Assembly: GCA_000688615.1 (NCBI GenBank) | Contig: JHVA01000001.1 | Coordinates: 186,001 to 250,000 of the forward strand | Direction of reading: 5' to 3' | From: Acidobacteriaceae bacterium KBS 146 | GTDB taxonomy: Bacteria; Acidobacteriota; Terriglobia; Terriglobales; Acidobacteriaceae | DNA length: 64,000 bases | Part shown: positions 1 through 64,000 of the stretch, one piece after another | Position numbering within the stretch: the first letter of the stretch is position 1 | Layout of the letters: every line of letters starts with the position of its first letter | Program-made: the position numbers and the translations under genes | The notes under the pieces: model-generated | Told to the model about the DNA's origin: nothing | What the model saw: only the letters and a program-made list of their open reading frames with translations | Databases searched by the model: none

Positions 1-37
1 TGGGGGCCCATTGCAGGGAGAGCGATACAAGGCATGG

Positions 38-1543
38 TTACTTTTTCTGTGCTGCCAGTTTCTTTTGCGCTTCCAGGAAGCGACGGATTCGATCCAGGGA
101 GCGTGCCTTGCCAAAGACGATCATGCTCTCAAGCAGCGGCGGCGACATCGTACTGCCGGTAATGATGGCTCGAAGCAGCATGAAATTTTCTTTGACCGAC
201 CAGGACTTTTCTTCTCCCAGCTTTTTCAATGCAGGTTCTAGGGCATCGTGGGTCCAGTCCGTGGCCTCGAGGACGGCAAGCTGATCTTGCGCAAAGTTCA
301 GTGTTTCCTCAAGGTTACGTTTTTTGGAAAGAAAAACATCCTGGGGTGGAATGACATTGTCGGAGAAGAAGAAGCTGGTGAGATCTCCGAATTGGGCCAG
401 GGTCTCGATGCGAGTCTGCATCAGAGACGAGATCTGGCGGAGGTAGTCGTCACCGAAGACACGGCTGCGCACGACCTGGAAAAAGTCCTCCGGCGTGAGC
501 TTTCGCAGATATTCTCCGTTCAGCCATTTCAGCTTAGTGAGATCGAAGACGGGGCCACCGACCCGGATGTCGGTAAAGACGAAGTGCTCCACCATCTCTG
601 CAAGTGTGAACTGCTCGGTTCCGTCATTGATGTCGGCAGGCATGCCGCCGCCCATCAGGCCCAGAAAGTTGATGAGGGCTTCGGGAAGATAGCCGCTATC
701 GCGGTAGTAGATGAGCGAAACGGGATTCTTACGTTTAGAGATCTTGGACTTATCGAGATTGCGCAGAAGAGGCATGTGCCAGAAGCGAGGAATCTGCCAG
801 CCGAACGCCTTGTACAGGAGCACGTGCTTGGGGGTGGAAGAGATCCACTCCTCGGCGCGGATAACATCGCTGATCTGCATAAGGTGATCGTCGACGACGT
901 TGGCGAGGTGATAGGTCGGAAAGCCGTCGGACTTGAGGAGAATCTGATCGTCCACGTTGTTGTGTTCGAAGGTGATCTGCCCTCGAAGCTCGTCGCGGAA
1001 GGTGGTGGAGGAGGTCAGATCCGCACCGTGAGGCGGTACCGCCAGGCGTATGGTGCACGGTTTGCCAGCGGCGAGGTTCTGGCCGATCTGCTCGGCAGAG
1101 AGATGACGGCAGGTGCCCGGGTAGCGGGGAGGAAGCTTGGCGGCGATCTGCTGCTTGCGCACCACTTCGAGCTCTTCGGGAGTACAGAAGCAACGATAGG
1201 CCTTTCCTCTGTTCAGAAGGATATCGGCGTGTTCGCGATAGATTTCAGTGCGTTCGGACTGTCGATAGGGCCCGAACGGGCCACCAACATCGGGGCCTTC
1301 GTCCCAGCCCAGTCCAAGCCAGCGAAGCGAATCGAAGATCATCTGCTCGGAGGTGGGGACGAAGCGTGTGCGGTCCGTGTCCTCGATGCGGAGCACAAAT
1401 TTGCCGGAACGCTGACGAGCGTAAATGTAGTTAAGCAGGCCGATGTAAGCGGTGCCTACATGTGGATCACCGGTCGGCGAAGGAGCGATACGGACGCGAA
1501 TTGCGGTTTCTGAGCTAGCGCTTGTCATGATGGGATCAAGCAT
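38..1543 (-). CDS. gltX: Glutamyl-tRNA synthetase
   Basis: Charges tRNA-Glu (possibly also tRNA-Gln in a transamidation route) with glutamate in the cytoplasm. The 501-residue length is usual for bacterial GltX. The class I HIGH-type signature lies at residues 21-30 (PSPTGDPHVG) and the KMSKS-type loop is KISKR at 267-271. The catalytic core is followed by the helical anticodon-binding region. An alternative ATG fifteen bases downstream (1528) would start MTSASSE and fits the usual short N-terminus equally well. Neither start has a clear Shine-Dalgarno sequence. It lies 42 bp downstream of the CheX-like gene on the same strand. The family assignment is secure; the exact start is not. Confidence 0.97.
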   Translation of the reverse strand: MLDPIMTSASSETAIRVRIAPSPTGDPHVGTAYIGLLNYIYARQRSGKFVLRIEDTDRTRFVPTSEQMIFDSLRWLGLGWDEGPDVGGPFGPYRQSERTEIYREHADILLNRGKAYRCFCTPEELEVVRKQQIAAKLPPRYPGTCRHLSAEQIGQNLAAGKPCTIRLAVPPHGADLTSSTTFRDELRGQITFEHNNVDDQILLKSDGFPTYHLANVVDDHLMQISDVIRAEEWISSTPKHVLLYKAFGWQIPRFWHMPLLRNLDKSKISKRKNPVSLIYYRDSGYLPEALINFLGLMGGGMPADINDGTEQFTLAEMVEHFVFTDIRVGGPVFDLTKLKWLNGEYLRKLTPEDFFQVVRSRVFGDDYLRQISSLMQTRIETLAQFGDLTSFFFSDNVIPPQDVFLSKKRNLEETLNFAQDQLAVLEATDWTHDALEPALKKLGEEKSWSVKENFMLLRAIITGSTMSPPLLESMIVFGKARSLDRIRRFLEAQKKLAAQKK

Positions 1544-1585
1544 TAATGCTAGCAGAGCGCAGTCTATGTGTCTGATAACCGATGT

Positions 1586-2101
1586 TTACGGATGTTCGCC
1601 ATAGAGCGTGATGCTGAAGGTCGAGTCCTCGAAGCGATAAGAACGAGCTAGACGAAATGTAGAGGTCTTCTTGTGGATGTCGTAATGGGTTCCTGTGACC
1701 ACGGTAGGGACGGAGAGCAGGCAGGCGGCGCTGAGCGCAGGGATTTTGGATTTCCATGCGCCGGCGAGGATGTTGGCAATTTCGCCAAGTCCATCGAGAA
1801 CCGTGTCATCGACAGTTGTAACCTCAATCCCCATCATGCACGCGGTGATCTGTTTCGCCCCGGCTTCGTTGACGACGACCGTAAACGCTCCGCTGAGGGC
1901 TCCGGCGAGTCCGATTACGGCGGTGAGAGTGATGGGGACGTTGGTCGGGGATACCACTGTCTCCGAGACATTGACCGGAACGCCCATCATGAGTCCCAGG
2001 ACTTCAGCAACAGTCTGGTCGAGGATGGCCATATTGGTGACGGTAGCGACGAGGTTGTCGGAGGCTGAGGCGTCGAGAGACGGGACGGCGGATGGCACCA
2101 T
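1586..2101 (-). CDS. CheX-like chemotaxis phosphatase-domain protein
   Basis: 171 residues matching the CheC/CheX phosphatase fold. The key helix carries the acid-x2-amide signature, Glu107 and Asn110, within GLGEIANILAG (104-114). In CheX these residues hydrolyse the phosphoryl group of CheY-P-like receivers. There is one such helix, as in CheX, and no membrane segment. No flagellar or chemotaxis genes are nearby, so the partner receiver must be elsewhere; Acidobacteria often carry stand-alone CheX domains. It diverges from hrpB, with about 60-110 bp between starts. Function is inferred from family, not context. Confidence 0.82.
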   Translation of the reverse strand: MVPSAVPSLDASASDNLVATVTNMAILDQTVAEVLGLMMGVPVNVSETVVSPTNVPITLTAVIGLAGALSGAFTVVVNEAGAKQITACMMGIEVTTVDDTVLDGLGEIANILAGAWKSKIPALSAACLLSVPTVVTGTHYDIHKKTSTFRLARSYRFEDSTFSITLYGEHP

Positions 2102-2213
2102 GAGGTCTGGAGGTCTCCTTCGAATGTATGAAAACTCTATCGGCGACCTTTGAAGAAAGATGAGCGTTCTCTATGAATTTGACGGAGGGCGGGTGACATG
2201 TTGCGATAGGACG

Positions 2214-4541
2214 GTGAAGCACAGATCTCCTCTGCCGGTCGACGCGCTCCTGCCGGAGATTCTTAGCTCTCTTCAACGAATTCCAAGCCTCGTTCTGGAA
2301 GCTCCGCCGGGTGCGGGAAAGACAACTCGCGTTCCGCCCGCCCTGCTTGAGATTGTTTCAGGTGAAGTCGTGGTTTTAGAGCCGCGCAGAATCGCCACTC
2401 GCATGGCGGCAATGCGGGTAGCTTCAGAGATGGACGAGCAGGTTGGAGAGACGGTCGGCTATCAGGTCCGGTTCGAAGAGAAGGTCGGCCCACAAACGCG
2501 GCTCCGGTATCTCACGGAAGGGACGCTGACGCGGCGCCTGATCTCGGATCCAGACTTAAACGGAGTGGATGCACTCGTTCTGGATGAGTTCCATGAGCGC
2601 CATCTCGATAGCGATCTGGCCCTGGCTCTGCTGAAGCGCCTTCAGCGACGACGCCCTGAACTGAAACTCGTAGTCATGTCGGCTACTCTCGATGCCACCC
2701 CAATCGCTCAGTTTTTGGATGGGTGTCCGATGTTGCGATCGGAGGGCAGAATGTTTGCGCTGTCGGTGACGCATCTCCCGTATTCTCCGGAGCCTCTTGC
2801 GGTGCAGGTGAGAGATGCGGTGCAGCGGCTCATCCATGAAGGCGGCACAGGGCATGTCCTGATCTTTCTGCCCGGTGCCGCAGAGATTCGTCAGGCAATG
2901 CGCGAATGCGAGCCTATCGCACGACGGCACGGGATGTTGCTGCTGCCGCTTCATGGTGGATTGTCTGCAGCAGACCAGGACCGTGCCGTAATGCCAAGCA
3001 CCCAACCAAAGCTGATCTTTTCTACCAACGTCGCAGAGACGTCTGTGACGATCGAGGGCGTTCGAAGTGTGATCGACAGTGGTGTGGCGCGCACTGCCAG
3101 TTACTCCCCCTGGACAGGATTACCGATGCTGCAGCTGGGCAGGGTAAGCAAAGCTTCTGCGAAACAGAGAGCAGGACGCGCTGGACGAACTGGGCCAGGA
3201 CGCGTCCTCCGGCTTTATGCAGAAGAGGACTACGCCCGACGCCCTGAGCACGATGTGCCGGAGATTCTGCGCACGGACCTGTCCCGGCTGTGTCTTTCGT
3301 TACGCGCAATGGGAGAAGATAAGCCCGAAGAGATGGAATGGCTGGATGCTCCGCCGGCAGACGCTCTGACAAATGCGGAATCGCTGCTCGATCGTCTTGG
3401 AGCTGAGGATGCGATGGCAGCGCGACTGGTCCGATATCCTCTGCCACCCAGACTGGCGCGAATCCTGGAAGAGTCGGTCAAAAGGGGAGTGGGGGAAGAG
3501 GGCTGTCTCATAGCAGCGATCCTGGAGTCAGGACTTCGCGTCGAAGGAAATGACATATTCGACGCGATGGAGTCACGATCTCAGGATCCTCAGTTTCTTT
3601 TGCATTTAAAGCAACTTCGGAGGTATGTTCCTGCAGCTCCCAGGAAGCAGCAAGCGCACGATGATGCTGTTTTGCAATCGATTCTCTGCGGCTTTCCCGA
3701 TCGCGTCGCTGTGAGAAGAGCAGGGAAGCAGATCATGCTTGCGAATGGCGTGACAGCGGAGATTCAAGGGGAGCGGTCGCAGTACGAGTTTATGGTGGTT
3801 ATGGATGTAGAAGATCGAAGCGACAGATCGCTTCCGCTTGCCCGAATGACGGCCAGGATAGAACCAGAATGGCTGCTCGATCTGTTTCCCGAGCGGGTAA
3901 AGGAGCGAGCCCAGCTCGAATGGAATCGGTCTTCAGAACGAGTGGAGCTGGTCAGTGCGTTGATGTATGACGGTCTCATCCTTGAGGAGACACGAAGACC
4001 AGCGCCTGAAGAGGCGGCGGCAGAGTTGCTCTATCAGAAATCAACTGAGATAGGAATCGAACGCTTCATCAAGAAAGAAGAGCTCGACCGCTTACTACTT
4101 CGAATGGACTTTGCCGGGTTGAAACAGCCAGATCTTTTGGATGCCTTTCGTCAGCTATGCACGGGATTGAGTAGTTTTTCTGAATTGCGGAAGGCGGGGG
4201 AGTTTTTTGTCTCGGCTCTGGAGCAGAGCGCAGATCAGCGGCTGCTCCTGGAGAGAGCTCCCGACAGCATTCGTCTCGCTGGTGGTCGGCAGGTAAAGGT
4301 GCAATACGAACAAGGCAAAGAGCCCTGGATCGCGTCCCGACTGCAGGACTTTTTCGGCATGCAGGAGACACCGCGTATCGGAATCCATCAGAAGCCCCTG
4401 GTGGTCCATCTGCTTGCGCCGAACCATCGGGCAGTGCAGACCACCACGGATCTCAAAGGATTTTGGGCAAGGCTTTATCCAGAGGTTCGGCGCACTTTGA
4501 TGCGGCGTTATCCGAAACATTCCTGGCCGGAACGGCCATAA
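2214..4541 (+). CDS. hrpB: ATP-dependent RNA helicase HrpB
   Basis: DEAH-box helicase of the HrpB family, of uncertain RNA substrate. From the GTG at 2214 it is 775 residues, near the family size. Walker A is GAGKTT (33-38), the DEAH-type box is DEFHER (124-129) and motif III is SAT (156-158). A C-terminal HrpB-specific region follows. I chose GTG 2214 because KHRSPLPVDALLPEIL aligns with the usual HrpB N-terminus; an in-frame ATG at 2160 would add 18 unfamiliar residues. It is transcribed toward udgX with 60 bp between them. Confidence 0.93.
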   Translation: MKHRSPLPVDALLPEILSSLQRIPSLVLEAPPGAGKTTRVPPALLEIVSGEVVVLEPRRIATRMAAMRVASEMDEQVGETVGYQVRFEEKVGPQTRLRYLTEGTLTRRLISDPDLNGVDALVLDEFHERHLDSDLALALLKRLQRRRPELKLVVMSATLDATPIAQFLDGCPMLRSEGRMFALSVTHLPYSPEPLAVQVRDAVQRLIHEGGTGHVLIFLPGAAEIRQAMRECEPIARRHGMLLLPLHGGLSAADQDRAVMPSTQPKLIFSTNVAETSVTIEGVRSVIDSGVARTASYSPWTGLPMLQLGRVSKASAKQRAGRAGRTGPGRVLRLYAEEDYARRPEHDVPEILRTDLSRLCLSLRAMGEDKPEEMEWLDAPPADALTNAESLLDRLGAEDAMAARLVRYPLPPRLARILEESVKRGVGEEGCLIAAILESGLRVEGNDIFDAMESRSQDPQFLLHLKQLRRYVPAAPRKQQAHDDAVLQSILCGFPDRVAVRRAGKQIMLANGVTAEIQGERSQYEFMVVMDVEDRSDRSLPLARMTARIEPEWLLDLFPERVKERAQLEWNRSSERVELVSALMYDGLILEETRRPAPEEAAAELLYQKSTEIGIERFIKKEELDRLLLRMDFAGLKQPDLLDAFRQLCTGLSSFSELRKAGEFFVSALEQSADQRLLLERAPDSIRLAGGRQVKVQYEQGKEPWIASRLQDFFGMQETPRIGIHQKPLVVHLLAPNHRAVQTTTDLKGFWARLYPEVRRTLMRRYPKHSWPERP

Positions 4542-4601
4542 CCCTTGGCGTGTGACAAGCAGTGATCTACGGGACAGAAGCATTCCGCATCTAAACCCGG
4601 T

Positions 4602-5246
4602 ATGGCTACTGGGCTGAATGCGGAACGTTATCTTCCCGACAAGCGAACGCTACCGGTTCTTCAGAAGGCCGTGCAGAACTGCCATGGATGCGATCTCTAT
4701 CGGAATGCAACTCAGGCAGTTTTTGGCGAGTTAGAAGCTGGCTCTGAAGGCAATCGACCTGTCGCGGTGATGATGATTGGGGAGCAGCCAGGTGACAAAG
4801 AAGATATTGAAGGACACCCGTTCGTCGGTCCAGCTGGCAAGCTTCTGGATGAATGCCTGCAGCAAGTTGGCATCGACCGCAGGGAAGTCTATGTGACGAA
4901 CGCGGTAAAGCATTTCAAGTGGGAGCCAAGAGGCAAACGCCGCATCCACAAAAAGCCCTCCGTGCAAGAAATCAAAGCTTGCCGCCCATGGCTTGATGCA
5001 GAGTTAGAGGCTATCCGTCCACGACTCATTGTCTGCCTCGGTGCGACAGCGGCTCAAGCCATCCTGGGGTCAGCCTTCAAGGTGACGCAGGAGAGGGGAA
5101 AGATAATCACCAAAGCAGGGCTTCCCCCGATCACTGCAACGGTGCACCCTTCCGCAATCCTGCGCACGAAAACGGATGAGGATCGTCACCGAGAAAAGAG
5201 AGCCTTCATCGCAGACCTGAAAAAGATTGCCGCATTGATTGCGTAA
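4602..5246 (+). CDS. udgX: UdgX-type uracil-DNA glycosylase (family 4-like, covalent)
   Basis: 214-residue iron-sulphur uracil-DNA glycosylase. Motif I is GEQPGDKED (60-68), where ordinary family 4 enzymes have a GExPGxxE-type motif. The R-loop KRRIH (112-116) is the hallmark of UdgX, in which the His (His116 here) forms a covalent bond with the abasic deoxyribose after uracil release. Motif II is VHPSAIL (181-187). Cys27, Cys30, Cys127 and Cys145 fit the four [4Fe-4S] ligands. The enzyme is best known from mycobacteria. It stands alone, 100 bp upstream of the initiator tRNA gene and just outside the island. Confidence 0.92.
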   Translation: MATGLNAERYLPDKRTLPVLQKAVQNCHGCDLYRNATQAVFGELEAGSEGNRPVAVMMIGEQPGDKEDIEGHPFVGPAGKLLDECLQQVGIDRREVYVTNAVKHFKWEPRGKRRIHKKPSVQEIKACRPWLDAELEAIRPRLIVCLGATAAQAILGSAFKVTQERGKIITKAGLPPITATVHPSAILRTKTDEDRHREKRAFIADLKKIAALIA

Positions 5247-5346
5247 TGCCGAAGAGACTCTCGTTTTGCACAGATCTCTCTTCGATCAGGTCCTTATAGG
5301 GGATTGAGAAGATTGACCCGATGTAACAACAGCGTTATATTTAACA

Positions 5347-5423
<77 letters not shown>

Positions 5424-5447
5424 CTTAGCGGAAACGCCAACCCAGAT

Positions 5448-5488
5448 AACCCCACGTAAGAGAAGCCAACAATTCTCCGTGGGGTTTT
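5448..5488 (+). terminator. Rho-independent terminator after tRNA-fMet
   Basis: Nine-base stem AACCCCACG / CGTGGGGTT (5448-5456 and 5478-5486) running into TTTT. The loop contains a second short stem GAGAA/TTCTC. It lies on the island side of attL, so the current tRNA terminator was apparently brought in by the island. Confidence 0.75.
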
Positions 5489-5517
5489 CTGCATTTCGGC
5501 AACGTTTCCCTTCATCG

Positions 5518-6840
5518 CTACGAGCTCCTCAAGGTCTTGTTTACAACTGCTGTGTTCGCCTCGCGTTTGGACTCCATCAGGGCGTTGCCGTAGACGTTCA
5601 TCGTGGTAGAGACCTGGGCATGCCGCATCAGCTTTTGTTGAATGCCGATGGGTGCTCCCGTGTCGTCAAGCCATGAACGGTACGTATGGCGGAAGGTGTG
5701 CCAGCCGACATGGCCGTACTTGCCTGCCGCCTCCCAGCGCTCATCGTGAATCGGTAGACGCTTTCCGTTGGGCACCGGCGAATCCGTGAGACACCAGACG
5801 CCGGCACCGGCCCCACACGTTGGACACGCCACGAGGCAGCACCATGCAGGACGGAAATAGTCCTGTTGGATGGGCGACGCGTGGTAGTGGCGTCCCGTGA
5901 CGGGACTCGTGAAGAGAAGATCGGATTCCTCAACCTCGATTCCGGTTCTCTCGAACGCCTCCCGGGCCTCTAGTTCGCATTGGCGTATCCAGTCCAACAG
6001 GATCGCCGCGAGGTCTGGATCGAGCGGCAACTCATCCTCGGAATACTCAGTCTTCACGAACTTGACCCGCCCGTGGACAACCGCGCGGAAGAGCTGAATG
6101 CTGAGCTTCTCAAAATGAATGTCCGGCTTCTCGATCGCGAGAACCTCTTCGGCGCGTACTCCTGAACAGATCGCCACCAGCACCATCGTGCGATAGGGCT
6201 GGGGCACGAGTTCAAAGCCCAAAAAGAACTGATCGACCGTCAGGATCAATGGCCGTTTGCGCCGCTTGCTGATCCCTTTGATCTCCACGAGTTGCATAGG
6301 ATTGCGCTGCCATTCGACCAGCTCCCAAAACATCGCCTTCTCGAACAAGCGGTGCATGACAGCCTTGATATGGCCTTTGGTCTTCGGTGCCAAATCAAGG
6401 CCCTTCAACCACTCCTGGATCTTCATCGGCTTCATCCGAGAGAGGCGGGTGGTTCCCCACTTCTCCCGAATACGCTTGATGTTGCTGAGGTAGCCTGAAG
6501 CCGTTGAATAGCTCAGTTCGCCGATGTCATCGCTTCGTTCACCTGGGCGCACGCTCTTGATTTCAAGCAAGCGTTCTTCGGTGATGAAACGATCAAGGAT
6601 GATGTCAAAGGTCGGGTCTAATACAGCGAGGGTTGGATTTTCATCGTTGAGTTTGAGCACAAACGATCCCAGATGCCTTTCGGCAGCGGTCTGTGTCGGG
6701 AACTGTTCCACGCTCAGGTACAAGGATTTTCTCTTATTGGTTTCGGGGTCTTGGTATCGGTATTCCCAAGCCCATTGATTGTCTGCCCGCGCAACTTTAC
6801 GGAGGGTGCCGCGCTGAAAACGCTGCCGTGTGAACTTCAA
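5518..6840 (-). CDS. int: Tyrosine recombinase (island integrase)
   Basis: 440 residues from a TTG start at 6840, preceded by AGGAG; this start overlaps the TGA of xis as TTGA, a sign of translational coupling. The reading frame is open further upstream, but that part overlaps xis and has no integrase features. There is an N-terminal arm/core-binding region, then the catalytic domain with Arg229 (CSGVRAEEV), HTFRH (His381, Arg384), His407 (LMRHAQV) and Tyr417 (MNVYGN). Between the first Arg box and HxxR is an insertion with five Cys (334, 335, 339, 342, 350; CPTCGAGAGVWC), a possible zinc knuckle. It probably catalyses recombination at the tRNA-fMet att sites. Confidence 0.95.
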   Translation of the reverse strand: MKFTRQRFQRGTLRKVARADNQWAWEYRYQDPETNKRKSLYLSVEQFPTQTAAERHLGSFVLKLNDENPTLAVLDPTFDIILDRFITEERLLEIKSVRPGERSDDIGELSYSTASGYLSNIKRIREKWGTTRLSRMKPMKIQEWLKGLDLAPKTKGHIKAVMHRLFEKAMFWELVEWQRNPMQLVEIKGISKRRKRPLILTVDQFFLGFELVPQPYRTMVLVAICSGVRAEEVLAIEKPDIHFEKLSIQLFRAVVHGRVKFVKTEYSEDELPLDPDLAAILLDWIRQCELEAREAFERTGIEVEESDLLFTSPVTGRHYHASPIQQDYFRPAWCCLVACPTCGAGAGVWCLTDSPVPNGKRLPIHDERWEAAGKYGHVGWHTFRHTYRSWLDDTGAPIGIQQKLMRHAQVSTTMNVYGNALMESKREANTAVVNKTLRSS

Positions 6841-7094
6841 GGACGCTCCTGTCCAGTCACAGCGGCCTGATCGGTTGTATTCGATTTTAGGCCCGTCTCC
6901 AGCCACGAATCCAAGGAACTTAATCGGAATCTCCAACGTTTTCCTACCTTGAAGGCGGGCACTTCTTTGTGGCGTGCCTTGCCCTCTAAGGTCTTCCAAT
7001 GCATCCCCAAAACCGAAGCGGCTTCGTGAAGATCGAGCAATGGCTCGAATGCAGGAATTAGCCTGCGGGGGTTGGTTTTTGCGGTTGAGAGCAT
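6837..7094 (-). CDS. xis: Excisionase-type helix-turn-helix protein
   Basis: 85 residues with a MerR/excisionase-like winged helix: LLDLHEAASVLGMHWKTLE (about 19-37) followed by VPAFKVGKRWRFRLSSLDSWL (about 45-65), the usual order of helix-turn-helix and wing in Xis-like proteins. A strong ribosome site (GGGAGG) precedes the ATG. The stop overlaps the integrase TTG by three bases, so the two are probably translated as a coupled pair from one transcript. It likely directs excision and may repress its own promoter. Confidence 0.85.
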   Translation of the reverse strand: MLSTAKTNPRRLIPAFEPLLDLHEAASVLGMHWKTLEGKARHKEVPAFKVGKRWRFRLSSLDSWLETGLKSNTTDQAAVTGQERP

Positions 7095-7378
7095 GGAACC
7101 TCCCGTCGAAGCGGCCCCGGCGCGGCTCAGGGCAGAGATAACGTACCGTCCTCCGAAGATGGCCCACCATGCGATACGGTGTCCAATTCACAGAGGGAGG
7201 CTACTTATCAACAGGGAGAATAAGGGTCATTACGTTTACCTTTTGTGCGCAGGCTGCATCTAAATCCGCAATGTTTTAGCGGTGGGACGTCCAGCGCGCA
7301 ACCAGTTCATTTGATACCGCTTATCGCTTCACCAGCGCGTAGTCCCATCCCATCTACTCAGAGTTTATGGGAGCCCGT

Positions 7379-8314
7379 ATGGTGCGAAATGAAACGAAAT
7401 TGATGGAATCGGCCATCGCTCTTGCTGAAGAGTTGCACTATCAGCGGGCCGCCCGGAAGGTCCGTATCAGTCAGCCGATGCTGACGAAGAACATCCAGGA
7501 CCTTGAAACCATTGTCGGCGGACCACTATTCATTCGGAACCGCAAAAGCGTGCTTTTAAATGATGCGGGACGGGCCTACGTCCAACAGGCGAGACTTTCC
7601 CTCCTCTACAGCGAGCGAGCCGTTCAAGCGGCCAGGGCCGTGATGCAGGACGTGGACGTGCCTTTCCATATCGGACGTTCCCCTTATACCGACCCGTTCC
7701 TCACTTCGACTCTGATGTCTATCCACCTTCCGCTCTACCCGAAGCTGAGAATCGAATTGGCAAGCCAATACTCCGTGGACCTCGTTCATGATCTATTGGA
7801 CGGCACACTAGATTTGGTGATCGCTAACGAGCCTCCAGAATCGGCGTTGCTTACCCAAATCCAGATCGCAGATTCACCCTTCTATATTGCGATGGCGCGG
7901 AGAGACGCTTTGGCGGAGAAACCAGAAGTCACCTTCGCAGACGTGAACGGGCGCAGATGGATTCTTTTTGAACGTAGGCTGCATCCCCCTCTTTATGATC
8001 TGATCCTCGAAGCGGCAGAACGACGTAATGTGCGCCCCGGAAGTATTCAGCACGTCACCGCCCCGGAAGAGGCATTTCCGTTTGTTGCGGACAGGTCTGC
8101 GGTGGCATTTTTGGTGAAAGCGGGAGCGTTGTTAATGGCTCGAAACGGAGTGACTATCAGACCACTTGCGGAACACAAGCTCCGCCTGCGTACATTCCTT
8201 GTTTCCAGGGCAGATAACGACTCCAAGATCGCGAGTGAGATCGTGCGGACGTTCGTCCGTAAAACTTCTGAAGTTAGCACCTATAAACAGTTACCACTTC
8301 CGATTTCGGCGTGA
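7379..8314 (+). CDS. LysR-family transcriptional regulator
   Basis: 311 residues. The N-terminal helix-turn-helix (about 10-60) contains AEELHYQRAARKVRISQPML, the LysR pattern, followed by a periplasmic-binding-protein-like effector domain (about 90-295). I start at ATG 7379 because GGGAG lies five bases upstream; the ATG at 7367 lacks a site. The gene diverges from xis/int across about 280 bp. No immediately divergent metabolic target is present, so its regulon is unclear; the copper-protein operon 0.7 kb downstream in the same direction is a candidate. The effector is unknown. Confidence 0.9.
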   Translation: MVRNETKLMESAIALAEELHYQRAARKVRISQPMLTKNIQDLETIVGGPLFIRNRKSVLLNDAGRAYVQQARLSLLYSERAVQAARAVMQDVDVPFHIGRSPYTDPFLTSTLMSIHLPLYPKLRIELASQYSVDLVHDLLDGTLDLVIANEPPESALLTQIQIADSPFYIAMARRDALAEKPEVTFADVNGRRWILFERRLHPPLYDLILEAAERRNVRPGSIQHVTAPEEAFPFVADRSAVAFLVKAGALLMARNGVTIRPLAEHKLRLRTFLVSRADNDSKIASEIVRTFVRKTSEVSTYKQLPLPISA

Positions 8315-8332
8315 GTTCTATTTCTACTCCCC

Positions 8333-8533
8333 TCATTTCGGTGCCGGACCGCTGGTGCCAACTATCTGAATCTCTATCTTGCCCGCCCATTCGCAACGGG
8401 AACACGATACGATTCCAGTCGTTATCGCGCGGAGATCTATATCCGCAAGGTTGATGACGTATTCACAATTAGGGCAGACGTGGACACTCTCCCAAGGCCC
8501 ACCACTTCCCCCGTTGGCTCCGGTCTCGCTCAT
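8333..8533 (-). CDS. Small zinc-ribbon protein, unknown function
   Basis: 66 residues with two CxxC pairs, CPNC (20-23) and CSRC (44-47), spaced as in a zinc ribbon or rubredoxin-like knuckle. The rest is short beta-type sequence ending in a Pro-rich tail. An in-frame TGA sits just upstream of the ATG, so this is the longest form. It converges with the LysR gene with an 18-bp gap. There is no clear Shine-Dalgarno site. The Cys spacing makes it a probable real gene, but no role can be named. Confidence 0.55.
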   Translation of the reverse strand: MSETGANGGSGGPWESVHVCPNCEYVINLADIDLRAITTGIVSCSRCEWAGKIEIQIVGTSGPAPK

Positions 8534-9032
8534 TCGACTTCATCCGGTCTATCAGGACCTCCCCAAAGATTCGGGGTGTATTGGACGGCAGCATCGGAAA
8601 GGATGGTTCGCGCCATCTTATTTGATGGGCCATCGGACAAAAGCTTTGGACCATTTTCTTGGCAAAGAGGATTGACGAATGCTCACTCTCGCTTATGGCT
8701 TTGCGCTCTTCCAACGCTGCGAGTTCCTGCAGATCGCAGTCCCAGATTCGAATAAATTCTTCATGGAACCCCTCCCCGCTGTTTTGTTGTCCGGCACTAG
8801 AGGGATCACGTAGACACCTCAATTCGAAAGCTACCAAATAAACTCTGCTGAAATAGCAAGACGAGAGCCAGATGACAAAACTTTACATTGGCTATTCGAA
8901 TGGCAGATTGGACCATACAGATCGAATTTCCGTTCCCCATGCCGGTCCGACAAAACTTGACAAAGTGAAGAGTGAAGATCGGTCTTCCCTGTTCGTATCC
9001 TTGATTGGGAAGCCCACTTTGTAGGAGCAGAC
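8534..9032. other. Intergenic region upstream of the copper-protein operon
   Basis: Nearly 500 bp with no gene I can support. A minus-strand open frame at 8469-8837 has a charged, plausible-looking first half but overlaps the zinc-ribbon gene and has no recognisable family. A TTGACA-like hexamer lies near 8955. A clear ribosome site (AGGAG) ends the region just before ATG 9033, so the promoter of the three-gene operon should lie here. Confidence 0.4.
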
Positions 9033-10202
9033 ATGGCAACTGTTGCGGTACCCATTACGTATGCGGCGAAACGTGAGACGGATATTCCCTGGTGCTTGTG
9101 GTGCTTAGCGCTAGCTGTGACTTCAGCATCGATCGGTGGGAGATGGGATGTGTCCTGGCATCAATCGATCGGTCGGGACACTTTCTGGACCCCGGCGCAC
9201 ATTGCAATTTACCTCTGTGGTGTCCTGGCGGGCATCGCGTGTGGATACTTGATCCTCAAGGCTACGTTTCGGCGACCCACGGAGCTGATCGCAACGTCTG
9301 TACAAGTCGTGGGGCTCAGTGGTCCTCTCGGTGCATTTCTAGCGGCATGGGGCGGGCTAGCGATGTTGACCTCTGCACCGTTCGATAACTGGTGGCATAA
9401 CGCCTATGGGCTAGATGTGAAGATTGTCAGCCCCCCTCATACTTTGTTGATACTGGGCGATGTAGCGATCGAGGCTGGGGCATTGCTACTCGCTATGTCG
9501 GCCTTGAACCGAGCCGAAGGCCAGCCAACACTCTTTTCGCGATTGCGAAAGCTGGTACTGTACCTCTCCAGTGTTCTGCTCATGTCCGTCATGTTTTTCT
9601 GTATGGAGTTCACACGCGACGTCCTCCTTCATACCTCTCTCCCCTACATTGCTCTAAGCATCGGCGTTCCGGTGTGTTTTGCCGCAACGTCGCGAGCTTC
9701 TCGATACAAATGGGCAGCCACATCGATCGCAGCCCTCTACATTGCGTCCGTCATTGGATTCATCTTGATCCTGCCGCTATTTCCGGCGGAACCGAAACTG
9801 GGACCCGTCTATCAGCCGGTCACACATTTCGTCCCTCCACAATTTCCTATGCTTCTGCTTGTTCCAGCGATCCTGCTGGATCTTTTCTGGACGAGAGTAG
9901 GAAGTCTCGGCAAGCTGTGGGCAGCTGCACTGAGCGGGCCTCTGTTTGTCTTTAGCTTGTTGGCGGTTGAGTGGCCTTTCGCCAGCTTTCTCATGACTCC
10001 CGCATCCAATAACCGATTCTTCGCCACAGGTTCTCATCCCTTTTCCGTACCTCCATGGGCACCAGTCGTGCTCCGCCAATTCATTCGCAGCCCACAGCCT
10101 TCCATGCTTTTAAAGGGCCTGGGAATAGCGACGGTGTGCGCCGTGATCAGTGTGTGGCTCGGACTAACTGTTGGTGACTGGATGCGAAAGATACAGCGAT
10201 GA
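9033..10202 (+). CDS. PmoC/AmoC-like polytopic membrane protein with two putative copper sites
   Basis: 389 residues with about ten predicted membrane helices. Two successive helix hairpins carry the same ligand pattern: Asp39-x3-His43-x12-His56, the last in RDTFWTPAH (48-56), and Asp118-x3-His122-x13-His136, in FDNWWH (117-122) and PPH (134-136). In copper membrane monooxygenase subunit C, the CuC ligands are D-x3-H-x12-H and the CuD ligands N-x3-H-x13-H (Methylococcus numbering 156/160/173 and 227/231/245), with an RDT-x3-P-x-H string at the first site. Spacing and order agree here; Asp replaces Asn at the second site. The extra 230 C-terminal residues (about six helices) could replace a PmoA-like subunit, since no separate gene exists. 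AGGAG precedes the ATG; the stop overlaps the next start as ATGA. The gene is certain; the homology is inferred by eye. Confidence 0.6.
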   Translation: MATVAVPITYAAKRETDIPWCLWCLALAVTSASIGGRWDVSWHQSIGRDTFWTPAHIAIYLCGVLAGIACGYLILKATFRRPTELIATSVQVVGLSGPLGAFLAAWGGLAMLTSAPFDNWWHNAYGLDVKIVSPPHTLLILGDVAIEAGALLLAMSALNRAEGQPTLFSRLRKLVLYLSSVLLMSVMFFCMEFTRDVLLHTSLPYIALSIGVPVCFAATSRASRYKWAATSIAALYIASVIGFILILPLFPAEPKLGPVYQPVTHFVPPQFPMLLLVPAILLDLFWTRVGSLGKLWAAALSGPLFVFSLLAVEWPFASFLMTPASNNRFFATGSHPFSVPPWAPVVLRQFIRSPQPSMLLKGLGIATVCAVISVWLGLTVGDWMRKIQR

Positions 10203-11740
10203 AAAGATGGAAATGGTTGCCTTGTGTTTTGGTTCTGTGTTCAGCGACATCCGGATATGCTCATGTAGGGAGCCCCGACGTTTACGCTGAAGGACAAGCG
10301 GGCCCCTACAAGATGTCGATCGTGCTGCGCCCACCGCTCGTAATCCCGGGCGTTGCAGAGATTGAGGTACGAACAGAATCTCCTGGAGTTGATAACATCA
10401 CGATCACTCCGATGCCTTTGACCGGGGAGGCTGCGAAGCACCCTCCGGTCCCAGACACCATGCAGAAGCCATCGAAAGATGTTCAATTCTTCACAGGCCA
10501 CCTTTGGATTATGGGTGCTGGGTCGTGGCAGGTTCGCTTCGTGGTCAATGGCAATAACGGAGAGGGAACCTTGTCTGTCCCCTTGCCCGCAACCGCAACC
10601 GTCACGCAGTCAATGCATAAGGATCTTGGAACGCTGCTTGCGGTTCTTGGAATGGTCCTTTTGTTAGGCATGGTGGGTATCGTGGGTGCTGCATCAAGCA
10701 AAGCGATGGTGAAACCGGGACAGACCAGCTCGGCTACAGACACAAAGCGAGGCCGCATTGCCATGGCAATCGCATCGCTCGCGCTGCTGGTGGCCGTTGT
10801 TTTTGGAGATCACTGGTGGACGGTCGATGCAGCGCAATATGCCGGCAACATCTATAAACCTCTGCAAATGGCCTCTGCTTTAGAAGACGGAAATGTCCTT
10901 GATCTAAAGCTGCGCGATCCCGGCTGGCTTCGTCAACGAGGTATGGACGATTTTATTCCCGATCACAATCACGAGATGCATCTCTATGCGATTCGGTGGC
11001 CAGATATGGACGTCCTCTTTCATTTACATCCTCAACCGACCGGAGCCGGGGAATTTCGGCTTGCATTGCCCTCCATGCCTGCGGGCGACTATCGACTCTA
11101 TGCGGATGTGGTCCATGCCAGTGGCTTTCCCGAGACTGCGGTCTCGGAACTCACTTTTCCGACAGTCCACGGGCTTCCACTGCGCGGCGACGACGCCGAA
11201 GGTAAAGCGCAGCCGGTTACCTCCGGCGTTGCCGCTCGGAAGCGACAGGTTGAGGCAGGTGACACGAAACAGAGCTCGAAGCAGCGTTTCAAGCTTCCAG
11301 ATGGCTACACCATGATCTGGAAAACACCTGCGTCACAGATTCCGAGAAAGGCTGAGACATTTCGATTCGAACTCCTGGACCCGGAGGGGAAACCACCTCG
11401 TGATGTTGCCCTTTACATGGGGATGCTTGGCCATGCTGCCTTCGTAAAATCCGATGGGAGTGTTTTTGCTCACGTGCACCCCGATGGCACCATGGCAATG
11501 GCGGCAATGGTTATGGCAAACTCCAATGCCTCAAAGAACGATCAGAGTCATTCGAATGCAAGCAATATGGGAACAATGCCTGGGATGGATATGGTCAGCA
11601 ATGGCCTGCCCAATACCGTCTCCTTTCCCTATGGCTTTCCATCGTCGGGCCTTTATCGGATCATCGTGCAAATGAAACATGGCGACACGATTGAAACCGG
11701 GGTATTCGATACCGACGTGCCAATGTTGGGTGGCTCCTGA
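10199..11740 (+). CDS. Two-TM periplasmic copper-type protein, PmoB-like topology (YtkA/CopC-like domains)
   Basis: 513 residues. The signal peptide ends at GYA (19-21), leaving His22 as predicted mature N-terminus, the arrangement that binds copper in CopC and PmoB. A periplasmic beta domain (22-140) is followed by two membrane helices (about 143-165 and 187-203), then two further beta domains (about 228-322 and 365-505). These are rich in possible metal ligands: HNHEMH (256-261), HLHP (275-278), HVHP (425-428), and a Met-rich stretch including MGTMPGMDM (457-465). This order (signal, domain, two helices, domain) is that of PmoB, although the domains look more like YtkA/CopC. Its start overlaps the membrane protein gene by four bases, so the two are probably made together. 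Copper binding is inferred. Confidence 0.6.
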   Translation: MKRWKWLPCVLVLCSATSGYAHVGSPDVYAEGQAGPYKMSIVLRPPLVIPGVAEIEVRTESPGVDNITITPMPLTGEAAKHPPVPDTMQKPSKDVQFFTGHLWIMGAGSWQVRFVVNGNNGEGTLSVPLPATATVTQSMHKDLGTLLAVLGMVLLLGMVGIVGAASSKAMVKPGQTSSATDTKRGRIAMAIASLALLVAVVFGDHWWTVDAAQYAGNIYKPLQMASALEDGNVLDLKLRDPGWLRQRGMDDFIPDHNHEMHLYAIRWPDMDVLFHLHPQPTGAGEFRLALPSMPAGDYRLYADVVHASGFPETAVSELTFPTVHGLPLRGDDAEGKAQPVTSGVAARKRQVEAGDTKQSSKQRFKLPDGYTMIWKTPASQIPRKAETFRFELLDPEGKPPRDVALYMGMLGHAAFVKSDGSVFAHVHPDGTMAMAAMVMANSNASKNDQSHSNASNMGTMPGMDMVSNGLPNTVSFPYGFPSSGLYRIIVQMKHGDTIETGVFDTDVPMLGGS

Positions 11741-11751
11741 AGGGAGGCTAC

Positions 11752-12213
11752 ATGCACTTAGAAACGAGAATTCTAGTTTCGCGAACACCTGAAGAGGTGT
11801 GGAGCTATCTGAGCGATTGCTCGAATGTTCCTCAATGGGATCGTGGCGTAGGAAGCGTGTGCCAGAACCCCGATACTGCGCCCGGAGTTGGCTTCGAATT
11901 TTCCACATTTGGCATCGTGGATAAACGAGGTACCGATACAAAGCGTGGGAAGATGTCGTATCGCGTCAGCAGAGCTGACCCGGTAGAGGGAGCTACGGTG
12001 CAGTTGACCAGCTCAGATGGCAACGCCAGATATTTCAAGCGAGCTGAATGGCGCTTCAAAGTCGATCCAGCTCCGGAAGGTGCATGGATTACATGCGCTG
12101 CCCAATTTACGCTCCGTTTCAGATACATCTTCCTGGCCCCCGTGTTCTCCATGATGAGAGGGGCGATACATCGTGACCTCGAAAGTCTCAAGAGAGTATT
12201 AGAGACTGTCTGA
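11752..12213 (+). CDS. SRPBCC (START-like) superfamily protein
   Basis: 153 residues with the polyketide-cyclase/START pattern: an N-terminal strand then RTPEEVWSYLSDCSNVPQWD (11-30), a typical SRPBCC opening, a central beta sheet, and a long C-terminal helix after LAPVFSMMRGAIHRDLESL (about 128-146). Such domains form a hydrophobic pocket for lipids, aromatics or polyketides. It starts 11 bp after the copper-type protein, with a strong GGGAGG site, so it is the third gene of the same operon. It may bind a substrate, product or lipid of that assembly; this is inference from context. Confidence 0.8.
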   Translation: MHLETRILVSRTPEEVWSYLSDCSNVPQWDRGVGSVCQNPDTAPGVGFEFSTFGIVDKRGTDTKRGKMSYRVSRADPVEGATVQLTSSDGNARYFKRAEWRFKVDPAPEGAWITCAAQFTLRFRYIFLAPVFSMMRGAIHRDLESLKRVLETV

Positions 12214-12337
12214 AGCTCACGTGATTTGGTCACCTTGTATTTGCAACATCGCGAAAGACCCATCTGTAGTCTCGTCTAAACACGGATTTGCTGGATGGGT
12301 CATCTGCCTTCGCTACTGATGATCGAAGATATCGGTT

Positions 12338-12370
12338 GAAGTGGTCTCGCCAGGTCGGCGAGACCACTTC
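12338..12370. terminator. Perfect 14-bp hairpin between convergent genes
   Basis: Arms 12338-12351 and 12357-12370 (GAAGTGGTCTCGCC and its exact complement) with a five-base loop. It sits between the stop of the SRPBCC gene and the stop of the lipoprotein gene, so it probably ends transcription from both sides. Only short T runs follow. Confidence 0.7.
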
Positions 12371-12373
12371 TTC

Positions 12374-14038
12374 CTAGCGCTTCAAATGAGCCGAACCATG
12401 GGCTGCCAATACCGGATTCACAATGGTGAATCGCGGGCGTGCAGTTGAAAGTTGGGTCATGGAAGATCCGCTCGGAGGGTTCTGGAGTTGAATCGTCCCG
12501 ATTGAGAGCTGGCTCGAGTCCGTTTCCAAGAGGAGCGCAGTGGAACTATCGAGGACGTAAATCGTCGAATTAAGCGCGGGGATATAAGAATTTGCATTTA
12601 CCTGCAAGCCGGGAAATGAGAGTGAGCCGCGACCGTTTGAATTGATCGAGTAGCTTCCAGTTCCGAGACTCGCGCCGGTAACCAAATAGCCAAGATTATT
12701 CGCATCGTAAAGTCCAGACATGGTGCTTCCCGACGTCGTAAATTCAGCGATCGAGTCGACCTCTCCATTGCCATTGACGCCAGAGAGATTCAATCCGTAG
12801 CCCTGAGAGGCTTCTATCGAGGTCGCGCTCTGAACATAGAGATTGCCGCCGGAAATTCCGAAGGTGGAGCCTGCGCCATTGTCGGCTTCGAGCAGGAATG
12901 CGCCTCCATCGTATGGATAAGCGGCGAACGTATAGCTTGCTGCACCGGGTGTGTTGTTCGTCAGAATGCCGTCATAGATCCCATTAAGTGTCAGCACAGT
13001 GCGTGGCCCGCTTGATGAAAAGCTTCCGGTAACGCTCGGTGCTTCCGCGACGATTCCCTGGTCGTTGATGTCTTCCAGCCCGGAAGTGATCTGGCCTGTT
13101 CCGTCCGACATGAGCAGGCCGCCGGCGGCAAACGGCCCTTCAGAGACGTCCTCTCCGGAAAGAGCAAGCACCAGTGGACCAGATGGGAAAGAAGTGTGCC
13201 CTGTTGAAGAAATCGCATCGCCTTCCATATAGCCGACGGAGTCGGTTTCGATGAATTTCAAATGGGTGGAATCGATCGCCCATACGTCGAAATGCAGTGT
13301 CCCGAATCCGAAGGCGCTTGTCGTAAGTTGAGACGAGCCGGGCACCCCCACAAGAACGGAACCGCTGATGGGGAGATTTCTCAGTCCCCTCGAGTTCCCG
13401 TTATCGCCGAAATCCTGCTGTCCCGCTGTCACCTGACCGTTCCCATCTAGAGTGAAGGCGCCAACCGTCGACAGAGAATTGACTACGGTCGAATCAACTC
13501 CATTAAACCCGAACGCATAAGAACCGGCGAGACTGCTTTGTGCGAGATTCGCGCTTTGGAGGTCGATAGAACCGCTGCCGCTCCCGTAGTTATCGAAACG
13601 ACTGATGGACCCATGCGAGTTCGATGTAAGAACGAAATCGAGACCGAATTGAACATTCGTACCGTTGATTGAAACGGAGATGTTGCCAGTGCCTCTGCCA
13701 TCAGGTGTGACGTTGTAGGTCCCGGTTGTCGACAGATGTGTGAAGGCATAATTAGTTCGCAACGCGGAACCCAACGCGGGATCATCGAGATCGATTGTGC
13801 CATTCGTAAAGCCGCCGCTGCCGTTGGCTGTAACGCTTCCGAGAACTGAAAAATAACTTCCGTATCCGTTACTGGTGTCGTACCCAGAAAACGAAACTAC
13901 ATAAGTGCCATTTAGATTGCTATTGGTGAAACTGCCGCCGGGTGGTGGGGTCAGCTGATCGCTTGAGCTTCCGCAACCAGCCAGCGCGAATAGAGCAAAA
14001 ATTGAGAATAGGGGGGCGATGAAGCCACGTATACGCAT
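12374..14038 (-). CDS. Large Ser/Gly/Thr-rich secreted lipoprotein
   Basis: 554 residues. A hydrophobic signal ends in the lipobox LAGC (about 19-22), then a Ser/Pro/Gly linker and a long beta-rich region full of Asn, Gly, Ser and Thr. Similar blocks recur (NLNGTYVVSFSGYD near the start, SLAGSYAFGFNGVD about 165-180, further copies later), each followed by a strand pattern about DGNGQVT or SDGTGQIT. This suggests three to four repeats of one beta domain. Such lipoproteins are common in Acidobacteria; no catalytic motif is visible. Probably outer-membrane or surface attached. GGAGG lies about 11 bases before the ATG. Confidence 0.75.
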   Translation of the reverse strand: MRIRGFIAPLFSIFALFALAGCGSSSDQLTPPPGGSFTNSNLNGTYVVSFSGYDTSNGYGSYFSVLGSVTANGSGGFTNGTIDLDDPALGSALRTNYAFTHLSTTGTYNVTPDGRGTGNISVSINGTNVQFGLDFVLTSNSHGSISRFDNYGSGSGSIDLQSANLAQSSLAGSYAFGFNGVDSTVVNSLSTVGAFTLDGNGQVTAGQQDFGDNGNSRGLRNLPISGSVLVGVPGSSQLTTSAFGFGTLHFDVWAIDSTHLKFIETDSVGYMEGDAISSTGHTSFPSGPLVLALSGEDVSEGPFAAGGLLMSDGTGQITSGLEDINDQGIVAEAPSVTGSFSSSGPRTVLTLNGIYDGILTNNTPGAASYTFAAYPYDGGAFLLEADNGAGSTFGISGGNLYVQSATSIEASQGYGLNLSGVNGNGEVDSIAEFTTSGSTMSGLYDANNLGYLVTGASLGTGSYSINSNGRGSLSFPGLQVNANSYIPALNSTIYVLDSSTALLLETDSSQLSIGTIQLQNPPSGSSMTQLSTARPRFTIVNPVLAAHGSAHLKR

Positions 14039-14437
14039 AGTGTTTTTGTCCTCCGATTAGGAACCGTTCAGACATTTCCGCTTTCGAAAAATCTCTGTCA
14101 GTTGGTTTTCTCGATATGGATCGTGCAATTGAAAAAGTGCATGATCCAGCCCTTTCTCAGTGCACGGGGGGTGAATCACCGCACCAATCGGAGAAACCCG
14201 AATCGAATCAGAGTTATGTCAAGAATTGTCGGAACTCGCAATGTCCGACTCGATTATGAAAAACGGCGCAACGCTGATCTGGCATCGGGATTCGTTCACT
14301 GAAGACTTGGTCGGTTGCAGACCGTCCATGACAGCGCGACGAACGGATAGAAGTCATGAACGCGATCATCCGCGCAGCTGTGCCTGCGTTGCTCAACGCT
14401 TCTTGATGCCTGACGAGGTAATGGAGGCTGCTGGTGC
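14039..14437. other. Intergenic region, nothing recognised
   Basis: About 400 bp between the lipoprotein start and the end of the VOC gene, both on the minus strand. It should hold the lipoprotein promoter. I see no further gene, clear hairpin or repeat. Confidence 0.4.
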
Positions 14438-14848
14438 CTATCTCTTCGCTGCTGAGCCGCCCCACTCTTCCGGATCGGTGTCGGATAGAGTCTGCGAGAA
14501 AGTCCAGCGATGTCCTGCAATGTCTTCGACCGTATACTGTCGCTCACCGTATGGATAATCCGCTGGTGGAGAAATCAAGTGCGCGCCGTGTCCTATAGCA
14601 ACTACGCTATGCCGATGCACATCCTCCACCCGTACCATCACCGAGCCTGTTGCTCTAGCTGAGGACGCATGTTCCTTCGTGATGACGATCGCACCATCAT
14701 TGATCACAAGCTGAGCACGATGGTCACCAATTCTTAAGCGGAGGGTAAACCCAAATGCCTTGCACAGCCAATCGATGGCTTGGTTGACGTCGGGATACGA
14801 AAGAACTGGTATGACCGTACATTCCGGCATCGAGCGATTCGTTAGCAT
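14438..14848 (-). CDS. VOC (glyoxalase/bleomycin-resistance) superfamily protein
   Basis: 136 residues with the VOC beta-alpha-beta-beta-beta module: VIPVLSYPDVNQAIDWLCKAFGF (about 12-34) opens the first half and VRVEDVHRHSVVAIGHGAHLI (about 72-92) the second, ending with the usual YTVEDIAGHRWTFSQ. VOC proteins often bind a divalent metal and act in detoxification or ring cleavage; the substrate cannot be told. AAGGAG lies ten bases before the chosen ATG; a second ATG six codons in is possible. It stands alone on the minus strand. Confidence 0.82.
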   Translation of the reverse strand: MLTNRSMPECTVIPVLSYPDVNQAIDWLCKAFGFTLRLRIGDHRAQLVINDGAIVITKEHASSARATGSVMVRVEDVHRHSVVAIGHGAHLISPPADYPYGERQYTVEDIAGHRWTFSQTLSDTDPEEWGGSAAKR

Positions 14849-14974
14849 TTTGTTCTACGCTCCTTGGGTCAAGACGTTCATAGAGAACAGCGATAGCCCA
14901 AGATCTTGTCGTGGACTGGACTATTCGCAAGCTAATGAGGCTGCGATCTTTGCGAATCGCAGCCCCCAGTTGGG

Positions 14975-15538
14975 TTAGGGCTGCGGCGGAGGTGTGACAG
15001 TTCGAACATTGTTCACCTGGCCGTTGGAAACACTTCGCTGATCGGTGTAAACACCTCCATTGGGACCTACAGCTGTCTTTGTGCTATTGAGCTGCCCAGG
15101 CTCGGCCGAGCGATGCGATGTATACGTCGCACCGTTTGGCCCGGTTGCGGTCCGATTGTCTGTGTACTGTCCATTCCCGGAAGTCCGCTGATTGGTGTAC
15201 GTTGCTCCATTCGGCCCCGTCGCTGTTTTTGTACTCGTCAACTCTCCGTCCTGGGCAGATTTCTGAGAACTTCGAGTAGCGCCGTTTGGTCCGGTCATCG
15301 TTCGAGTGTCCGTGTAGTGTCCGTCAGACATCGTCCTCTGATTTGTGTAACTAGCTCCATTGGGGCCGGTCGCTTGACGCGTGCTGGAGAGCTGTCCGTT
15401 ACCTCGGGTTTGGGTCACGGAACGCGTGCCTCCACGGGGTCCGATACGAGTTCTTCCACGGATAATTTGTGCGGGGGCCATACTCGTGCAGAGAAGAATG
15501 GCTGCGACGGCAAGGCCGGTTTTGGCTTGAGAGACCAT
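14975..15538 (-). CDS. Secreted protein with 23-residue GPNGA repeats
   Basis: 187 residues. Signal peptide 1-23 (ending APA), then five copies of a roughly 23-residue unit centred on GPNGA/GPNGG plus a degenerate first copy (GPRGG). Each unit reads about GPNGATYTNQRT followed by a xGNGQYTDxRTAT-like part. It is rich in Thr, Gly, Asn and Gln with very few hydrophobic residues after the signal, suggesting an extended or beta-helical periplasmic or cell-surface protein. A good ribosome site (AGGTGA) precedes the ATG. Cpx-box-like sequences lie about 95 bp upstream, so it may belong to the local CpxR-type regulon. No function known. Confidence 0.75.
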   Translation of the reverse strand: MVSQAKTGLAVAAILLCTSMAPAQIIRGRTRIGPRGGTRSVTQTRGNGQLSSTRQATGPNGASYTNQRTMSDGHYTDTRTMTGPNGATRSSQKSAQDGELTSTKTATGPNGATYTNQRTSGNGQYTDNRTATGPNGATYTSHRSAEPGQLNSTKTAVGPNGGVYTDQRSVSNGQVNNVRTVTPPPQP

Positions 15539-15631
15539 GTTTCACCTCGATTTAGAAAGTCACGGAACCAAGCCGTGCATCCATTGGAACGCAACTCCCA
15601 GTGGCATGTCGCTGTTTCAAATGTATGGATA

Positions 15632-15670
15632 TGTAAAGCTTGCCTCGGACACCAGGCCACAAATCTTTAC
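15632..15670. promoter_or_regulatory. Pair of Cpx-box-like sites (GTAAA-N5-GT type)
   Basis: On the plus strand TGTAAAGCTTGCCTCGGAC (15632-15650), and on the minus strand GTAAAGATTTGTGG (15657-15670), facing each other. The second fits GTAAA-N5-GT(C/G); the first is weaker. They lie between the divergent GPNGA-repeat and hydrolase genes. Confidence 0.45.
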
Positions 15671-15744
15671 CCACAGAATCTTCGCAATCGGCAACCATTG
15701 ACGAAGGTCAAAGTCCTTCGAAACCACGCGACATGAGGTAGGAA

Positions 15745-16794
15745 ATGATGAACAAGAAACAACAGTTTGCTGGCGCAGCGACACTCCTCTTGCTGCTAAC
15801 CATGGGAGCGTTTGGCCAGGAGGGTGCAAACAACGCCGCAAAGCCCAAGCAGCCGTCTCAGCCGCTGCGTGGCCCCGGAAGTAGCGAGGTCACTTCTCAC
15901 TCTGTGGTCACCGTAAAGATCGCAGACGGGGGCCAAGGGGGATGGATATTCCTTCCGGCCGATCCAAGTCCAAGCAAAGCACCTGTCACCATCTTGTGTC
16001 ACGGATGGGCGGCCATCTCTCCACGCGGATACCAGGCGTGGATCAATCATCTTGTCATGCGAGGAAACATCGTTCTATGGCCCAACTATCAGGACAACCC
16101 TCTGACACCGACGCGTCAGGCTTTGCCGAACGCTCTCGCTGGGGTGAAAGCTGGCTTGCGAGTCCTGGAATCCGATAACTACAGCGTTCGTGCCGATCTT
16201 GACCGCGTCGTCGTCGCAGGCCATTCGGCTGGCGGAATGGTCGCAGCTGGAATCGCGGCCAGAGCAGTTGCCGAGGGCCTACCCAAGATGAAGGCTCTGA
16301 TGTCCGTGGAGCCGGGAGATAGTCAACGCGGGGGGGGAGCTTCGGTTCCCCTGGCCGACTTGAGCACGCTTCCATCCGACACGTTGATGCTCATTCTGGT
16401 TGGACAAGAAGATACTTCGGTTGGGACTTTCGACGGAGAACGAATTCTGCACGAATCCACCTCTGTTTGTGCATCGGACAAGGCGCTTCTTATGCTTCAC
16501 AGCGATGATCACGGTTCGCCTGCATTAGTCGCGAACCACTACACACCGTCTGCAGTGCTGAATTCCGACGGTACGGTTGCGAAGGAACCAACCAAGGCTT
16601 CGTTCAGTAGAAACACGGCCGATATCGGTGTTGTCGACGCATTGGACTACATGGGGACTTGGAGATTGCTCGACAGGCTCATGGATGCAGCCTTCGGAGG
16701 CGAGGGGAACCGCCTCTTTCAGGACCCGGGCGTTCTTGATATGGGAACCTGGAGTGACGGCGTTCCAGTGAAGCGGCTCACCCGTCTCAATTAG
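15745..16794 (+). CDS. Secreted alpha/beta hydrolase
   Basis: 349 residues with a signal peptide (1-24, ending GAFGQ). The alpha/beta hydrolase core shows an oxyanion segment VTILCHGWAAISPRGY (about 81-96), the nucleophile elbow GHSAGG (about 153-158, Ser as nucleophile), a probable acid in LVGQEDTSVG and a candidate His in HSDDHGSP. This places it with cutinase/dienelactone-hydrolase-like secreted esterases. The substrate is unknown. GAGGTAGGAA precedes tandem ATGs. It diverges from the repeat-protein gene and converges on the Spy-like gene. Confidence 0.8.
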   Translation: MMNKKQQFAGAATLLLLLTMGAFGQEGANNAAKPKQPSQPLRGPGSSEVTSHSVVTVKIADGGQGGWIFLPADPSPSKAPVTILCHGWAAISPRGYQAWINHLVMRGNIVLWPNYQDNPLTPTRQALPNALAGVKAGLRVLESDNYSVRADLDRVVVAGHSAGGMVAAGIAARAVAEGLPKMKALMSVEPGDSQRGGGASVPLADLSTLPSDTLMLILVGQEDTSVGTFDGERILHESTSVCASDKALLMLHSDDHGSPALVANHYTPSAVLNSDGTVAKEPTKASFSRNTADIGVVDALDYMGTWRLLDRLMDAAFGGEGNRLFQDPGVLDMGTWSDGVPVKRLTRLN

Positions 16795-16809
16795 CACAAG
16801 CCCTCGCAA

Positions 16810-17259
16810 CTACTGCATGTTGCCGCCTGCATTTTGTTGTCTACGCGCTTGCAACTGCTCCTTCGTTTGTTCCTTCATCTGCGCGTAGGTCTTCTTCTGA
16901 TCGCTAGTGAGTATCGCCTCAATCTTCTTGTCGCTATCGGACATGATCGACTTGGCTTTCCTTGCCTTCTGCAATCGGCGACCTGAGGTATCGGCCATCA
17001 GTGCTCTCATCTGCGTTTGCCGATCGGCGATGATCGGAGTGATCTTGGCTTTCTGATCGTCAGTAAGGTTGAGTTTGCTGCTCATCCGGGTCACAGCTTC
17101 TTCGGGGGTTGGCCAGCCACCCGTAGTCGTTGGAACAGATTCGCTTGGAATAGGTTGATTTGCAGGTGGTGGGGCTGGCTGCTGTCCGACTGCATAGGAT
17201 GCGCCAGTGGCGACAACAAATGCTAGACAAGCTAGGGATAAGAATATATTCGACTTCAT
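16810..17259 (-). CDS. Spy/CpxP-like periplasmic LTxxQ protein
   Basis: 149 residues. Signal peptide about 1-25, a Pro-rich linker, then helical sequence with two LTxxQ-type motifs, LTDDQ (about 65-69) and LTSDQ (about 115-119). That is the signature of the Spy/CpxP family of periplasmic helical chaperones and Cpx feedback proteins. A CpxR/CpxA-like pair lies 0.6 kb away, and Cpx-box-like sites lie just upstream. A near-perfect AAGGAGG site precedes the ATG. It may sense or buffer envelope damage and feed back on the kinase; that is inference from family and context. Confidence 0.8.
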   Translation of the reverse strand: MKSNIFLSLACLAFVVATGASYAVGQQPAPPPANQPIPSESVPTTTGGWPTPEEAVTRMSSKLNLTDDQKAKITPIIADRQTQMRALMADTSGRRLQKARKAKSIMSDSDKKIEAILTSDQKKTYAQMKEQTKEQLQARRQQNAGGNMQ

Positions 17260-17314
17260 AGTTCCTCCTTGATCGAATCTAGGTCAAAGACGGCTGCGAA
17301 AGCGCACGATAGCG

Positions 17315-17394
17315 TGTAAAGTTTTGTCCGAGCCAACGTATCTAGTACGACCTCCGTCATACTGGATTTGTGCCAAGAATCATGCACACTTTAC
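17315..17394. promoter_or_regulatory. Cpx-box-like sites upstream of the Spy-like gene
   Basis: Plus-strand TGTAAAGTTTTGTCCGAGC (17315-17333) fits GTAAA-N5-GTC. A weaker opposed GTAAAGTG lies at 17387-17394 on the minus strand. They lie between the Spy-like gene and the VOC-response regulator-kinase genes, so both directions could be controlled. Confidence 0.45.
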
Positions 17395-17412
17395 TGGGCT
17401 GGAGCTTGTTCT

Positions 17413-17793
17413 ATGGCTATGAAATCCGCTCGTCCTGCACTTCGCATTTACGACAATCATCTTGCAAAATCGTTCTACCTCGACTGGCTTGCATTTCAGT
17501 TGAACTGGGAACATCGCCCCGAGGATGGTGGCCCTTCCATCATGGAAGTGAAACGCGATGACACAACTCTGGTCTTATCGGAACATTATGGAGATGGGAC
17601 GCCGGGAACGAAGGTGTTCATCGAGATCGACGGCCTCGATGCGCTGCATCAAGAGCTGACGGAGCGACAAAATCCATATATGAGACCTGGCATTGAAGAC
17701 GCGGATTGGGGCAGGATATTGACAGTCATTGATCCCTTTGGCAACAAGCTCGTTTTTGTTGCGAAGGCAATCTCGAAAAAGCAAGAGCTCTGA
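17413..17793 (+). CDS. VOC superfamily protein (bleomycin-resistance-like)
   Basis: 126 residues from ATG 17413; the open frame extends 15 codons further up but that part does not match the fold. ARPALRIYDNHLAKSFYLDWLAFQLNW opens the domain and WGRILTVIDPFGNKLVFVAK closes it, the pattern of single-domain glyoxalase/bleomycin-binding proteins. It lacks an obvious full metal triad, as in antibiotic-binding members. It lies 23 bp upstream of the response regulator in the same direction and may share its transcript. Confidence 0.8.
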   Translation: MAMKSARPALRIYDNHLAKSFYLDWLAFQLNWEHRPEDGGPSIMEVKRDDTTLVLSEHYGDGTPGTKVFIEIDGLDALHQELTERQNPYMRPGIEDADWGRILTVIDPFGNKLVFVAKAISKKQEL

Positions 17794-17815
17794 TTCGAAG
17801 GAAAGGATAAATTTG

Positions 17816-18511
17816 ATGGGCATAATGAGCAGTTCGATCCTTCTCGTCGACGACGATACCGAGCTTTGTGAATCGCTCACGCGCCTTCTGGCAATGGATG
17901 AAATTGCCATTACCTCTGCCCACAACATTGCGACAGGAAAATCCGAGCTGAAATCAAAGCGGTACGATCTCGTTGTTCTCGATGTCATGCTTCCCGATGG
18001 CGACGGGCGCGTTCTTCTGAAGAAGATCCGAGATCGTTCTGATGTCCCTGTCATCATGCTCACTGCACGAGGGGATGCCGGCGATCGAATTGCAGGCTTG
18101 GAAAGTGGCGCCGATGACTACATCCCCAAACCGTTCGTCCCTGGAGAACTGGTTGCGCGCATTCGTGCTGTCCTTCGTCGCCGTGTTGGTGGCAAGGGCG
18201 ACACCCTTTTGGCGGGAGACTTGAAGATTGAAGTATCGAAGAGGCGGGTACTACGTGATGGAGAAGAGGTTGTTCTGACTGCAGCAGAGTTCGATATCTT
18301 GTTGGCTTTAGTTCGCCGTAGCGGCGAGTGTGTCACTCGCGATGAGCTTACCGAACAGGTCTTAGGCCGTCCCGTTGGTGTCACAGACCGGGCAATCGAC
18401 AACCATATTAGTAGCCTGCGCCGAAAGCTCGGTGCCCAGGCAGGAGATACAGATCGAATTCGCAGTATTCGCCACCTGGGATACTGCTATACAGGATTGG
18501 CACATGCGTAG
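17816..18511 (+). CDS. OmpR-family response regulator (CpxR-like)
   Basis: 231 residues. The receiver domain has the acidic pair in LVDDD (10-14), phospho-acceptor Asp56 (VLDVMLP), the switch Thr in MLTAR and Lys in IPKPF. The C-terminal winged helix (about 135-230) ends with VTDRAIDNHISSLRRKLG and IRSIRHLGYCY, as in OmpR/PhoB/CpxR. I use ATG 17816 because AAGGA lies eight bases upstream and the receiver starts at once. It overlaps the kinase gene by eight bases. Its likely targets are the nearby secreted-protein genes with GTAAA-N5-GT sites. Confidence 0.93.
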   Translation: MGIMSSSILLVDDDTELCESLTRLLAMDEIAITSAHNIATGKSELKSKRYDLVVLDVMLPDGDGRVLLKKIRDRSDVPVIMLTARGDAGDRIAGLESGADDYIPKPFVPGELVARIRAVLRRRVGGKGDTLLAGDLKIEVSKRRVLRDGEEVVLTAAEFDILLALVRRSGECVTRDELTEQVLGRPVGVTDRAIDNHISSLRRKLGAQAGDTDRIRSIRHLGYCYTGLAHA

Positions 18512-19868
18512 CCTCTTTCTTCGCGTGTTCCTCACATTTTGGCTGGCATCCGCACTTGTTCTCTTGAGTTTAGCCGTCATTACAGCTGCTACAAATGCAC
18601 GCCCTCTCTCCCACCGATGGCTCATGCATTCTCTGGATCTCTATGCGAAGACTGCAATTGACGCCTATGAAGAGGGAGGCTCGAAAAGACTCAATGAATA
18701 TCTCTTAGACATTCAAAGCGATGCGCTAACATCCGCCGTTCTTCTTGTGGATGATTCTGATGCAGCCGCGAGTCCAATCCCACCTGGTGCTGTAGATTTA
18801 CTGGCCAGAGCTCGTTCTGAGAAGCGTTCGGAATACTCCTTCGATTCTCCGTGGCTCGGCGTAGTCAGGCAGCCGCACGGTGATCACGTTTACTTCTTCA
18901 TCGCTCAGGTACCGCAGGTGAAGATGTTTGGCAATTATGTCGACCCGGAAAAAGGTCCGTTTCGAACAATCTTTGTGTTGATCATTTCGGCGGCTCTCTG
19001 CGGTCTCCTTGCTCGAAGCATTACGAAGCCGATCAGAAGCTTGCAGAGAACTGCGATGGACATCGCCAGCGGCGATCTCACGGCACGTGCCTCACCCGCA
19101 CTCGCGGGTCGTACCGACGAGCTTGCTTCTCTGGCCCATGATTTTGATCGCATGGCGGACCGGGTCCAGCTTTTGCTTGAGCAGCAAAAGCTATTACTCC
19201 GTGATATATCCCACGAACTGCGCTCGCCCCTGGCGCGGCTAACTGTCTCGGCAGAACTGGTCCAGCGTGGTGATCTCACTGCGGCAGCGCGTATGCAGGC
19301 CGACATCAAGACATTGGAGACGATGATCTCCGATTTGCTGACGCTTGCTCGTATTGACGCCTCGGATAAACACTCACGACGCGAACCAGTTCATATCGGT
19401 CGGTTGATACAGCAAATTGTTAAGGATGCATCGTTTGAAGGTGCGGCTGAGGCAAAGACGGTCGTTCAGACAGGCGTGTTCGACCGTTATATTTCAGGCG
19501 ACACGGGTCTACTGCACAGTTGTATCGAGAACATCGTGCGCAACGCGCTAAAACATACGCCCGGCACCGGAGTCGTGGAAGTGAATATTGCAGATGTTTC
19601 CAACTTCCAAGGCTCGATGATCGCCATCACCACGACAGATGAAGGCACTGGTGTCCCTGAAGAGGCTCTGGAGCAGATCTTCGACCCGTTCTTTCGAATC
19701 GCCTCTCAGAACTCTCACAAGCAAGGTGGCGCAGGTCTGGGCCTCTCCATCAGTAAGAGAATCGCGACGTTGTACGGTGGAACAATCGCAGCCCAGAACC
19801 TGCCCGGTGGTGGTTTTCAGGTACAACTCCGCCTTCCAGCGGCTCTCCATAATGCTGGGAGGGACTGA
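18504..19868 (+). CDS. CpxA-like sensor histidine kinase
   Basis: 454 residues: TM1 (about 7-28), a periplasmic sensor of about 120 residues, TM2 (153-170), HAMP (170-222), HisKA with His237 in DISHELRSPLARL, the N box (ENIVRNALKHT), the G1-type loop DEGTGVPEE and the G2 loop GGAGLGLSISKRI. The SHELRSPLARL box and overall plan resemble CpxA. It overlaps the response-regulator gene, so they form one translational unit. With the adjacent Spy/CpxP-like gene it recreates a Cpx-type envelope-stress module on the island. The signal sensed is unknown. Confidence 0.92.
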   Translation: MRSLFLRVFLTFWLASALVLLSLAVITAATNARPLSHRWLMHSLDLYAKTAIDAYEEGGSKRLNEYLLDIQSDALTSAVLLVDDSDAAASPIPPGAVDLLARARSEKRSEYSFDSPWLGVVRQPHGDHVYFFIAQVPQVKMFGNYVDPEKGPFRTIFVLIISAALCGLLARSITKPIRSLQRTAMDIASGDLTARASPALAGRTDELASLAHDFDRMADRVQLLLEQQKLLLRDISHELRSPLARLTVSAELVQRGDLTAAARMQADIKTLETMISDLLTLARIDASDKHSRREPVHIGRLIQQIVKDASFEGAAEAKTVVQTGVFDRYISGDTGLLHSCIENIVRNALKHTPGTGVVEVNIADVSNFQGSMIAITTTDEGTGVPEEALEQIFDPFFRIASQNSHKQGGAGLGLSISKRIATLYGGTIAAQNLPGGGFQVQLRLPAALHNAGRD

Positions 19869-19869
19869 C

Positions 19870-20160
19870 TTAACGCCAGCACCCTGCGACAAATACCCAG
19901 GAACCATTCCGTTGAACCCAGCGAGGAGCGACCCAGACCACGCCAGGGCGGGGTGGAATCTCATATCTTCCTGGCACCCACACATACCGGGCGCCTCCCC
20001 AGCGATAGTAACCAGGCAACCAGACATATCGTGGTCCTGGACGCGGGATTGGTCTTTCAACGATCACTCGGGGTGGTCCCACACGCACGACAACTTGAGA
20101 CCATGCTGTAGATGAAATGAGAGCAGCGGCTCCAGCTAATGTGATAAACAATTTCTTCAT
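19870..20160 (-). CDS. Small secreted YXWGXW-type repeat protein
   Basis: 96 residues: signal peptide about 1-21 (ending AWS), then a Pro/Arg/Trp/Tyr-rich region with repeated VWxPGxY-like blocks: YVWLPGYYRWGG (46-57), YVWVPGRYEIPP (59-70), and a final WVFVAGCWR. Such short Trp/Tyr repeat proteins are found in many Proteobacteria and Acidobacteria at the envelope; their role is unknown. Its stop lies two bases from the kinase stop on the other strand. Cpx-box-like sites lie 110-170 bp upstream. Confidence 0.78.
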   Translation of the reverse strand: MKKLFITLAGAAALISSTAWSQVVVRVGPPRVIVERPIPRPGPRYVWLPGYYRWGGARYVWVPGRYEIPPRPGVVWVAPRWVQRNGSWVFVAGCWR

Positions 20161-20269
20161 ATCGAAGGCTCCGAATTGGATTGGAGTGCATCACCACAAG
20201 AGCACTCTTCATGGTGACCGTTTCCAATCAGATAGACACGTATGTCCTCTGCCTCGATGCTCCCGCTAC

Positions 20270-20332
20270 TGTAAAGAAATGTCGGACGCTATATTCGTTT
20301 CGGAAGAGCTCTTCAAACGACAAATCTTTACA
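20270..20332. promoter_or_regulatory. Opposed pair of Cpx-box-like sites
   Basis: Plus-strand TGTAAAGAAATGTCGGAC (20270-20287) and minus-strand TGTAAAGATTTGTCG (20318-20332). Both fit GTAAA-N5-GTCG and point toward each other. They lie upstream of the YXWGXW protein gene and match the sites near 15632 and 17315. Confidence 0.5.
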
Positions 20333-20336
20333 TGAA

Positions 20337-20355
20337 ACCGAACGGGCCGTTCGGT
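20337..20355. promoter_or_regulatory. Perfect 19-bp palindrome, TetR-type operator candidate
   Basis: ACCGAACGG-G-CCGTTCGGT, nine-base arms around one base. It resembles operators bound by TetR-family repressors, often found before FAD monooxygenase genes. No TetR gene is present nearby. Confidence 0.6.
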
Positions 20356-20712
20356 AGACTTCCTCTTGTCGACTCAATGTTTTGCTCTGAACTAATGCTC
20401 AGAATGCTAGGAACTACCGTTTTCGTTTTCAGCGCCTGAGACCTCCGCAACGCGGTCACCTCAGCTCCGGCGTGGTTCTAAATGTGACTGGTACAACGAA
20501 TACCAACGTGGTCTGTGCCGAACATATTTGGATGTCCTGGACGGCCGCAAGTAATCTGGCGCTGGCTTCGGCGCTGGTTGATCAAATAAAGCTTGTGAGA
20601 ATCGGTCTTTTGTGGCGTCGCCTGTCGACAGGATGATGGGCGTCAAGCATCTGGGTTTCCGAGACGCTCACGAGGCACCACCCTTTCTCGCCATCTAACG
20701 AAAAGGATTGCA

Positions 20713-22271
20713 ATGCGGAGTATTCCAATGACCTATGAGGTCGTGATTGTCGGCGGAGGGCCCGTCGGTTTGTTTCTGGCCTGTGAACTACGTCTGACAG
20801 GAGTTTCAGTGCTTGTGCTGGAGCGTATGCAAGATCCGAATTCATTGTTGAAGGCCGGGTGGATGGCAATGCGAGGTCTGAATTTGCCTTCCGTTGAAGC
20901 CTTCTATCGTCGCGGACTGCTTGACGCCGTTCGGGCGGCTTCACTTGGTTGGATGAATGCGAACCAAAAAACAGGTTTGGAGATGCGAGGTGCAGGTGAT
21001 CGGGAAGGCACACCCGCACCTCGGTTCGCCGGCCACTTTGCCGGCATTATGCTCGACATGGAAAAAGTTGATTTTTCAGATCGTAAGTTCGCGATACCGG
21101 GGCCCTCAGCATCCGGTGGCATGGTCAGTCTCGAAGCCATTGAACTGTTGCTGGCTGAACGTGCGGCAGAATTAGGAGTTGACCTTCGGAGAGGCATAGA
21201 CGTTTCGGGTTTTACAGAAAATGAAGACGGGGTAACCGCCTATGCTGGAGAGAACTCTTTTCAAGGACAGTGGCTGGTCGGCTGTGACGGTGGCCGTAGT
21301 ATTGTTCGAAAACTTGCGGGATTTGAATTTGCGGGCACTGAACCAGAGTTCACAGGATATACGGCGTCGGTCAAGATCGCCGATCCTGAGAAGCTCCGGC
21401 CCGGCTTCAATTTGACCGAAAGAGGCATGTATCTTGTCGGCCCCGGGCCGGATCGTATCGGCATGGTGGAGTTTGACGATGCATCATTTGATCGTAGCCA
21501 AGTCATCACCCTTGAGGGTCTGCAGGAAGTATTGCGCCGCGTTTCGGGGACCGACGTTAGCCTATCCGCCATGAGTGTAGCGTCAACCTATACGGACCGG
21601 GCGCGTCAGGCAACGACTTATCGAAAAGGCCGCATCCTGCTCGCCGGCGATGCTGCTCACGTACATTCGCCACTCGGAGGGCAAGGATTAAATACGGGTC
21701 TCGGTGACGCGATGAACCTCGGCTGGAAACTCGCTGGGACGATCAAAGGTTGGGCGCAGGCAGATCTTCTTGACACATACAACACGGAACGTCATCCGAT
21801 AGGAGCATGGGCACTGGATTGGACTCGCGCGCAAGTTGCAATCATGCGACCTGACCCTCATGCCCGTGCATTGCAACTGTCATCCGCGACCTTATTCAAA
21901 CACGGGATGCTACGACCTATTTCGTGGAAAAGATGTCTGGCATGTCAACGCGATATGCCTTTGGTGGGGATCATCCTCTCATCGGTTGCAGCGCGCCTGA
22001 TTTTGAATTCGAGGATGGTACTCGGCTCGGGGGCCTGCTGAACGAGGGGAAGGGCCTACTGCTGGATTTTGCGGATAACACGATGCTGGAAGGTTTAGTT
22101 CAACCCTTCTCAAGTCGCTTGAAGTATGTCTCTACAAAAGTGAGAGACAATAAAGGCCTCAACGCGTTACTTGTCCGACCAGACGGATTCGTCGCTTGGC
22201 TTTCCGAATCAGAGATTGACATCGATGCAGCCAAAACATCCATCAACCGCTGGTTCGGGTGTACCTCCTGA
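20713..22271 (+). pseudogene. FAD-dependent aromatic-ring monooxygenase (PheA/TfdB type), frameshifted
   Basis: The first frame (20713 to about 21890) holds a class A flavoprotein monooxygenase: IVGGGPVGLFLACEL binds ADP, VGCDGGRSIVRKLAG is the DG motif, and GDAAHVHSPLGGQGLNTGL is the GD motif. After RALQLSSAT the frame loses similarity and ends at 22041. From about 21895 another frame continues the expected sequence, TRDATTYFVEKMSG... then GGDHPLIGCSAPDFEFEDGTRLG, the family's thioredoxin-like C-terminal domain, to 22271. A single indel near 21885-21900 explains this. It would have used NAD(P)H and O2 to hydroxylate an aromatic or polyketide. It may be a true mutation or a sequencing error. 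Confidence 0.85.
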
Positions 22272-22360
22272 GTCGAACCACTTTCTCGGAATAGATCAAC
22301 TCCCTGCTGCTCGACAGATCCACTCAAGGGCGACGTCATAACTTTATCGTCAGTTGGGGA

Positions 22361-22939
22361 TTACTTCCGAAGAGCCGACGCGCTCGACGATGAATGATCG
22401 CGGCACGTCAAGTCCCAAGCTTTCTTTGAAAGACGAAAGCACATCCAATGGCTCGGCTGACCGGAAAGGTCGAGAACCGCATTCCCAATGTATTCTGCAC
22501 CAAGTTTCTTGGTTGCATGTTGTGAGCGAACGTTTATTGGAGATATGTGGAACCAGACCTCGGAAAAGGTCAGGAAGGCGTGGTCTAGCATAAGCCGTTT
22601 CAGTTCGAAGTTCGTACCGCCGCCCCAGTGGCTGTGATGAAGAAAAGTAAAACCAATGGAGATGCTTTCAGGCTGATCCGGCGACACGTAGTACCGAGAG
22701 CAACCGATGATGCGGTTCTCGGCACGGTCGATGATTACAAGCGTTCCTCCACTTTCTAGGAGCGTTCTCGAATAAGGTTCGAAAACCTCTCGTCGGTATC
22801 GATCCGTCGAAGGGTGGCCCGCCCATATCTCCGGAGCACTTGCCGCAAGGTATAGATCTTCGAGATCACTCGCTAGTAGTGGTCTGATGCGGAGCCGGCC
22901 GCCGGAAAGGTCTGGCTGGGAGTCGAAGGAGAGCGCCAT
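22361..22939 (-). CDS. GNAT-family N-acetyltransferase
   Basis: 192 residues of the RimJ/RimL-like GNAT type: GGRLRIRPLLASDLEDLYLAA (about 13-33) opens the domain, GTLVIIDRAENRIIGCSRYY forms the central strands, and VWFHISPINVRSQHATKKLGAEYIG (about 127-151) is the acetyl-CoA-binding end, with N-x-R-S-x-x-A/K-KLG as typical. The acceptor (protein, antibiotic or small amine) cannot be told. It converges with the FAD monooxygenase remnant. No strong ribosome site is visible. Confidence 0.85.
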   Translation of the reverse strand: MALSFDSQPDLSGGRLRIRPLLASDLEDLYLAASAPEIWAGHPSTDRYRREVFEPYSRTLLESGGTLVIIDRAENRIIGCSRYYVSPDQPESISIGFTFLHHSHWGGGTNFELKRLMLDHAFLTFSEVWFHISPINVRSQHATKKLGAEYIGNAVLDLSGQPSHWMCFRLSKKAWDLTCRDHSSSSASALRK

Positions 22940-22992
22940 ACGGCGAGTCTATCAATTCGACTTGATCCTAAAAACGCTCTCATTATCTGAGT

Positions 22993-23033
22993 GCCGCAGA
23001 CAGCAAAGAGGAGAAGTGCAGGAAGGGGGAACG
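22993..23033 (+). repeat. 41-bp direct repeat, copy A
   Basis: Matches 24655-24695 at 37 of 41 positions; the last 20 bases are identical. The two copies flank the DUF6790-DUF1398-MarR block, so they may be recombination endpoints. Confidence 0.75.
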
Positions 23034-23137
23034 AACCGCAGGTCGCCATTCTTCTGGCTCCGGCCGCTGACGGGAACCCGACTTCCCCGGACGAATGTTG
23101 TTCTAGAGCGCATTGGGCTTTAGCACCCACGATTCTG

Positions 23138-23620
23138 TCAGGCGACTTTGCCCTCCCGACGGTGGTAGAGAGTCAAAGCGAGAATTACAAGCGGCATGAT
23201 GATCTCGGTGACCAGGAAGATACCTGAGTTGTTGGAGGCGTGATTGTTGTTAATTGTCATCTGCCGAAAGTGCCCGATGGCATCCCCCAGCAACCAGACT
23301 GCGTTTGCAATTGCTGTCGCCAACCAGAAGTCGGCCCGAAACTTCAGACACAGAACGCCTAAAATGCCAACGGTGAGGTCCGCCATCCCGACTTCGTATT
23401 CATAAGGGCTTGTCGACCATCCTATGGATGCCGATGTTTCAACCGGGCGGAAGACGTGTGCATACGAGGTGAGCACTCCCATCAAGCCAACATAGAAGAA
23501 GAGCAAATACAGCAGATATGTTCTGGCAATTGCCGCAACACTGCTGCGGCGTTCGGATGAGAATGCAAGGTGAACAGATGCGCACACAATCGCAATCAGT
23601 GTAAATATAACTTGAAACAT
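23138..23620 (-). CDS. DUF6790-like four-TM membrane protein
   Basis: 160 residues with about four membrane helices (near 1-20, 33-53, 78-115 and 130-152). The YEYEVGMADLTVGILGVLCL segment and WLLGDAIGHFRQM are shared features of a small inner-membrane family of unknown role, to which I assign it tentatively. GGAGG precedes the ATG. It is the last of three same-strand genes (MarR, DUF1398, this one) and so may be under MarR control. Confidence 0.7.
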   Translation of the reverse strand: MFQVIFTLIAIVCASVHLAFSSERRSSVAAIARTYLLYLLFFYVGLMGVLTSYAHVFRPVETSASIGWSTSPYEYEVGMADLTVGILGVLCLKFRADFWLATAIANAVWLLGDAIGHFRQMTINNNHASNNSGIFLVTEIIMPLVILALTLYHRREGKVA

Positions 23621-23663
23621 GGAGCCTCCAGAGAACTCTTAATAATCGGCACCCCGTTCGCAT

Positions 23664-24080
23664 TCAGGCGACGGTGACTGCAGGATAGGCTTCGATGTAC
23701 TCCTCCCCATTGCAGCCTTGGTAGGCCACGGTGCGTGCTTTCAGGTCTACGTCATAGCGCACGACTCCAGCTCGCCAGGTGGCATCCAGAAACTCGGGGA
23801 ATGTACTTTCACCAGCCTGATCCACGCGAAGCGCCTTGATCAGGGCCTCCTCATCGAAGGCCGGTACATCGACGGCACCGTTGACCAAAGGTGCGCCCTG
23901 CATGACGACTGGTCCTTCCTGCGTCAGGTACAGGCTCTGGCAGGATGGCAGCGACCATACGTTGCGCGTCACGCCAGCTTTTCGTAGAACTTCTGCCAGG
24001 TATGGAAAGCCACCCACGCGGGGACGGCTCGCGCCAGCAAATTTCATAGCTTGAGTCAGGTTATCGATCGGTTTGCTCAT
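23664..24080 (-). CDS. DUF1398 (YbcV-like) protein
   Basis: 138 residues from ATG 24080, which has AGGAG eight bases upstream; the frame is open a further 31 codons but overlaps marR and lacks similarity. The sequence FPYLAEVLRKAGVTRNVWSLPSCQSLY (about 25-51) and the end CNGEEYIEAYPAV match the DUF1398 family, which in E. coli includes YbcV. It is soluble with no known activity. The start lies 11 bp after the MarR stop, so the two are co-transcribed. Confidence 0.85.
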   Translation of the reverse strand: MSKPIDNLTQAMKFAGASRPRVGGFPYLAEVLRKAGVTRNVWSLPSCQSLYLTQEGPVVMQGAPLVNGAVDVPAFDEEALIKALRVDQAGESTFPEFLDATWRAGVVRYDVDLKARTVAYQGCNGEEYIEAYPAVTVA

Positions 24081-24090
24081 GAGATTTCTC

Positions 24091-24585
24091 CTATTCGGTT
24101 GGAACATCGTGGATGTAGTTGTGATCTGCAAGTTTGATAAGCAGTTCCCGAAGAACGCTCTTCTCTCTTGCACTCAGACAATCGAAGTAGCGCGCATCGT
24201 TTTGGTCAGCAATCTCGGCGAGTACAGGAAGACTGCGCCGTCCTGCCCGTGTAATGGAAAGCAGGCGGAACCGGCTGTCGCCCTCTTTCGCCTCCGTCTG
24301 AATCCAGCCCTTCGTATCGAGTTTGTCGACGATTTTGGAAACCGCCCCTCGAGTCAATCCCAAGCTATCGGCCAACTCGCCTGGAGCAGTTTGTCCGCGC
24401 TCGTGCAGCTCACGCAGAAGCACCCATTCCGCAACCGAAGTTTGCTTCTCCTGGAGGGCGCGGGCAAACGCGCCTGAAACGGCATTCGAGACGCGTCTGA
24501 GCCAATATCCAAGGTGCCCCTCCAATGGAGTTAACCGGTGAACTCCTGCTTTGTTAGTTTCCATGGAAACCATGGTACTTTCCAT
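24091..24585 (-). CDS. MarR-family transcriptional regulator
   Basis: Up to 164 residues. The winged helix spans about 50-125: VAEWVLLRELHERGQTAPGELADSLGLTRGAVSKIVDKLDTKGWI then the wing KEGDSRFRLLSITRAG. Several in-frame ATGs exist (24585, 24573, 24564); the first codons overlap the palindromic operator, so the true start may be METNKAG at 24564. Autoregulation through that operator, together with the DUF1398 and DUF6790 genes downstream, is likely. Ligand unknown. Confidence 0.9.
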   Translation of the reverse strand: MESTMVSMETNKAGVHRLTPLEGHLGYWLRRVSNAVSGAFARALQEKQTSVAEWVLLRELHERGQTAPGELADSLGLTRGAVSKIVDKLDTKGWIQTEAKEGDSRFRLLSITRAGRRSLPVLAEIADQNDARYFDCLSAREKSVLRELLIKLADHNYIHDVPTE

Positions 24586-24594
24586 GGAAACTAA
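24555..24594. promoter_or_regulatory. Double palindromic operator over the marR start
   Basis: Two copies of TTTCCATGGAAA, each a perfect palindrome, lie about 24 bp apart within a larger inverted repeat that begins TAGTTTCC and ends GGAAACTA. Location over the marR start codons makes it the likely autoregulatory MarR operator. Confidence 0.7.
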
Positions 24595-24654
24595 ATGTCA
24601 ACAGAAAGAGAATTTTCAGTCAGGTACCGATAAACGCTTGTGGGAAGTTGGCGC

Positions 24655-24695
24655 GCCGCAGGCAGTAAAGGGGAAAAGTGCAGGAAGGGGGAACG
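24655..24695 (+). repeat. 41-bp direct repeat, copy B
   Basis: Partner of 22993-23033 (37/41 identical). It lies between marR and the terminator of the type IV secretion remnant. Confidence 0.75.
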
Positions 24696-24736
24696 TCGTC
24701 CTGCCGCCCGGCGCGGAGCCGCCCACCACAGCAAAA

Positions 24737-24762
24737 TTTGGGGAGCCTCGCGGCTCCCCAAA
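24737..24762 (-). terminator. Rho-independent terminator of the secretion remnant operon
   Basis: Perfect 11-bp stem (TTTGGGGAGCC and complement) with loop TCGC. Read on the minus strand the stem is followed by a T-rich run. It lies just after the stop of the ParB-like fragment. Confidence 0.75.
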
Positions 24763-24766
24763 GTGA

Positions 24767-25057
24767 CTATGCCGCCTTGCGACTCTTCACCGTTCCGGGG
24801 ACCACTGGCTTGGCCTCCTTCTTTGCCTTTTCCTTGGCCGCGAACTCCTGCTTGACCTTCAGGCCGATGGCTTCGGTGTCCACCTTGTACACAGCGGCGG
24901 CATCCTTGAGGATGGCCGTGGCGTTGCCGCGTGAAGCTGCCAGCAGAATGCTTGCTTCTACCAACAGCCGGGAGAGGGTGCCTTCATCCGCACGGCGAAG
25001 GTAGGCGGTCAGTGTCTTCTTCATGCCTCCGTCGTCGCGCTTCTGGCGGATATTCAC
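24767..25057 (-). pseudogene. C-terminal fragment, probably of a ParB-like protein
   Basis: Up to 96 residues. TAYLRRADEGTLSRLLVEASILLAASRGNATAILKDAAAVYKVDT then a Lys/Ala-rich tail resembles, from memory, the C-terminus of plasmid and island ParB-like proteins of Acidobacteria. The N-terminal nuclease and helix-turn-helix parts are missing. The frame meets the broken end of virB4 near 25055, so a deletion probably joined the two. GGAGG lies only one base before the internal Met12, so independent translation is doubtful. The family call is tentative. Confidence 0.5.
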
Positions 25058-25978
25058 CCTGGGCTTTCTTATCGAGCGCGCGAATCACATCACTGAGGTC
25101 ATCAACTGCAACATTGGCAGCTTTCGCACCGGCTCCGGTATCGAGCGATGCCGTGTCCTTGCCAGCCATCACCCGCGAGAGCACGCCAACCCTGAAGAAG
25201 CTGATGAACTTTTCCTGCTGGTCGATCTCATGCCGTGCGGTGGAGGTGGATTTGGGTCGCCATGTCGAGCAAAGGATGCTATCGCAATACGTCTGCCGAT
25301 GCGGAGATGGTCGCTCTCCCAGGCCACAGGAGCTTGTACGATCTGGCGGTCCACGCCGGAGTCGATACGAAGCTGCCCCCATTCTGCCCAGTCTTGTAGG
25401 TTGAAGAGATAGCTAAAGAATTGGAAGGCACACTGCTTGTCGAGCAGGCGTAGTCCGATAGAACTGCCAAGATTCCCAGCGAGCAGTGCCGCCATCTTCT
25501 CCAGTTCTGCAAGCATTCGCGACGTGGCAGCAGTGTTCTCCTGCGGCTTGCGCTCGAAGGCTTTCACCCTAGACGGCTCCAGCGTGAGGCACCAATGCAG
25601 GTCGATCCGGCGAAACGCTGCTGACGCTTCAAGGAAGCTAAGGCGATCCTCGACAAACACCTTCGTTACGGGGTTTAGGTACCGTGAATCGCACGGTAAC
25701 TCGAATCCAGACCGGACGCGCGTGTATTGCGTAAGGCAGGCTCCTTCTGGCAATCCGGCCAATGCACCTTCGATCATGCGGAGTTGCGATTCCAACTCCT
25801 GGTCAGTCAACCCTTCCGCGTCCAGACCGGAGAGCTGAAAGAGGCATCCATATCCGCCGCCTTTCAGAGCGAAGATATGGTCGCTCACGAAGCGGGCAAT
25901 CGGGACGATGCTGCACGCCGCACCAGCCTTAGCGAACCACGGAACGGATTTTGCTTGCTCAGTCTTTGCGTGGGTCAT
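25058..25978 (-). pseudogene. virB4-like conjugation ATPase gene, truncated and frameshifted
   Basis: The first 230 or so residues (from 25978) match the N-terminal CagE/TrbE/VirB4 domain, for example HIFALKGGGYGCLFQLSGLDAEGLTDQEL. After ESDHLRIGRR, near 25295, the frame changes; the neighbouring frame carries the expected continuation EIDQQEKFISFFRVGVLSRV... to DVIRALDKKAQGEY near 25055, where similarity ends. A full VirB4 is about 800 residues with Walker motifs, all absent. So one indel plus a large 3' deletion inactivated it. It follows virB3 with overlapping ends, in the usual virB2-B3-B4 order. Confidence 0.82.
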
Positions 25979-26234
25979 AGTAGCTCTTCTGGCTCAGGCT
26001 CAGGCCCCAGAGTTGGAACATCTTTGGGTGTTTGCGGATGATGAGCCACGCGCCAATCGTCAGCGTGGGAAAGGCCATCATCGCCAATAGGCGAAACCCA
26101 ACGAGAAAAACCGCAATGCAGACGAATACGATCGCCATCCATGCTGTGAGGTCGAGACCAAGTTTGGCTCTCGGACGATTCAGCGCTTGATTGATTGCCT
26201 GCGGTTCTCCTCGCCGAGTCATAGCCGATGTCAC
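25959..26234 (-). CDS. VirB3/TrbD-like inner-membrane protein
   Basis: 91 residues. Hydrophilic N-terminus, two close membrane helices (about 30-62), then ILIRKHPKMFQLWGLSLSQ-like sequence ending KSYYDPRKD; a terminal YYDP-type motif is characteristic of VirB3/TrbD. It overlaps the start of virB4 by 20 bp and lies 3 bp after virB2, as in conjugative type IV secretion operons. With virB4 broken it probably has no working machine. Confidence 0.82.
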   Translation of the reverse strand: MTSAMTRRGEPQAINQALNRPRAKLGLDLTAWMAIVFVCIAVFLVGFRLLAMMAFPTLTIGAWLIIRKHPKMFQLWGLSLSQKSYYDPRKD

Positions 26235-26237
26235 CTC

Positions 26238-26606
26238 CTACATCGACTGCCCGGTAAGCGAGCCGATCCAGCCAGCTCCCCAGCCGAGAACGCCGGCACC
26301 AAAAAGCGCACCGAAGAGTCCGGGAATAGCGTCCTGAAACCGTCCGGACATCATGCGGATGCCGGCGAAAATCAGTCCACCAAGGCAAATGACGGCCCCG
26401 GCGTACATGGCAAAAGTTTTGAACGTGCCCATGAGCGTCTGAGCGCCTGAGAAGTCCATCGTGCCTTGAGCGTGAGCAGCGGTTGTGAGGGATAGCGCGA
26501 GAAGCGTTGGTGCCAGCACTCGCGCGGCATGGATGAGACGTTGTTTGGAAAAGCGTTCAGCCCACCGATTGGCGAGCCGCGAGTCGAACCTGAGTTTGAT
26601 CTGCAT
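26238..26606 (-). CDS. VirB2/TrbC-like pilin
   Basis: 122 residues from ATG 26606, which has GAGGTG seven bases upstream. A long signal region (about 20-46, ending AHAQ) is followed by a mature pilin of about 75 residues with two hydrophobic helices (about 60-84 and 95-115) separated by a short loop, the TrbC/VirB2 plan. It is the first gene of the remnant transfer operon and diverges from the giant secreted protein gene across about 290 bp. Confidence 0.83.
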   Translation of the reverse strand: MQIKLRFDSRLANRWAERFSKQRLIHAARVLAPTLLALSLTTAAHAQGTMDFSGAQTLMGTFKTFAMYAGAVICLGGLIFAGIRMMSGRFQDAIPGLFGALFGAGVLGWGAGWIGSLTGQSM

Positions 26607-26897
26607 TTGGCACCTCATTTCAACCGGGAATCGGTTGCGATATGCGCCAACGTAGAGTCGTTCTGGGAAGTGTGTCCAATAAACGCTGGAACATCGCTTA
26701 TCAATGAGAGGAATAAGTTCTGATTTTTCGTTCCCCAGTCGAGCCGGATGCTCACCAGATATTCTTCCTTGATGCGATCGAAACTATTGATATAATTGGG
26801 CACCGCCGTACAAGACTTGGGATCCGGATTCTGGCTGCGCGATGTTCAGAGTATGCGGAGCTGTATCTGTAGTTCGGGTCACTGCAAGGTGCCACAC

Positions 26898-29800
26898 ATG
26901 CGCAGAGCTTTGATTGCCTTTGTTTTGACTGCAGCCGTAAATCTCGCTCCCACAACTTATGCACAGACCGCGCAAGCCCCAGCCAACCCGGGCTGTGTTA
27001 GCGATTCGTCGCAGCACATCGTGCGATTTCCATTTGGCGGCAATACAAGTCCGTCGCTTTGCTTGGAAATAGAGCAGCGCCCGCAACGTTTTTTGGTCCC
27101 TAATGGGCAGTCTGACACCGCTCAGCAGTTACAGGCCAAAACATCGACAGTAGCCACGACGAGACAAACAGACCGCGGATCTGAAGTAACCGCTAATGTA
27201 CCGAGTACCGCGACGCTGCAGGTGCTGGAGTTAGCGACACGGCAACTTAAAGACCTCCTGACCGGATTCAACGCGATCAGTCTACCGCCAGACTTCCGCG
27301 TAGCCCTTTCTAAGACTTCGCAAGCGGCAATCAATGCTCAACAGCTTTCGGCTGACAAGAATATGCAAGGCGACGATCCGCCGCGTCGGATTGTGGCACT
27401 GGCAAGCGCCACGAATGGACGGGTGATAGATCTCCTGCAGCAGTCGTCAGCCTTCATCTTCTCCACAACTGATCGCCCGATGATTCTAATCACGATCGGG
27501 AACCTAGCGGCTTCGCGAAGAAGGACATCGGATCAGGCGGCGGCGGAGCTCACATCTAGGCTATGCTCTGCTCAATTCATGATCTCCGACTTGGAGAGAT
27601 GCTATTTTCAGGTTGCTCTGGCTCGAAATGCCAAAGGCGAACTCGTGGTAGCTGCCCAACAAACGTCATCGGGAACTCAGATCTTCGACACGTTAGTGTC
27701 AGACGCTTCTCAGGTTGTCAACGTCAATGGCGTCGATTTGCTCCCAAACGACGCACCATTCACATATGAATCTTCCCAGACGGTGACGATCAACTATTAC
27801 CACCTTCCCAACGGATGTCGCGCTTATCCTTCAGATCCTAAGGACTCGGTAACACTTGTGTTGCAGGCGGCCCCCCAGGTGATAAACGAGGCGAAGTGGC
27901 TGAATGGAATCTCAGTTGATACGCCGAAGATTTACGACACAGCTACCCTGCGACAAATGCTGCTAGAAAGTGAAACCCAACTCAAGGCGATACAGGGGTT
28001 CTCTGGACAATCCATATTCGGTGCGATTGGCTCCTTTCAGGGAGTTTCGCGTGACACCTCCTATTTCTCTGCTCAGGCCACCACTACACCGACCAGCGGT
28101 CTTTCGACTACCGCAACATCTGGTTCGGCGACGAACAATAGTTCCCAAATCGTGGCTCCGATCAGCGGAGGAGGAACGATCACAGTTACTTGTCCTGTCG
28201 GGATGATTCCAGGTTCAGTGGGGGCGACGACAACCTGCGTTGCAAGTGCAGGTGCCCCATCATCGTCGGCAAGTGTGACCACGATCCCGGCAGGAACGAA
28301 TACTCAGACGAGCGGCGGCAATACCTCATCTAGTTTGGCTTCTACAGTCACTACACCGCAGATCAGCGCCAGTGTTCCGACGGCCATCTCGACCCCAGGT
28401 TTTTCGGCTCCTACGTCTACATCGCTTTCCCCAGAGGATCTGCTCGATAAACAGGTACAGCTCAATTCCCAAATCGAGATGTACCGGCTACTCATGAGGG
28501 GCGCAGAATCGGACAAATATATGACCTCCGATACCAGGGCGGTTGGGCTGAGAGAACAAACGACTGTAGGATTTACGGTTTCGTTGACGCCACCCAAGCA
28601 GTATCCCCACGCGGTAGCTGAAGTGAGAGTGATTCTCGTGCCTAGAGTTGGGCATCGTCCGCCTAGCATCATGACCCTGCTGCCAGAGGAAAAGAGCTAT
28701 AACGTTGCAAAGCTAACTAGCCACGCCGATGCGTTCGGAGCTGGTGTCGCAATTGCCCCGGTAAGTCTCGGAGTCAACACTGGGCGTGCCAAGGATCGCA
28801 GCTATATTGCTCGGGACACCGATACGGAGGCAGAACTCCTGCCACGTCCCCCCGGCAACAATAATCCAATGGATGCCGATCAGGGAGTCTGGGAGCCGTG
28901 GTGGCAGCGGGCCGGTTATCACATCAAGGGGAAACTACGTGATAACAGGATGACGGACGGCTGTCCTCCTTTTGCAGGCAATACGCGTGACGCCATCGCC
29001 TTCGGTTGGCAGTTTCATCCGGTTTTTGGCGAAGCGTATGTACGTGGCGGCAACCGTCAGGTTTTCGCTCAATTGGCGCTCCCAAACGATGATACTGACA
29101 ATAGTCAGCCCTTGATCTACGTACAAACATTGTGGCGTGAGTACGACAATAAGAACCGCGTTATGGGCGCCACCTACGTTAACAGCTGCAGCGTGATTAA
29201 CACGCCTACAGATATCGTGGTCCGTAATCAGCCGCATATCCGAAAGCTCACAGTCGGAGATATCGGCAACGGCCAGGTGCGTCTTCGTGCGGAGGGTGAT
29301 TTCTTCGCGACCGGAATCTCCGTGAGATCGGCAACCCAGACGATTGCTCCTGTGGCGTTCGACGGAGCTACGATCGAAACCTTTGGGGATATCCACGATC
29401 TGATTCGTGCCGGCGATATGACTATGTTGACGTCAAACGGGCATCGCCAAGCTTTCGCGGTGCAGACAAATCCCAAAAAGAATGTTTGCACGGTAGCACT
29501 GATCGAAGAGACCGCACTTCCAAAGCCCGATGGAAACTCGGAGGTACACCTTCGTCTCCAACTTGGAGATGGGTTCGATCTTTCTTCAACCGAGGACGGG
29601 CAGCCTACTCCCTTTGTGATGATCGGATCTTCGGTATTCGGAACTCTTGAGCAGCCGTTCGATAACCCTGAAAAGGATCACTGCACAAAAGCAGCGGCTC
29701 CCGGAAGCAAGATCCAATGTGATTATGACTTTATCGCCCCAACCGCGTCCCTCAGAACATCCAAGCAGCTCGTTCTATCCGACTTGACCCGCGAGAATTT

Positions 29801-30434
29801 CCGCGTCCAAGGGGCACTCAAATTTGCTCCCACATTTACAGCAATCTCGCTTAACGATGAAGACAAAAAGGCAAGCACAAAGCTGTTTGACGTGGTTGCT
29901 ACCGATCTATCGAACGCAACGTTTTTATGTGCCGCAGTACAGGCTGGGATGGGTAATTTTTGCGTCCAGCCTGTTCTAAGAGCTGCAACCCTTCCGCTAG
30001 GTGCGGTCGCCCCCGCGCCTGATAGCATCACAATCGCCAACCCAACCTTGGCCCAACTCGCCCTGAAAGAAACTACTTTAGGCGCCGCGAAGAAAGTCAG
30101 CTTCGACGTATACGGCAGGACCCCGACTCAGCGCACACGATGGACATTGTCTCTCGCCGAACCAGAGAAACCTAAGCTAGTTGCCACGCCCGAGATCGTA
30201 CGTCGGAACGATAGCGTCCCGATCACTCTCAAGGGACTCGACTTCTCCGACGCAACAGGCGTGGTTTTCGAGGGCGCTACGATCGCAACTTTCCCTCAAT
30301 CAAAAGATAAAGACACTCGCAAGTTTACGATCCCCCTCAGCGTTACGAAGCTGACTGGAACCAAGACATTCACACTACAGTTTTCGGGCAAAACCCCGGA
30401 GCAGACATTCTCCATTGACGTTGTCCAACGCTAA
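26898..30434 (+). CDS. Giant secreted protein with C-terminal IPT/TIG-like domain
   Basis: 1178 residues from ATG 26898, chosen because it begins a clear signal peptide (MRRALIAFVLTAAV... ending TYAQ). The mature protein has a long beta-rich N-terminal part, a Ser/Thr-rich low-complexity linker (roughly residues 390-530), a region with charged helices (DKQVQLNSQIEMYRLLMRGAESD), further beta domains, and a last segment (about 1090-1178; ITLKGLDFSDATGVVFEGATI) with the IPT/TIG look. No catalytic motif is recognised. It diverges from the pilin gene. It may be a surface or adhesin-like protein of the element; I do not recognise a family for the whole. Confidence 0.7.
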   Translation: MRRALIAFVLTAAVNLAPTTYAQTAQAPANPGCVSDSSQHIVRFPFGGNTSPSLCLEIEQRPQRFLVPNGQSDTAQQLQAKTSTVATTRQTDRGSEVTANVPSTATLQVLELATRQLKDLLTGFNAISLPPDFRVALSKTSQAAINAQQLSADKNMQGDDPPRRIVALASATNGRVIDLLQQSSAFIFSTTDRPMILITIGNLAASRRRTSDQAAAELTSRLCSAQFMISDLERCYFQVALARNAKGELVVAAQQTSSGTQIFDTLVSDASQVVNVNGVDLLPNDAPFTYESSQTVTINYYHLPNGCRAYPSDPKDSVTLVLQAAPQVINEAKWLNGISVDTPKIYDTATLRQMLLESETQLKAIQGFSGQSIFGAIGSFQGVSRDTSYFSAQATTTPTSGLSTTATSGSATNNSSQIVAPISGGGTITVTCPVGMIPGSVGATTTCVASAGAPSSSASVTTIPAGTNTQTSGGNTSSSLASTVTTPQISASVPTAISTPGFSAPTSTSLSPEDLLDKQVQLNSQIEMYRLLMRGAESDKYMTSDTRAVGLREQTTVGFTVSLTPPKQYPHAVAEVRVILVPRVGHRPPSIMTLLPEEKSYNVAKLTSHADAFGAGVAIAPVSLGVNTGRAKDRSYIARDTDTEAELLPRPPGNNNPMDADQGVWEPWWQRAGYHIKGKLRDNRMTDGCPPFAGNTRDAIAFGWQFHPVFGEAYVRGGNRQVFAQLALPNDDTDNSQPLIYVQTLWREYDNKNRVMGATYVNSCSVINTPTDIVVRNQPHIRKLTVGDIGNGQVRLRAEGDFFATGISVRSATQTIAPVAFDGATIETFGDIHDLIRAGDMTMLTSNGHRQAFAVQTNPKKNVCTVALIEETALPKPDGNSEVHLRLQLGDGFDLSSTEDGQPTPFVMIGSSVFGTLEQPFDNPEKDHCTKAAAPGSKIQCDYDFIAPTASLRTSKQLVLSDLTRENFRVQGALKFAPTFTAISLNDEDKKASTKLFDVVATDLSNATFLCAAVQAGMGNFCVQPVLRAATLPLGAVAPAPDSITIANPTLAQLALKETTLGAAKKVSFDVYGRTPTQRTRWTLSLAEPEKPKLVATPEIVRRNDSVPITLKGLDFSDATGVVFEGATIATFPQSKDKDTRKFTIPLSVTKLTGTKTFTLQFSGKTPEQTFSIDVVQR

Positions 30435-30514
30435 AGACCCAAGATTGGTCGCGGGGCAAAGGCGCGACTGAGTCAAGAGAAAAGCATGTTGCTTGCCTTC
30501 AGAGCTAGGGAAAA

Positions 30515-31132
30515 TCATTTCTTACGATGTGGAGACGGGATCACGCCTTCGATTCGAGCGTTAATGTGAGTGCTACGATCCAGAATGCTGAGCCGCTCCC
30601 CACAGACAAGGGAGTCCACAAAAACATTGAGGCAAGAGCCGCTTCGGTGCGCGGCGCTAGGAACTCTCAAGGCGGAAATATTGCCGCTAAACGAGCAGGC
30701 GGCACCGAGCCTTTGCGTCGGGGTTGCGTCTCCTTGCGCATTGAGAATAAAGCGGGAAGGCGTTGGGCTGATGAGTTCAGTGAGCGTAGTGCCGAGCCCG
30801 GCGTAGAGGTCGGTCGTTGTAAGATCGAGAACTCGCAATAATTCACATTGAATAGTGAGAACGAGATCTGGGTCTCGTGGTGCGCCTTTGAGCTGTCCAT
30901 CCGCCGTCGCGAATAGAGCCTCAACCTCCATTAGGGCCGTCATTTGGCTATCGGCACAGTAAAGTACAGGAAATGAGTTCGGCGCGTTGTAACGACCGCC
31001 AGACCGGGTCGAACCAATCGCAGACAGAGGAGAGCCTCTCCATCGGTCTGCGATGATCCGGTATGCAAAACCCGAATAGGGCGCAATGGGAGCGTTATCC
31101 AAGGCTCGGACAAGTTTCTCGAGGGAGTGCAA
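30515..31132 (-). CDS. RES-domain toxin
   Basis: 205 residues with the RES fold signatures: Arg in FAYRIIADRWRGSPL (about 22-36), GGRYNAPNSFPVLYCADSQMTALMEVEA (about 45-72, including the conserved Glu) and a later Ser in the SCLNVFVDSL segment. RES toxins degrade NAD+ or modify it, and are neutralised by a COG5642/MbcA-like antitoxin. Its start lies 10 bp after the antitoxin stop. Position next to attR suggests it maintains the island. Confidence 0.88.
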   Translation of the reverse strand: MHSLEKLVRALDNAPIAPYSGFAYRIIADRWRGSPLSAIGSTRSGGRYNAPNSFPVLYCADSQMTALMEVEALFATADGQLKGAPRDPDLVLTIQCELLRVLDLTTTDLYAGLGTTLTELISPTPSRFILNAQGDATPTQRLGAACSFSGNISALRVPSAAHRSGSCLNVFVDSLVCGERLSILDRSTHINARIEGVIPSPHRKK

Positions 31133-31142
31133 TGTCGTCTCG

Positions 31143-31541
31143 TTATACCGGTTGCCTTGCGCTCATAGCTTCGACCAGGGCTTCAAGAGGATTAAGGTCG
31201 CCCCTCTCGATGAATTCGATTGGAGCCTGGCTATCCAAGTGTCGGTTCGGCGCGTTCAGGAAGATCCGCGCATTCTTCTTGTTGCCCGCATACAGATCCA
31301 CGATGGCTACCCAAATGCGATATACCCGACGCAACTCTGGCTGTAGGCTGCTTGCGTCTGGATGCTTGCGAACGCTTGGGGCCTTCTTGCCAATCGCCTC
31401 GGCGATCGTAGCGACGGGAAGCTGAATCTCACGAGCGATACGGGCCGCATCGAGCCGGCCTGACTCTGGATTGAAGAGGGCCGGATCGGCGCTTACGAAT
31501 GCAGGGTTAGCCAACATGGATGTCACCTCTACAGCCATCAT
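31143..31541 (-). CDS. Xre/MbcA/ParS-type antitoxin
   Basis: 132 residues from ATG 31541, which has GGGAG six bases upstream; the longer frame to 31598 runs through promoter repeats. The N-terminal part has a helix-turn-helix (RLDAARIAREIQLPVATIAEAIGKKAPSV), and the C-terminal half is the toxin-binding MbcA/ParS domain, with RVYRIWVAIVDLYAGNKKNARIFLNAPNRHL and the typical end of GDLNPLEALVEAM (usually G-x-P-x-x-L/V). It is encoded upstream of the RES toxin, as usual for this pair, and probably represses the operon. Confidence 0.88.
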   Translation of the reverse strand: MMAVEVTSMLANPAFVSADPALFNPESGRLDAARIAREIQLPVATIAEAIGKKAPSVRKHPDASSLQPELRRVYRIWVAIVDLYAGNKKNARIFLNAPNRHLDSQAPIEFIERGDLNPLEALVEAMSARQPV

Positions 31542-31551
31542 AGAGTCTCCC

Positions 31552-31594
31552 ATTAGTATCGTCAAGGTATCGCTACTGTACCGTATTAGTATCG
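31552..31594 (-). promoter_or_regulatory. Operator-like repeats upstream of the antitoxin
   Basis: ATTAGTATCG occurs at 31552-31561 and 31585-31594, 33 bp apart, with a further TATCG between them. They lie 11-53 bp upstream of the antitoxin ATG, where the TA autorepressor would be expected to bind. Confidence 0.55.
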
Positions 31595-31741
31595 CCACGG
31601 GTGGGTTTGGGCAAACATGGTCGTTTTCAACCCCAAACCAACCCCGTGTATGAATTCGGCCAGCCTACTTTCAACAACTTACGACTATGTTACGCTACCG
31701 ATCAGGAGCTGTAACTCGTTGAAACTACGTTTATACCGCCA

Positions 31742-31788
<47 letters not shown>

Positions 31789-31847
31789 CAAGTTTTCGAT
31801 CTGATGCCACACAGGCAAACTCCCTAAAAATATTTTATTTAAATAGA

Positions 31848-31869
31848 GGCAAGCATTCGAATGCTTGCC
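31848..31869. terminator. Perfect 22-bp palindrome beside an AT-rich run
   Basis: GGCAAGCATTC and its exact complement with no loop; on the minus strand it runs into an AT-rich tract. It could terminate minus-strand transcription from the GyrI-like operon or be a protein-binding site. Confidence 0.45.
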
Positions 31870-31963
31870 GCTACATGCTTAATCGTCATTTCGAATCGTC
31901 CGATGCCGATTTTTTAACGACGTCGTCCAGTCATCGTTCCGTTCCAGTTCTCGTCCTCCAGCG

Positions 31964-31999
31964 TGCGAAAGGTGCATCATCGAAGACGCACCTTTCGCA
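31964..31999 (-). terminator. 12-bp hairpin after the GyrI-like gene
   Basis: TGCGAAAGGTGC (31964-31975) and exact complement (31988-31999) around a 12-base loop, four bases past the stop of the minus-strand gene. No U run follows, so it may stabilise the transcript end rather than terminate. Confidence 0.5.
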
Positions 32000-32002
32000 G
32001 AC

Positions 32003-32488
32003 CTAAATAATGGCGCGATTGAGTTGCGTTCGCCATTCGCCAGGATTGTTCGTCGTGTCCGGCCCAATGAGATATACCTCCCAAATCTCCGGCGTGACCT
32101 GTAATCCCATAGACTGAATCTCAGTCATAAAATCCTGCCATCCGCGCGCTAGTCCCTGGTATTCGCCGTGATACGTAGTGCGGACCATCTTTCTTGCGGG
32201 CCATTCGCCTGGCGTTACTCTTCCGTTGGCCTTGACGGGGGTTCCGACTGGAAAGCAAACCTCGAAGTCGAAAAACTCACCTGGGCTTCGAAGGTGATGG
32301 GTGAACCAAGGACCTGTTGGCTTAATCCCCTGACTGCGCAGTTCGTCCGAAAGCTCCTTCAATAGAAGTCCCATCTGGCTCTGAATCTCTTTTGCCGGAA
32401 TTTTCGCATACAGCGTTGCCGTTGGAACTGATTCTGTCTGGACGATCTCCGGCTTTTCAATTCGCTTGTTGGAGGTCATTTCCTTCAT
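32003..32488 (-). CDS. GyrI-like (effector-binding domain) small-molecule-binding protein
   Basis: 161 residues with the AraC-effector-binding/GyrI-like fold: PEIVQTESVPTATLYAKIPAKEI (about 13-35) opens, GPWFTHHLRSPGEFFDFEVCFPVG is the middle, and MVRTTYHGEYQGLARGWQDFMTEIQ then PEIWEVYLIGPDTTNNPGEWRTQL closes with the usual Glu-rich pocket edge. Such proteins bind drug-like ligands or hydrolyse them. The ATG overlaps the ArsR stop as ATGA, so it is co-translated with that regulator. Confidence 0.85.
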   Translation of the reverse strand: MKEMTSNKRIEKPEIVQTESVPTATLYAKIPAKEIQSQMGLLLKELSDELRSQGIKPTGPWFTHHLRSPGEFFDFEVCFPVGTPVKANGRVTPGEWPARKMVRTTYHGEYQGLARGWQDFMTEIQSMGLQVTPEIWEVYLIGPDTTNNPGEWRTQLNRAII

Positions 32489-32841
32489 CGCTGGTTCTCC
32501 TTCTCCTGTTTTTTCATCGTTTCCAAAAGCAAATCCAGTCGTTGAAAGTTAGCGGTCAACGCTTGTCGGTAGGTTTCAAGCCATCCCGTTACCTCCGAGA
32601 TAGCTTCTCTCTCGGCTCTGCACCGTCGGAGCCTGCCTACCTTGGTTCGTGAGATCAGTCCGGCTCGCTCCAACACATTCAAGTGTTTGGTAATGGCGGG
32701 TTGGCTCATCGAAAACGGCGCAGCCAGGTCCATGACATTGGCATCGCCCAAGGTAAGGCGCGCCAGGATGGACCTGCGGGTGGCATCAGCCAGTGCCATA
32801 AACGCGACGTCCAGTTTCTCGGAGCTGAGAGGATATTGCAT
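32485..32841 (-). CDS. ArsR-family transcriptional regulator
   Basis: 118 residues: FMALADATRRSILARLTLGDANVMDLAAPFSMSQPAITKHLNVLERAGLISRTKVGRLRRCRAE is a standard ArsR winged helix (about 14-77). No Cys-rich metal site is seen, so it resembles the group paired with SRPBCC or GyrI-like proteins. The start codon touches a 16-bp palindrome (32840-32855) and has no Shine-Dalgarno site, hinting at a short or absent leader. It probably represses itself and the GyrI-like gene. Confidence 0.9.
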   Translation of the reverse strand: MQYPLSSEKLDVAFMALADATRRSILARLTLGDANVMDLAAPFSMSQPAITKHLNVLERAGLISRTKVGRLRRCRAEREAISEVTGWLETYRQALTANFQRLDLLLETMKKQEKENQR

Positions 32842-32855
32842 AACTAAATGGTTAT
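32840..32855. promoter_or_regulatory. ArsR operator candidate
   Basis: ATAACTAAATGGTTAT, five-base inverted arms ATAAC/GTTAT around six bases. This is the AnAAC-N6-GTTnT type often found before such ArsR genes. It abuts the start codon. Confidence 0.6.
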
Positions 32856-33006
32856 ATATTGATCATCGAGATGTCAAGAAGACTTTTCATGCCGGTGCAT
32901 CAAAAATAGCTGCATCTTTATCGTGGCGAGCCATTCGGCATCACCGTAACTTTCTCGCAGAAAAGGCGTTTCTATAGACTGCGGATGTTCGCTGGAGGAA
33001 TGGGGT

Positions 33007-34251
33007 ATGAGGCGGGACGGTCGTTGGTGGAAGGCTGCGGGCGGGACGGTGCTGGCGATTGGTTTATCTACAGTGGGTCAGGCACAAGACAAGCCCGTGC
33101 CCGATGCCCAGATTGAAGCCAATGTTCTCAAATCCCTGGCCAGTGCGCCGGACTTGTCCGATCAGCCAATCGGTTCAACGACGGTGTATGGAACGGTGAC
33201 ACTCAGTGGTTCCGTCGAGACCGAAGCGATGCGGGACCGAGCGGAGCAACTGGTCGCTAACACAGCAGGTGTCAAGAAGGTTGTGGATGAGCTGACCATC
33301 GGCGCTCCGGCTACTCCGGCTCAGACAGGGGTTTCGCAGCCTCCCGAAGAGCCGATTGAGCAGACGAGTCAAGGAGCAGCTCCGCCGGCGAATGACCCGT
33401 CGATGGCAAATGCTCCTGATGTAGCCGTGCAGTACCCTCGACAGGATGCTCCTGCTCCGCCTCAGGGAGCAGCCGCTCCTGTCGAGCGTTCTCAGGAGCA
33501 GGCTGGCTATCCGGCTCCCTCTCAGCCTTATCCGTCGCAGCCTTATCAGGGCCCCCGGCAGTCCTATCGTGTCCAGCAACAGGCAGGACGGTCCGTGATT
33601 GTTCCGGCGGGAACAATGATTCGCGTACGAATCAATCAGGCAATGGACAGCCGTCACACCCAGCCTGGAGCCCCATTTGATGGCGTCGTTTTGAACGATG
33701 TTCTTGTAGAAGGCATGGTTGCAATCCCACGTGGGGCAAGTATTCAGGGTCAGGTTGCGGACGCTCAACCCGGAGGCGACCTGCGGGGAAGAGGCGGTAT
33801 CGCGCTAGAACTGTCCCAGGTTATTTTGGAAGGCCATCCTTATCCTTTGGCAACCGTTGCCTGGTCGCAGCGAGGTTACGACAAGACCGGCCAGACGGTA
33901 GGAACGACGGTTGGGCTTGGGGCAGCTGGAGCAACCATCGGCGCGATTGCCGGCGGAGGCCCTGGGGCTTTGTTAGGAGCAGGGATCGGTGCTATCGCGG
34001 GGTTGGGAGTCTCGTCTGCATCGCATCAGGGCGAAGCTGCCATGCCATCGGAGGCCATTGTCTCCTTCCGTCTGGCGCAGCAGACGGCTTTGATGACGGT
34101 CTCCCAGGCGGAACTTGACCGGCTCGGGGCAGGGTTGCCGCCGCCTCAGCCCAGTGCGCAATCGATGAGGCGGCGTTATTATCCGCCTCCACCGCCTCCT
34201 CCACCCTACTATTACGGGCCAGCCTACTATCCTTATCCGTACTATCGCTGA
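33007..34251 (+). CDS. BON-domain secreted protein with glycine zipper and Pro/Tyr tail
   Basis: 414 residues. Signal peptide about 1-27; a BON domain (about 33-98; IEANVLKSLASAPDL... VTLSGSVETEAMRDRAEQLV) that in other proteins binds phospholipid at the outer membrane; a Pro/Gln/Ala-rich linker (100-195); a beta region about 197-290; a glycine-zipper segment (about 297-338; GLGAAGATIGAIAGGGPGALLGAGIGAIAG) that may insert in membrane; and a Pro/Tyr-rich tail. Probably an envelope-integrity protein of the outer membrane. No conserved neighbour suggests a partner. Confidence 0.82.
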   Translation: MRRDGRWWKAAGGTVLAIGLSTVGQAQDKPVPDAQIEANVLKSLASAPDLSDQPIGSTTVYGTVTLSGSVETEAMRDRAEQLVANTAGVKKVVDELTIGAPATPAQTGVSQPPEEPIEQTSQGAAPPANDPSMANAPDVAVQYPRQDAPAPPQGAAAPVERSQEQAGYPAPSQPYPSQPYQGPRQSYRVQQQAGRSVIVPAGTMIRVRINQAMDSRHTQPGAPFDGVVLNDVLVEGMVAIPRGASIQGQVADAQPGGDLRGRGGIALELSQVILEGHPYPLATVAWSQRGYDKTGQTVGTTVGLGAAGATIGAIAGGGPGALLGAGIGAIAGLGVSSASHQGEAAMPSEAIVSFRLAQQTALMTVSQAELDRLGAGLPPPQPSAQSMRRRYYPPPPPPPPYYYGPAYYPYPYYR

Positions 34252-34271
34252 CAATAAATAGAGTTACGACC

Positions 34272-34313
34272 GATAGCGCGGCAGGCGGCGGTCTCCACCC
34301 CTGTCGCGCTATC
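34272..34313. terminator. Long hairpin after the BON-domain gene
   Basis: Fourteen-base arms (34272-34285 and 34300-34313) with one mismatch around a 14-base loop, 20 bp past the stop. The T run is weak, so factor-independent termination is uncertain. Confidence 0.5.
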
Positions 34314-34530
34314 TCGTGACGAAACCTTTTCGTATCTCTCTCGTCCATTGTCTTGTTGTGGCGGGTTGGCAGGGAAAGGAAAAGAAATCTACTCTGCGCC
34401 TGATTTATACTTGTTCCTTGCCCTGCATCCAGTGCACGCTCTCGAGGCGTATGTTCTGGCTTCGCAAATTCCGGGCGGCCGCACATCCGTGGTATGACGG
34501 TGGCGGTATGGTGAAGGTCTTCAGTCAAGC

Positions 34531-36516
34531 ATGATTCGTATTCTGCAGCAGGACAACCGCATCACGAAGATACTCTTTGCTGTCATCATTGGCTTTGCAT
34601 GCATCACGATGGTGATCACGCTCGTTCCTGGAGTGTTTGACAACTCAGACACCAACAATGCCAATAACTTTGCCACCGTGCGCGAAACAGGCTTCTTTGG
34701 CCGGCTTGGTGTCAACAGCGCAACGGTGAAGATGACTGAGGTCAACCAGCTCGCGACACGTCAGTTGCAGCAGCAGCGTCTGCCCGAGTTTCTGATGCCT
34801 TATATGACGCAGCGTGCCGGGCAGATCCTGGTGCAGCGGCAAATTCTGAAGCACGAGGCAGATCGTCTCAATCTGCAGGTCACCGATGAAGACCTGCGTC
34901 GCGAGCTCCAGATCGGTCCCTTTGCGCAGTATCTCTTTCCCGGCGGCAAGTACATTGGCGACGATGCGTACATGAACTTCGTCCAGAACTTCTTCCAGGT
35001 GAACCGTGCGGATTTCGAATCGCAGATTAAGAGCGATATGGAGCTGCAGCGCCTGCAGGCTCTGATCACCGGCGGGGTTACGGTCTCTGACAATGCCGTA
35101 CGTGAGGCCTTTAGGCAGCAGGGAACTAAGGTCAAGTTCGATTACGCCGTCCTCTCTTCCGATGATCTGCGTAAGACCATCAACCCCTCGGACGCAGATC
35201 TCGAGAAGTTTTTTAAGGACAATCAGGCCCGCTACGCCACCGCGATCCCGGAGACCCGCAAGATTCAGTACGTCTCGTTCGACGCCTCGAATGTTCCTGG
35301 CGGCAAGCCCCAGATCACGGATGCCGAGGTACAGGGCTACTACAATCAGCATCAGTCCCAGTACCAAGTGAAGGAGCAGGTCAAGGTACGTCATATCCTG
35401 ATCGCTGTTCCTAACGGAACTGACAGCAAGACGGACGCAGCTGCAAAGGCGAAAGCTGACGATCTGTTGAAGCAGATTAAGAGCGGCGGAAACTTTGCCG
35501 ATCTCGCCAGCAAGAACTCGGACGACCCGGGTAGCAAGACGCAGGGTGGCGAACTGGGATGGCTCGATCGCGGCCGTACCGTTCCTGAGTTCGACAAGGT
35601 AGCCTTCACCCTTGCGCCGGGACAGACCTCCGACGTCATCAAAACGCAGTTTGGATACCACATCCTTCAGGTCGAAGATAAGAAGACAGCTCATCTGCGG
35701 CCTCTCTCAGAGGTCAAGGCAGAGATCGTTCCGATCCTCGAACAGCAGCGTGTGGGAGCAGCGGAGCAGACCTACGCTTCACAGCTCGCCGCCGACGCCA
35801 AGAAGAACGGGCTCGAGAAAGCGGCTGAATCCCGCGGGCTGCATGTGGTGAGCACGGATTACGTTGCGAAGGACGGCGTCATTGCTGGTCTCTCCGACGG
35901 ATCTGCAATGCTGACCCAGGCGTTCTCGGTCGTCAAAGGAGCCGATCCCGCCTCTGTCTCCACTGGTGACGGATTTGCGGTCTTCCAGGTGGCGGATATT
36001 AAGGCTGCCCACGCTCCTGTTTTCGCGGAGTATAAGACGCATATCCTCGATGACTATCGCTATCAGCAGGTACCCCTGCTGTTGAATACGCAGCTCAGCA
36101 AGCTCGAAGACCGGGCCAAAGTTCTCAACGACCTCAAAAAGGCCGCTGCGGAGATGAAGATCACGGTCAAGACCAGCGATCTGGTTGCCCGCGACGCGCA
36201 GGTTCCGGAGATCGGATCGATGGGAGGTCCTGCATCGGTAGCCTTTACGCTCAATAAAGGCGCCATCTCTGGCCCGATCAATCTGGGACGCTCTGGTGTT
36301 GTCCTTACCGTCACCGACAAGCAGGAGCCGACGTCTGAAGAGATCGCGAAGAACTTTGACCAGACACGCGAACAACTGCTGAACGATCAGCGTGAGGAAC
36401 TCTTCCGAGTCTACGTGGGCAATCTCACGAAGAAGTATGAAGAGGCCGGGGCAATCCGTTACTCCAAGCGGCAGCCTGCGGCACCCGCCCTGCCCGGCGG
36501 CAGCGCAGGAAGCTAA
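34531..36516 (+). CDS. PpiD/SurA-like peptidyl-prolyl isomerase foldase
   Basis: 661 residues: a short cytosolic start, one membrane helix (about 13-34), a SurA-type chaperone N-domain (about 60-200), a parvulin domain (about 285-383; VKVRHILIAV... FADLASKNSDDPGSKTQGGELGW... FGYHILQVEDKK), and a long C-terminal chaperone region with a second weaker parvulin-like part. This plan is PpiD-like: an inner-membrane anchored foldase acting on newly exported proteins. Ends in a strong terminator. Confidence 0.9.
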   Translation: MIRILQQDNRITKILFAVIIGFACITMVITLVPGVFDNSDTNNANNFATVRETGFFGRLGVNSATVKMTEVNQLATRQLQQQRLPEFLMPYMTQRAGQILVQRQILKHEADRLNLQVTDEDLRRELQIGPFAQYLFPGGKYIGDDAYMNFVQNFFQVNRADFESQIKSDMELQRLQALITGGVTVSDNAVREAFRQQGTKVKFDYAVLSSDDLRKTINPSDADLEKFFKDNQARYATAIPETRKIQYVSFDASNVPGGKPQITDAEVQGYYNQHQSQYQVKEQVKVRHILIAVPNGTDSKTDAAAKAKADDLLKQIKSGGNFADLASKNSDDPGSKTQGGELGWLDRGRTVPEFDKVAFTLAPGQTSDVIKTQFGYHILQVEDKKTAHLRPLSEVKAEIVPILEQQRVGAAEQTYASQLAADAKKNGLEKAAESRGLHVVSTDYVAKDGVIAGLSDGSAMLTQAFSVVKGADPASVSTGDGFAVFQVADIKAAHAPVFAEYKTHILDDYRYQQVPLLLNTQLSKLEDRAKVLNDLKKAAAEMKITVKTSDLVARDAQVPEIGSMGGPASVAFTLNKGAISGPINLGRSGVVLTVTDKQEPTSEEIAKNFDQTREQLLNDQREELFRVYVGNLTKKYEEAGAIRYSKRQPAAPALPGGSAGS

Positions 36517-36542
36517 CGCGCTCAAGTCGCAACCGATGGAGC

Positions 36543-36579
36543 GGGCCTGTTCTCTTCTGAGAACGGGCCCGTTCTTTTT
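36543..36579 (+). terminator. Rho-independent terminator after the foldase gene
   Basis: GGGCCTGTTCTC / GAGAACGGGCCC (one G-U pair) with loop TTCT, then GTTCTTTTT. Twenty-six bases after the stop codon. Confidence 0.88.
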
Positions 36580-36665
36580 AGCATCAGACCTGTCACAGTC
36601 CGAATATTGGGCCAGAAGCATTGTGCCTGTCACAAAAACGCTAGTCTGATTACTATGGGGGTGTG

Positions 36666-38246
36666 ATGAGCAGTGGGGAAGTCAATCAGGCGCGGTTGTC
36701 CGGAATTTTGTTGCATGTCACTTCGCTCCCTTCTTACGGAGGAATAGGAGACTTTGGACCGGCCGCGTATGCCTTCGTAGATTTTCTGGCGGCAGCCAAA
36801 CAAAGGTTATGGCAGGTTCTTCCTCTCAGCCCTACTGGCTACGGAAGCTCTCCCTACTCGGCTCTCTCCGCCTTTGCGGGGAACCCTTTGCTCATCAGTC
36901 TTGAGAAGCTGGTTGAGGCCGGCTGGCTCGCCCCAGAACGAATCGCTGGCCTTGCGGGACACGACGGACCGGTCGACTTCGAGCGGGCGACCCTCGAGAA
37001 ACTACCTCTGATCCATGAGGCAGCCAATAACTTTCTCAATCGCGCCTCTCAGGAGGATCGCGCCAGATACGACGCGTTTGTGCAACACAATGATCCATGG
37101 CTTCCGGATTACGCGATGTTTACAGTTCTTCGGAGAAGATTCCAGCTCGCAAGCTGGAATTACTGGCCGCAACCGTTTGCGCATCGTCAAAAGGACGCGA
37201 TCGCAGAATTGCGCACAAGTGCCGCGCAGGAACTTGCTGTCGAACAGGTCATTCAGTTCTTCTTCGAAGAACAATGGTGTGCGCTCCGAAAATATTGCTC
37301 GGATCGTTCCATCCGTATTCTCGGCGATGTCGCGATCTTTGTGAGCTATGACAGCGCCGACGTCTGGCTTCATCCCGAGATCTTCGAACTCGATGATTCA
37401 AGGATGCCGCTCCGCGTCTCTGGCGTGCCTCCCGATTATTTTTCGGCTACAGGGCAGCGGTGGGGAAATCCCTTATACAAATGGCAGACCTTGACGGAGC
37501 GAGGCTTCGACTGGTGGGTCGCTCGCATTCGCCGGTCGCTTGTCCTTTATGACATGATCCGTCTCGATCACTTCCGCGGATTCGAAGCCTGCTGGTCGAT
37601 TCCGGCTCAGGAAGAAACGGCGATCAACGGAAGCTGGATCAAAGCTCCAGGAATGGAGCTCTTCGATCACCTGAAGACCATCTTTGGAGACCTGCCGTTT
37701 ATAGCGGAAGACCTTGGCCTGATCACTCCCGAAGTTAATCAGCTGCGGGAGCACTTTCAGATGCCAGGTATGAGGGTCCTCCAGTTTGGATTCTCAGACC
37801 GTACAGCCCATCTCCACCTGCCGCACTGCTTCGTGCCGAACACCGTCGTCTACACCGGAACCCACGACAACAACACGACGCTGGGATGGTGGCGCGAAAA
37901 CGCGAGTCCGCAGGAACGCACGAACGCCGAGACCTATCTGCATCCGATACGGTACGAAGGGGAGATTGTCTGGGCGATGATGCGTGCCGCCGCACGGTCT
38001 GTAGCAAGTATCTGTATCTTCCCACTACAGGATGTCCTCCATCTCGGGAGCGAAGCACGGATGAATACGCCGGCAGCCTCCTATGGCAACTGGGCATGGC
38101 GTTATCACTCCGACGCACTTCATCTGGATTTTGCGGTTCAACTGGCAGCTTTGATGGAAATGACGGACCGAGACGGATACGTTCCTCCTCAATCAGTAGT
38201 GGATACCCTCTCAAGCGTCTCGGCAGAGTCCAGCCAGACGATTTAG
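36666..38246 (+). CDS. malQ: 4-alpha-glucanotransferase (amylomaltase)
   Basis: 526 residues, usual for GH77. Visible features: SYGGIGDFGPAAYAFVDFL near the N-terminus, VPPDYFSATGQRWGNPLYKW (about 258-277), the nucleophile region YDMIRLDHFRGFEACW (Asp in RLDHFRG), the acid/base Glu in PFIAEDLG and the conserved YTGTHDNNTTLGWW. It transfers maltodextrin chains and releases glucose in glycogen or maltose use. I start at ATG 36666, five bases after GGGGG; GTG 36663 is possible. No other glycogen gene is adjacent. Confidence 0.96.
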   Translation: MSSGEVNQARLSGILLHVTSLPSYGGIGDFGPAAYAFVDFLAAAKQRLWQVLPLSPTGYGSSPYSALSAFAGNPLLISLEKLVEAGWLAPERIAGLAGHDGPVDFERATLEKLPLIHEAANNFLNRASQEDRARYDAFVQHNDPWLPDYAMFTVLRRRFQLASWNYWPQPFAHRQKDAIAELRTSAAQELAVEQVIQFFFEEQWCALRKYCSDRSIRILGDVAIFVSYDSADVWLHPEIFELDDSRMPLRVSGVPPDYFSATGQRWGNPLYKWQTLTERGFDWWVARIRRSLVLYDMIRLDHFRGFEACWSIPAQEETAINGSWIKAPGMELFDHLKTIFGDLPFIAEDLGLITPEVNQLREHFQMPGMRVLQFGFSDRTAHLHLPHCFVPNTVVYTGTHDNNTTLGWWRENASPQERTNAETYLHPIRYEGEIVWAMMRAAARSVASICIFPLQDVLHLGSEARMNTPAASYGNWAWRYHSDALHLDFAVQLAALMEMTDRDGYVPPQSVVDTLSSVSAESSQTI

Positions 38247-38280
38247 ACTGAAGACGTAATCTCAAAACACAGGAGTATCC

Positions 38281-38466
38281 ATGCCTCTCTCTGGCGAAGC
38301 CATCCGTACCATGAACTACGTTGACGACATTTCGGTGACGCTGCGTCGTATTCTCGCCGTTCTGCCTTCGCTGACCGAAGAGGAGCGCCAGCGTGTTGCA
38401 GAACACATCAAGCATGCCGATCCCAGCTATGATTCGGTGCTCGCCGCTGTTGCAGGAAAGAAGTGA
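38281..38466 (+). CDS. Small conserved-looking protein, unknown function
   Basis: 61 residues, charged and helical: YVDDISVTLRRILAVLPSLTEEERQRVAEHIKHADPSYDSVLAAV. No membrane segment or Cys. AGGAG lies seven bases before the ATG, and its stop overlaps the GTG of the next gene as GTGA, so the two are coupled and probably work together. I do not recognise a family. Confidence 0.75.
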   Translation: MPLSGEAIRTMNYVDDISVTLRRILAVLPSLTEEERQRVAEHIKHADPSYDSVLAAVAGKK

Positions 38467-39029
38467 TCAAGATGACGGAGCCTCGTCCTGCAATCCGCGT
38501 GGTTGCCGTGATCGGGGCAGGCAAGGCGGGCCGGAGCTTTGCGATGGCCTGTGCAGCCGCTGGTTTTTACGTTGTCCTCGAAGATGTCATGCCTTCCAAT
38601 CTGCGCAGGGCCGAGATGGAGTACTCCGATCTCAGCCTGCGGGGAGGGTATGGAGAGCTTGAACTGGCTTCTACCGTCGAGGGTGCCGTGCGCGAAGCCG
38701 ACATTGCCATCGATTTTGTCCCCGATGAACTTGAGTCCAAGCTCGAGATATTCAGCATGGTCGATCGCATGGCCCCTCCCAAAACCATCCTGTGCACGCC
38801 GAGTGTCGCCCTCAGTATTACCGACCTCGCCTCCTGCGTTTATAGGCCCGATCGTTGTGTCGCTATCCGGGGAGAGGTATTGAAGGGAAGCTCTGTAGAA
38901 GTTCTCTATCCGGCACAGATTGCGCCTGCCGTTCTTGACGCTGTTGAGGATTTTTTCCGGCGTCTCGGTACCATTCCGGATTCGATGCCCGATCCGGAGG
39001 CTGCTGCTCTCACAAAAAACATGAGTTAG
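38463..39029 (+). CDS. NAD-binding protein, 3-hydroxyacyl-CoA dehydrogenase N-domain only
   Basis: 188 residues. A Rossmann opening VVAVIGAGKAGRSFAMACAAAGFYVVLED (about 13-41) and the EADIAIDFVPDELESKLEIFS helix-strand match the N-terminal NAD domain of 3-hydroxyacyl-CoA dehydrogenases. The C-terminal dimerisation and substrate domain is missing. The usual catalytic Ser/His/Glu set is not clear; the region where HFFNP occurs reads VAIRGEVLKGSSVEV. It may be a regulatory or alternative-substrate member. GTG start overlaps the small upstream gene. Confidence 0.78.
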   Translation: MIKMTEPRPAIRVVAVIGAGKAGRSFAMACAAAGFYVVLEDVMPSNLRRAEMEYSDLSLRGGYGELELASTVEGAVREADIAIDFVPDELESKLEIFSMVDRMAPPKTILCTPSVALSITDLASCVYRPDRCVAIRGEVLKGSSVEVLYPAQIAPAVLDAVEDFFRRLGTIPDSMPDPEAAALTKNMS

Positions 39030-39147
39030 GGTCACTCACCCCGGTTCGGTACCAATTCGGCTCATTCTGGGTACCTTTCATCACATATGGAACTCTTTTG
39101 CTTCCCGTTGCGTAACAAAAAAGTGATATCTAAGTCAAAGAACCGTC

Positions 39148-40404
39148 ATGCGCGCCCTTGTTGACATCTTCGCTCAGGTCTTCCGATCCATTGCCGCGAA
39201 TAAGCTGCGCTCGTTTCTGACCATGTTTGGAATCGCCTGGGGCGTGGCTTCGCTTCTGCTCCTGATTGGACTTGGGGAGGGTTTTCGTTCCGGACAACGT
39301 CGGGGCCTGGCTCAGCTCGGGCAGGATGTCATCATGACCTGGGGCGGGACCATTCCTGCGATGCCGAATCAGCACACCGGAATGCGCCCGTATAAATTGA
39401 CGGTGAGTGATGCGGTGGCCATTCGCCAGCAGGCCCAGCATGTGCGCAATGTCACGGCCTTCATCAACCGGGGTGACCTCAAGCAGGTCAGCGAGTTCTC
39501 CAGCTCCGGAGGCTCAGTCATGGGAGTCGAGGCAAATTATCCGGAGATTCGCAATATTCCCATCGACGAGGGCCGCTTCCTCAATGTCGATGATGTGGCG
39601 CAGCGCCGGAGGGTCGTCGTCCTCGGCCAGAAAAACAACAAGCTGCTCTTTCCCGGTCGCCCATCTGTGGGAGCTTTCATCACGATTAACGGAGCTCGTT
39701 TCCAGGTGATTGGTGTCGCGCAGAAGATTGGTCGTGGCAATAACGATGGCGACAATCAAAGGCTCTACATTCCTTTGTCGACGATGCTCGAGCTGTTTCC
39801 GATGACCGGCGAGAACATTCCTGAAGATTCGGTCTCTTCCATTCAGTACCAGCCTTCTACTCCTGATCTGAATGAGACGGCCAAAGCCGAGGTCCATCGC
39901 GTCATCGCTGAAAGGCACGGCTTCGATCCAGCGGTCAAAGACGCCTTCGAAGAATGGGACACCATCAAATCTGAGCGAACAGTAGGACTCATCTTCACGG
40001 CGATGGATGTCTTTCTTGGCGGAGTCGGCATCGTTACGCTGGCTCTCGGTGCTGTCGGGATTATCAACATCATGCTGGTGACTGTTACCGAACGGACCCG
40101 GGAGATTGGCTTGAGAAAGGCGCTTGGAGCGACGAATCGCAGCATTCTGATGCAGTTTTTTCTCGAGGGTCTGCTGCTTACGGGACTGAGCGGGATGATC
40201 GGCATTATCGGTGCAGGACTTCTGATGTTTGCTCTGGGCAAGGCAATGGGAAATAACCAGATGGGCTTTGATCCTCCCCGACTGGTGCCCTGGTCTGCGG
40301 CGATGGCGATGGGAACCCTTGTCTTGTGTGGAGTTGTTGCGGGGCTGTATCCGGCGAGCAAAGCAGCCTCGCTCGAGCCGGTAGAAGCCCTCAGAAAGGA
40401 ATAG
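39148..40404 (+). CDS. MacB-like ABC transporter permease
   Basis: 418 residues: one N-terminal membrane helix after AANKLRSFLTMFGIAWGVASLLLLIGLG (about 15-42), a periplasmic MacB core domain (about 50-270), and three C-terminal helices (about 285-310, 335-365, 378-400) with the FtsX-like motif ERTREIGLRKALGATNRSI. Ends EPVEALRKE, typical of FtsX permeases. It exports macrolide-, lipoprotein- or peptide-type substrates using a separate ATPase, which is not encoded here. It is followed after 5 bp by a paralogue. Confidence 0.92.
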   Translation: MRALVDIFAQVFRSIAANKLRSFLTMFGIAWGVASLLLLIGLGEGFRSGQRRGLAQLGQDVIMTWGGTIPAMPNQHTGMRPYKLTVSDAVAIRQQAQHVRNVTAFINRGDLKQVSEFSSSGGSVMGVEANYPEIRNIPIDEGRFLNVDDVAQRRRVVVLGQKNNKLLFPGRPSVGAFITINGARFQVIGVAQKIGRGNNDGDNQRLYIPLSTMLELFPMTGENIPEDSVSSIQYQPSTPDLNETAKAEVHRVIAERHGFDPAVKDAFEEWDTIKSERTVGLIFTAMDVFLGGVGIVTLALGAVGIINIMLVTVTERTREIGLRKALGATNRSILMQFFLEGLLLTGLSGMIGIIGAGLLMFALGKAMGNNQMGFDPPRLVPWSAAMAMGTLVLCGVVAGLYPASKAASLEPVEALRKE

Positions 40405-40409
40405 ACCCG

Positions 40410-41648
40410 ATGATCAGAGATATCTTTCTTCAGGCGATGGAGGCCATGCGCTTCAATGGCCGCCGCACCGCAATTACTGTCGTCGGGATGGCATGGGGAA
40501 TCGCCACGGTGGTTCTTTTGCTCGCTTACGGGGCTGGGTTCGGGCGCGCCTTTGAGGCGATCTTTGCGCAGTGGGGAACGCACATGATCGGCATCTTTCC
40601 CGGGACAACCAGTGAGCAGGCCGGAGGAACTAAAGCCGGTATCAAGGTCAGGTTCAAGCAGGATGATGTCGAGCGTATTCAGGAGACTGTTCCCGGGATC
40701 ATGCATGTGTCTCCTATGCTCTGGAAGCAGGTTCCCGTCCAGAACGACCTCCACACGTTTACGTGGGAGGTCGACGGAGTCACTCCGGAGCTTGCGGACA
40801 TCATGAACATCCAGATCGATGAGGGCAGGTTCCTCTCCCCGGCGGACATGCAGCAGCGCAATCATGTGGTCGTCATCGGAGCCGAGGCGAAGAGGAAGCT
40901 GTTCTCCGGGATGTTTCCGCTGGGTCAGAAGATCCATATCAACGGCATCAGCTTCGAGGTGGTCGGTGTCCTTAAACCCAAGATGCAGGAGGGAGACGAC
41001 AATATCAACCGTGTCAGCTACATTCCGTTTCCCACCATGGGAGACATCAAGGACACCAAGTATCTCGACGGCATCTGGATGAATTACCACGGCGATCATA
41101 TGGCGGTGGAGCGGGCGTTGCGCAACCAGATGGGAGCGGCGCATGGATTTCGCCCCACCGATAAGAATGCGATGTGGGTGGCGAACATCATGTCGCAACT
41201 GGCACAGTTTCGCCTGATCTCGATCGGCCTGCAGGCGCTGCTTCTTTTTATTGGAGTTCTTACGCTTGGGATTGCGGGCATAGGGCTGATGAACATCATG
41301 CTGGTCAGTGTGCAGCAGCGAACGCGGGAGATCGGCATCGAGAAGGCCCTTGGCGCTCGCAAGCGCCATATCCTTTTTCAGTTCTTAGCCGAGGCCCTCG
41401 TCATTACCGGTGTCGGCGGTTTCGGAGGCATCCTGCTCGCCTTCACCGTGAGCAAGGTGGTGGGCGGCATTACCTTCTACAGTGCCATTGCCACCAACGC
41501 CAGCGCTGCCGATATCTATCTGCTGATTTCGCCGAACATCGTGATTGTGGCGACAGCCGTTCTGGTTGTGGTTGGCATCGTCAGCGGAATGATTCCTGCC
41601 ATCCAGGCTGCCAATCTCGATCCTATTGAAGCGCTTCGGTACGAGTAG
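40410..41648 (+). CDS. MacB-like ABC transporter permease (paralogue)
   Basis: 412 residues from ATG 40410 (AAAGGA upstream; a longer frame back to 40326 overlaps the preceding gene). Same plan as its neighbour: helix near 20-45 (TAITVVGMAWGIATVVLLLAYGAGF), periplasmic domain, FtsX motif QQRTREIGIEKALGARKRHI and three C-terminal helices ending LDPIEALRYE. The pair probably forms a heterodimer with an ATPase encoded elsewhere, since neither ATPase nor membrane-fusion protein lies nearby. Confidence 0.92.
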   Translation: MIRDIFLQAMEAMRFNGRRTAITVVGMAWGIATVVLLLAYGAGFGRAFEAIFAQWGTHMIGIFPGTTSEQAGGTKAGIKVRFKQDDVERIQETVPGIMHVSPMLWKQVPVQNDLHTFTWEVDGVTPELADIMNIQIDEGRFLSPADMQQRNHVVVIGAEAKRKLFSGMFPLGQKIHINGISFEVVGVLKPKMQEGDDNINRVSYIPFPTMGDIKDTKYLDGIWMNYHGDHMAVERALRNQMGAAHGFRPTDKNAMWVANIMSQLAQFRLISIGLQALLLFIGVLTLGIAGIGLMNIMLVSVQQRTREIGIEKALGARKRHILFQFLAEALVITGVGGFGGILLAFTVSKVVGGITFYSAIATNASAADIYLLISPNIVIVATAVLVVVGIVSGMIPAIQAANLDPIEALRYE

Positions 41649-41973
41649 GCTATCCCTATACCAATTCATGCAAAGTCTTGGGATAAAAAGACTTAAGTCC
41701 GGACTTCCATCTGCGGGCCTGTCATTCCCCGGCTTTCACCCGCTGCATCCAGTATAGCGGCGGAACAGCATTCATTCGGCAGATGTAACTCCAGGCCAGA
41801 GAATAGTTTCGGTCGCTTCAGGGGTTGACAGGTTTCGTGGAGACCTGGGCGTTACAGACGAAATACAGGGATTCTTCGGCTACGGTTCAGAAGGACGGAA
41901 GTTGTCAGCTTCGGGAGGAATTTGTCGCTTTCGCGACGAAATCTCCGCGTTCAGATTGATTTCGCGCTCAGAT
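41649..41973. other. Intergenic region between convergent ABC genes
   Basis: About 325 bp. Apart from an imperfect hairpin near 41920-41941 (TTTGTCGC opposite GCGACGAAA) I see no gene or repeat. The hairpin is close to the stop of the minus-strand exporter and may be its terminator. Confidence 0.4.
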
Positions 41974-44028
41974 TTAGTCGGCGCTTAGAGGTTCGAGGCG
42001 AACGTCGCCGCCGGGACCGGTTCCCAGCTCCTGATCCTTGTACTGCAGCTGGTAGAGCTTCCAATAAAGTCCGCGTTGCGCCAGAAGCTGCTGGTGGGTG
42101 CCTTTCTCTCGCAGTTGCCCTTTGTGCATTACAAGAATGGTGTCGGCCTTCTGGATCGTCGACAGGCGATGCGCAATCAGGATGGAGGTGCGGCCTGTGA
42201 TCATGCGCGAGAGGGCTAGACGGACGCGCAACTCGGTGTCGGTGTCGACGGAGCTGGTCGCTTCGTCAAGGATGAGGATGCGCGGAGCATGGGCGAGGGC
42301 ACGGGCGAAGCTGATCAGCTGCTTCTGGCCGGTGGAAAGTGTAGCCCCACGCTCCTGGACAGGCTCTTTGAACTGTTGAGGAAGGGTACGGATAAAGTCC
42401 CCGACATTGACCTCATCGCAAGCCTCTTCCAGAGCTTCATCCGTAATCCATGTCGATCCGAGACGAACGTTGTCCGCGATGGTGCCGGAGAAGAGGAACG
42501 GATCCTGCAGGACGACACCGAAGCGCCGTCGAAGCGTGGTGAGATTCTGCTGGCGAACATCGACGCCGTCGACAAGAATCTCGCCGCGCTGGATGTCGTA
42601 AAAACGCATCATCAGGCCGGTGATGGTCGTCTTGCCAGCGCCGGTATGGCCAACGATGGCAGCGGTCTCGTCGGGTTCGATGGTGAAGGTGACACCGCGA
42701 AGAATCCACTCGATATCGGCGAAGGAGTCCAGCTCCTGAGAGGTTGTGGCGTTCCTGATGCGGGCCAGCTGATGCTCATCCAGGTGCTGATAGGTGAACC
42801 AGACGTCGCGGAACTCGACGCGTCCGGAGTTGTCGCCCGCGACGGGTTCGGCCGGCGATACGATCTCGGACTGGGTATCGAGGAGCTTGAAGACACGTTC
42901 CGCCGCTGCCATGGCCGCCTGCAGGATGTTGTACTTGTCGCTGAGATCCTGAATAGGCCGGAAGAAGCGCTGCGCGTACTGGATAAAAGCAATCAATACA
43001 CCCAGCGTGACCGTCCCGAAGATGCTGCTGTGGATGGCACTGGAACCCGGAATGACGTACGTGTGAGAAGTAAGCCAGGTGAAGGCCCCCGTGTGGAGAA
43101 CGCTGATTCCGCCGCGCCAGATGACGAGAGCGATGGCCGTCGAGCTAAGAAACTCTACGATGGGGTAGTACAGCGCGTAAGCAAAGATGGCATCGGTCCA
43201 GGCCTTTTTGTTCTCCGCGTTTACGGCGGAGAAGTCATTGAAAGCCCGGCGCTCGCGATTGAAGAGCTGCACGATCGCCATGCCCGAGACATACTCCTGG
43301 GTGAAGGCGTTGATGCGTGCCGTGGCCGAACGCTGCCGGCGATAACTATCGCGGACATGCTTGCGGAAGATGCGGGTGACATACAGGATCCCGGGGATGA
43401 CCGAGATGGAGAGCAGGGCGAGCGGCCAGCTCATCTGCAGCATGATGATGACGATGAAGGCGAGGACGAAGACGTCTTCGAAAATCGCAAGAACGCCTGA
43501 GGTGAACATCTCGTTCAGGGCATCGACGTCGGAGGTGACACGGGTAACGAGCCTGCCGACGGGATTGCGGTCAAAGAACGAAGGCGACATGCGCTGCAGA
43601 TGCCGGAAGATCTGGCTGCGCAGATCGAACATAATCTTCTGCCCGGTCCACTGCATCAGGTACGTCTGTACGAACTCCAGCCCGAAGGTTAGAACCAGGG
43701 CCCCGAGATACAGAAAGCCAAGTTGCGTGATTCCCGTCATCGCATCGGGGCTGAGGTGATGGGCGAGCCAGGATAATTGCGCCGGAGGCGTCTCGGTCAT
43801 GTAGGTATCGACCGCTACCTTGACCAGATACGGTCCCATGACATCGGTGGCCGCCTTGATGAGAATGGCGATTGCGGAGAGGACAACCTGGAGACGATAG
43901 GGGCGAAGATAGGTCAGCAGCCGCCGCATAAGACGGCCGTCATACACCTTACCTACGACTTCATCGTCCTGCGCAACCTTCTTCGCAGGGTCTTTCGGGG
44001 CGTTGCCGGCTGTCTTTTGATCGGCCAT
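41974..44028 (-). CDS. ABC exporter, fused membrane and ATPase domains (MsbA/YheI type)
   Basis: 684 residues. Six-helix transmembrane domain (about 50-350), then an ATPase with Walker A GHTGAGKTT, a signature in the variant form LSTGQKQLISFARAL, Walker B ILILDEATSSVD and the H-loop IAHRLSTIQ. A long insertion (about 420-450) separates the early strands of the ATPase. Likely a homo- or heterodimeric exporter of lipid or drug. It is downstream of the DUF1223 gene by 6 bp and so shares its transcript. Confidence 0.93.
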   Translation of the reverse strand: MADQKTAGNAPKDPAKKVAQDDEVVGKVYDGRLMRRLLTYLRPYRLQVVLSAIAILIKAATDVMGPYLVKVAVDTYMTETPPAQLSWLAHHLSPDAMTGITQLGFLYLGALVLTFGLEFVQTYLMQWTGQKIMFDLRSQIFRHLQRMSPSFFDRNPVGRLVTRVTSDVDALNEMFTSGVLAIFEDVFVLAFIVIIMLQMSWPLALLSISVIPGILYVTRIFRKHVRDSYRRQRSATARINAFTQEYVSGMAIVQLFNRERRAFNDFSAVNAENKKAWTDAIFAYALYYPIVEFLSSTAIALVIWRGGISVLHTGAFTWLTSHTYVIPGSSAIHSSIFGTVTLGVLIAFIQYAQRFFRPIQDLSDKYNILQAAMAAAERVFKLLDTQSEIVSPAEPVAGDNSGRVEFRDVWFTYQHLDEHQLARIRNATTSQELDSFADIEWILRGVTFTIEPDETAAIVGHTGAGKTTITGLMMRFYDIQRGEILVDGVDVRQQNLTTLRRRFGVVLQDPFLFSGTIADNVRLGSTWITDEALEEACDEVNVGDFIRTLPQQFKEPVQERGATLSTGQKQLISFARALAHAPRILILDEATSSVDTDTELRVRLALSRMITGRTSILIAHRLSTIQKADTILVMHKGQLREKGTHQQLLAQRGLYWKLYQLQYKDQELGTGPGGDVRLEPLSAD

Positions 44029-44034
44029 CTATCT

Positions 44035-44859
44035 TCATTCTAGATGCTTGGGGCGAGGGGCGGATGCGAAAGTATCGGTGTGGCCAGGTCCTGGTTCAAT
44101 CTGTGCAATGCCTTGTACAGCGCCCTGGCTGGGAAGCTGGGCAAAGACGACGAGGCGCAAGTGGGAGGCGTCGGTCGTGGAAGGCGCATTGATTTTGAAG
44201 GCGAGGGGCCCGTGTCCAAGATCCTGTAGCTTTCCGATCTTCGCAAAGGCGCGCGCCACGCTGACGTGGTCCAGTCTCTTGCCTCCGTTCTCTCCCGCTT
44301 TGACCATGGTCGAGGCCGAGGGTTCCACCAGTACGGCATATAGATCGCCATGGGGAAGCGATGAAGCAGAAGGCAGCACCGATACCGCGCTGCTGACAGT
44401 TTTGCCATCGATGACAGGAGCGGTCAGGGACAGAGGTATTTTCGCCGCCCGCGCTGCCTCCGAGATCACTGCGATTGCTTTTGAAGAATCACTGCCGAGA
44501 AACTGCGTCTGTCCGTCTACGACCATCTGCGGCGTGTAGGAGTCCTCGAAGTGCAGGCGTGGGGCGTAAAAGCTTTGCCGCTGGGTGAACTGTGCAGACG
44601 AAAACTGATCTCTCCATCCCTGGCGGTCCCAGTAGTCCACATGCTCTTCGAGCACGATGATGTTAGCCCCTGGCACGGGCTGCTGTTTTTGCAGTACAGC
44701 CAGTAGCTTGTCGGCCGGAGGGCAGCTGGAGCAGCCTTCGGAGGTAAACAATTCAACCAGAACGGGCGCGCGTGCGGCGGTGGTCTGGGAGAGCACAGGC
44801 ATGGCAAGCCCAAGAAGAACGACGGCGACGGAACAGCGGTTCATAAACGTCACAAGCAT
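44035..44859 (-). CDS. DUF1223 thioredoxin-like secreted protein
   Basis: 274 residues from ATG 44859 (the frame opens 24 codons further up). Signal peptide ends near VLSQ; then VLVELFTSEGCSSCPPADKLLA with a CxxC in the thioredoxin position, YWDRQGWRDQFSS, and YTPQMVVDGQTQFLGSD, all marks of DUF1223. Probably periplasmic, redox-related. It precedes the ABC exporter gene in an operon. AAAGG lies very near the chosen ATG; GTG or ATG at 44844 is an alternative. Confidence 0.85.
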   Translation of the reverse strand: MLVTFMNRCSVAVVLLGLAMPVLSQTTAARAPVLVELFTSEGCSSCPPADKLLAVLQKQQPVPGANIIVLEEHVDYWDRQGWRDQFSSAQFTQRQSFYAPRLHFEDSYTPQMVVDGQTQFLGSDSSKAIAVISEAARAAKIPLSLTAPVIDGKTVSSAVSVLPSASSLPHGDLYAVLVEPSASTMVKAGENGGKRLDHVSVARAFAKIGKLQDLGHGPLAFKINAPSTTDASHLRLVVFAQLPSQGAVQGIAQIEPGPGHTDTFASAPRPKHLE

Positions 44860-45024
44860 TGCCTTTCTCGAAAAAAACCGCACGAGCGGGATTCTACGCT
44901 TGTTAGATAGGGATGGGATGAGGATGGTCACAAAGAAGCAGGGAAAGGCAATTCCGTCTGGAAGACGAGATGTTAAGGGGATTTGCTATTCTCGGCGTAC
45001 ACCGTTCGCTGAGGCCGGGGAGAG

Positions 45025-46713
45025 ATGCTGCTCGAGTTACGTGCCGAAAACTATGCTGTGATCGACCGCGCCGTTGCCAGCTTTGGCCTCGGGCTGAATC
45101 TGATGACGGGCGAAACTGGCGCTGGAAAGTCCATCCTGATCGACGCGCTGCAGATGCTGCTTGGAGGCAAGGCCTCTGCCGATGTGGTGCGGCATGGCGA
45201 AGATAAGGCCGTCGTCTCCTGCGTCTTCGAGATGACACCGGGTGCGGCAGCCGTGCTTGAGGCCAATGGCATCGATGTGGACGGAGACGAGGTTCTGCTG
45301 CGGCGCGAGATTGCCGCCAACGGCAAGGGCCGCGTCTTTGTGAACAATCAGCCGGCTACGGTGGGAGTTCTCAAGCTGCTCGCTCCGGAGCTGGCTCTGG
45401 TGCACTCGCAGGGCGAGACCATGGGAGCCTTCGACCAGGTGCAACAGCGAACCCTGCTGGATCGTTTTGGTGAGATAGCGACCGATGCCGTGGCTGAAGC
45501 ATATGCAGCGTGGCGCGCGACCACGGCACGACTGGCGGAGCTGGAGGCCGATGAACAGGATCGGTTGCGTATGGCCGATCTATGGCGATTCCAGGCCTCG
45601 GAGATTGAGCAGGCGAGTCTGACCACCGAGGACGAGGATCGGCAGCTTGAGACCGAGAAACGTGTCCTCGCAAACTCCGAGCGCGTTTATACAGCCGCCA
45701 TGAGCGCCCACGAGCTGCTGTACGAAAGCGAAAACTCGGCTGAGACGACGCTGGGCGCCGCACTGAAGCAGATTGAAGATCTGGCCCGGTTTGAGCCTCG
45801 ATTTGCGCCGATGGCGCAGCAACTCCAGGCAGCAAAGGCGACCGTCGAGGACGTTGCAGCCGAAGCGCGGGAGTTTGCCGAAAACGTGAGCGCCTCTCCC
45901 GGACGCCTGGAAGAGATCGAGGACCGGTTAGCTGCGCTGGACAAGCTAAAGCGAAAGTATGGCCAGACGCTGGCCGAGGTCATGGCGTTTGGAGCGGAGT
46001 CCGGACGTCGTCTGGCTGAAGTTGAGAATCGCGATGCTTTGCTGGCAGAGCTGAAGATTACACAGGCAAACGATGCAGATCGATATCGTGAGGCGGCAGG
46101 AAGAGTGACGGCGGCACGGAGAGAGGCGGCCAAGCGTCTCGAGAAGCTCGCGGTCGCGCAGATTAACGATCTGGCCATGAATACAAGGTTTGAGGTGCGG
46201 GTTATCCCGGAGGAGTCTCAGGCGGGATTTACCGCACACGGCTGGGATCGCGTGGAGTATCGCATTGCGACCAACGCCGGGGAACCTCTCAAGCCGCTGG
46301 ACGAGATCGCCTCGGGTGGAGAGATGTCCCGCGTGATGCTGGCTCTGAAGGTAACCGTGGAAGAGGGACAGGGATCGGGCAGGAAGAAAAAAGCTCCTCT
46401 GCCGCGAACCCTCGTGTTCGACGAGATCGATATCGGAATCGGCGGGCGGGCAGCTGAGGCAGTTGGCCGGAAGCTGAAGACGCTATCGCGAGGACAGCAG
46501 GTGGTGTGCATCACGCATCTCCCTCAAATCGCCGCCTTTGCCGATCAGCATTTTCTGATTGAAAAAACAGAAAAGCGGGGAAGGACCCAGACGGAGATTC
46601 GCAGGATGGATGACACCGAGCGTGCCCGCGAGATCGCCAGAATGTTGAGCGGAGAGAAGTTGACCGAGACCAGTCTGAAGCATGCCGAGCATCTTCTTTC
46701 GACGAGCCGTTAG
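45025..46713 (+). CDS. recN: DNA repair protein RecN
   Basis: 562 residues of the SMC-like RecN family. LELRAENYAVIDRAVASFGLGLNLMTGETGAGKSILIDAL holds Walker A (GETGAGKS, about 29-36); a coiled-coil arm spans about 160-370; the C-terminal half has the signature LASGGEMSRVMLAL-type sequence (here IASGGEMSRVMLAL), Walker B TLVFDEIDIGIGG and the H-loop QVVCITHLPQIAAFAD. It acts in double-strand break repair. It diverges from the DUF1223 gene. Confidence 0.97.
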   Translation: MLLELRAENYAVIDRAVASFGLGLNLMTGETGAGKSILIDALQMLLGGKASADVVRHGEDKAVVSCVFEMTPGAAAVLEANGIDVDGDEVLLRREIAANGKGRVFVNNQPATVGVLKLLAPELALVHSQGETMGAFDQVQQRTLLDRFGEIATDAVAEAYAAWRATTARLAELEADEQDRLRMADLWRFQASEIEQASLTTEDEDRQLETEKRVLANSERVYTAAMSAHELLYESENSAETTLGAALKQIEDLARFEPRFAPMAQQLQAAKATVEDVAAEAREFAENVSASPGRLEEIEDRLAALDKLKRKYGQTLAEVMAFGAESGRRLAEVENRDALLAELKITQANDADRYREAAGRVTAARREAAKRLEKLAVAQINDLAMNTRFEVRVIPEESQAGFTAHGWDRVEYRIATNAGEPLKPLDEIASGGEMSRVMLALKVTVEEGQGSGRKKKAPLPRTLVFDEIDIGIGGRAAEAVGRKLKTLSRGQQVVCITHLPQIAAFADQHFLIEKTEKRGRTQTEIRRMDDTERAREIARMLSGEKLTETSLKHAEHLLSTSR

Positions 46714-46829
46714 CTTTGCCTCGAAGCAACTCGCCGGTTCTTTTCTGTGAATTCATGGCTTCGCACACATCTCTCGCACGGAAGGTCGCATCCGAGTAGG
46801 CAAAACTGGCCCTCCGGAGGGGTCTTGCG

Positions 46830-46976
46830 ATGACGAATACTCCCCAGAAATGCGCCAAGCAAGGGTGCAATTGTATGGCCCAGCCAGGTAGCAAGTACTG
46901 TTCGACGCAATGCGAGGATTCCCGGAAGTTTATGACGCTGCGATGTAGCTGTGGGCATCCAAGTTGCGGTTCTTGA
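46830..46976 (+). CDS. Metallothionein-like Cys-rich protein (48 residues)
   Basis: A small gene preceded by GGAGGGG eight bases before the ATG. The 48 residues contain eight Cys (8, 13, 15, 24, 28, 39, 41, 46) and His43. The order C-x4-C-x-C, YCS-x2-C, then C-x-CGH-x2-C matches bacterial SmtA/BmtA-type metallothioneins (YCS..C then CGH..C.C). It should bind Zn, Cu or Cd in the cytoplasm. It lies between recN and ispH on the same strand and is short enough to be missed by length cut-offs. Confidence 0.8.
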   Translation: MTNTPQKCAKQGCNCMAQPGSKYCSTQCEDSRKFMTLRCSCGHPSCGS

Positions 46977-47114
46977 TCCGTCAAAGTGACTGAGGTCTTT
47001 AGGGTTAGCGAGGCAGGAAATCCGCCGGGGGGCCTGGAGTGCGAATCGGGATCGTTTGACCCAGGGACGGCACCAGAGTAGGTTCCCGAAAGGGGCTTTT
47101 TGCCCTTATCGCGG

Positions 47115-47120
47115 TATACT
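47115..47120 (+). promoter_or_regulatory. -10 element of ispH, possible leaderless start
   Basis: TATACT with six bases before the GTG start of ispH. Transcription seven bases after the -10 would begin at or beside the GTG, so the mRNA may be leaderless. No good -35 hexamer is seen. Confidence 0.5.
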
Positions 47121-47126
47121 TAACAG

Positions 47127-48143
47127 GTGACGACCACATCGACCCTCGCCCCTGTTGCTGTCTCCGAGAGCGGCCCTTCCAATTCAACCAAACGTGTTCT
47201 CCTCCTCAAGCCGCGTGGCTTTTGCGCTGGAGTCGTACGCGCGATCGATATTGTGCGTATCGCGCTGGAGACGTTTGGAGCGCCGATCTACGTCCGCAAG
47301 GAGATCGTGCATAACAGCTACGTCGTCAATGATCTAGCGAAGAAGGGCGCGATCTTCGTCAACGAGCTCGATGAGGTTCCAGAGGGCGCTCGTGTCATCT
47401 ATTCGGCGCATGGAGTATCTCCTGCGGTACGACAGAGGGCGAAGGATCGTGGGCTCAAGGTAATCGATGCTACCTGCCCGCTGGTAACGAAGGTGCATGT
47501 CGAAGCGATCAAGTTTGCCAGGCAGGGTTATTCGCTGGTCCTGGTCGGACACCGCGATCACGAAGAGGTTGAGGGAACTCAGGGTGAGGCTCCCGATGTA
47601 ACGCAGGTAGTCTCGACGGTGGAAGAGGTCGAGGCGCTGGTAGTTCCGGATCCGGATAAGGTTGCATACCTCACCCAGACCACACTTTCGCTCGACGAAG
47701 CGAAGTACATGATCGACGCCCTCAAGAAGAAGTTCCCAAATATCGTCGGACCCCATGCGCAGGACATCTGCTATGCGACGGAGAATCGCCAGACGGCGGT
47801 CAAGAACGTCGCTCATGGAGCGGATGTTGTTCTGGTGGTGGGTTCGCGCAATAGTTCCAACTCGAACCGGCTGGTCGAGGTCTCCCAGAATCTGGGAACA
47901 AACTCCTATCTGATCGACAAGGCTGAGGACATTCGGCCTGAGTGGTTGGAGGGAATGAACGCGATCGCTGTGACGGCAGGCGCCTCGGCGCCTGAGGTGC
48001 TGGTCCAGGAGGTCGTTGGATACCTGCAGTCCAGAGGGTATGGCTCCCTGGATGAAGTTGAGGTCATGCCGGAAAATGTGCGTTTTGGCCTGCCGCCAGA
48101 GATCGTTCAGGCGATTGCTTCCGCTCCGCAAACCGCTCAGTAA
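47127..48143 (+). CDS. ispH: 4-hydroxy-3-methylbut-2-enyl diphosphate reductase
   Basis: 338 residues. IspH uses a [4Fe-4S] cluster to make isopentenyl and dimethylallyl diphosphate in the MEP pathway. The three cluster Cys are visible: Cys33 in PRGFCAGVVRAID, one in IDATCPLVTKVH and one in AQDICYATENRQ. SRNSSNSNRL and the TAGASAPEVLVQEVV end are typical. The GTG start follows a -10 element directly. It lies 48 bp upstream of shc, so precursor supply and hopanoid formation are probably co-expressed. Confidence 0.97.
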   Translation: MTTTSTLAPVAVSESGPSNSTKRVLLLKPRGFCAGVVRAIDIVRIALETFGAPIYVRKEIVHNSYVVNDLAKKGAIFVNELDEVPEGARVIYSAHGVSPAVRQRAKDRGLKVIDATCPLVTKVHVEAIKFARQGYSLVLVGHRDHEEVEGTQGEAPDVTQVVSTVEEVEALVVPDPDKVAYLTQTTLSLDEAKYMIDALKKKFPNIVGPHAQDICYATENRQTAVKNVAHGADVVLVVGSRNSSNSNRLVEVSQNLGTNSYLIDKAEDIRPEWLEGMNAIAVTAGASAPEVLVQEVVGYLQSRGYGSLDEVEVMPENVRFGLPPEIVQAIASAPQTAQ

Positions 48144-48191
48144 GAAGGAACCGTTTCTCCTTTGTGTTAACGGTTTTTCAGAGAGTCGAGA

Positions 48192-50228
48192 ATGAGTGAA
48201 GTTTCAGAGAACCCGCAGAAGCCAAACCAGTCCACACAGCCGCGGTTTGGCCGGCTGGACCTTGGGCTGAATCAGGTGGCGGACGGAATTCGCCGCGCTA
48301 AGGATTGGCTCCTCGGGCAACAGGATCCCGATGGATTCTGGTGTGGAGAACTCGAAGCCGATGTGATGCTTGAGGCGGACTACATCTTCATGCATACGCT
48401 GCTCGGCACCGGAGAACCGGGAAAGATGCAGCGGGCTCTCAATGAGATACTGCGGCACCAGAACCAGGACGGCGGTTGGAGTCTTTACCCCGGCGGCCCA
48501 TCGAATATTAACTACGGTGTGAAATCCTATCTTGCGCTCAAGCTGATGGGATGGTCGAAGGATCATCCGCTGATGGTGAAGGCGCGCGAGTGGGTTCTGG
48601 CCAACGGCGGCGTAGTTGAGTGCAACACCTTCACGAAGATCTATCTCTGTGCTCTCGGACAGTATGACTACGACGCTGTCCCGGCAGTTCCGCCGGAGAT
48701 CGTGTTGTTTCCCAACTGGTTCTACTTCAACATCTACGAGATCTCCTCATGGTCGCGCGGAATTCTGGTTCCGCTCTCGATCATCTATGCGAAGAAGCCT
48801 TTTAAGAAATTGCTTCCTGAGCAGGGAATTGAAGAGCTTTTCGTTGGTGGCCGGCAGAATGCCAATCTGCACCTGCGCTGGGATCGGAAGAAGCTGGTCG
48901 GCTGGAGAAACTTCTTTCTGCTTATGGACCGCATGGTGCACTGGTTCGAGCGCGTGCATATTCGCCCCCTGCGAAAGATGGCGATCCGTTATGCAGAAAA
49001 GTGGATGCTGGCACGGTTTGAGAAGTCCGATGGTCTAGGCGCCATCTATCCAGCCATGTTGAACTCGATCGTGGCCCTGCGCTGCCTGGACTACTCTCTC
49101 GACGATCCACAGCTGATTCGTGCCATGGATGAGTTTGAGAAGCTCGGCATTGACTGCCCGGAGGGAACTCCGGATTACCCCACGCCGACCTTCCGCATGC
49201 AGCCGTGTTTCCCGCCCGTATGGGATACAGCCCAGGCGATCTATGCACTTGGCGAGGCCGGTGTCGGCCGAACCGATCCCCGCCTCCTCAAAGCCGCCGA
49301 CTGGATTCTCTCGAAGGAGATTCGCACCAAGGGCGACTGGGCGGAAAAAGTACGGAATGTGGAGCCGGGCGGATGGTGCTTCGAGTTTAACAATGAGTTT
49401 TACCCGGATGTCGATGATACCGGGCAGGTTCTGCTCGCGCTAAACTGCGTGGACCATCCTAAGGAGCGTTATCACTACGAGGTTTGCCAGCGAGCCCTGA
49501 ACTGGGTCTGGGCGATGCAGTGCAAGAACGGTGGATGGGCCAGCTTCGATAAAGACAACACGAAGATGATCTTCCAGTACATCCCGTTCGCCGACCATAA
49601 CGCCATGTTAGACCCGCCGACGGTGGACATTACCGGTCGCATGCTGGAGATGCTGGCGCAGTACGGGTTTACCCGGAAAGATCCAAGAGTCGAGAAGGCC
49701 GTTCAGTTCATCCTTAAAGAGCAGGAGTCGGACGGAAGCTGGTTTGGCCGCTGGGGCGTCAATTACCTGTACGGAACCTTTCTCGTCCTGCGCGGCCTGG
49801 AAGCCATGGGGATGTGGAATCACGAACCGGCGATCCAGCAGGCCGCAGAGTGGATTCGTATGGTGCAGAACACAGACGGCGGATGGGGTGAGACATGCGG
49901 GACCTATGACGATCCCAATCAGCGCGGCATCGGTCCAAGTACACCGTCCCAGACGGCTTGGGCGGTTCTAGGCCTGCTGGCTGCCGGAGATACCCGGTCC
50001 GACTCTGTCGCAAAGGGAATTCGCTGGCTGATCGAACGCCAGCACGAGGATGGAAGCTGGGATGAGCTGGTACCAGGACGCAATGGAGAGAGCTACTACA
50101 CGGGAACGGGATTCCCGCGGGTGTTCTACCTCGGCTATCACTTGTATAAGCAATACTTCCCATTACTGGCATTAACGACGTATGAGCGCGCAATGAAGCG
50201 CGAGGCAGCCGAGTCGGCTGTCGCGTAA
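48192..50228 (+). CDS. shc: Squalene-hopene cyclase
   Basis: 678 residues. Cyclises squalene to hopene/hopanol at the inner membrane. The protonating motif DVDD lies at 406-409 (DxDD). Several QW repeats are seen, for example QNQDGGWSLYPGG, QCKNGGWASFDKDN, QESDGSWFGRWG, QNTDGGWGETCG and QHEDGSWDELV. GTGFPRVFYLGYHLYKQYFPLLAL is the conserved C-terminal end. It is followed 27 bp later by hpnH. Together with hpnA, hpnG and hpnH this is a hopanoid biosynthesis operon. Confidence 0.98.
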   Translation: MSEVSENPQKPNQSTQPRFGRLDLGLNQVADGIRRAKDWLLGQQDPDGFWCGELEADVMLEADYIFMHTLLGTGEPGKMQRALNEILRHQNQDGGWSLYPGGPSNINYGVKSYLALKLMGWSKDHPLMVKAREWVLANGGVVECNTFTKIYLCALGQYDYDAVPAVPPEIVLFPNWFYFNIYEISSWSRGILVPLSIIYAKKPFKKLLPEQGIEELFVGGRQNANLHLRWDRKKLVGWRNFFLLMDRMVHWFERVHIRPLRKMAIRYAEKWMLARFEKSDGLGAIYPAMLNSIVALRCLDYSLDDPQLIRAMDEFEKLGIDCPEGTPDYPTPTFRMQPCFPPVWDTAQAIYALGEAGVGRTDPRLLKAADWILSKEIRTKGDWAEKVRNVEPGGWCFEFNNEFYPDVDDTGQVLLALNCVDHPKERYHYEVCQRALNWVWAMQCKNGGWASFDKDNTKMIFQYIPFADHNAMLDPPTVDITGRMLEMLAQYGFTRKDPRVEKAVQFILKEQESDGSWFGRWGVNYLYGTFLVLRGLEAMGMWNHEPAIQQAAEWIRMVQNTDGGWGETCGTYDDPNQRGIGPSTPSQTAWAVLGLLAAGDTRSDSVAKGIRWLIERQHEDGSWDELVPGRNGESYYTGTGFPRVFYLGYHLYKQYFPLLALTTYERAMKREAAESAVA

Positions 50229-50255
50229 CAGACTTTTCTTTGGAGGAATCTCCGA

Positions 50256-51386
50256 ATGGCAGTACCAGTTTCACAGGCCTGGACGGTCGCAACTTACGTA
50301 CTCAAGCAGAAGCTCAAAGGGCGGAAGCGATATCCGCTGGTGTTGATGCTTGAACCACTCTTTCGCTGTAATCTCGCCTGCGCAGGCTGCGGAAAGATCC
50401 AGTATCCGGCGCATATCCTGAAGTCTGAGCTGACCCCAGAGGAGTGCTTCCGGGCGGTCGAAGAGTGCGGCACGCCGATGGTTTCGATTCCCGGCGGAGA
50501 GCCTCTGCTGCATCCGCAGATGCCGGAGATCGTTGCCGGCCTGGTGGCACGGAAGAAGTACGTCTACATGTGCACCAATGCGCTCCTTCTTAAGGAGAAG
50601 CTGCACCTGTTCAAACCGTCGAAGTATCTCTCCTTTTCGGTCCATGTGGATGGGGAGCGGGAGCATCACGACTTCTCCGTCTGCCGTGAAGGCGGTTATG
50701 ACATTGCGATGGAAGGCGTCCGCGCCGCGGTCGCTGCCGGCTTCCGTGTAACGACGAATACGACTCTGTTCGACGGCGCAGACCCCAACAGCGTCCGGCG
50801 TCACTTCGACCAGCTGATGGAAGCCGGCGTCGAGAGCATGATGGTTTCACCGGGCTACACCTACGACAAAGCTCCGGACCAGAATCACTTCCTGGGCAAG
50901 GCGAAGTCTCGCAAGCTCTTCCGCGCGATTCTCTCCAATCGAAAGAAGTCCTGGGAGTTCAACACGCATCCGCTGTTTGCAGAGTTCCTGATGGGCAAGC
51001 GGAACTTCGAGTGCACGCCCTGGGGCATGCCGACGTTCTCTATCTTCGGCTGGCAGAAGCCTTGCTACCTGTTGCAGGACGGCTATGCCGATACCTTCCA
51101 GGAGTTGATCGAGACGACGAACTGGGAGAACTACGGCGCCAAGAGCGGGAATCCGCGTTGCGCGAACTGCATGGTGCACTCTGGCCACGAGGCCAGCGCA
51201 GTGGACTATAACTTCGGTTCGCTGAAGGGCTTTCTGGTCACCGCCAAGAAGTACATGTTCCCCTCCACGTATGCTGACGCGGACGCAATGAAGCTGCTGA
51301 ATGAGTGGAAGCCGGAGCACAGCAGTCCTCTGGTCCAGATTCAAGCCTCATCCAGTGACGAGCTGCAGACGGTTTCGGGAGATTAG
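50256..51386 (+). CDS. hpnH: Adenosyl-hopene transferase, radical SAM
   Basis: 376 residues. The radical SAM motif is Cys38-x3-Cys42-x2-Cys45 in FRCNLACAGCGKIQY. HpnH adds the 5'-deoxyadenosyl radical to diploptene, giving adenosylhopane, the first step to extended hopanoids. GGEPLLHPQMPEIV and a Cys-rich C-terminal part (CTPWGMP, CYLL, CANCMVHSGHE) are family features. GGAGG lies before the ATG. Sits directly after shc. Confidence 0.97.
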   Translation: MAVPVSQAWTVATYVLKQKLKGRKRYPLVLMLEPLFRCNLACAGCGKIQYPAHILKSELTPEECFRAVEECGTPMVSIPGGEPLLHPQMPEIVAGLVARKKYVYMCTNALLLKEKLHLFKPSKYLSFSVHVDGEREHHDFSVCREGGYDIAMEGVRAAVAAGFRVTTNTTLFDGADPNSVRRHFDQLMEAGVESMMVSPGYTYDKAPDQNHFLGKAKSRKLFRAILSNRKKSWEFNTHPLFAEFLMGKRNFECTPWGMPTFSIFGWQKPCYLLQDGYADTFQELIETTNWENYGAKSGNPRCANCMVHSGHEASAVDYNFGSLKGFLVTAKKYMFPSTYADADAMKLLNEWKPEHSSPLVQIQASSSDELQTVSGD

Positions 51387-51389
51387 TCG

Positions 51390-51836
51390 ATGGCAACGGA
51401 ACAACAGGAACATCTCAAGATCGAACAGTTGCGCCACCACAGTGCCGACGAGCTGGAGCACATTGCGGGACGGGAGAAGGAGAATCTCGAGGGCTGGATT
51501 CCTGCCCTCGCATCCGATGCGGAGATTCGTGAGGCGCTCGAGAAGGCCTTCGATTATCGCGGCGATGTGACGATCACCCGTAAGGATGGAACGAAGGTCG
51601 AGGGGTATCTCTTCGATCGCCGTTCCGGGTCTTCGCTTCAGGATTCTTTTGTGCGCGTTATTCCCGCGAACGACCGAACCAAGGTCAATGTAGCGTACTC
51701 CGACGTCGCAGCTTTGGCCTTTACCGGACGTGACACCGCGGCCGGTAAGACCTTTGACGCGTGGGTGAAGAAGTACTGGGAGAAGAAGGCGGCCGGTGAG
51801 AAAAACATCCAGATCGAGCCGGAGAAGCTGGACTGA
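51390..51836 (+). CDS. Uncharacterised protein in the hopanoid operon
   Basis: 148 residues, three bases after hpnH and so certainly co-transcribed. The N-terminal half is helical and acidic (EQLRHHSADELEHIAGREKENLEGWIPALASDAEIREALEKAF); the second half is beta-rich with ITRKDGTKVEGYLFDRR... FVRVIPANDRTKVNVAYSDVAALAFTGRD, resembling an SH3-like or LSm-like barrel. No signal, Cys or catalytic motif. Unknown function; the context suggests a role in hopanoid synthesis or its regulation. Confidence 0.8.
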   Translation: MATEQQEHLKIEQLRHHSADELEHIAGREKENLEGWIPALASDAEIREALEKAFDYRGDVTITRKDGTKVEGYLFDRRSGSSLQDSFVRVIPANDRTKVNVAYSDVAALAFTGRDTAAGKTFDAWVKKYWEKKAAGEKNIQIEPEKLD

Positions 51837-51925
51837 TCCCATCCCCTGGCTCATCCAGGAATGGGGATGTGCATCGCACGGGTAGCTTAAAGACAGGCAG
51901 CTGCGCTTCAGCCAAAAGGTAAGGG

Positions 51926-51931
51926 TATACT
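51926..51931 (+). promoter_or_regulatory. -10 candidate upstream of hpnA
   Basis: TATACT preceded by GGG, the same context as the ispH promoter. It is about 108 bp before the hpnA start, in a 200-bp gap inside the hopanoid locus, so a second promoter is likely there. Confidence 0.45.
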
Positions 51932-52038
51932 TGCGCTCGGATGAGAAGCGGCGGGAAGTCGCTTTTTCTCGGAACGATGAGATAGAAAACACGCTCCAGT
52001 TCCGCGGATGGAACCAGGAAGCGTTCGAAAGACGACAC

Positions 52039-53049
52039 GTGCGCGTATTCATTACTGGAGCGACAGGCTTTGTAGGATCCCATGTGGCGCAGAAGTTTGC
52101 GGCCGAAGGCGCGAAACTGCTTCTGCTCGCACGCAAGAGCAGCAACCTGGAAGGGATCCAGGGCCTGGATGCCGATGTGATTACAGGGGATCTGCGGCAG
52201 CCGGAGACGCTGCGCAGCGCGCTGAGTGGATGCGATGCTCTCATCCACGTTGCTGCCGATTACAGGCTGTGGGTTCCTGATCCGGCTGACATGTACGCTG
52301 CCAATGTCGATGGAACGCGCGAGCTGCTGCGGCTCGCGCGGGAAGCTGGCATCTCCCGCGTGGTGTACACGTCGAGCGTGGCGACGATGGGGTTCAAGTC
52401 CGATGGGTCCGTCATCGATGAAGACACGCCGGTATCGTTGGCGGATATGATCGGCCACTACAAGCGGTCGAAGTTTATGGGAGAGCAGGAGGCCATCAAG
52501 GCTGCTGCCGCGGGCCAGCATGTGATGATCTTGAATCCAACGACTCCTATCGGGCCGGGAGATGTGAAGCCAACGCCCACGGGAAGGATCATCGTCGATT
52601 TTCTCAATCGAAAGTTTCCCGCCTATGTCGATACAGGGCTGAATCTTGTGGATGTAGGTGAGGTCGCGAGGATGCACGTAGTGGCTCTGGATCACGGGAC
52701 ACCGGGGCAGCGCTACATTCTTGGCGGCGAGAATCTGACATTGAAACAGATTCTGGATCGCATGTCGGCGATCACGGGTCTGCCTTCTCCAAATGCAAAG
52801 GTGCCGCATGCCGTTGCGATGGCCTTTGCCTTCTTGGATGAGACCTTTACAGGCAAGCTGCTGAAGAAGGAGCCGCGAGCGACGGTAGAAGCTGTGAGGA
52901 TGGGAAAGAAGATGATGTTTGCCTCCTCGGCAAAGGCAGAGCAGGAGCTTGGCTTCAAGCATGTTCCCATCTACCACGCCCTTCGTTCCGCGATTCATTG
53001 GTTTGTGACTCATGGCTATGCTCCTGCTCCGGGTGGAAATCGTTCATGA
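52039..53049 (+). CDS. hpnA: Hopanoid-associated sugar epimerase HpnA
   Basis: 336 residues from GTG 52039; the frame is open 36 codons further up but the NAD fold starts right here (VFITGATGFVGSHV). The extended SDR signature is GATGFVG (7-13) with the YxxxK pair in GHYKRSK. HpnA-type epimerase/dehydrogenases occur in hopanoid clusters and are thought to act on the side chain. Stop and hpnG start overlap as ATGA. Confidence 0.93.
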   Translation: MRVFITGATGFVGSHVAQKFAAEGAKLLLLARKSSNLEGIQGLDADVITGDLRQPETLRSALSGCDALIHVAADYRLWVPDPADMYAANVDGTRELLRLAREAGISRVVYTSSVATMGFKSDGSVIDEDTPVSLADMIGHYKRSKFMGEQEAIKAAAAGQHVMILNPTTPIGPGDVKPTPTGRIIVDFLNRKFPAYVDTGLNLVDVGEVARMHVVALDHGTPGQRYILGGENLTLKQILDRMSAITGLPSPNAKVPHAVAMAFAFLDETFTGKLLKKEPRATVEAVRMGKKMMFASSAKAEQELGFKHVPIYHALRSAIHWFVTHGYAPAPGGNRS

Positions 53050-53759
53050 GGGTTGGAATCATTGCAGCCCTGCCGGGTGAGCTCAAACCGCTGGTTCATG
53101 GATGGGAGCCGCAGCGTTCCGGAGTACGGGGGCTTTCAGTCTGGAAGACCATCTCCCAGGGCAAGGAGCTGATCGCTGCCTGTGCGGGAATGGGAACGAA
53201 TGCGGCGCTTCGAGGTTTCTCCGCGGTGGAGTTTCTCGGGGCGTTGGACCTTGTGCTCTCCGTTGGCTGGGCCGGAGCGCTGCAACCGGGAATGAAGCCT
53301 GCGACCTGCTATTCGCCGGCCGAGGTGATCGACACTCAGACGGGAGAGCGATTCGCTGCAACCACGGGAGAGCCTTCGGTTCGACTGGTGACAACACCCC
53401 AGGTGGCAGATGCAGCGGAGAAGTTGAGGCTGTATCAGAGTTACAGTGCAGCGTTGGTCGATATGGAAGCCGCAACGGTAGCGCGGCTGGCCCAGATGCG
53501 TGGTATTCCGTTTGCCTGCTTCAAAGGAGTGTCGGATAGTGAACACGCAGATCTGCCGGACCTGAATGGCTTTATCGATGCGCAGGGCCAGATGCAGATG
53601 CCGTCCTTTCTGGCGCATGTAGCTCTACGGCCACGATTCTGGGGGCCGTTGCTGGAGCTGGGACGAAACAGTTCGATAGCAGCGAAGGCGATTGCAGAAG
53701 GCGTCAACCGGTTCCTTGCGGAAAATACTTTTGAGGAATCCACGAAACGGGAGCAGTGA
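53046..53759 (+). CDS. hpnG: Hopanoid-associated nucleosidase/phosphorylase HpnG
   Basis: 237 residues from ATG 53046, overlapping hpnA by four bases. Phosphorylase fold (PNP/UDP type): GIIAALPGELKPL at the start, VDMEAATVARLAQMRGIPFACFKGVSDSEHADL is the nucleoside-binding Met-Glu and Asp loop. HpnG removes adenine from adenosylhopane to give ribosylhopane. This sits with hpnH in the same pathway. Confidence 0.93.
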   Translation: MRVGIIAALPGELKPLVHGWEPQRSGVRGLSVWKTISQGKELIAACAGMGTNAALRGFSAVEFLGALDLVLSVGWAGALQPGMKPATCYSPAEVIDTQTGERFAATTGEPSVRLVTTPQVADAAEKLRLYQSYSAALVDMEAATVARLAQMRGIPFACFKGVSDSEHADLPDLNGFIDAQGQMQMPSFLAHVALRPRFWGPLLELGRNSSIAAKAIAEGVNRFLAENTFEESTKREQ

Positions 53760-54845
53760 GTGAGTAGTGAAACGATTGTTGTACCGAAGACCATGCGTGC
53801 CGCCGTCTATCGCGGCATCAATGATGTGCGCGTCGAAACCATTCCTGTTCCCGAGATCGGGCCGGGAGAGGTGCTTGTCAAAATTCATACCTGTGGAATC
53901 TGCGGCACCGATCTCAAGAAGATCCATACGGGATCTCATTCCGCGCCTCGCGTCTTCGGTCACGAGATGGCGGGTACGATTGCCGCGGTCGGAGAAGGAG
54001 TCACCGACTTTGCTGTGGGCGATCGAGTGATGGCCTACCATCACATTCCGTGCGGCGAGTGTTTCTACTGCCGCAAACAGACCTTCGCACAGTGCGAAAC
54101 CTACAAGAAGGTGGGCTGCACGGCGGGGTTTGAGCCCTCTGGTGGCGGCTTCGCCGAATACATTCGCGTCATGGATTGGATCGTTCGTCGCGGACTGGTA
54201 AAGATTCCCGACGGTATCTCGTTTGAGCAGGCTGCTTTTATCGAGCCGGTTAACACCTGTTACAAGGCAATCGATATGCTCCAGCTTCAGCCCGACGAGA
54301 CGGTGCTGGTGATTGGGCAGGGGCCAATTGGAGTCTTGCTGGCGGCCCTGGCACGCAGGACGGGTGCGACGGTATTGACCAGCGATCTGTATCCGGAACG
54401 CCACGCCGTAGCGGCGAAGTTTGGTCTCGACCGTCCACTGGATGCGCGCGGCGACGTCGTTGCCGCAGCAAAGGCAGCGACCGAAGGCAGAGGAGCTGAC
54501 GTAGCTCTCGTAGCTGTGGGGGGCAATGCGCTTATCCAGATTGCGATGGATGCCATTCGTCCGGGAGGCCGGGTCATGTTGTTTGCTGCGACACAGCATG
54601 GCGAGGCCCCGTTTGATCCCGCAGCGGTCTGCATGGACGAAAAGACGCTGATGGGCTCCTACAGCGCTTCGGTTGCGATTCAGGATGAGGTGTCAAAACT
54701 GGTGCTCGATGGAACACGCAACGGTTTTGATCTGACGCAGCTAATCTCGCACCGATTCTCCATCGAGGATGCCGTGGCCGCGATTGATTTGGCGTCCAAT
54801 CCGCAGCCGGACTCAATGAAGATTGTGATTCAGCCGGGAGCGTAG
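53760..54845 (+). CDS. Zinc-dependent MDR alcohol dehydrogenase in the hopanoid locus
   Basis: 361 residues, GTG start immediately after the hpnG stop. Catalytic zinc ligands: Cys near 45 (CGICGTD), His-Glu in FGHEMAG. Structural zinc Cys in CGECFYCRKQTFAQC. The Rossmann motif is VIGQGPIGVLLAAL. It belongs with sorbitol/threonine-dehydrogenase-like enzymes. As the last gene of the operon it could reduce or oxidise a hopanoid ribose-derived aldehyde, but its substrate is not known. Confidence 0.87.
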   Translation: MSSETIVVPKTMRAAVYRGINDVRVETIPVPEIGPGEVLVKIHTCGICGTDLKKIHTGSHSAPRVFGHEMAGTIAAVGEGVTDFAVGDRVMAYHHIPCGECFYCRKQTFAQCETYKKVGCTAGFEPSGGGFAEYIRVMDWIVRRGLVKIPDGISFEQAAFIEPVNTCYKAIDMLQLQPDETVLVIGQGPIGVLLAALARRTGATVLTSDLYPERHAVAAKFGLDRPLDARGDVVAAAKAATEGRGADVALVAVGGNALIQIAMDAIRPGGRVMLFAATQHGEAPFDPAAVCMDEKTLMGSYSASVAIQDEVSKLVLDGTRNGFDLTQLISHRFSIEDAVAAIDLASNPQPDSMKIVIQPGA

Positions 54846-54863
54846 TAGTTCCGGCTGAATCAC
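54825..54863. terminator. Perfect 13-bp hairpin over the end of the alcohol dehydrogenase gene
   Basis: GTGATTCAGCCGG (54825-54837) and exact complement (54851-54863) with a 13-base loop that contains the stop codon. It lies between convergent genes and probably ends both. Confidence 0.65.
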
Positions 54864-54870
54864 GTCAAAC

Positions 54871-56319
54871 CTAATCGCGATTGCGCTTCTTGATCTCGAC
54901 GTTCAGGCGCTTAATCTTTTGATTGAGGGTGGACAAGGGGATGCGGAAGTACTCTGCCGCCTCGGTCTGATTCCAGTGGCAGCGCTCGAGGCGGTCCGCA
55001 ATGATGCGACGCTCGATCTCTTCCATCAGATCGAAGAGAGAGGCGTTAGGCTGCTGCTCAAGCAGCGTGGCGGAATAGGTATTCCCCGTAAGCTGCGCCG
55101 GTAAAAGCTCGGGATGGATGATTTTGCCAGTCGACAGCACGACGCCACGTTCCATGGCATTCTCCAGCTCGCGTACGTTGCCGGGCCACTCGTAGTCCAT
55201 CAGGATCCGCATCGCCTCCGGCGAGAGGGTGCGCTCCTCCATTCCGTTCTCGGTGGAGTACCGCTTCAGGAAGTGCGATGCCAGCAGCGGGATGTCTTCG
55301 CGGCGTGAGCGAAGCGGAGGGAGCTCCAGGGTAATGACGTTGAGCCGATAGAAGAGATCTTCGCGGAAGCGACCGGCTCGTACTGCATCCTGCAGGTTGA
55401 CGTTGGTGGCGGCGATGATACGGACGTCCACCTGGATCTCCTGGGTTCCGCCGAGATGCATGAAGCGGCGATCCTGCAGGACGCGCAGGATCTTGGCCTG
55501 CATATCCATCGTCATCGTGCCGATCTCATCGAGAAAGAGCGTGCCCCCGTTGGCGACTTCAAAGAGTCCCTTCTTGGCGGCAATGGCTGAGGTGAAGGCT
55601 CCTTTAAGGTGGCCGAACAGCGTGGATTCGAGCAGCTCGGAGGGAACAGCCCCTGTGTTCACCGGAACAAAGGGGCGTTCGCGGCGCGGAGAGTTGGCAT
55701 GAATTGCCTTGGCGATTAGTTCCTTGCCGGTACCGCTTTCGCCCTGGATCAGGACCGTAGAGCGACTGGGCGCGACCTGGGCAATAAGGTCAAAGAGCTT
55801 GAGCATCGGCTCGCTTTTGCCGACGATATTTTCGAAGTTATAGCGTTGCTTGAGCGTCCGCTTCAGCTGGACGATCTCTTCTTCCGCACGATGCCGCGCA
55901 ATCGCCGTGCGGATATCTGCAAGCAGTTTTTCGTTGTCCCATGGCTTCTGAACGAAGTTCTCTGCACCGGCGCGAATCGCGTCGACGACGTTGCCCATGG
56001 TGCCGAAGGCGGTGATCATGATGACTGGCAGCGTGGGGTACATCTCCACGATGCGCGGCAGCAGGTCCATGCCGCTCTCGCCCGGAAGAGCGAGGTCCAG
56101 CAGAAGCAGGTCGAACTGATTGCGCGACAGCTGCTCCATTCCGGAGACGCCTTCTGTCGCCAGTGTGACGGAGAATCCCTCAAGAGTCAGCATCGTCTCG
56201 AGCGACTCCCGAATTGCGGCTTCGTCGTCGATGATGAGGATACGGGGGCTTCCCGCGATATGGTCTGCCGCTCGCTGAGTCGTCGACTCCGCGGCCGCGT
56301 CGGTAGTGGTGTCAGGCAT
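54871..56319 (-). CDS. NtrC-family response regulator (GAFTSA variant)
   Basis: 482 residues: receiver with phospho-acceptor Asp75 (LLLDLALPGESG), AAA+ domain with Walker A GESGTGKE (193-200), Walker B LFLDEIG, and a C-terminal Fis-type helix-turn-helix (WNQTEAAEYFRIPLSTLNQKIKRL). The loop that normally reads GAFTGA, used to contact sigma-54, reads GAFTSA (240-245). The start overlaps the kinase gene by eight bases, so they form a two-component pair. Likely still an activator of sigma-54 promoters. Confidence 0.92.
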   Translation of the reverse strand: MPDTTTDAAAESTTQRAADHIAGSPRILIIDDEAAIRESLETMLTLEGFSVTLATEGVSGMEQLSRNQFDLLLLDLALPGESGMDLLPRIVEMYPTLPVIMITAFGTMGNVVDAIRAGAENFVQKPWDNEKLLADIRTAIARHRAEEEIVQLKRTLKQRYNFENIVGKSEPMLKLFDLIAQVAPSRSTVLIQGESGTGKELIAKAIHANSPRRERPFVPVNTGAVPSELLESTLFGHLKGAFTSAIAAKKGLFEVANGGTLFLDEIGTMTMDMQAKILRVLQDRRFMHLGGTQEIQVDVRIIAATNVNLQDAVRAGRFREDLFYRLNVITLELPPLRSRREDIPLLASHFLKRYSTENGMEERTLSPEAMRILMDYEWPGNVRELENAMERGVVLSTGKIIHPELLPAQLTGNTYSATLLEQQPNASLFDLMEEIERRIIADRLERCHWNQTEAAEYFRIPLSTLNQKIKRLNVEIKKRNRD

Positions 56320-59281
56320 GAATCGTCTTCCTATCCTGCTCCTCCGAGGAGGCAGGCACTGTAGGCGGAGCGAGCGTTCGGGTGGCGGAGACCGGGAATT
56401 CTAACTGGAAGGCGGTGCCGACGCTGACCTCGCTCTCGACGTGAATCTTTCCTGCGTGCTCCTGCATGATCCCATAGGTTACGGCAAGACCGAGCCCCGT
56501 CCCCTTATGTCCGCCCTCTTGCGGTTTGGTCTTCGTGGTGAAGAAGGGATCGTAGATTTTGTTTAGATGCTCGCGCTCGATCCCTGCGCCTGTGTCCTGG
56601 ATACGAACCAGCACCCGGCCCGCACCACGGAAGGTGGCAATGCGAAGCGTCGCATTGGGACGACCGAACATCGCATCCTTGGCATTAAGCATGAGATTCA
56701 GGATGACCTGCTGCAGCTTTCCGCGATTCCCGTGAATCGTCGGCAGCTGCGAGTCGAAGTTCGTCTCGACACGAATCTGAGCTGTCTTGAGCTGATGCTC
56801 CAGCAGGACCAGCGTATCGTCGAGGAGTTCGTTGAGATCGACGCTGGTGAACTCACTTCCGCTGGTGCGTGAGAAGTTGAGAAGCCCGTTGACGATCTCA
56901 GATGCCCGGAAGGTCTGCTGCGTGATCTTCTCAAGCACGGGAGCCAGTCTCTCATCGTCCCGCATATGTTTGGTCAGCATCTGCGCGTAACTGGAGATGA
57001 CCGCCAGCGGAGTATTGACCTCGTGTGCGACGCCAGCGGCCAGCAGCCCTATGGAGGAGAGCTTCTCCGATTGTGTGAGCTGCGCCTCCATCTGGATCCG
57101 GTCCGTAATGTCATCCACCAGAATGATTCGGCCGATCGTGATGAAGTTGCGCGTGACCAGCGGAGCGATGGCGATGTTGGCCACGCGAGCCTCTCCGGAG
57201 GGAAGAGCGAGGCGGAATTTGTAGAGCGTGTGGGTGCCCTGCTCCTCGCGGATGGCGTTGAAGCGCGCGATGAAGTCTGCCGGAAACAGCTCCGAGATGG
57301 GCTGGCGAAGCGCCGTCGAACGAGGTCGCGCGAAGAGGACCTCCATCTGGGCGTTCCAGCTTTCGACGCGATCGTCCAGGTCGACGGCGAGAATACCGAT
57401 ATTGATGGATTCGACGATATTTTCGTTGAACTCCTTCAACCGCTCGAAGTCCGTGATCTTCTGCTCGAGCCTTCGATAGAGCTGTGCGTTCTGAATCGCG
57501 ATGCCGATGTAGCCGGCCAGTGACTCCAGAACCTCCATCTCTTCGCTTGAGAGAAAGTCGCCGTCGTTGGTACGGCCAAGTCCGATTACTGCAACGGTGC
57601 GGGTGCCGGCACCTTCCCGGTTCGCGACTCGGCAGGGAACGTAGTAGTTCAGGTCGAGCCGCGCTGCGGTCAGCCGCTGCATCTCTGGAAGTCGGAGCAC
57701 CTGTTGCGGGTTCTCGAGGAAGAGGTGGTTATTTGCTCCTGGACGATCAAAGTCCACGAAGCCGAGATCGAGAAGCTTGAGCTCAGACGGAGAGAGATTC
57801 GTGAGGCCGTGCGAGGCCACGAGATCAAACGCATGGCCTGGATAGGAGACCTCGGCCTCCGCAGCGAGGAAGACGGCAACCCGGGTGACAAGCAGCGCCT
57901 CCGGGAGCTGTTCAACGATCGAGTCCAGCAGGGCGCGAAGGTCGGTCTGCGAGTTGAGTCCGCGGCCGAATTCGACCAACGTCTCTTTGTAGTCAAACCG
58001 TCGCTGATCGAACATGCGGTCGACCCGCCCTTGAATGGCGCGCTTCAAGGGATCGAAGATCAGACCGGTGACGACGATGGCCAGCAGAAGGCCCCAGGTT
58101 CGCAAACTCGGCAGCCGCGCATGGACCATCTCCGCTGTGACAGCGACGACGGCGAAGTAGAGACCGACGAGGGCAGCTGTCGCCAGCGTGTAGGTCACGC
58201 CGCGCTTGAAGATAAGATCCACGTCCATCAACCGGTAACGGACAATCGCCCAGCTGAAGGTGAGGGGAAGGAAGACCAGCGAGAGCCCAGCCAACTTTGT
58301 GAGCAGGCTTGGGACGTGAATATCGACGAGGTAGGGAAGAGCGTAAACCAGCGTAAAAGGGGTAATCGCCAGCAGGGTTCCACGGGTCAGCCACTTCAGC
58401 TGCTGACGCTCGAGCGCCGAATCCGCACGACGGTAGCGAATCCGGAAGACCACCGCCGCAATCACGTAGTAAAGAGCAAGGTAGCCAACCGAGATCTGGT
58501 CGAGCCTGTGACGAAGGACTCCAGTCGCTGACCAGTACTGAATTGCCCATGCCTGAAGGCCGATCAGGAACAGGCCGGGAAGATACAGCGCGGTACACAG
58601 AATTCGCCGGCGGCGCCTGCTTGCAGGCTCCTTGTAGTCATCGGAGAAATTGGCCGCAAAGTGGAGAAATAATGCAGGCTGAAGCGCGCCCGCGGCGATG
58701 TTGCCCCAGTAGATGATCCAGTCGAAGGTGTCCAGCTCGGATGTGTACTTGAAGGCGTACAACACAAACGACACCAGGCAGAAGACGTAGAAGTGCGTGG
58801 ACTTTGGAGCGGTCCACCGCCGGAAGAGCACATACAGGCCAATGCTGAGATAAACCAGCGCGATGAAGCGAAGTCCCTGGTTGATCGATCGATCTGTCGG
58901 AACCAGAATGACTTGAATGTCCAGCTTGGCTGCGTTCTTCAGGTCTGCAGTGTGCGCCATCGGACGCAGAATCGAGTAGGTCGCGTGAGCCCAGATTCCG
59001 CTGCGGAACATCTGGCGAGCCAGGGCAGCGGTTCGTTCGACGGGATGTTCGTTGACTCCGACGAGAACATCGCCGGTTCGGACACCAGCGCGGTCCGCAG
59101 GAGAACCGGAGGGAACATACTCGGCCCGCATGCCATGGGACGTCTCCATCCAGGTGACGCCATCGGTCGGGATCTCATAGCCGTTTTCGCGCTGCAGATT
59201 GATTACTGCGAGCACGCACGCCGCTAGCGTCGCGATGGCAAGTGCGACAGCCAGAATCCGCGTTTGGGCGACATCTTTCAT
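56312..59281 (-). CDS. PDZ-TM-GAF-PAS hybrid sensor histidine kinase
   Basis: 989 residues. An N-terminal membrane helix (8-28) is followed by a PDZ-like domain (about 40-105; GSPADRAGVRTGDVLVGVN), seven or so membrane helices (about 135-410), a GAF domain (about 435-600), a PAS domain (about 625-725), HisKA (AAGVAHEVNTPLAVISSYAQML), and HATPase with N box (VILNLMLNAKDAM), VRIQDTGAGIE and GGHKGTGLGLAVTYGIM. A PDZ sensor at the periplasm would be expected to bind peptide ends, so it may sense damaged envelope proteins. Translated with the NtrC-type regulator. Confidence 0.92.
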   Translation of the reverse strand: MKDVAQTRILAVALAIATLAACVLAVINLQRENGYEIPTDGVTWMETSHGMRAEYVPSGSPADRAGVRTGDVLVGVNEHPVERTAALARQMFRSGIWAHATYSILRPMAHTADLKNAAKLDIQVILVPTDRSINQGLRFIALVYLSIGLYVLFRRWTAPKSTHFYVFCLVSFVLYAFKYTSELDTFDWIIYWGNIAAGALQPALFLHFAANFSDDYKEPASRRRRRILCTALYLPGLFLIGLQAWAIQYWSATGVLRHRLDQISVGYLALYYVIAAVVFRIRYRRADSALERQQLKWLTRGTLLAITPFTLVYALPYLVDIHVPSLLTKLAGLSLVFLPLTFSWAIVRYRLMDVDLIFKRGVTYTLATAALVGLYFAVVAVTAEMVHARLPSLRTWGLLLAIVVTGLIFDPLKRAIQGRVDRMFDQRRFDYKETLVEFGRGLNSQTDLRALLDSIVEQLPEALLVTRVAVFLAAEAEVSYPGHAFDLVASHGLTNLSPSELKLLDLGFVDFDRPGANNHLFLENPQQVLRLPEMQRLTAARLDLNYYVPCRVANREGAGTRTVAVIGLGRTNDGDFLSSEEMEVLESLAGYIGIAIQNAQLYRRLEQKITDFERLKEFNENIVESINIGILAVDLDDRVESWNAQMEVLFARPRSTALRQPISELFPADFIARFNAIREEQGTHTLYKFRLALPSGEARVANIAIAPLVTRNFITIGRIILVDDITDRIQMEAQLTQSEKLSSIGLLAAGVAHEVNTPLAVISSYAQMLTKHMRDDERLAPVLEKITQQTFRASEIVNGLLNFSRTSGSEFTSVDLNELLDDTLVLLEHQLKTAQIRVETNFDSQLPTIHGNRGKLQQVILNLMLNAKDAMFGRPNATLRIATFRGAGRVLVRIQDTGAGIEREHLNKIYDPFFTTKTKPQEGGHKGTGLGLAVTYGIMQEHAGKIHVESEVSVGTAFQLEFPVSATRTLAPPTVPASSEEQDRKTIHA

Positions 59282-59551
59282 CGGGCCTTAAATAGTTACA
59301 AGCACATAAGAGTCCAAATCCCAGATGCATGAACAGTTAGGGTTTTGCTCTTCGATGGGCTTCTTTGTCTATGAAAAATCATAACTCTTTTTGCAAATTG
59401 GAGATAGAAACCTTTCTTCCATAGAAAACAAAACCGATCAAACTGTCTGCTTTTGTGACCGACGGCAGGCTGGCGGATCAGGAATCGATCATTGCTCACG
59501 GTTCTTATTCATCTTCCTGTAACATGAATCTTTGGGTGGAGCCGAAAAGAA

Positions 59552-60418
59552 ATGCTGCAGGAGCTGGAGAATCCGCTGGTGTTGGAGGAAGGCTATGTCG
59601 CCATCGACAATGCCCGGCTTCATTACCACAGGGCGGGCTCCGGGAAGCCTCTGCTGTTGATCCACGGGTTGGTAGGTTCAGCCAGGAACTGGCGAAAAAA
59701 TATCTATTTTCTGGCTCGGCACGCAGACGTCTACGCGGTGGATCTGCTCAATATGGGCGAGTCCCAGAGGGTCCCAGGGCTGGATGCCAGCCTCGAAGCG
59801 ACCGCCGATCGCATCGCATCGTGTATGGATGCTCTTGGACTGCAGTCCGCCGATATCGCGGGTCATTCGCATGGCGGAGCGGTCGCAATGATGCTGGCGG
59901 CGCGCCATCCGCATCGTGTACGGAGTCTGATCTTGTTTGCTCCAGCAAATCCGTACTGCGATCTTGGAAGGCAGCTCATCGCGTTTTACCAGACCAGATT
60001 CGGGATGTGGCTGGCTCGGCAGATTCCCTGGTTGCCCCGGCAGCTCAAGGCTACGGCCCTCAGCCGTATGTACGGCAACCCGGCACGCGTGTCGAGTGAA
60101 GCCCTCGACGGCTACACCGCCGGACTCCATATCCCGGGCACCATCGAGCACGTGCTCAACATCGTTCGAGGTTGGTCCTCCGATATGCATCGGCTGGGCG
60201 CAGTTCTGTCGAATCTGGCGGAGAAGCCCACTCTTCTGATCTGGGGAGATCGCGATCGCGCCGTGGGGCTGCGGTCGGCAGAGCCGCTGCAGCAGATGCT
60301 GCATCAGTCCAGCCTGGTCGTACTTCCCGGCGTCGGACATATTCCGTTTGAAGAGATGCCCGATGCCTGTAACGGCGCGATGCGTGAGTGGCTCTCGAAT
60401 CCGGCGATGCTGCGTTAG
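59552..60418 (+). CDS. Alpha/beta hydrolase
   Basis: 288 residues. Oxyanion loop LLLIHGLVGSARNWRKN (about 34-50), nucleophile elbow GHSHGG (about 106-111), acid Asp in LIWGDRDRAVGL and His in VVLPGVGHIPFEEMP. It resembles haloperoxidase/epoxide-hydrolase-like cytoplasmic esterases; substrate unknown. It converges with the next hydrolase with overlapping stop codons. Confidence 0.88.
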   Translation: MLQELENPLVLEEGYVAIDNARLHYHRAGSGKPLLLIHGLVGSARNWRKNIYFLARHADVYAVDLLNMGESQRVPGLDASLEATADRIASCMDALGLQSADIAGHSHGGAVAMMLAARHPHRVRSLILFAPANPYCDLGRQLIAFYQTRFGMWLARQIPWLPRQLKATALSRMYGNPARVSSEALDGYTAGLHIPGTIEHVLNIVRGWSSDMHRLGAVLSNLAEKPTLLIWGDRDRAVGLRSAEPLQQMLHQSSLVVLPGVGHIPFEEMPDACNGAMREWLSNPAMLR

Positions 60419-61125
60419 GCCGTTTCCTCGAGGCTAAAGGTCCGTTTCAACCACGAACGTAAGGCGTCCTGCATCTGCGAGAGCTTCGGTGCAGTCGAAG
60501 GAGCGACTCCCTGAAAGAAGTGCTCCGCTCCTTCGATCCATACGATCTCTTTGGGTTCAGCGGCATGCTTCAGAATCGGAGCCATCAGTTCGCGCGGGCC
60601 AAACTGGTCTTCCGTTCCGCTGATAAAGATCTTTGGCTGGTGGCATCGCTCCAGAAACTCATACGCATAGCTGCGCCCTTCGGCTCGATAGGGGACGCCG
60701 AGGCCGACGAGGCCCTTGACCAGAGGGTCGCCGCAGCCGGCCTGTAATCCGATAAACGAGCCAAAGGAGAAGCCCGCCAACAGGACGGGGAGCCCAAGCG
60801 TGGCGTCAAGCCAGTCCAGCGCCGCTCGTGCATCGTTCAACTCCCCGGGGCCATGGTCGTGGGCTCCCTCGCTAAGACCCACGCCGCGAAAGTTGAATCG
60901 CAGCACCGGTAAGCCGAACCCGGAGAAGACCTTCATGGCGTGATAGACGACCTTGTTGTGCATCGTTCCCCCGCCGAGGGGGTGTGGGTGGCAGATCAGC
61001 GCAGCATATGGGGCGTCTTCGCGTCCTGTGTTCAAAACCGCTTCCAGTTTTCCTGCTGGGCCGCGAAGATCGTCGATGGATCGGATCACCGATCCCTGGG
61101 AGGAGGTCATATTCATCACCGTCAT
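60415..61125 (-). CDS. Alpha/beta hydrolase (YsgA/dienelactone-like)
   Basis: 236 residues from ATG 61125; a longer frame back to 61257 overlaps the divergent peptidase promoter and looks non-coding. ALICHPHPLGGGTMHNKVVYHAMKVF is the family opening, LRFNFRGVGLSEGAHD, nucleophile in GFSFGSFIGL (Ser), FISGTEDQFG (acid) and EGAEHFFQG (His). Such proteins are small cytosolic hydrolases of unknown substrate. Its start is 70 bp from the divergent M20 peptidase. Confidence 0.85.
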   Translation of the reverse strand: MTVMNMTSSQGSVIRSIDDLRGPAGKLEAVLNTGREDAPYAALICHPHPLGGGTMHNKVVYHAMKVFSGFGLPVLRFNFRGVGLSEGAHDHGPGELNDARAALDWLDATLGLPVLLAGFSFGSFIGLQAGCGDPLVKGLVGLGVPYRAEGRSYAYEFLERCHQPKIFISGTEDQFGPRELMAPILKHAAEPKEIVWIEGAEHFFQGVAPSTAPKLSQMQDALRSWLKRTFSLEETA

Positions 61126-61194
61126 ACTTCTTATTGATGCAAAAGTCAGCCGGATAGACGGGGCCCGAACTCTGTATCGTATGCTGGAAACTAT

Positions 61195-62229
61195 ATGCCA
61201 GTTGATCCTATTCAGCTTACCCGTCAGCTCGTCGATATCGAATCCACCACGTACCACGAGGGCCTGGCTGGAGCGTTTTTACAGGAATATCTGGAAGGTC
61301 AGAGGTACGCCGTGGAGCGTATGCCCGTCAGCCAACCCGACCGCGTCCTTACCCCGGGGGCAGGAGACGGCGACCGGTTTAATGTCTATGCGGCGTTGCC
61401 GGGAGTGACACCTGACATCGTTCTTTCGACCCATATGGACACGGTTCCGCCCTACTTTGGCTCCAGCGAGGACGACGAATTCCTCTATGGCCGGGGAACC
61501 TGCGATGCCAAGGGCATCATTGCGGCCCAGGTAGCGGCTGCAGACCGACTGCGCGAAGCCGGGGTAAAGGTGGGCCTGCTGTTTGTTGTGGGGGAGGAGC
61601 GCGACTCCGCCGGAGCGAAGGAAGCCAACCTGCATCCCAAAGGATCGAAGTTTCTGATCAACGGAGAACCAACGGACAACCGGCTCGCGCTTGCCTCCAA
61701 GGGCGCCCTGCGTGTGGAGCTGCGGGCAAAAGGAAAGATGGCGCACTCGGCATATCCGGAGTTGGGCGACTCCGCCATCAACAAGCTGGTGGAAGCGTTG
61801 CACGATGTACTCGCCCTGCCGCTTCCGGTCGAGCCGGAGATCGGGCCGTCCACCCTCAACATCGGCCTGGTTGAGGGCGGACGCGCGCCAAATGTCATCG
61901 CCGATAAGGCCGAAGCCCACATCCTCATCCGCCTCGTCGGGCCCTCCGAAGAGATCCGCCACAACATCCTGCGAACGGTCGGCGATCGCGCCGAGGTCAG
62001 CTTTTCGCTCGATCTCCCCTTCGTGAGAATGCGCAAAGTAGGCGATCTCCCCACGATGGTGGCCAAGTTTACGACCGATATTCCATCTCTCACTTCCTGG
62101 GGAGAGCCGTTCCTGCTGGGGCCAGGATCGATTCACGTAGCGCACACGCCGAACGAGAAGATCGCGAAGAAGGAGCTTCTGGAGGCAGTTGACCTCTACT
62201 ACAACCTCGCCTCCAGTCTGGTGCAGTAG
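61195..62229 (+). CDS. M20-family metallopeptidase/deacylase
   Basis: 344 residues. Zinc ligands: His in LSTHMDTVPP (about 80-89), Asp in YGRGTCDAKG, and Glu-Glu in VVGEERDSAG. The dimerisation lid follows (about 170-280). Family M20 (ArgE/DapE/CPG2-like); closest guess is acetylornithine deacetylase/succinyl-diaminopimelate desuccinylase, but the substrate cannot be fixed. Divergent from the hydrolase and 75 bp upstream of dnaE. Confidence 0.9.
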   Translation: MPVDPIQLTRQLVDIESTTYHEGLAGAFLQEYLEGQRYAVERMPVSQPDRVLTPGAGDGDRFNVYAALPGVTPDIVLSTHMDTVPPYFGSSEDDEFLYGRGTCDAKGIIAAQVAAADRLREAGVKVGLLFVVGEERDSAGAKEANLHPKGSKFLINGEPTDNRLALASKGALRVELRAKGKMAHSAYPELGDSAINKLVEALHDVLALPLPVEPEIGPSTLNIGLVEGGRAPNVIADKAEAHILIRLVGPSEEIRHNILRTVGDRAEVSFSLDLPFVRMRKVGDLPTMVAKFTTDIPSLTSWGEPFLLGPGSIHVAHTPNEKIAKKELLEAVDLYYNLASSLVQ

Positions 62230-62303
62230 CAGGGAATCAGCCGAGATTCAGCGGGAAATTAGAGACACGTTTTCCTCACGGACAGCGGGCTTAACATAGA
62301 GGT

Positions 62304-64000
62304 ATGGCCGCCGAGTTTACCCACCTTCACCTGCATACTGATTACTCCCTGCTCGATGGCGCCTGTGACGTCGATAAGCTCGCCAGCCATCTGAGCAAGA
62401 TCGGCCAGAAGGCCGCCGCCATGACCGACCACGGCAACATCTATGGCGCGGTCCACTTCTTCGACGCCATGAAGAAGAAGGACATCAAGCCTATCCTCGG
62501 CTGTGAGCTCTATCTCTCCGAGACGGCGGATCACCGCGAGATGTCCGGCGGCTACAATCACTTTCTGGTTCTTGCAGAAAATGAAGAGGGCTATCGCAAC
62601 CTCGTCCGCCTCACCAGCGAGGCTGCCCTCCACGGCTTCTACCGCAAGCCCCGCGTCTCCAAAGAATTTCTCTCAAAGCACACCAAGGGTCTGATCGCCT
62701 TCTCAGGCTGCCTCGCCGGTGAGCTTAATCAGCACCTGATGGCCAACAAGTACGAGGAGGCCAAGAAGACCGCGGGCATGTTCCACGACATGTTCGGCAA
62801 GGACAACTTCTTCCTCGAGGTCCAGGACCACGGTCTTGAGCCCGACAAGCCCGTTCGCGAAGCTCTCTACCGCATGGAAAAAGAGCTGGGCATCCCGCTC
62901 ATCGCGACCAACGACTCGCACTACGTGGCCAACGACGACTCCCGCGCCCACGAAATCCTGCTGTGCGTGCAGACCGCGGGCAGCATGAACGATCCCAATC
63001 GCTTCAAATTCGACACGCAGGAGTTCTACATCAAGTCAGCCGAAGAGATGCATCGCCTCTTCGCCGACAACCCCGACGTCTGCACGCGCACGATGCAGTT
63101 CATCGACCGCTGCAACCTGAAGCTCAGCAAGGTCGACAATCCCTTCCCCGACTTTCCTCTTCCCGAAGGCTTCGACCTCGACAGCTACTTCGAAGCTGTC
63201 TGCCGCGAGGGCCTGAAGAAGCGCCTTGAGACCAACGTCGCGCATCTTCGCGCCAACGGCCTGCTCAGGAAGACCATCGCCGACTACGAAGATCGCCTGA
63301 ATCGCGAGCTCGATTGCATTAAGCAGATGAAGTTCCCCGGCTACTTCATGATCGTCTGGGACTTCATCCGTTACGCGAAGGAGCAGGGAATCCCCGTTGG
63401 TCCGGGCCGTGGTTCTGCCGCAGGCTCGCTGGTCGCCTACGTCATGGAGATCACCGACATCGACCCGCTCCAGAACGAGCTGCTCTTCGAGCGATTCCTC
63501 AATCCCGAGCGCGTGTCCATGCCCGATATCGATATCGACTTCTGCATGAACCGCCGCGGCGAGGTGATCGAGTACGTCAAGCGGAAGTACGGCATCGACC
63601 AGGTCGCGCAGATCATCACCTTCAACACGATGGCCGCCAAGGCCGCCATCAAGGACGTAGGCCGCGCCCTCGAGATGCCCTACGGCGAGGTCGACCGCAT
63701 CGCCAAGATGATCCCGCCGACGATTGGGATCACCATCGATGCCGCACTCAAGGACAATGGTCCTCTGGCGAACGCATACGAGAACGAGCCCAGGATCAAG
63801 GAACTGATCGACACGGCAATGCGTCTCGAAGGTCTGGTTCGCGGTGCCGGCGTTCACGCCGCCGGTGTCGTCATCGCGCCCCAGCCCCTTACCGAGCTCG
63901 TCCCGGTCACCCGCACCAAGGACGAGGCCACCGTCACCGCCTACGACATGAAGGCCGTCGAGAAGATGGGCCTACTCAAGATGGACTTCCTCGGCTTGAC
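62304..64000 (+). CDS. dnaE: DNA polymerase III alpha subunit (5' part; runs off window)
   Basis: 565 codons visible, open to the window edge; the full protein is about 1,150-1,200 residues. The PHP domain starts at HLHLHTDYSLLDGACD (about 7-22) and includes MTDHGNIYG. The polymerase palm shows GRGSAAGSLVAYVMEITDIDPL and the catalytic Asp pair in MPDIDIDFCMNRR. The start ATG 62304 begins MAAEFTHLHLH. It replicates the chromosome. No frameshift is seen. Confidence 0.97.
   Translation, partial: MAAEFTHLHLHTDYSLLDGACDVDKLASHLSKIGQKAAAMTDHGNIYGAVHFFDAMKKKDIKPILGCELYLSETADHREMSGGYNHFLVLAENEEGYRNLVRLTSEAALHGFYRKPRVSKEFLSKHTKGLIAFSGCLAGELNQHLMANKYEEAKKTAGMFHDMFGKDNFFLEVQDHGLEPDKPVREALYRMEKELGIPLIATNDSHYVANDDSRAHEILLCVQTAGSMNDPNRFKFDTQEFYIKSAEEMHRLFADNPDVCTRTMQFIDRCNLKLSKVDNPFPDFPLPEGFDLDSYFEAVCREGLKKRLETNVAHLRANGLLRKTIADYEDRLNRELDCIKQMKFPGYFMIVWDFIRYAKEQGIPVGPGRGSAAGSLVAYVMEITDIDPLQNELLFERFLNPERVSMPDIDIDFCMNRRGEVIEYVKRKYGIDQVAQIITFNTMAAKAAIKDVGRALEMPYGEVDRIAKMIPPTIGITIDAALKDNGPLANAYENEPRIKELIDTAMRLEGLVRGAGVHAAGVVIAPQPLTELVPVTRTKDEATVTAYDMKAVEKMGLLKMDFLGL

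Follow-up and report, generated by a model that had tools for sequence, protein, structure and literature searches.

A divergent two-protein relative of the copper membrane monooxygenases, probably oxygen activating, on a tRNA-Met island of an acidobacterium

The window considered here, i.e., the whole 64,000-nucleotide stretch of Acidobacteriaceae bacterium KBS 146 that was analyzed (contig JHVA01000001.1, positions 186,001 to 250,000), contains two overlapping genes, P1 and P2, that sit on a 26-kb tRNA-Met island. On its left side, the island is bounded by the 3' end of a tRNA-Met gene (5379..5423, + strand; gene at 5347-5423), which recurs as a direct repeat at the right end (31742..31786, +) with 43 of 45 bases identical, giving the label "island" of the initial annotation physical boundaries. 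The integrase of the island (5518..7191, - strand) is tyrosine-recombinase-like, a name taken from its sequence without a scan. P1 (9033..10202, +) codes for an integral membrane protein of 389 aa that looks like a fusion of PmoC and PmoA, and P2 (10199..11740, +) for a membrane-anchored, predicted periplasmic protein of 513 aa in the position of PmoB, as judged from its homologues and a structural model. Both reading frames lie where first annotated, and they overlap by 4 bases. An SRPBCC gene nearby, which had been listed with the pair, is real (PF10604, E value of 6e-15) but is not part of the system: among the 80 other loci, phmmer recovered relatives only in L002 and L003, with some loci ending at contig ends.

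The P1-P2 pair is conserved in 76 of the 81 loci of the family, across several phyla, and the remaining five copies of P1 stand without P2. Within Acidobacteriota, the P1 family profile detects it in 22 of 396 genomes, and fragments are found in G167 and G213. The AmoC profile, run on 297 Acidobacteriota genomes, gave two matches at an E value of <=0.001, one of them that of KBS 146, below the cut-off. No third gene or pathway is conserved beside the pair in the neighborhoods compared, and a Pfam scan of 20 adjoining genes returned mixed content. In the 81 two-gene loci, a methanol dehydrogenase query found nothing, and an AMP-binding query of the type seen in hydrocarbon operons matched two. 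Three viral-contig scans, one of them for PmoA, confirmed no relatives, P2 had no match when compared with plasmids, and the 25 PQQ-dehydrogenase-type matches in the KBS 146 genome, none of which is above the cut-off, are not decisive. We found no published description of the system in the open-access papers searched.

The N-terminal half of P1 (residues 21 to 160; 9093..9512, +), modeled with helices at residues 20-45, 54-80, 99-125, and 134-160, is homologous to PmoC as judged from sequence comparison. All 9 matches in a phmmer search of P1 against the PDB (E value of <=10) are PmoC or AmoC, the best at 7.8e-5, and the AmoC matches in Pfam and NCBIfam have E values of 1.4e-4 to 3.5e-5. When profiles were compared, all eight canonical PmoC proteins (30.2 to 42.2) scored above each of 58 control TM proteins (at most 21.6), and the family HMM finds the canonical PmoC of L091 (5.9e-7) and L089 (7.4e-6), E values that pertain to a small search set comprising the ORFs of 11 loci. 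The homology to PmoC expected of a copper membrane monooxygenase (CuMMO) is in these respects present, although P1 falls below every curated cut-off (PF04896, 21.8 versus 26.7; TIGR03078, 22.6 versus 280.6; NF041641, 23.2 versus 319), and a profile of all 81 members found no PmoC in the PDB. Only 6 of the 81 members reach an E value of 0.01 with the AmoC profile. The match begins at about residue 109 of PmoC; hence, the N-terminal helices of PmoC are missing from P1. The PmoC likeness put forward at the outset is supported by sequence and not by the structure of this half, for which the matches to PmoC (Z of 7.8 and 6.8) do not exceed those to unrelated helical proteins (up to 10.4). Structural Z scores of helical proteins are noisy. 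In a tree of 30 of the 82 fusion proteins, 8 canonical PmoC proteins, and 1 single-chain protein, canonical PmoC splits from the rest (100/100), with two long-branched members (L084 and L113) unplaced.

In pMMO, the CuC ligands are Asp156, His160, and His173 and the CuD ligands are Asn227, His231, and His245 (PMC12576850). Alignment of the family and alignment to canonical PmoC place D39, H43, and H56 of P1, with R48 between them (9147..9200, +), in a CuC-type site and D118, H122, and H136 (9384..9440, +) in a CuD-type site, with R48 matching the second-sphere Arg165 of pMMO. The spacings D39-x3-H43-x12-H56 and D118-x3-H122-x13-H136, which the initial annotation had read from the sequence and likened to the pMMO sites, are both present and agree with those of pMMO. 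The P1 family meets the Asp-x3-His-x12-His arrangement of CuMMO subunit C, and all 81 members keep both CuD histidines at the pMMO spacing, but with Asp for Asn in every one. The combined pattern D-x3-H-x12-H...[DN]-x3-H-x13-H arises in none of 200,000 shuffles of P1 and in none of the 978 other predicted genes of the family loci; it is found in 80 of the 81 members, the exception (L080) starting at a contig end. Position by position, H56, D118, H122, and H136 are present in 81/81 and D39 and H43 in 80/81, the remaining row being a gap, so that of the 81 rows, one of which is truncated, none that reaches these positions lacks a ligand. R48 and the ligands are invariant and are also kept in a divergent member (280 bits) with its own P2. 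The dN/dS ratios of P1 (0.23 against L002 and 0.15 against L003, with a third comparison, to L019, saturated) suggest purifying selection, on two close comparisons only.

The C-terminal half of P1 (residues 163 to 389; 9519..10199, +) has, in the predicted model (pLDDT of 91.4), the fold of PmoA, as a CuMMO would require. The 12 best VIA entries for the model are all PmoA or AmoA (Z of 14.7 to 16.0 over 187 to 216 residues), with 8 of the 12 lying on residues 163 to 389. Among the 50 Foldseek matches listed, the five with a probability of at least 0.5 are PmoA, PmoC, or AmoC chains, with E values of only 0.077 to 1.8. Sequence alone does not reveal the relationship: in profile comparison, PmoA ranks 6, 12, 17, and 37 of 70, not separated from controls, and an alignment to a four-sequence PmoA profile (187 colinear columns, 16% identity) reaches a P of only 0.028. 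The KBS 146 genome has no match to PF02461 (PmoA) or PF04744 (PmoB) at an E value of <=10; a repeat scan at <=1 was likewise empty, and it is weak evidence, as the control genomes were silent too. The early guess that the membrane protein had absorbed PmoA accords with the model and with the lack of a PF02461 match. Because the N-terminal half is homologous to PmoC and the C-terminal half adopts the PmoA fold in the model, we view P1 as resembling a PmoC-PmoA fusion.

P2 opens with a signal peptide (10199..10261, +), for which cleavage before His22 is inferred from the conserved A21-H22; H22 occurs in 72 of 73 aligned rows, with one gap, after matches shorter than 350 aa (L007, L040, and L064) were left out, and it is invariant in the 69 rows of alignment A2, which omits four incomplete rows (L041, L062, L076, and L080). 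In the model (pLDDT of 91.0), there follow an N-terminal beta domain starting at His22 (10262..10591, +), two helices (residues 141-168 and 179-215; 10619..10843, +) that we take as a TM hairpin, and two more beta domains with the HxHP motifs H275/H277 and H425/H427 and a Met-rich loop (10865..11719, +); the HxHP motifs are absent from the divergent P2 of L113. The claim that P2 is PmoB-like holds for this layout and the N-terminal His22; homology to PmoB is not detectable, and the family alignment has no conserved HxH, as in CuB, in residues 22 to 131. Comparison with PmoB sequences gave no signal above 200 random controls, two of which (L062 and L080) proved to be P2 relatives and were ignored; of 204, PmoB ranked 23, 50, 53, and 64 with the N-terminal part and 5, 13, 16, and 53 with the C-terminal part. 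Foldseek returned mostly multidomain Ig-like proteins with low TM-scores, PmoB not being among the matches listed, and it was also not among the VIA matches listed for the N-domain. Those matches include the copper-resistance protein CrdA (9ll2/9ll4, Z of 10.5 and 10.4), in keeping with the doubt expressed initially that the domains are nearer YtkA/CopC; an unrelated CBM56 domain scores equally well (10.6), and at an E value of <=0.1 only 2 of 69 members match YtkA and 1 of 69 CopC in Pfam. Unlike CrdA, CopC, and YtkA, the domain in P2 is part of a longer chain that also contains a PmoB-like TM hairpin and additional domains.

Set against pMMO, AMO, and HMO (PmoC, PF04896; PmoA, PF02461; PmoB, PF04744), the pair has in common the CuC ligands, the CuD His pair with its spacing, the second-sphere Arg, the PmoA fold, the order C-A-B, and, in the B position, the succession of signal, N-terminal His, beta domain, two TM helices, and beta domain. 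It differs in the fusion of C and A, the CuD Asn-to-Asp replacement, and a B-like protein with an additional beta domain. Canonical CuMMOs are encoded by three genes (PMC6215863); with two genes in the order CA-B, the pair does not fulfill this criterion, nor that of a PmoB site with an N-terminal His plus HxH (CuB), of which P2 has H22 only. A partial parallel is offered by the CuMMO of "Ca. Angelarchaeales", which is described as having very low identity to classical CuMMOs (means of 8 to 21%), a conserved C-site, and, like P1, an N-terminally truncated C subunit, but differs in having separate C, A, X, and B genes, in keeping the CuB histidines, and in that no D-site was observed (PMC9038741).

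Taking these findings together, we propose that P1-P2 is a divergent copper protein of the CuMMO superfamily, probably O2 activating, with an unknown substrate. P1 would be a head-to-tail union of a PmoC core with PmoA that follows the C-A order of the canonical genes, and it is inferred to hold copper at a membrane-embedded C/D-type site formed by D39/H43/H56, D118/H122/H136, and R48, presumably near the periplasmic face. P2, in the B position, may use its two TM helices to pack against P1 on the periplasmic side and may supply or hold copper through His22 and, in most members, the HxHP/Met-rich domains. We infer that the copper of the C/D site might be reduced from the quinol pool and would most likely activate O2 on a small or lipophilic substrate of unknown identity. 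Homology to CuMMOs can be held with considerable assurance, and copper binding, which is inferred, is likely; catalysis as an oxygenase or oxidase is likewise inferred and could go either way. For the proposal as a whole, a two-protein CuMMO branch with O2-activating C/D-site copper and P2 as the copper-supplying partner, we would put the probability at about 0.5.

It is also possible, at somewhat less than even odds, that P1-P2 is a copper-handling machine and not an oxygenase, in which a CuMMO-fold P1 binds, oxidizes, or moves copper in the manner of CopCD, with P2 as the partner that binds copper in the periplasm. This is a serious rival because single-chain actinobacterial relatives keep the ligands, often near copper-resistance genes. 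These hypothetical proteins (e.g., WP_138230750.1) differ from P1-P2 in being one chain of 475 to 496 aa; both ligand motifs are present in all six examined, and, as in P2, Ala-His precedes a beta domain in the five that are full length. The one from Leifsonia lies near genes for a metal-sensitive regulator, heavy-metal P-type ATPases, YHS, a multicopper oxidase, and a four-helix copper protein, that from Streptomyces sp. F2 near a multicopper oxidase, a cupredoxin, and DUF305, and that from S. mirabilis near a heavy-metal-associated protein, a P-type ATPase, and a cupredoxin, whereas the Rubrobacter record has no copper genes. The C-terminal domains of P2 have relatives in a protein family whose genes are frequent neighbors of copper genes in actinobacteria, with heavy-metal P-type ATPase and metal-sensitive-regulator genes adjoining in 3 of the 5 places read, but the gene of one such relative precedes a canonical hmoCAB operon by about 3 kb. 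The CrdA resemblance of the P2 N-domain also fits copper handling. Conversely, blastp (1e-6) with 14 metal-resistance-type queries from L121-L124 found no gene in the 81 two-gene loci, within the limits that flanks did not exceed 8 kb, ORFs shorter than 80 aa were excluded, short queries are insensitive, and the queries did not extend to other copper families, such as RND pumps. P1 has no match in Pfam at an E value of <=1 to the CopD membrane domain (PF05425), and retention of the PmoA half, all C/D ligands, and R48 seems, by inference, to exceed what copper binding needs.

A poorer prospect is that P1-P2 is a degenerate CuMMO descendant with a structural or regulatory role, binding copper without turnover. 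The lack of conserved metabolic neighbors, the patchy presence in Acidobacteriota, the copies without P2, and the fragments in two genomes could all be read in this way, but the first-sphere ligands are invariant across phyla and the two close comparisons suggest purifying selection. That P1 is a membrane protein of other descent whose motif arose by chance, as the weak pairwise scores and noisy Z scores might allow, is already disfavored and scarcely tenable given the empty shuffles, the clean separation of PmoC from controls, and the two halves corresponding to partner subunits of one enzyme in canonical order.

CuMMOs carry out the first step of aerobic methane oxidation and of nitrification, and their active site is still debated. 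The superfamily has, to our knowledge, no clear outgroup. Archaeal AMO has been considered a logical outgroup on total distance (PMC6215863). On the reading of P1-P2 as O2 activating, we tentatively suggest, short of thinking it probable, that the pair is a deep, unrecognized sister branch of all known CuMMOs, an active two-polypeptide copper oxygenase, with a CA fusion and a copper-loading B-like subunit, in soil Acidobacteriota, Gemmatimonadota, and other phyla. Since the family is represented in named isolates (Acidipila rosea, Silvibacterium bohemicum, Granulicella mallensis, Bryocella elongata, and Occallatibacter savannae), the function is testable. If true, this branch and its single-chain cousin near copper-resistance genes would supply the methane and ammonia monooxygenases with an outgroup and with a plausible ancestor that handled copper. 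Which CuMMO site matters is a question on which a branch with invariant C/D ligands but no CuB HxH has a direct bearing. If the pair is catalytic, soil bacteria would possess an oxygenase that the AmoC profile misses.

The membrane protein P1 (389 aa; 9033-10202, forward strand) and the product of the adjoining gene, P2 (513 aa; 10199-11740, forward strand), are encoded by genes overlapping by four bases and followed by an SRPBCC gene (11752-12213). As the initial annotation had claimed, P1 carries the motifs D39-x3-H43-x12-H56 and D118-x3-H122-x13-H136. PMC12576850 gives the CuC ligands of Methylococcus pMMO as Asp156/His160/His173 and those of CuD as Asn227/His231/His245, with Arg165 close by; comparison with this numbering shows the P1 spacings to be exact, as had been proposed. 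R48 of P1 occupies the Arg165 position, and the sole ligand difference is an Asp in place of the CuD Asn227. Shuffling P1 200,000 times never produced the joint ligand pattern, and 978 other genes from the loci lack it as well.

A species-genome scan recovered 110 relatives, the best 80 of which were retained (L002-L081), making 81 loci with the window copy; their record titles name Acidobacteria, Gemmatimonadetes, Verrucomicrobia, Binataceae, Eisenbacteria, Deltaproteobacteria, Rhodanobacteraceae and Betaproteobacteria, with those of metagenome bins possibly wrong. Across these loci (the window and the best 80 of 110), H56, D118, H122 and H136 are each present in 81/81 and D39 and H43 in 80/81, the absent row being a truncated contig. 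D49, D128, H200 and D283 are likewise present in 81/81, and R48 in 81/81 by one alignment count and in 80/81 with one gap by another. The family profile matches 22/396 Acidobacteriota genomes (8/210 genera), and the distribution is therefore patchy. A divergent two-gene member (L113; 280 bits) retains the ligand motif, P2 and the Ala-His start of P2, with the HxHP motifs of P2 lost. Broken P1 copies occur in two genomes of one genus (G167:C28 and G213:C14/C37), a third genome of which (G285) has an intact P1 and P2.

By sequence P1 qualifies as a PmoC, and homology of its N-terminal half (residues 21-160) to the copper membrane monooxygenases (CuMMOs) is well supported. Phmmer against PDB gave nine matches at E<=10, all PmoC/AmoC (best 7.8e-5), and the AmoC models of Pfam, TIGR and NCBIfam match at 1.4e-4 to 3.5e-5, below their cut-offs. 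In a controlled profile comparison, 8/8 canonical PmoC scored 30-42, against 21.6 for the best of 58 multi-TM controls and 21.7 for the best PmoA. The ligand segments were separately aligned with those of eight canonical PmoC. Weighing against this reading, only 6/81 family members have an AmoC match at E 0.01, and a profile of the P1 family found no PmoC in PDB. Structure on its own does not set the N-half model apart, since its Z of 7.8 (7s4m_C) and 6.8 (7yzy_C) lies within the range of unrelated helical entries (up to 10.4). Of 297 genomes examined, one exceeds the cut-off: an Acidobacteriota genome (G046:C71) whose canonical PmoC scores 293.5 bits and, judging by the length of the locus, seems to lie at the end of its contig; a search of that genome for PF02461 (PmoA) found no match.

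The suggestion that P1 had absorbed PmoA is probably correct, judging from structural comparison of a model (81 sequences; pLDDT 91.4; pTM 0.90) with PDB. Among the 50 Foldseek matches listed out of 284, the five at probability >=0.5 are all PmoA, PmoC or AmoC chains, with E only 0.077-1.8. In a second comparison (VIA), PmoA/AmoA chains take all 12 top places, with Z 14.7-16.0 and rmsd 3.5-5.2 A over 187-216 residues, 8/12 aligning to residues 163-389. Sequence does not distinguish the C-half from the controls of the profile comparison, and its CuMMO homology is put as probable. Coincidence is unlikely, because matches to partner subunits of one enzyme were obtained for the two halves in the canonical C-A order. 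No such fusion turned up in listings from the open PMC library (most subscription papers and bioRxiv preprints lay outside its scope) or in passages of PMC9038741, PMC6215863, PMC10030591, PMC12533140 and PMC8262859, and the word "fused" is absent from all five texts.

P2, in the PmoB position, has the PmoB plan with one extra domain: a signal, a conserved A21-H22, a beta domain (28-131), two helices (141-168 and 179-215) and further beta domains (223-320 and 361-507) in the model. The proposed PmoB-like topology thus stands in its layout and A21-H22 but lacks support from any PmoB sequence signal, none being found in P2; a conserved HxH is absent from the first domain in the family alignment, and among its listed fold neighbors CrdA (Z 10.5) is tied with the unrelated CBM56 (10.6). 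The C-terminal domains are related (1.6e-19, small set) to a Mycobacterium dioxanotrophicus protein (L091:762-1823), encoded about 3 kb upstream of a canonical hmoCAB and with matches in 133 plasmid records. Its gene sits between sigC and zf-HC2 genes; in M. chubuense NBB4 a relative likewise adjoins a zf-HC2 gene, close to a different monooxygenase cluster. At three of five places encoding such proteins (L091, L126-L129) the neighbors are genes for a heavy-metal P-type ATPase or a metal-sensitive regulator, and the other two places are close to monooxygenase clusters. Phmmer detects P2 in 76/81 loci; neither phmmer nor HMM finds it in L033, L044, L050, L051 and L063. Four of these five assemblies have, by contig name, a second P1 locus with P2 (L041, whose P2 runs into the contig end, L035, L039 and L032). 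The P1 copies without P2 are reminiscent of lone pmoC/amoC copies; Methylocystis plasmids also carry lone amoC.

The pair was rightly placed on an acidobacterial island: a tRNA-Met (5347-5423) is accompanied by an integrase-like gene (5518-7191), and 45 bases from the end of the tRNA are repeated (5379-5423 and 31742-31786; 43/45 identical), with G+C of 0.541 within and 0.561/0.576 outside. The integrative element (5347-31786; 26.4 kb) lies at tRNA-Met with the repeat at either end, and its other cargo includes LysR, histidine kinase and FAD-dependent hydroxylase-type genes. No tRNA was seen in the fetched stretches of 14 close relatives (L002-L006, L009, L010, L012-L014, L016, L018, L019, L023); L027 has a distant tRNA-Gln, and one relative assembly holds two family copies (L002, L003).

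Copper handling rather than O2 activation is a strong rival as the role of the pair because of an actinobacterial branch in which a single-chain relative occurs in seven plasmid records. In the six examined (Streptomyces sp. FR1 was left out), both ligand motifs are present with Asp at the CuD position; the five full-length ones (L084, L121-L124) continue with a hydrophobic stretch, Ala-His-Asp-Pro-Gly-Gln-Gly and a further domain, and it looks as if an internal signal peptide, whose cleavage is inferred, exposes an N-terminal His-Asp-Pro-Gly-Gln-Gly. Three of the six neighborhoods (Leifsonia, Streptomyces sp. F2, S. mirabilis) resemble copper-resistance loci, and both Mycolicibacterium ones have BlaI/CopY-family regulators, along with YHS in M. 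aubagnense and TlpA/CcdA and a heavy-metal-associated gene in M. chubuense; that of Rubrobacter has no such metal genes. Fourteen metal-resistance-type queries from these loci had no match in the 81 two-gene loci, within flanks of <=8 kb and ORFs of >=80 aa and with short queries being insensitive.

The pair is not classed as a classical CuMMO, since it failed the tests of curated cut-offs, CuB and three-gene organization, and whether P1-P2 works like a CuMMO is open. The reading we favor is a copper protein that activates O2 and is loaded with copper by P2, both catalysis and copper binding being inferred. It rests on the retention of the C/D ligands, of the second-sphere Arg, of the PmoA half and of the CA-B order, and on the fact that the queries revealed no metal-resistance gene next to the two-gene form.
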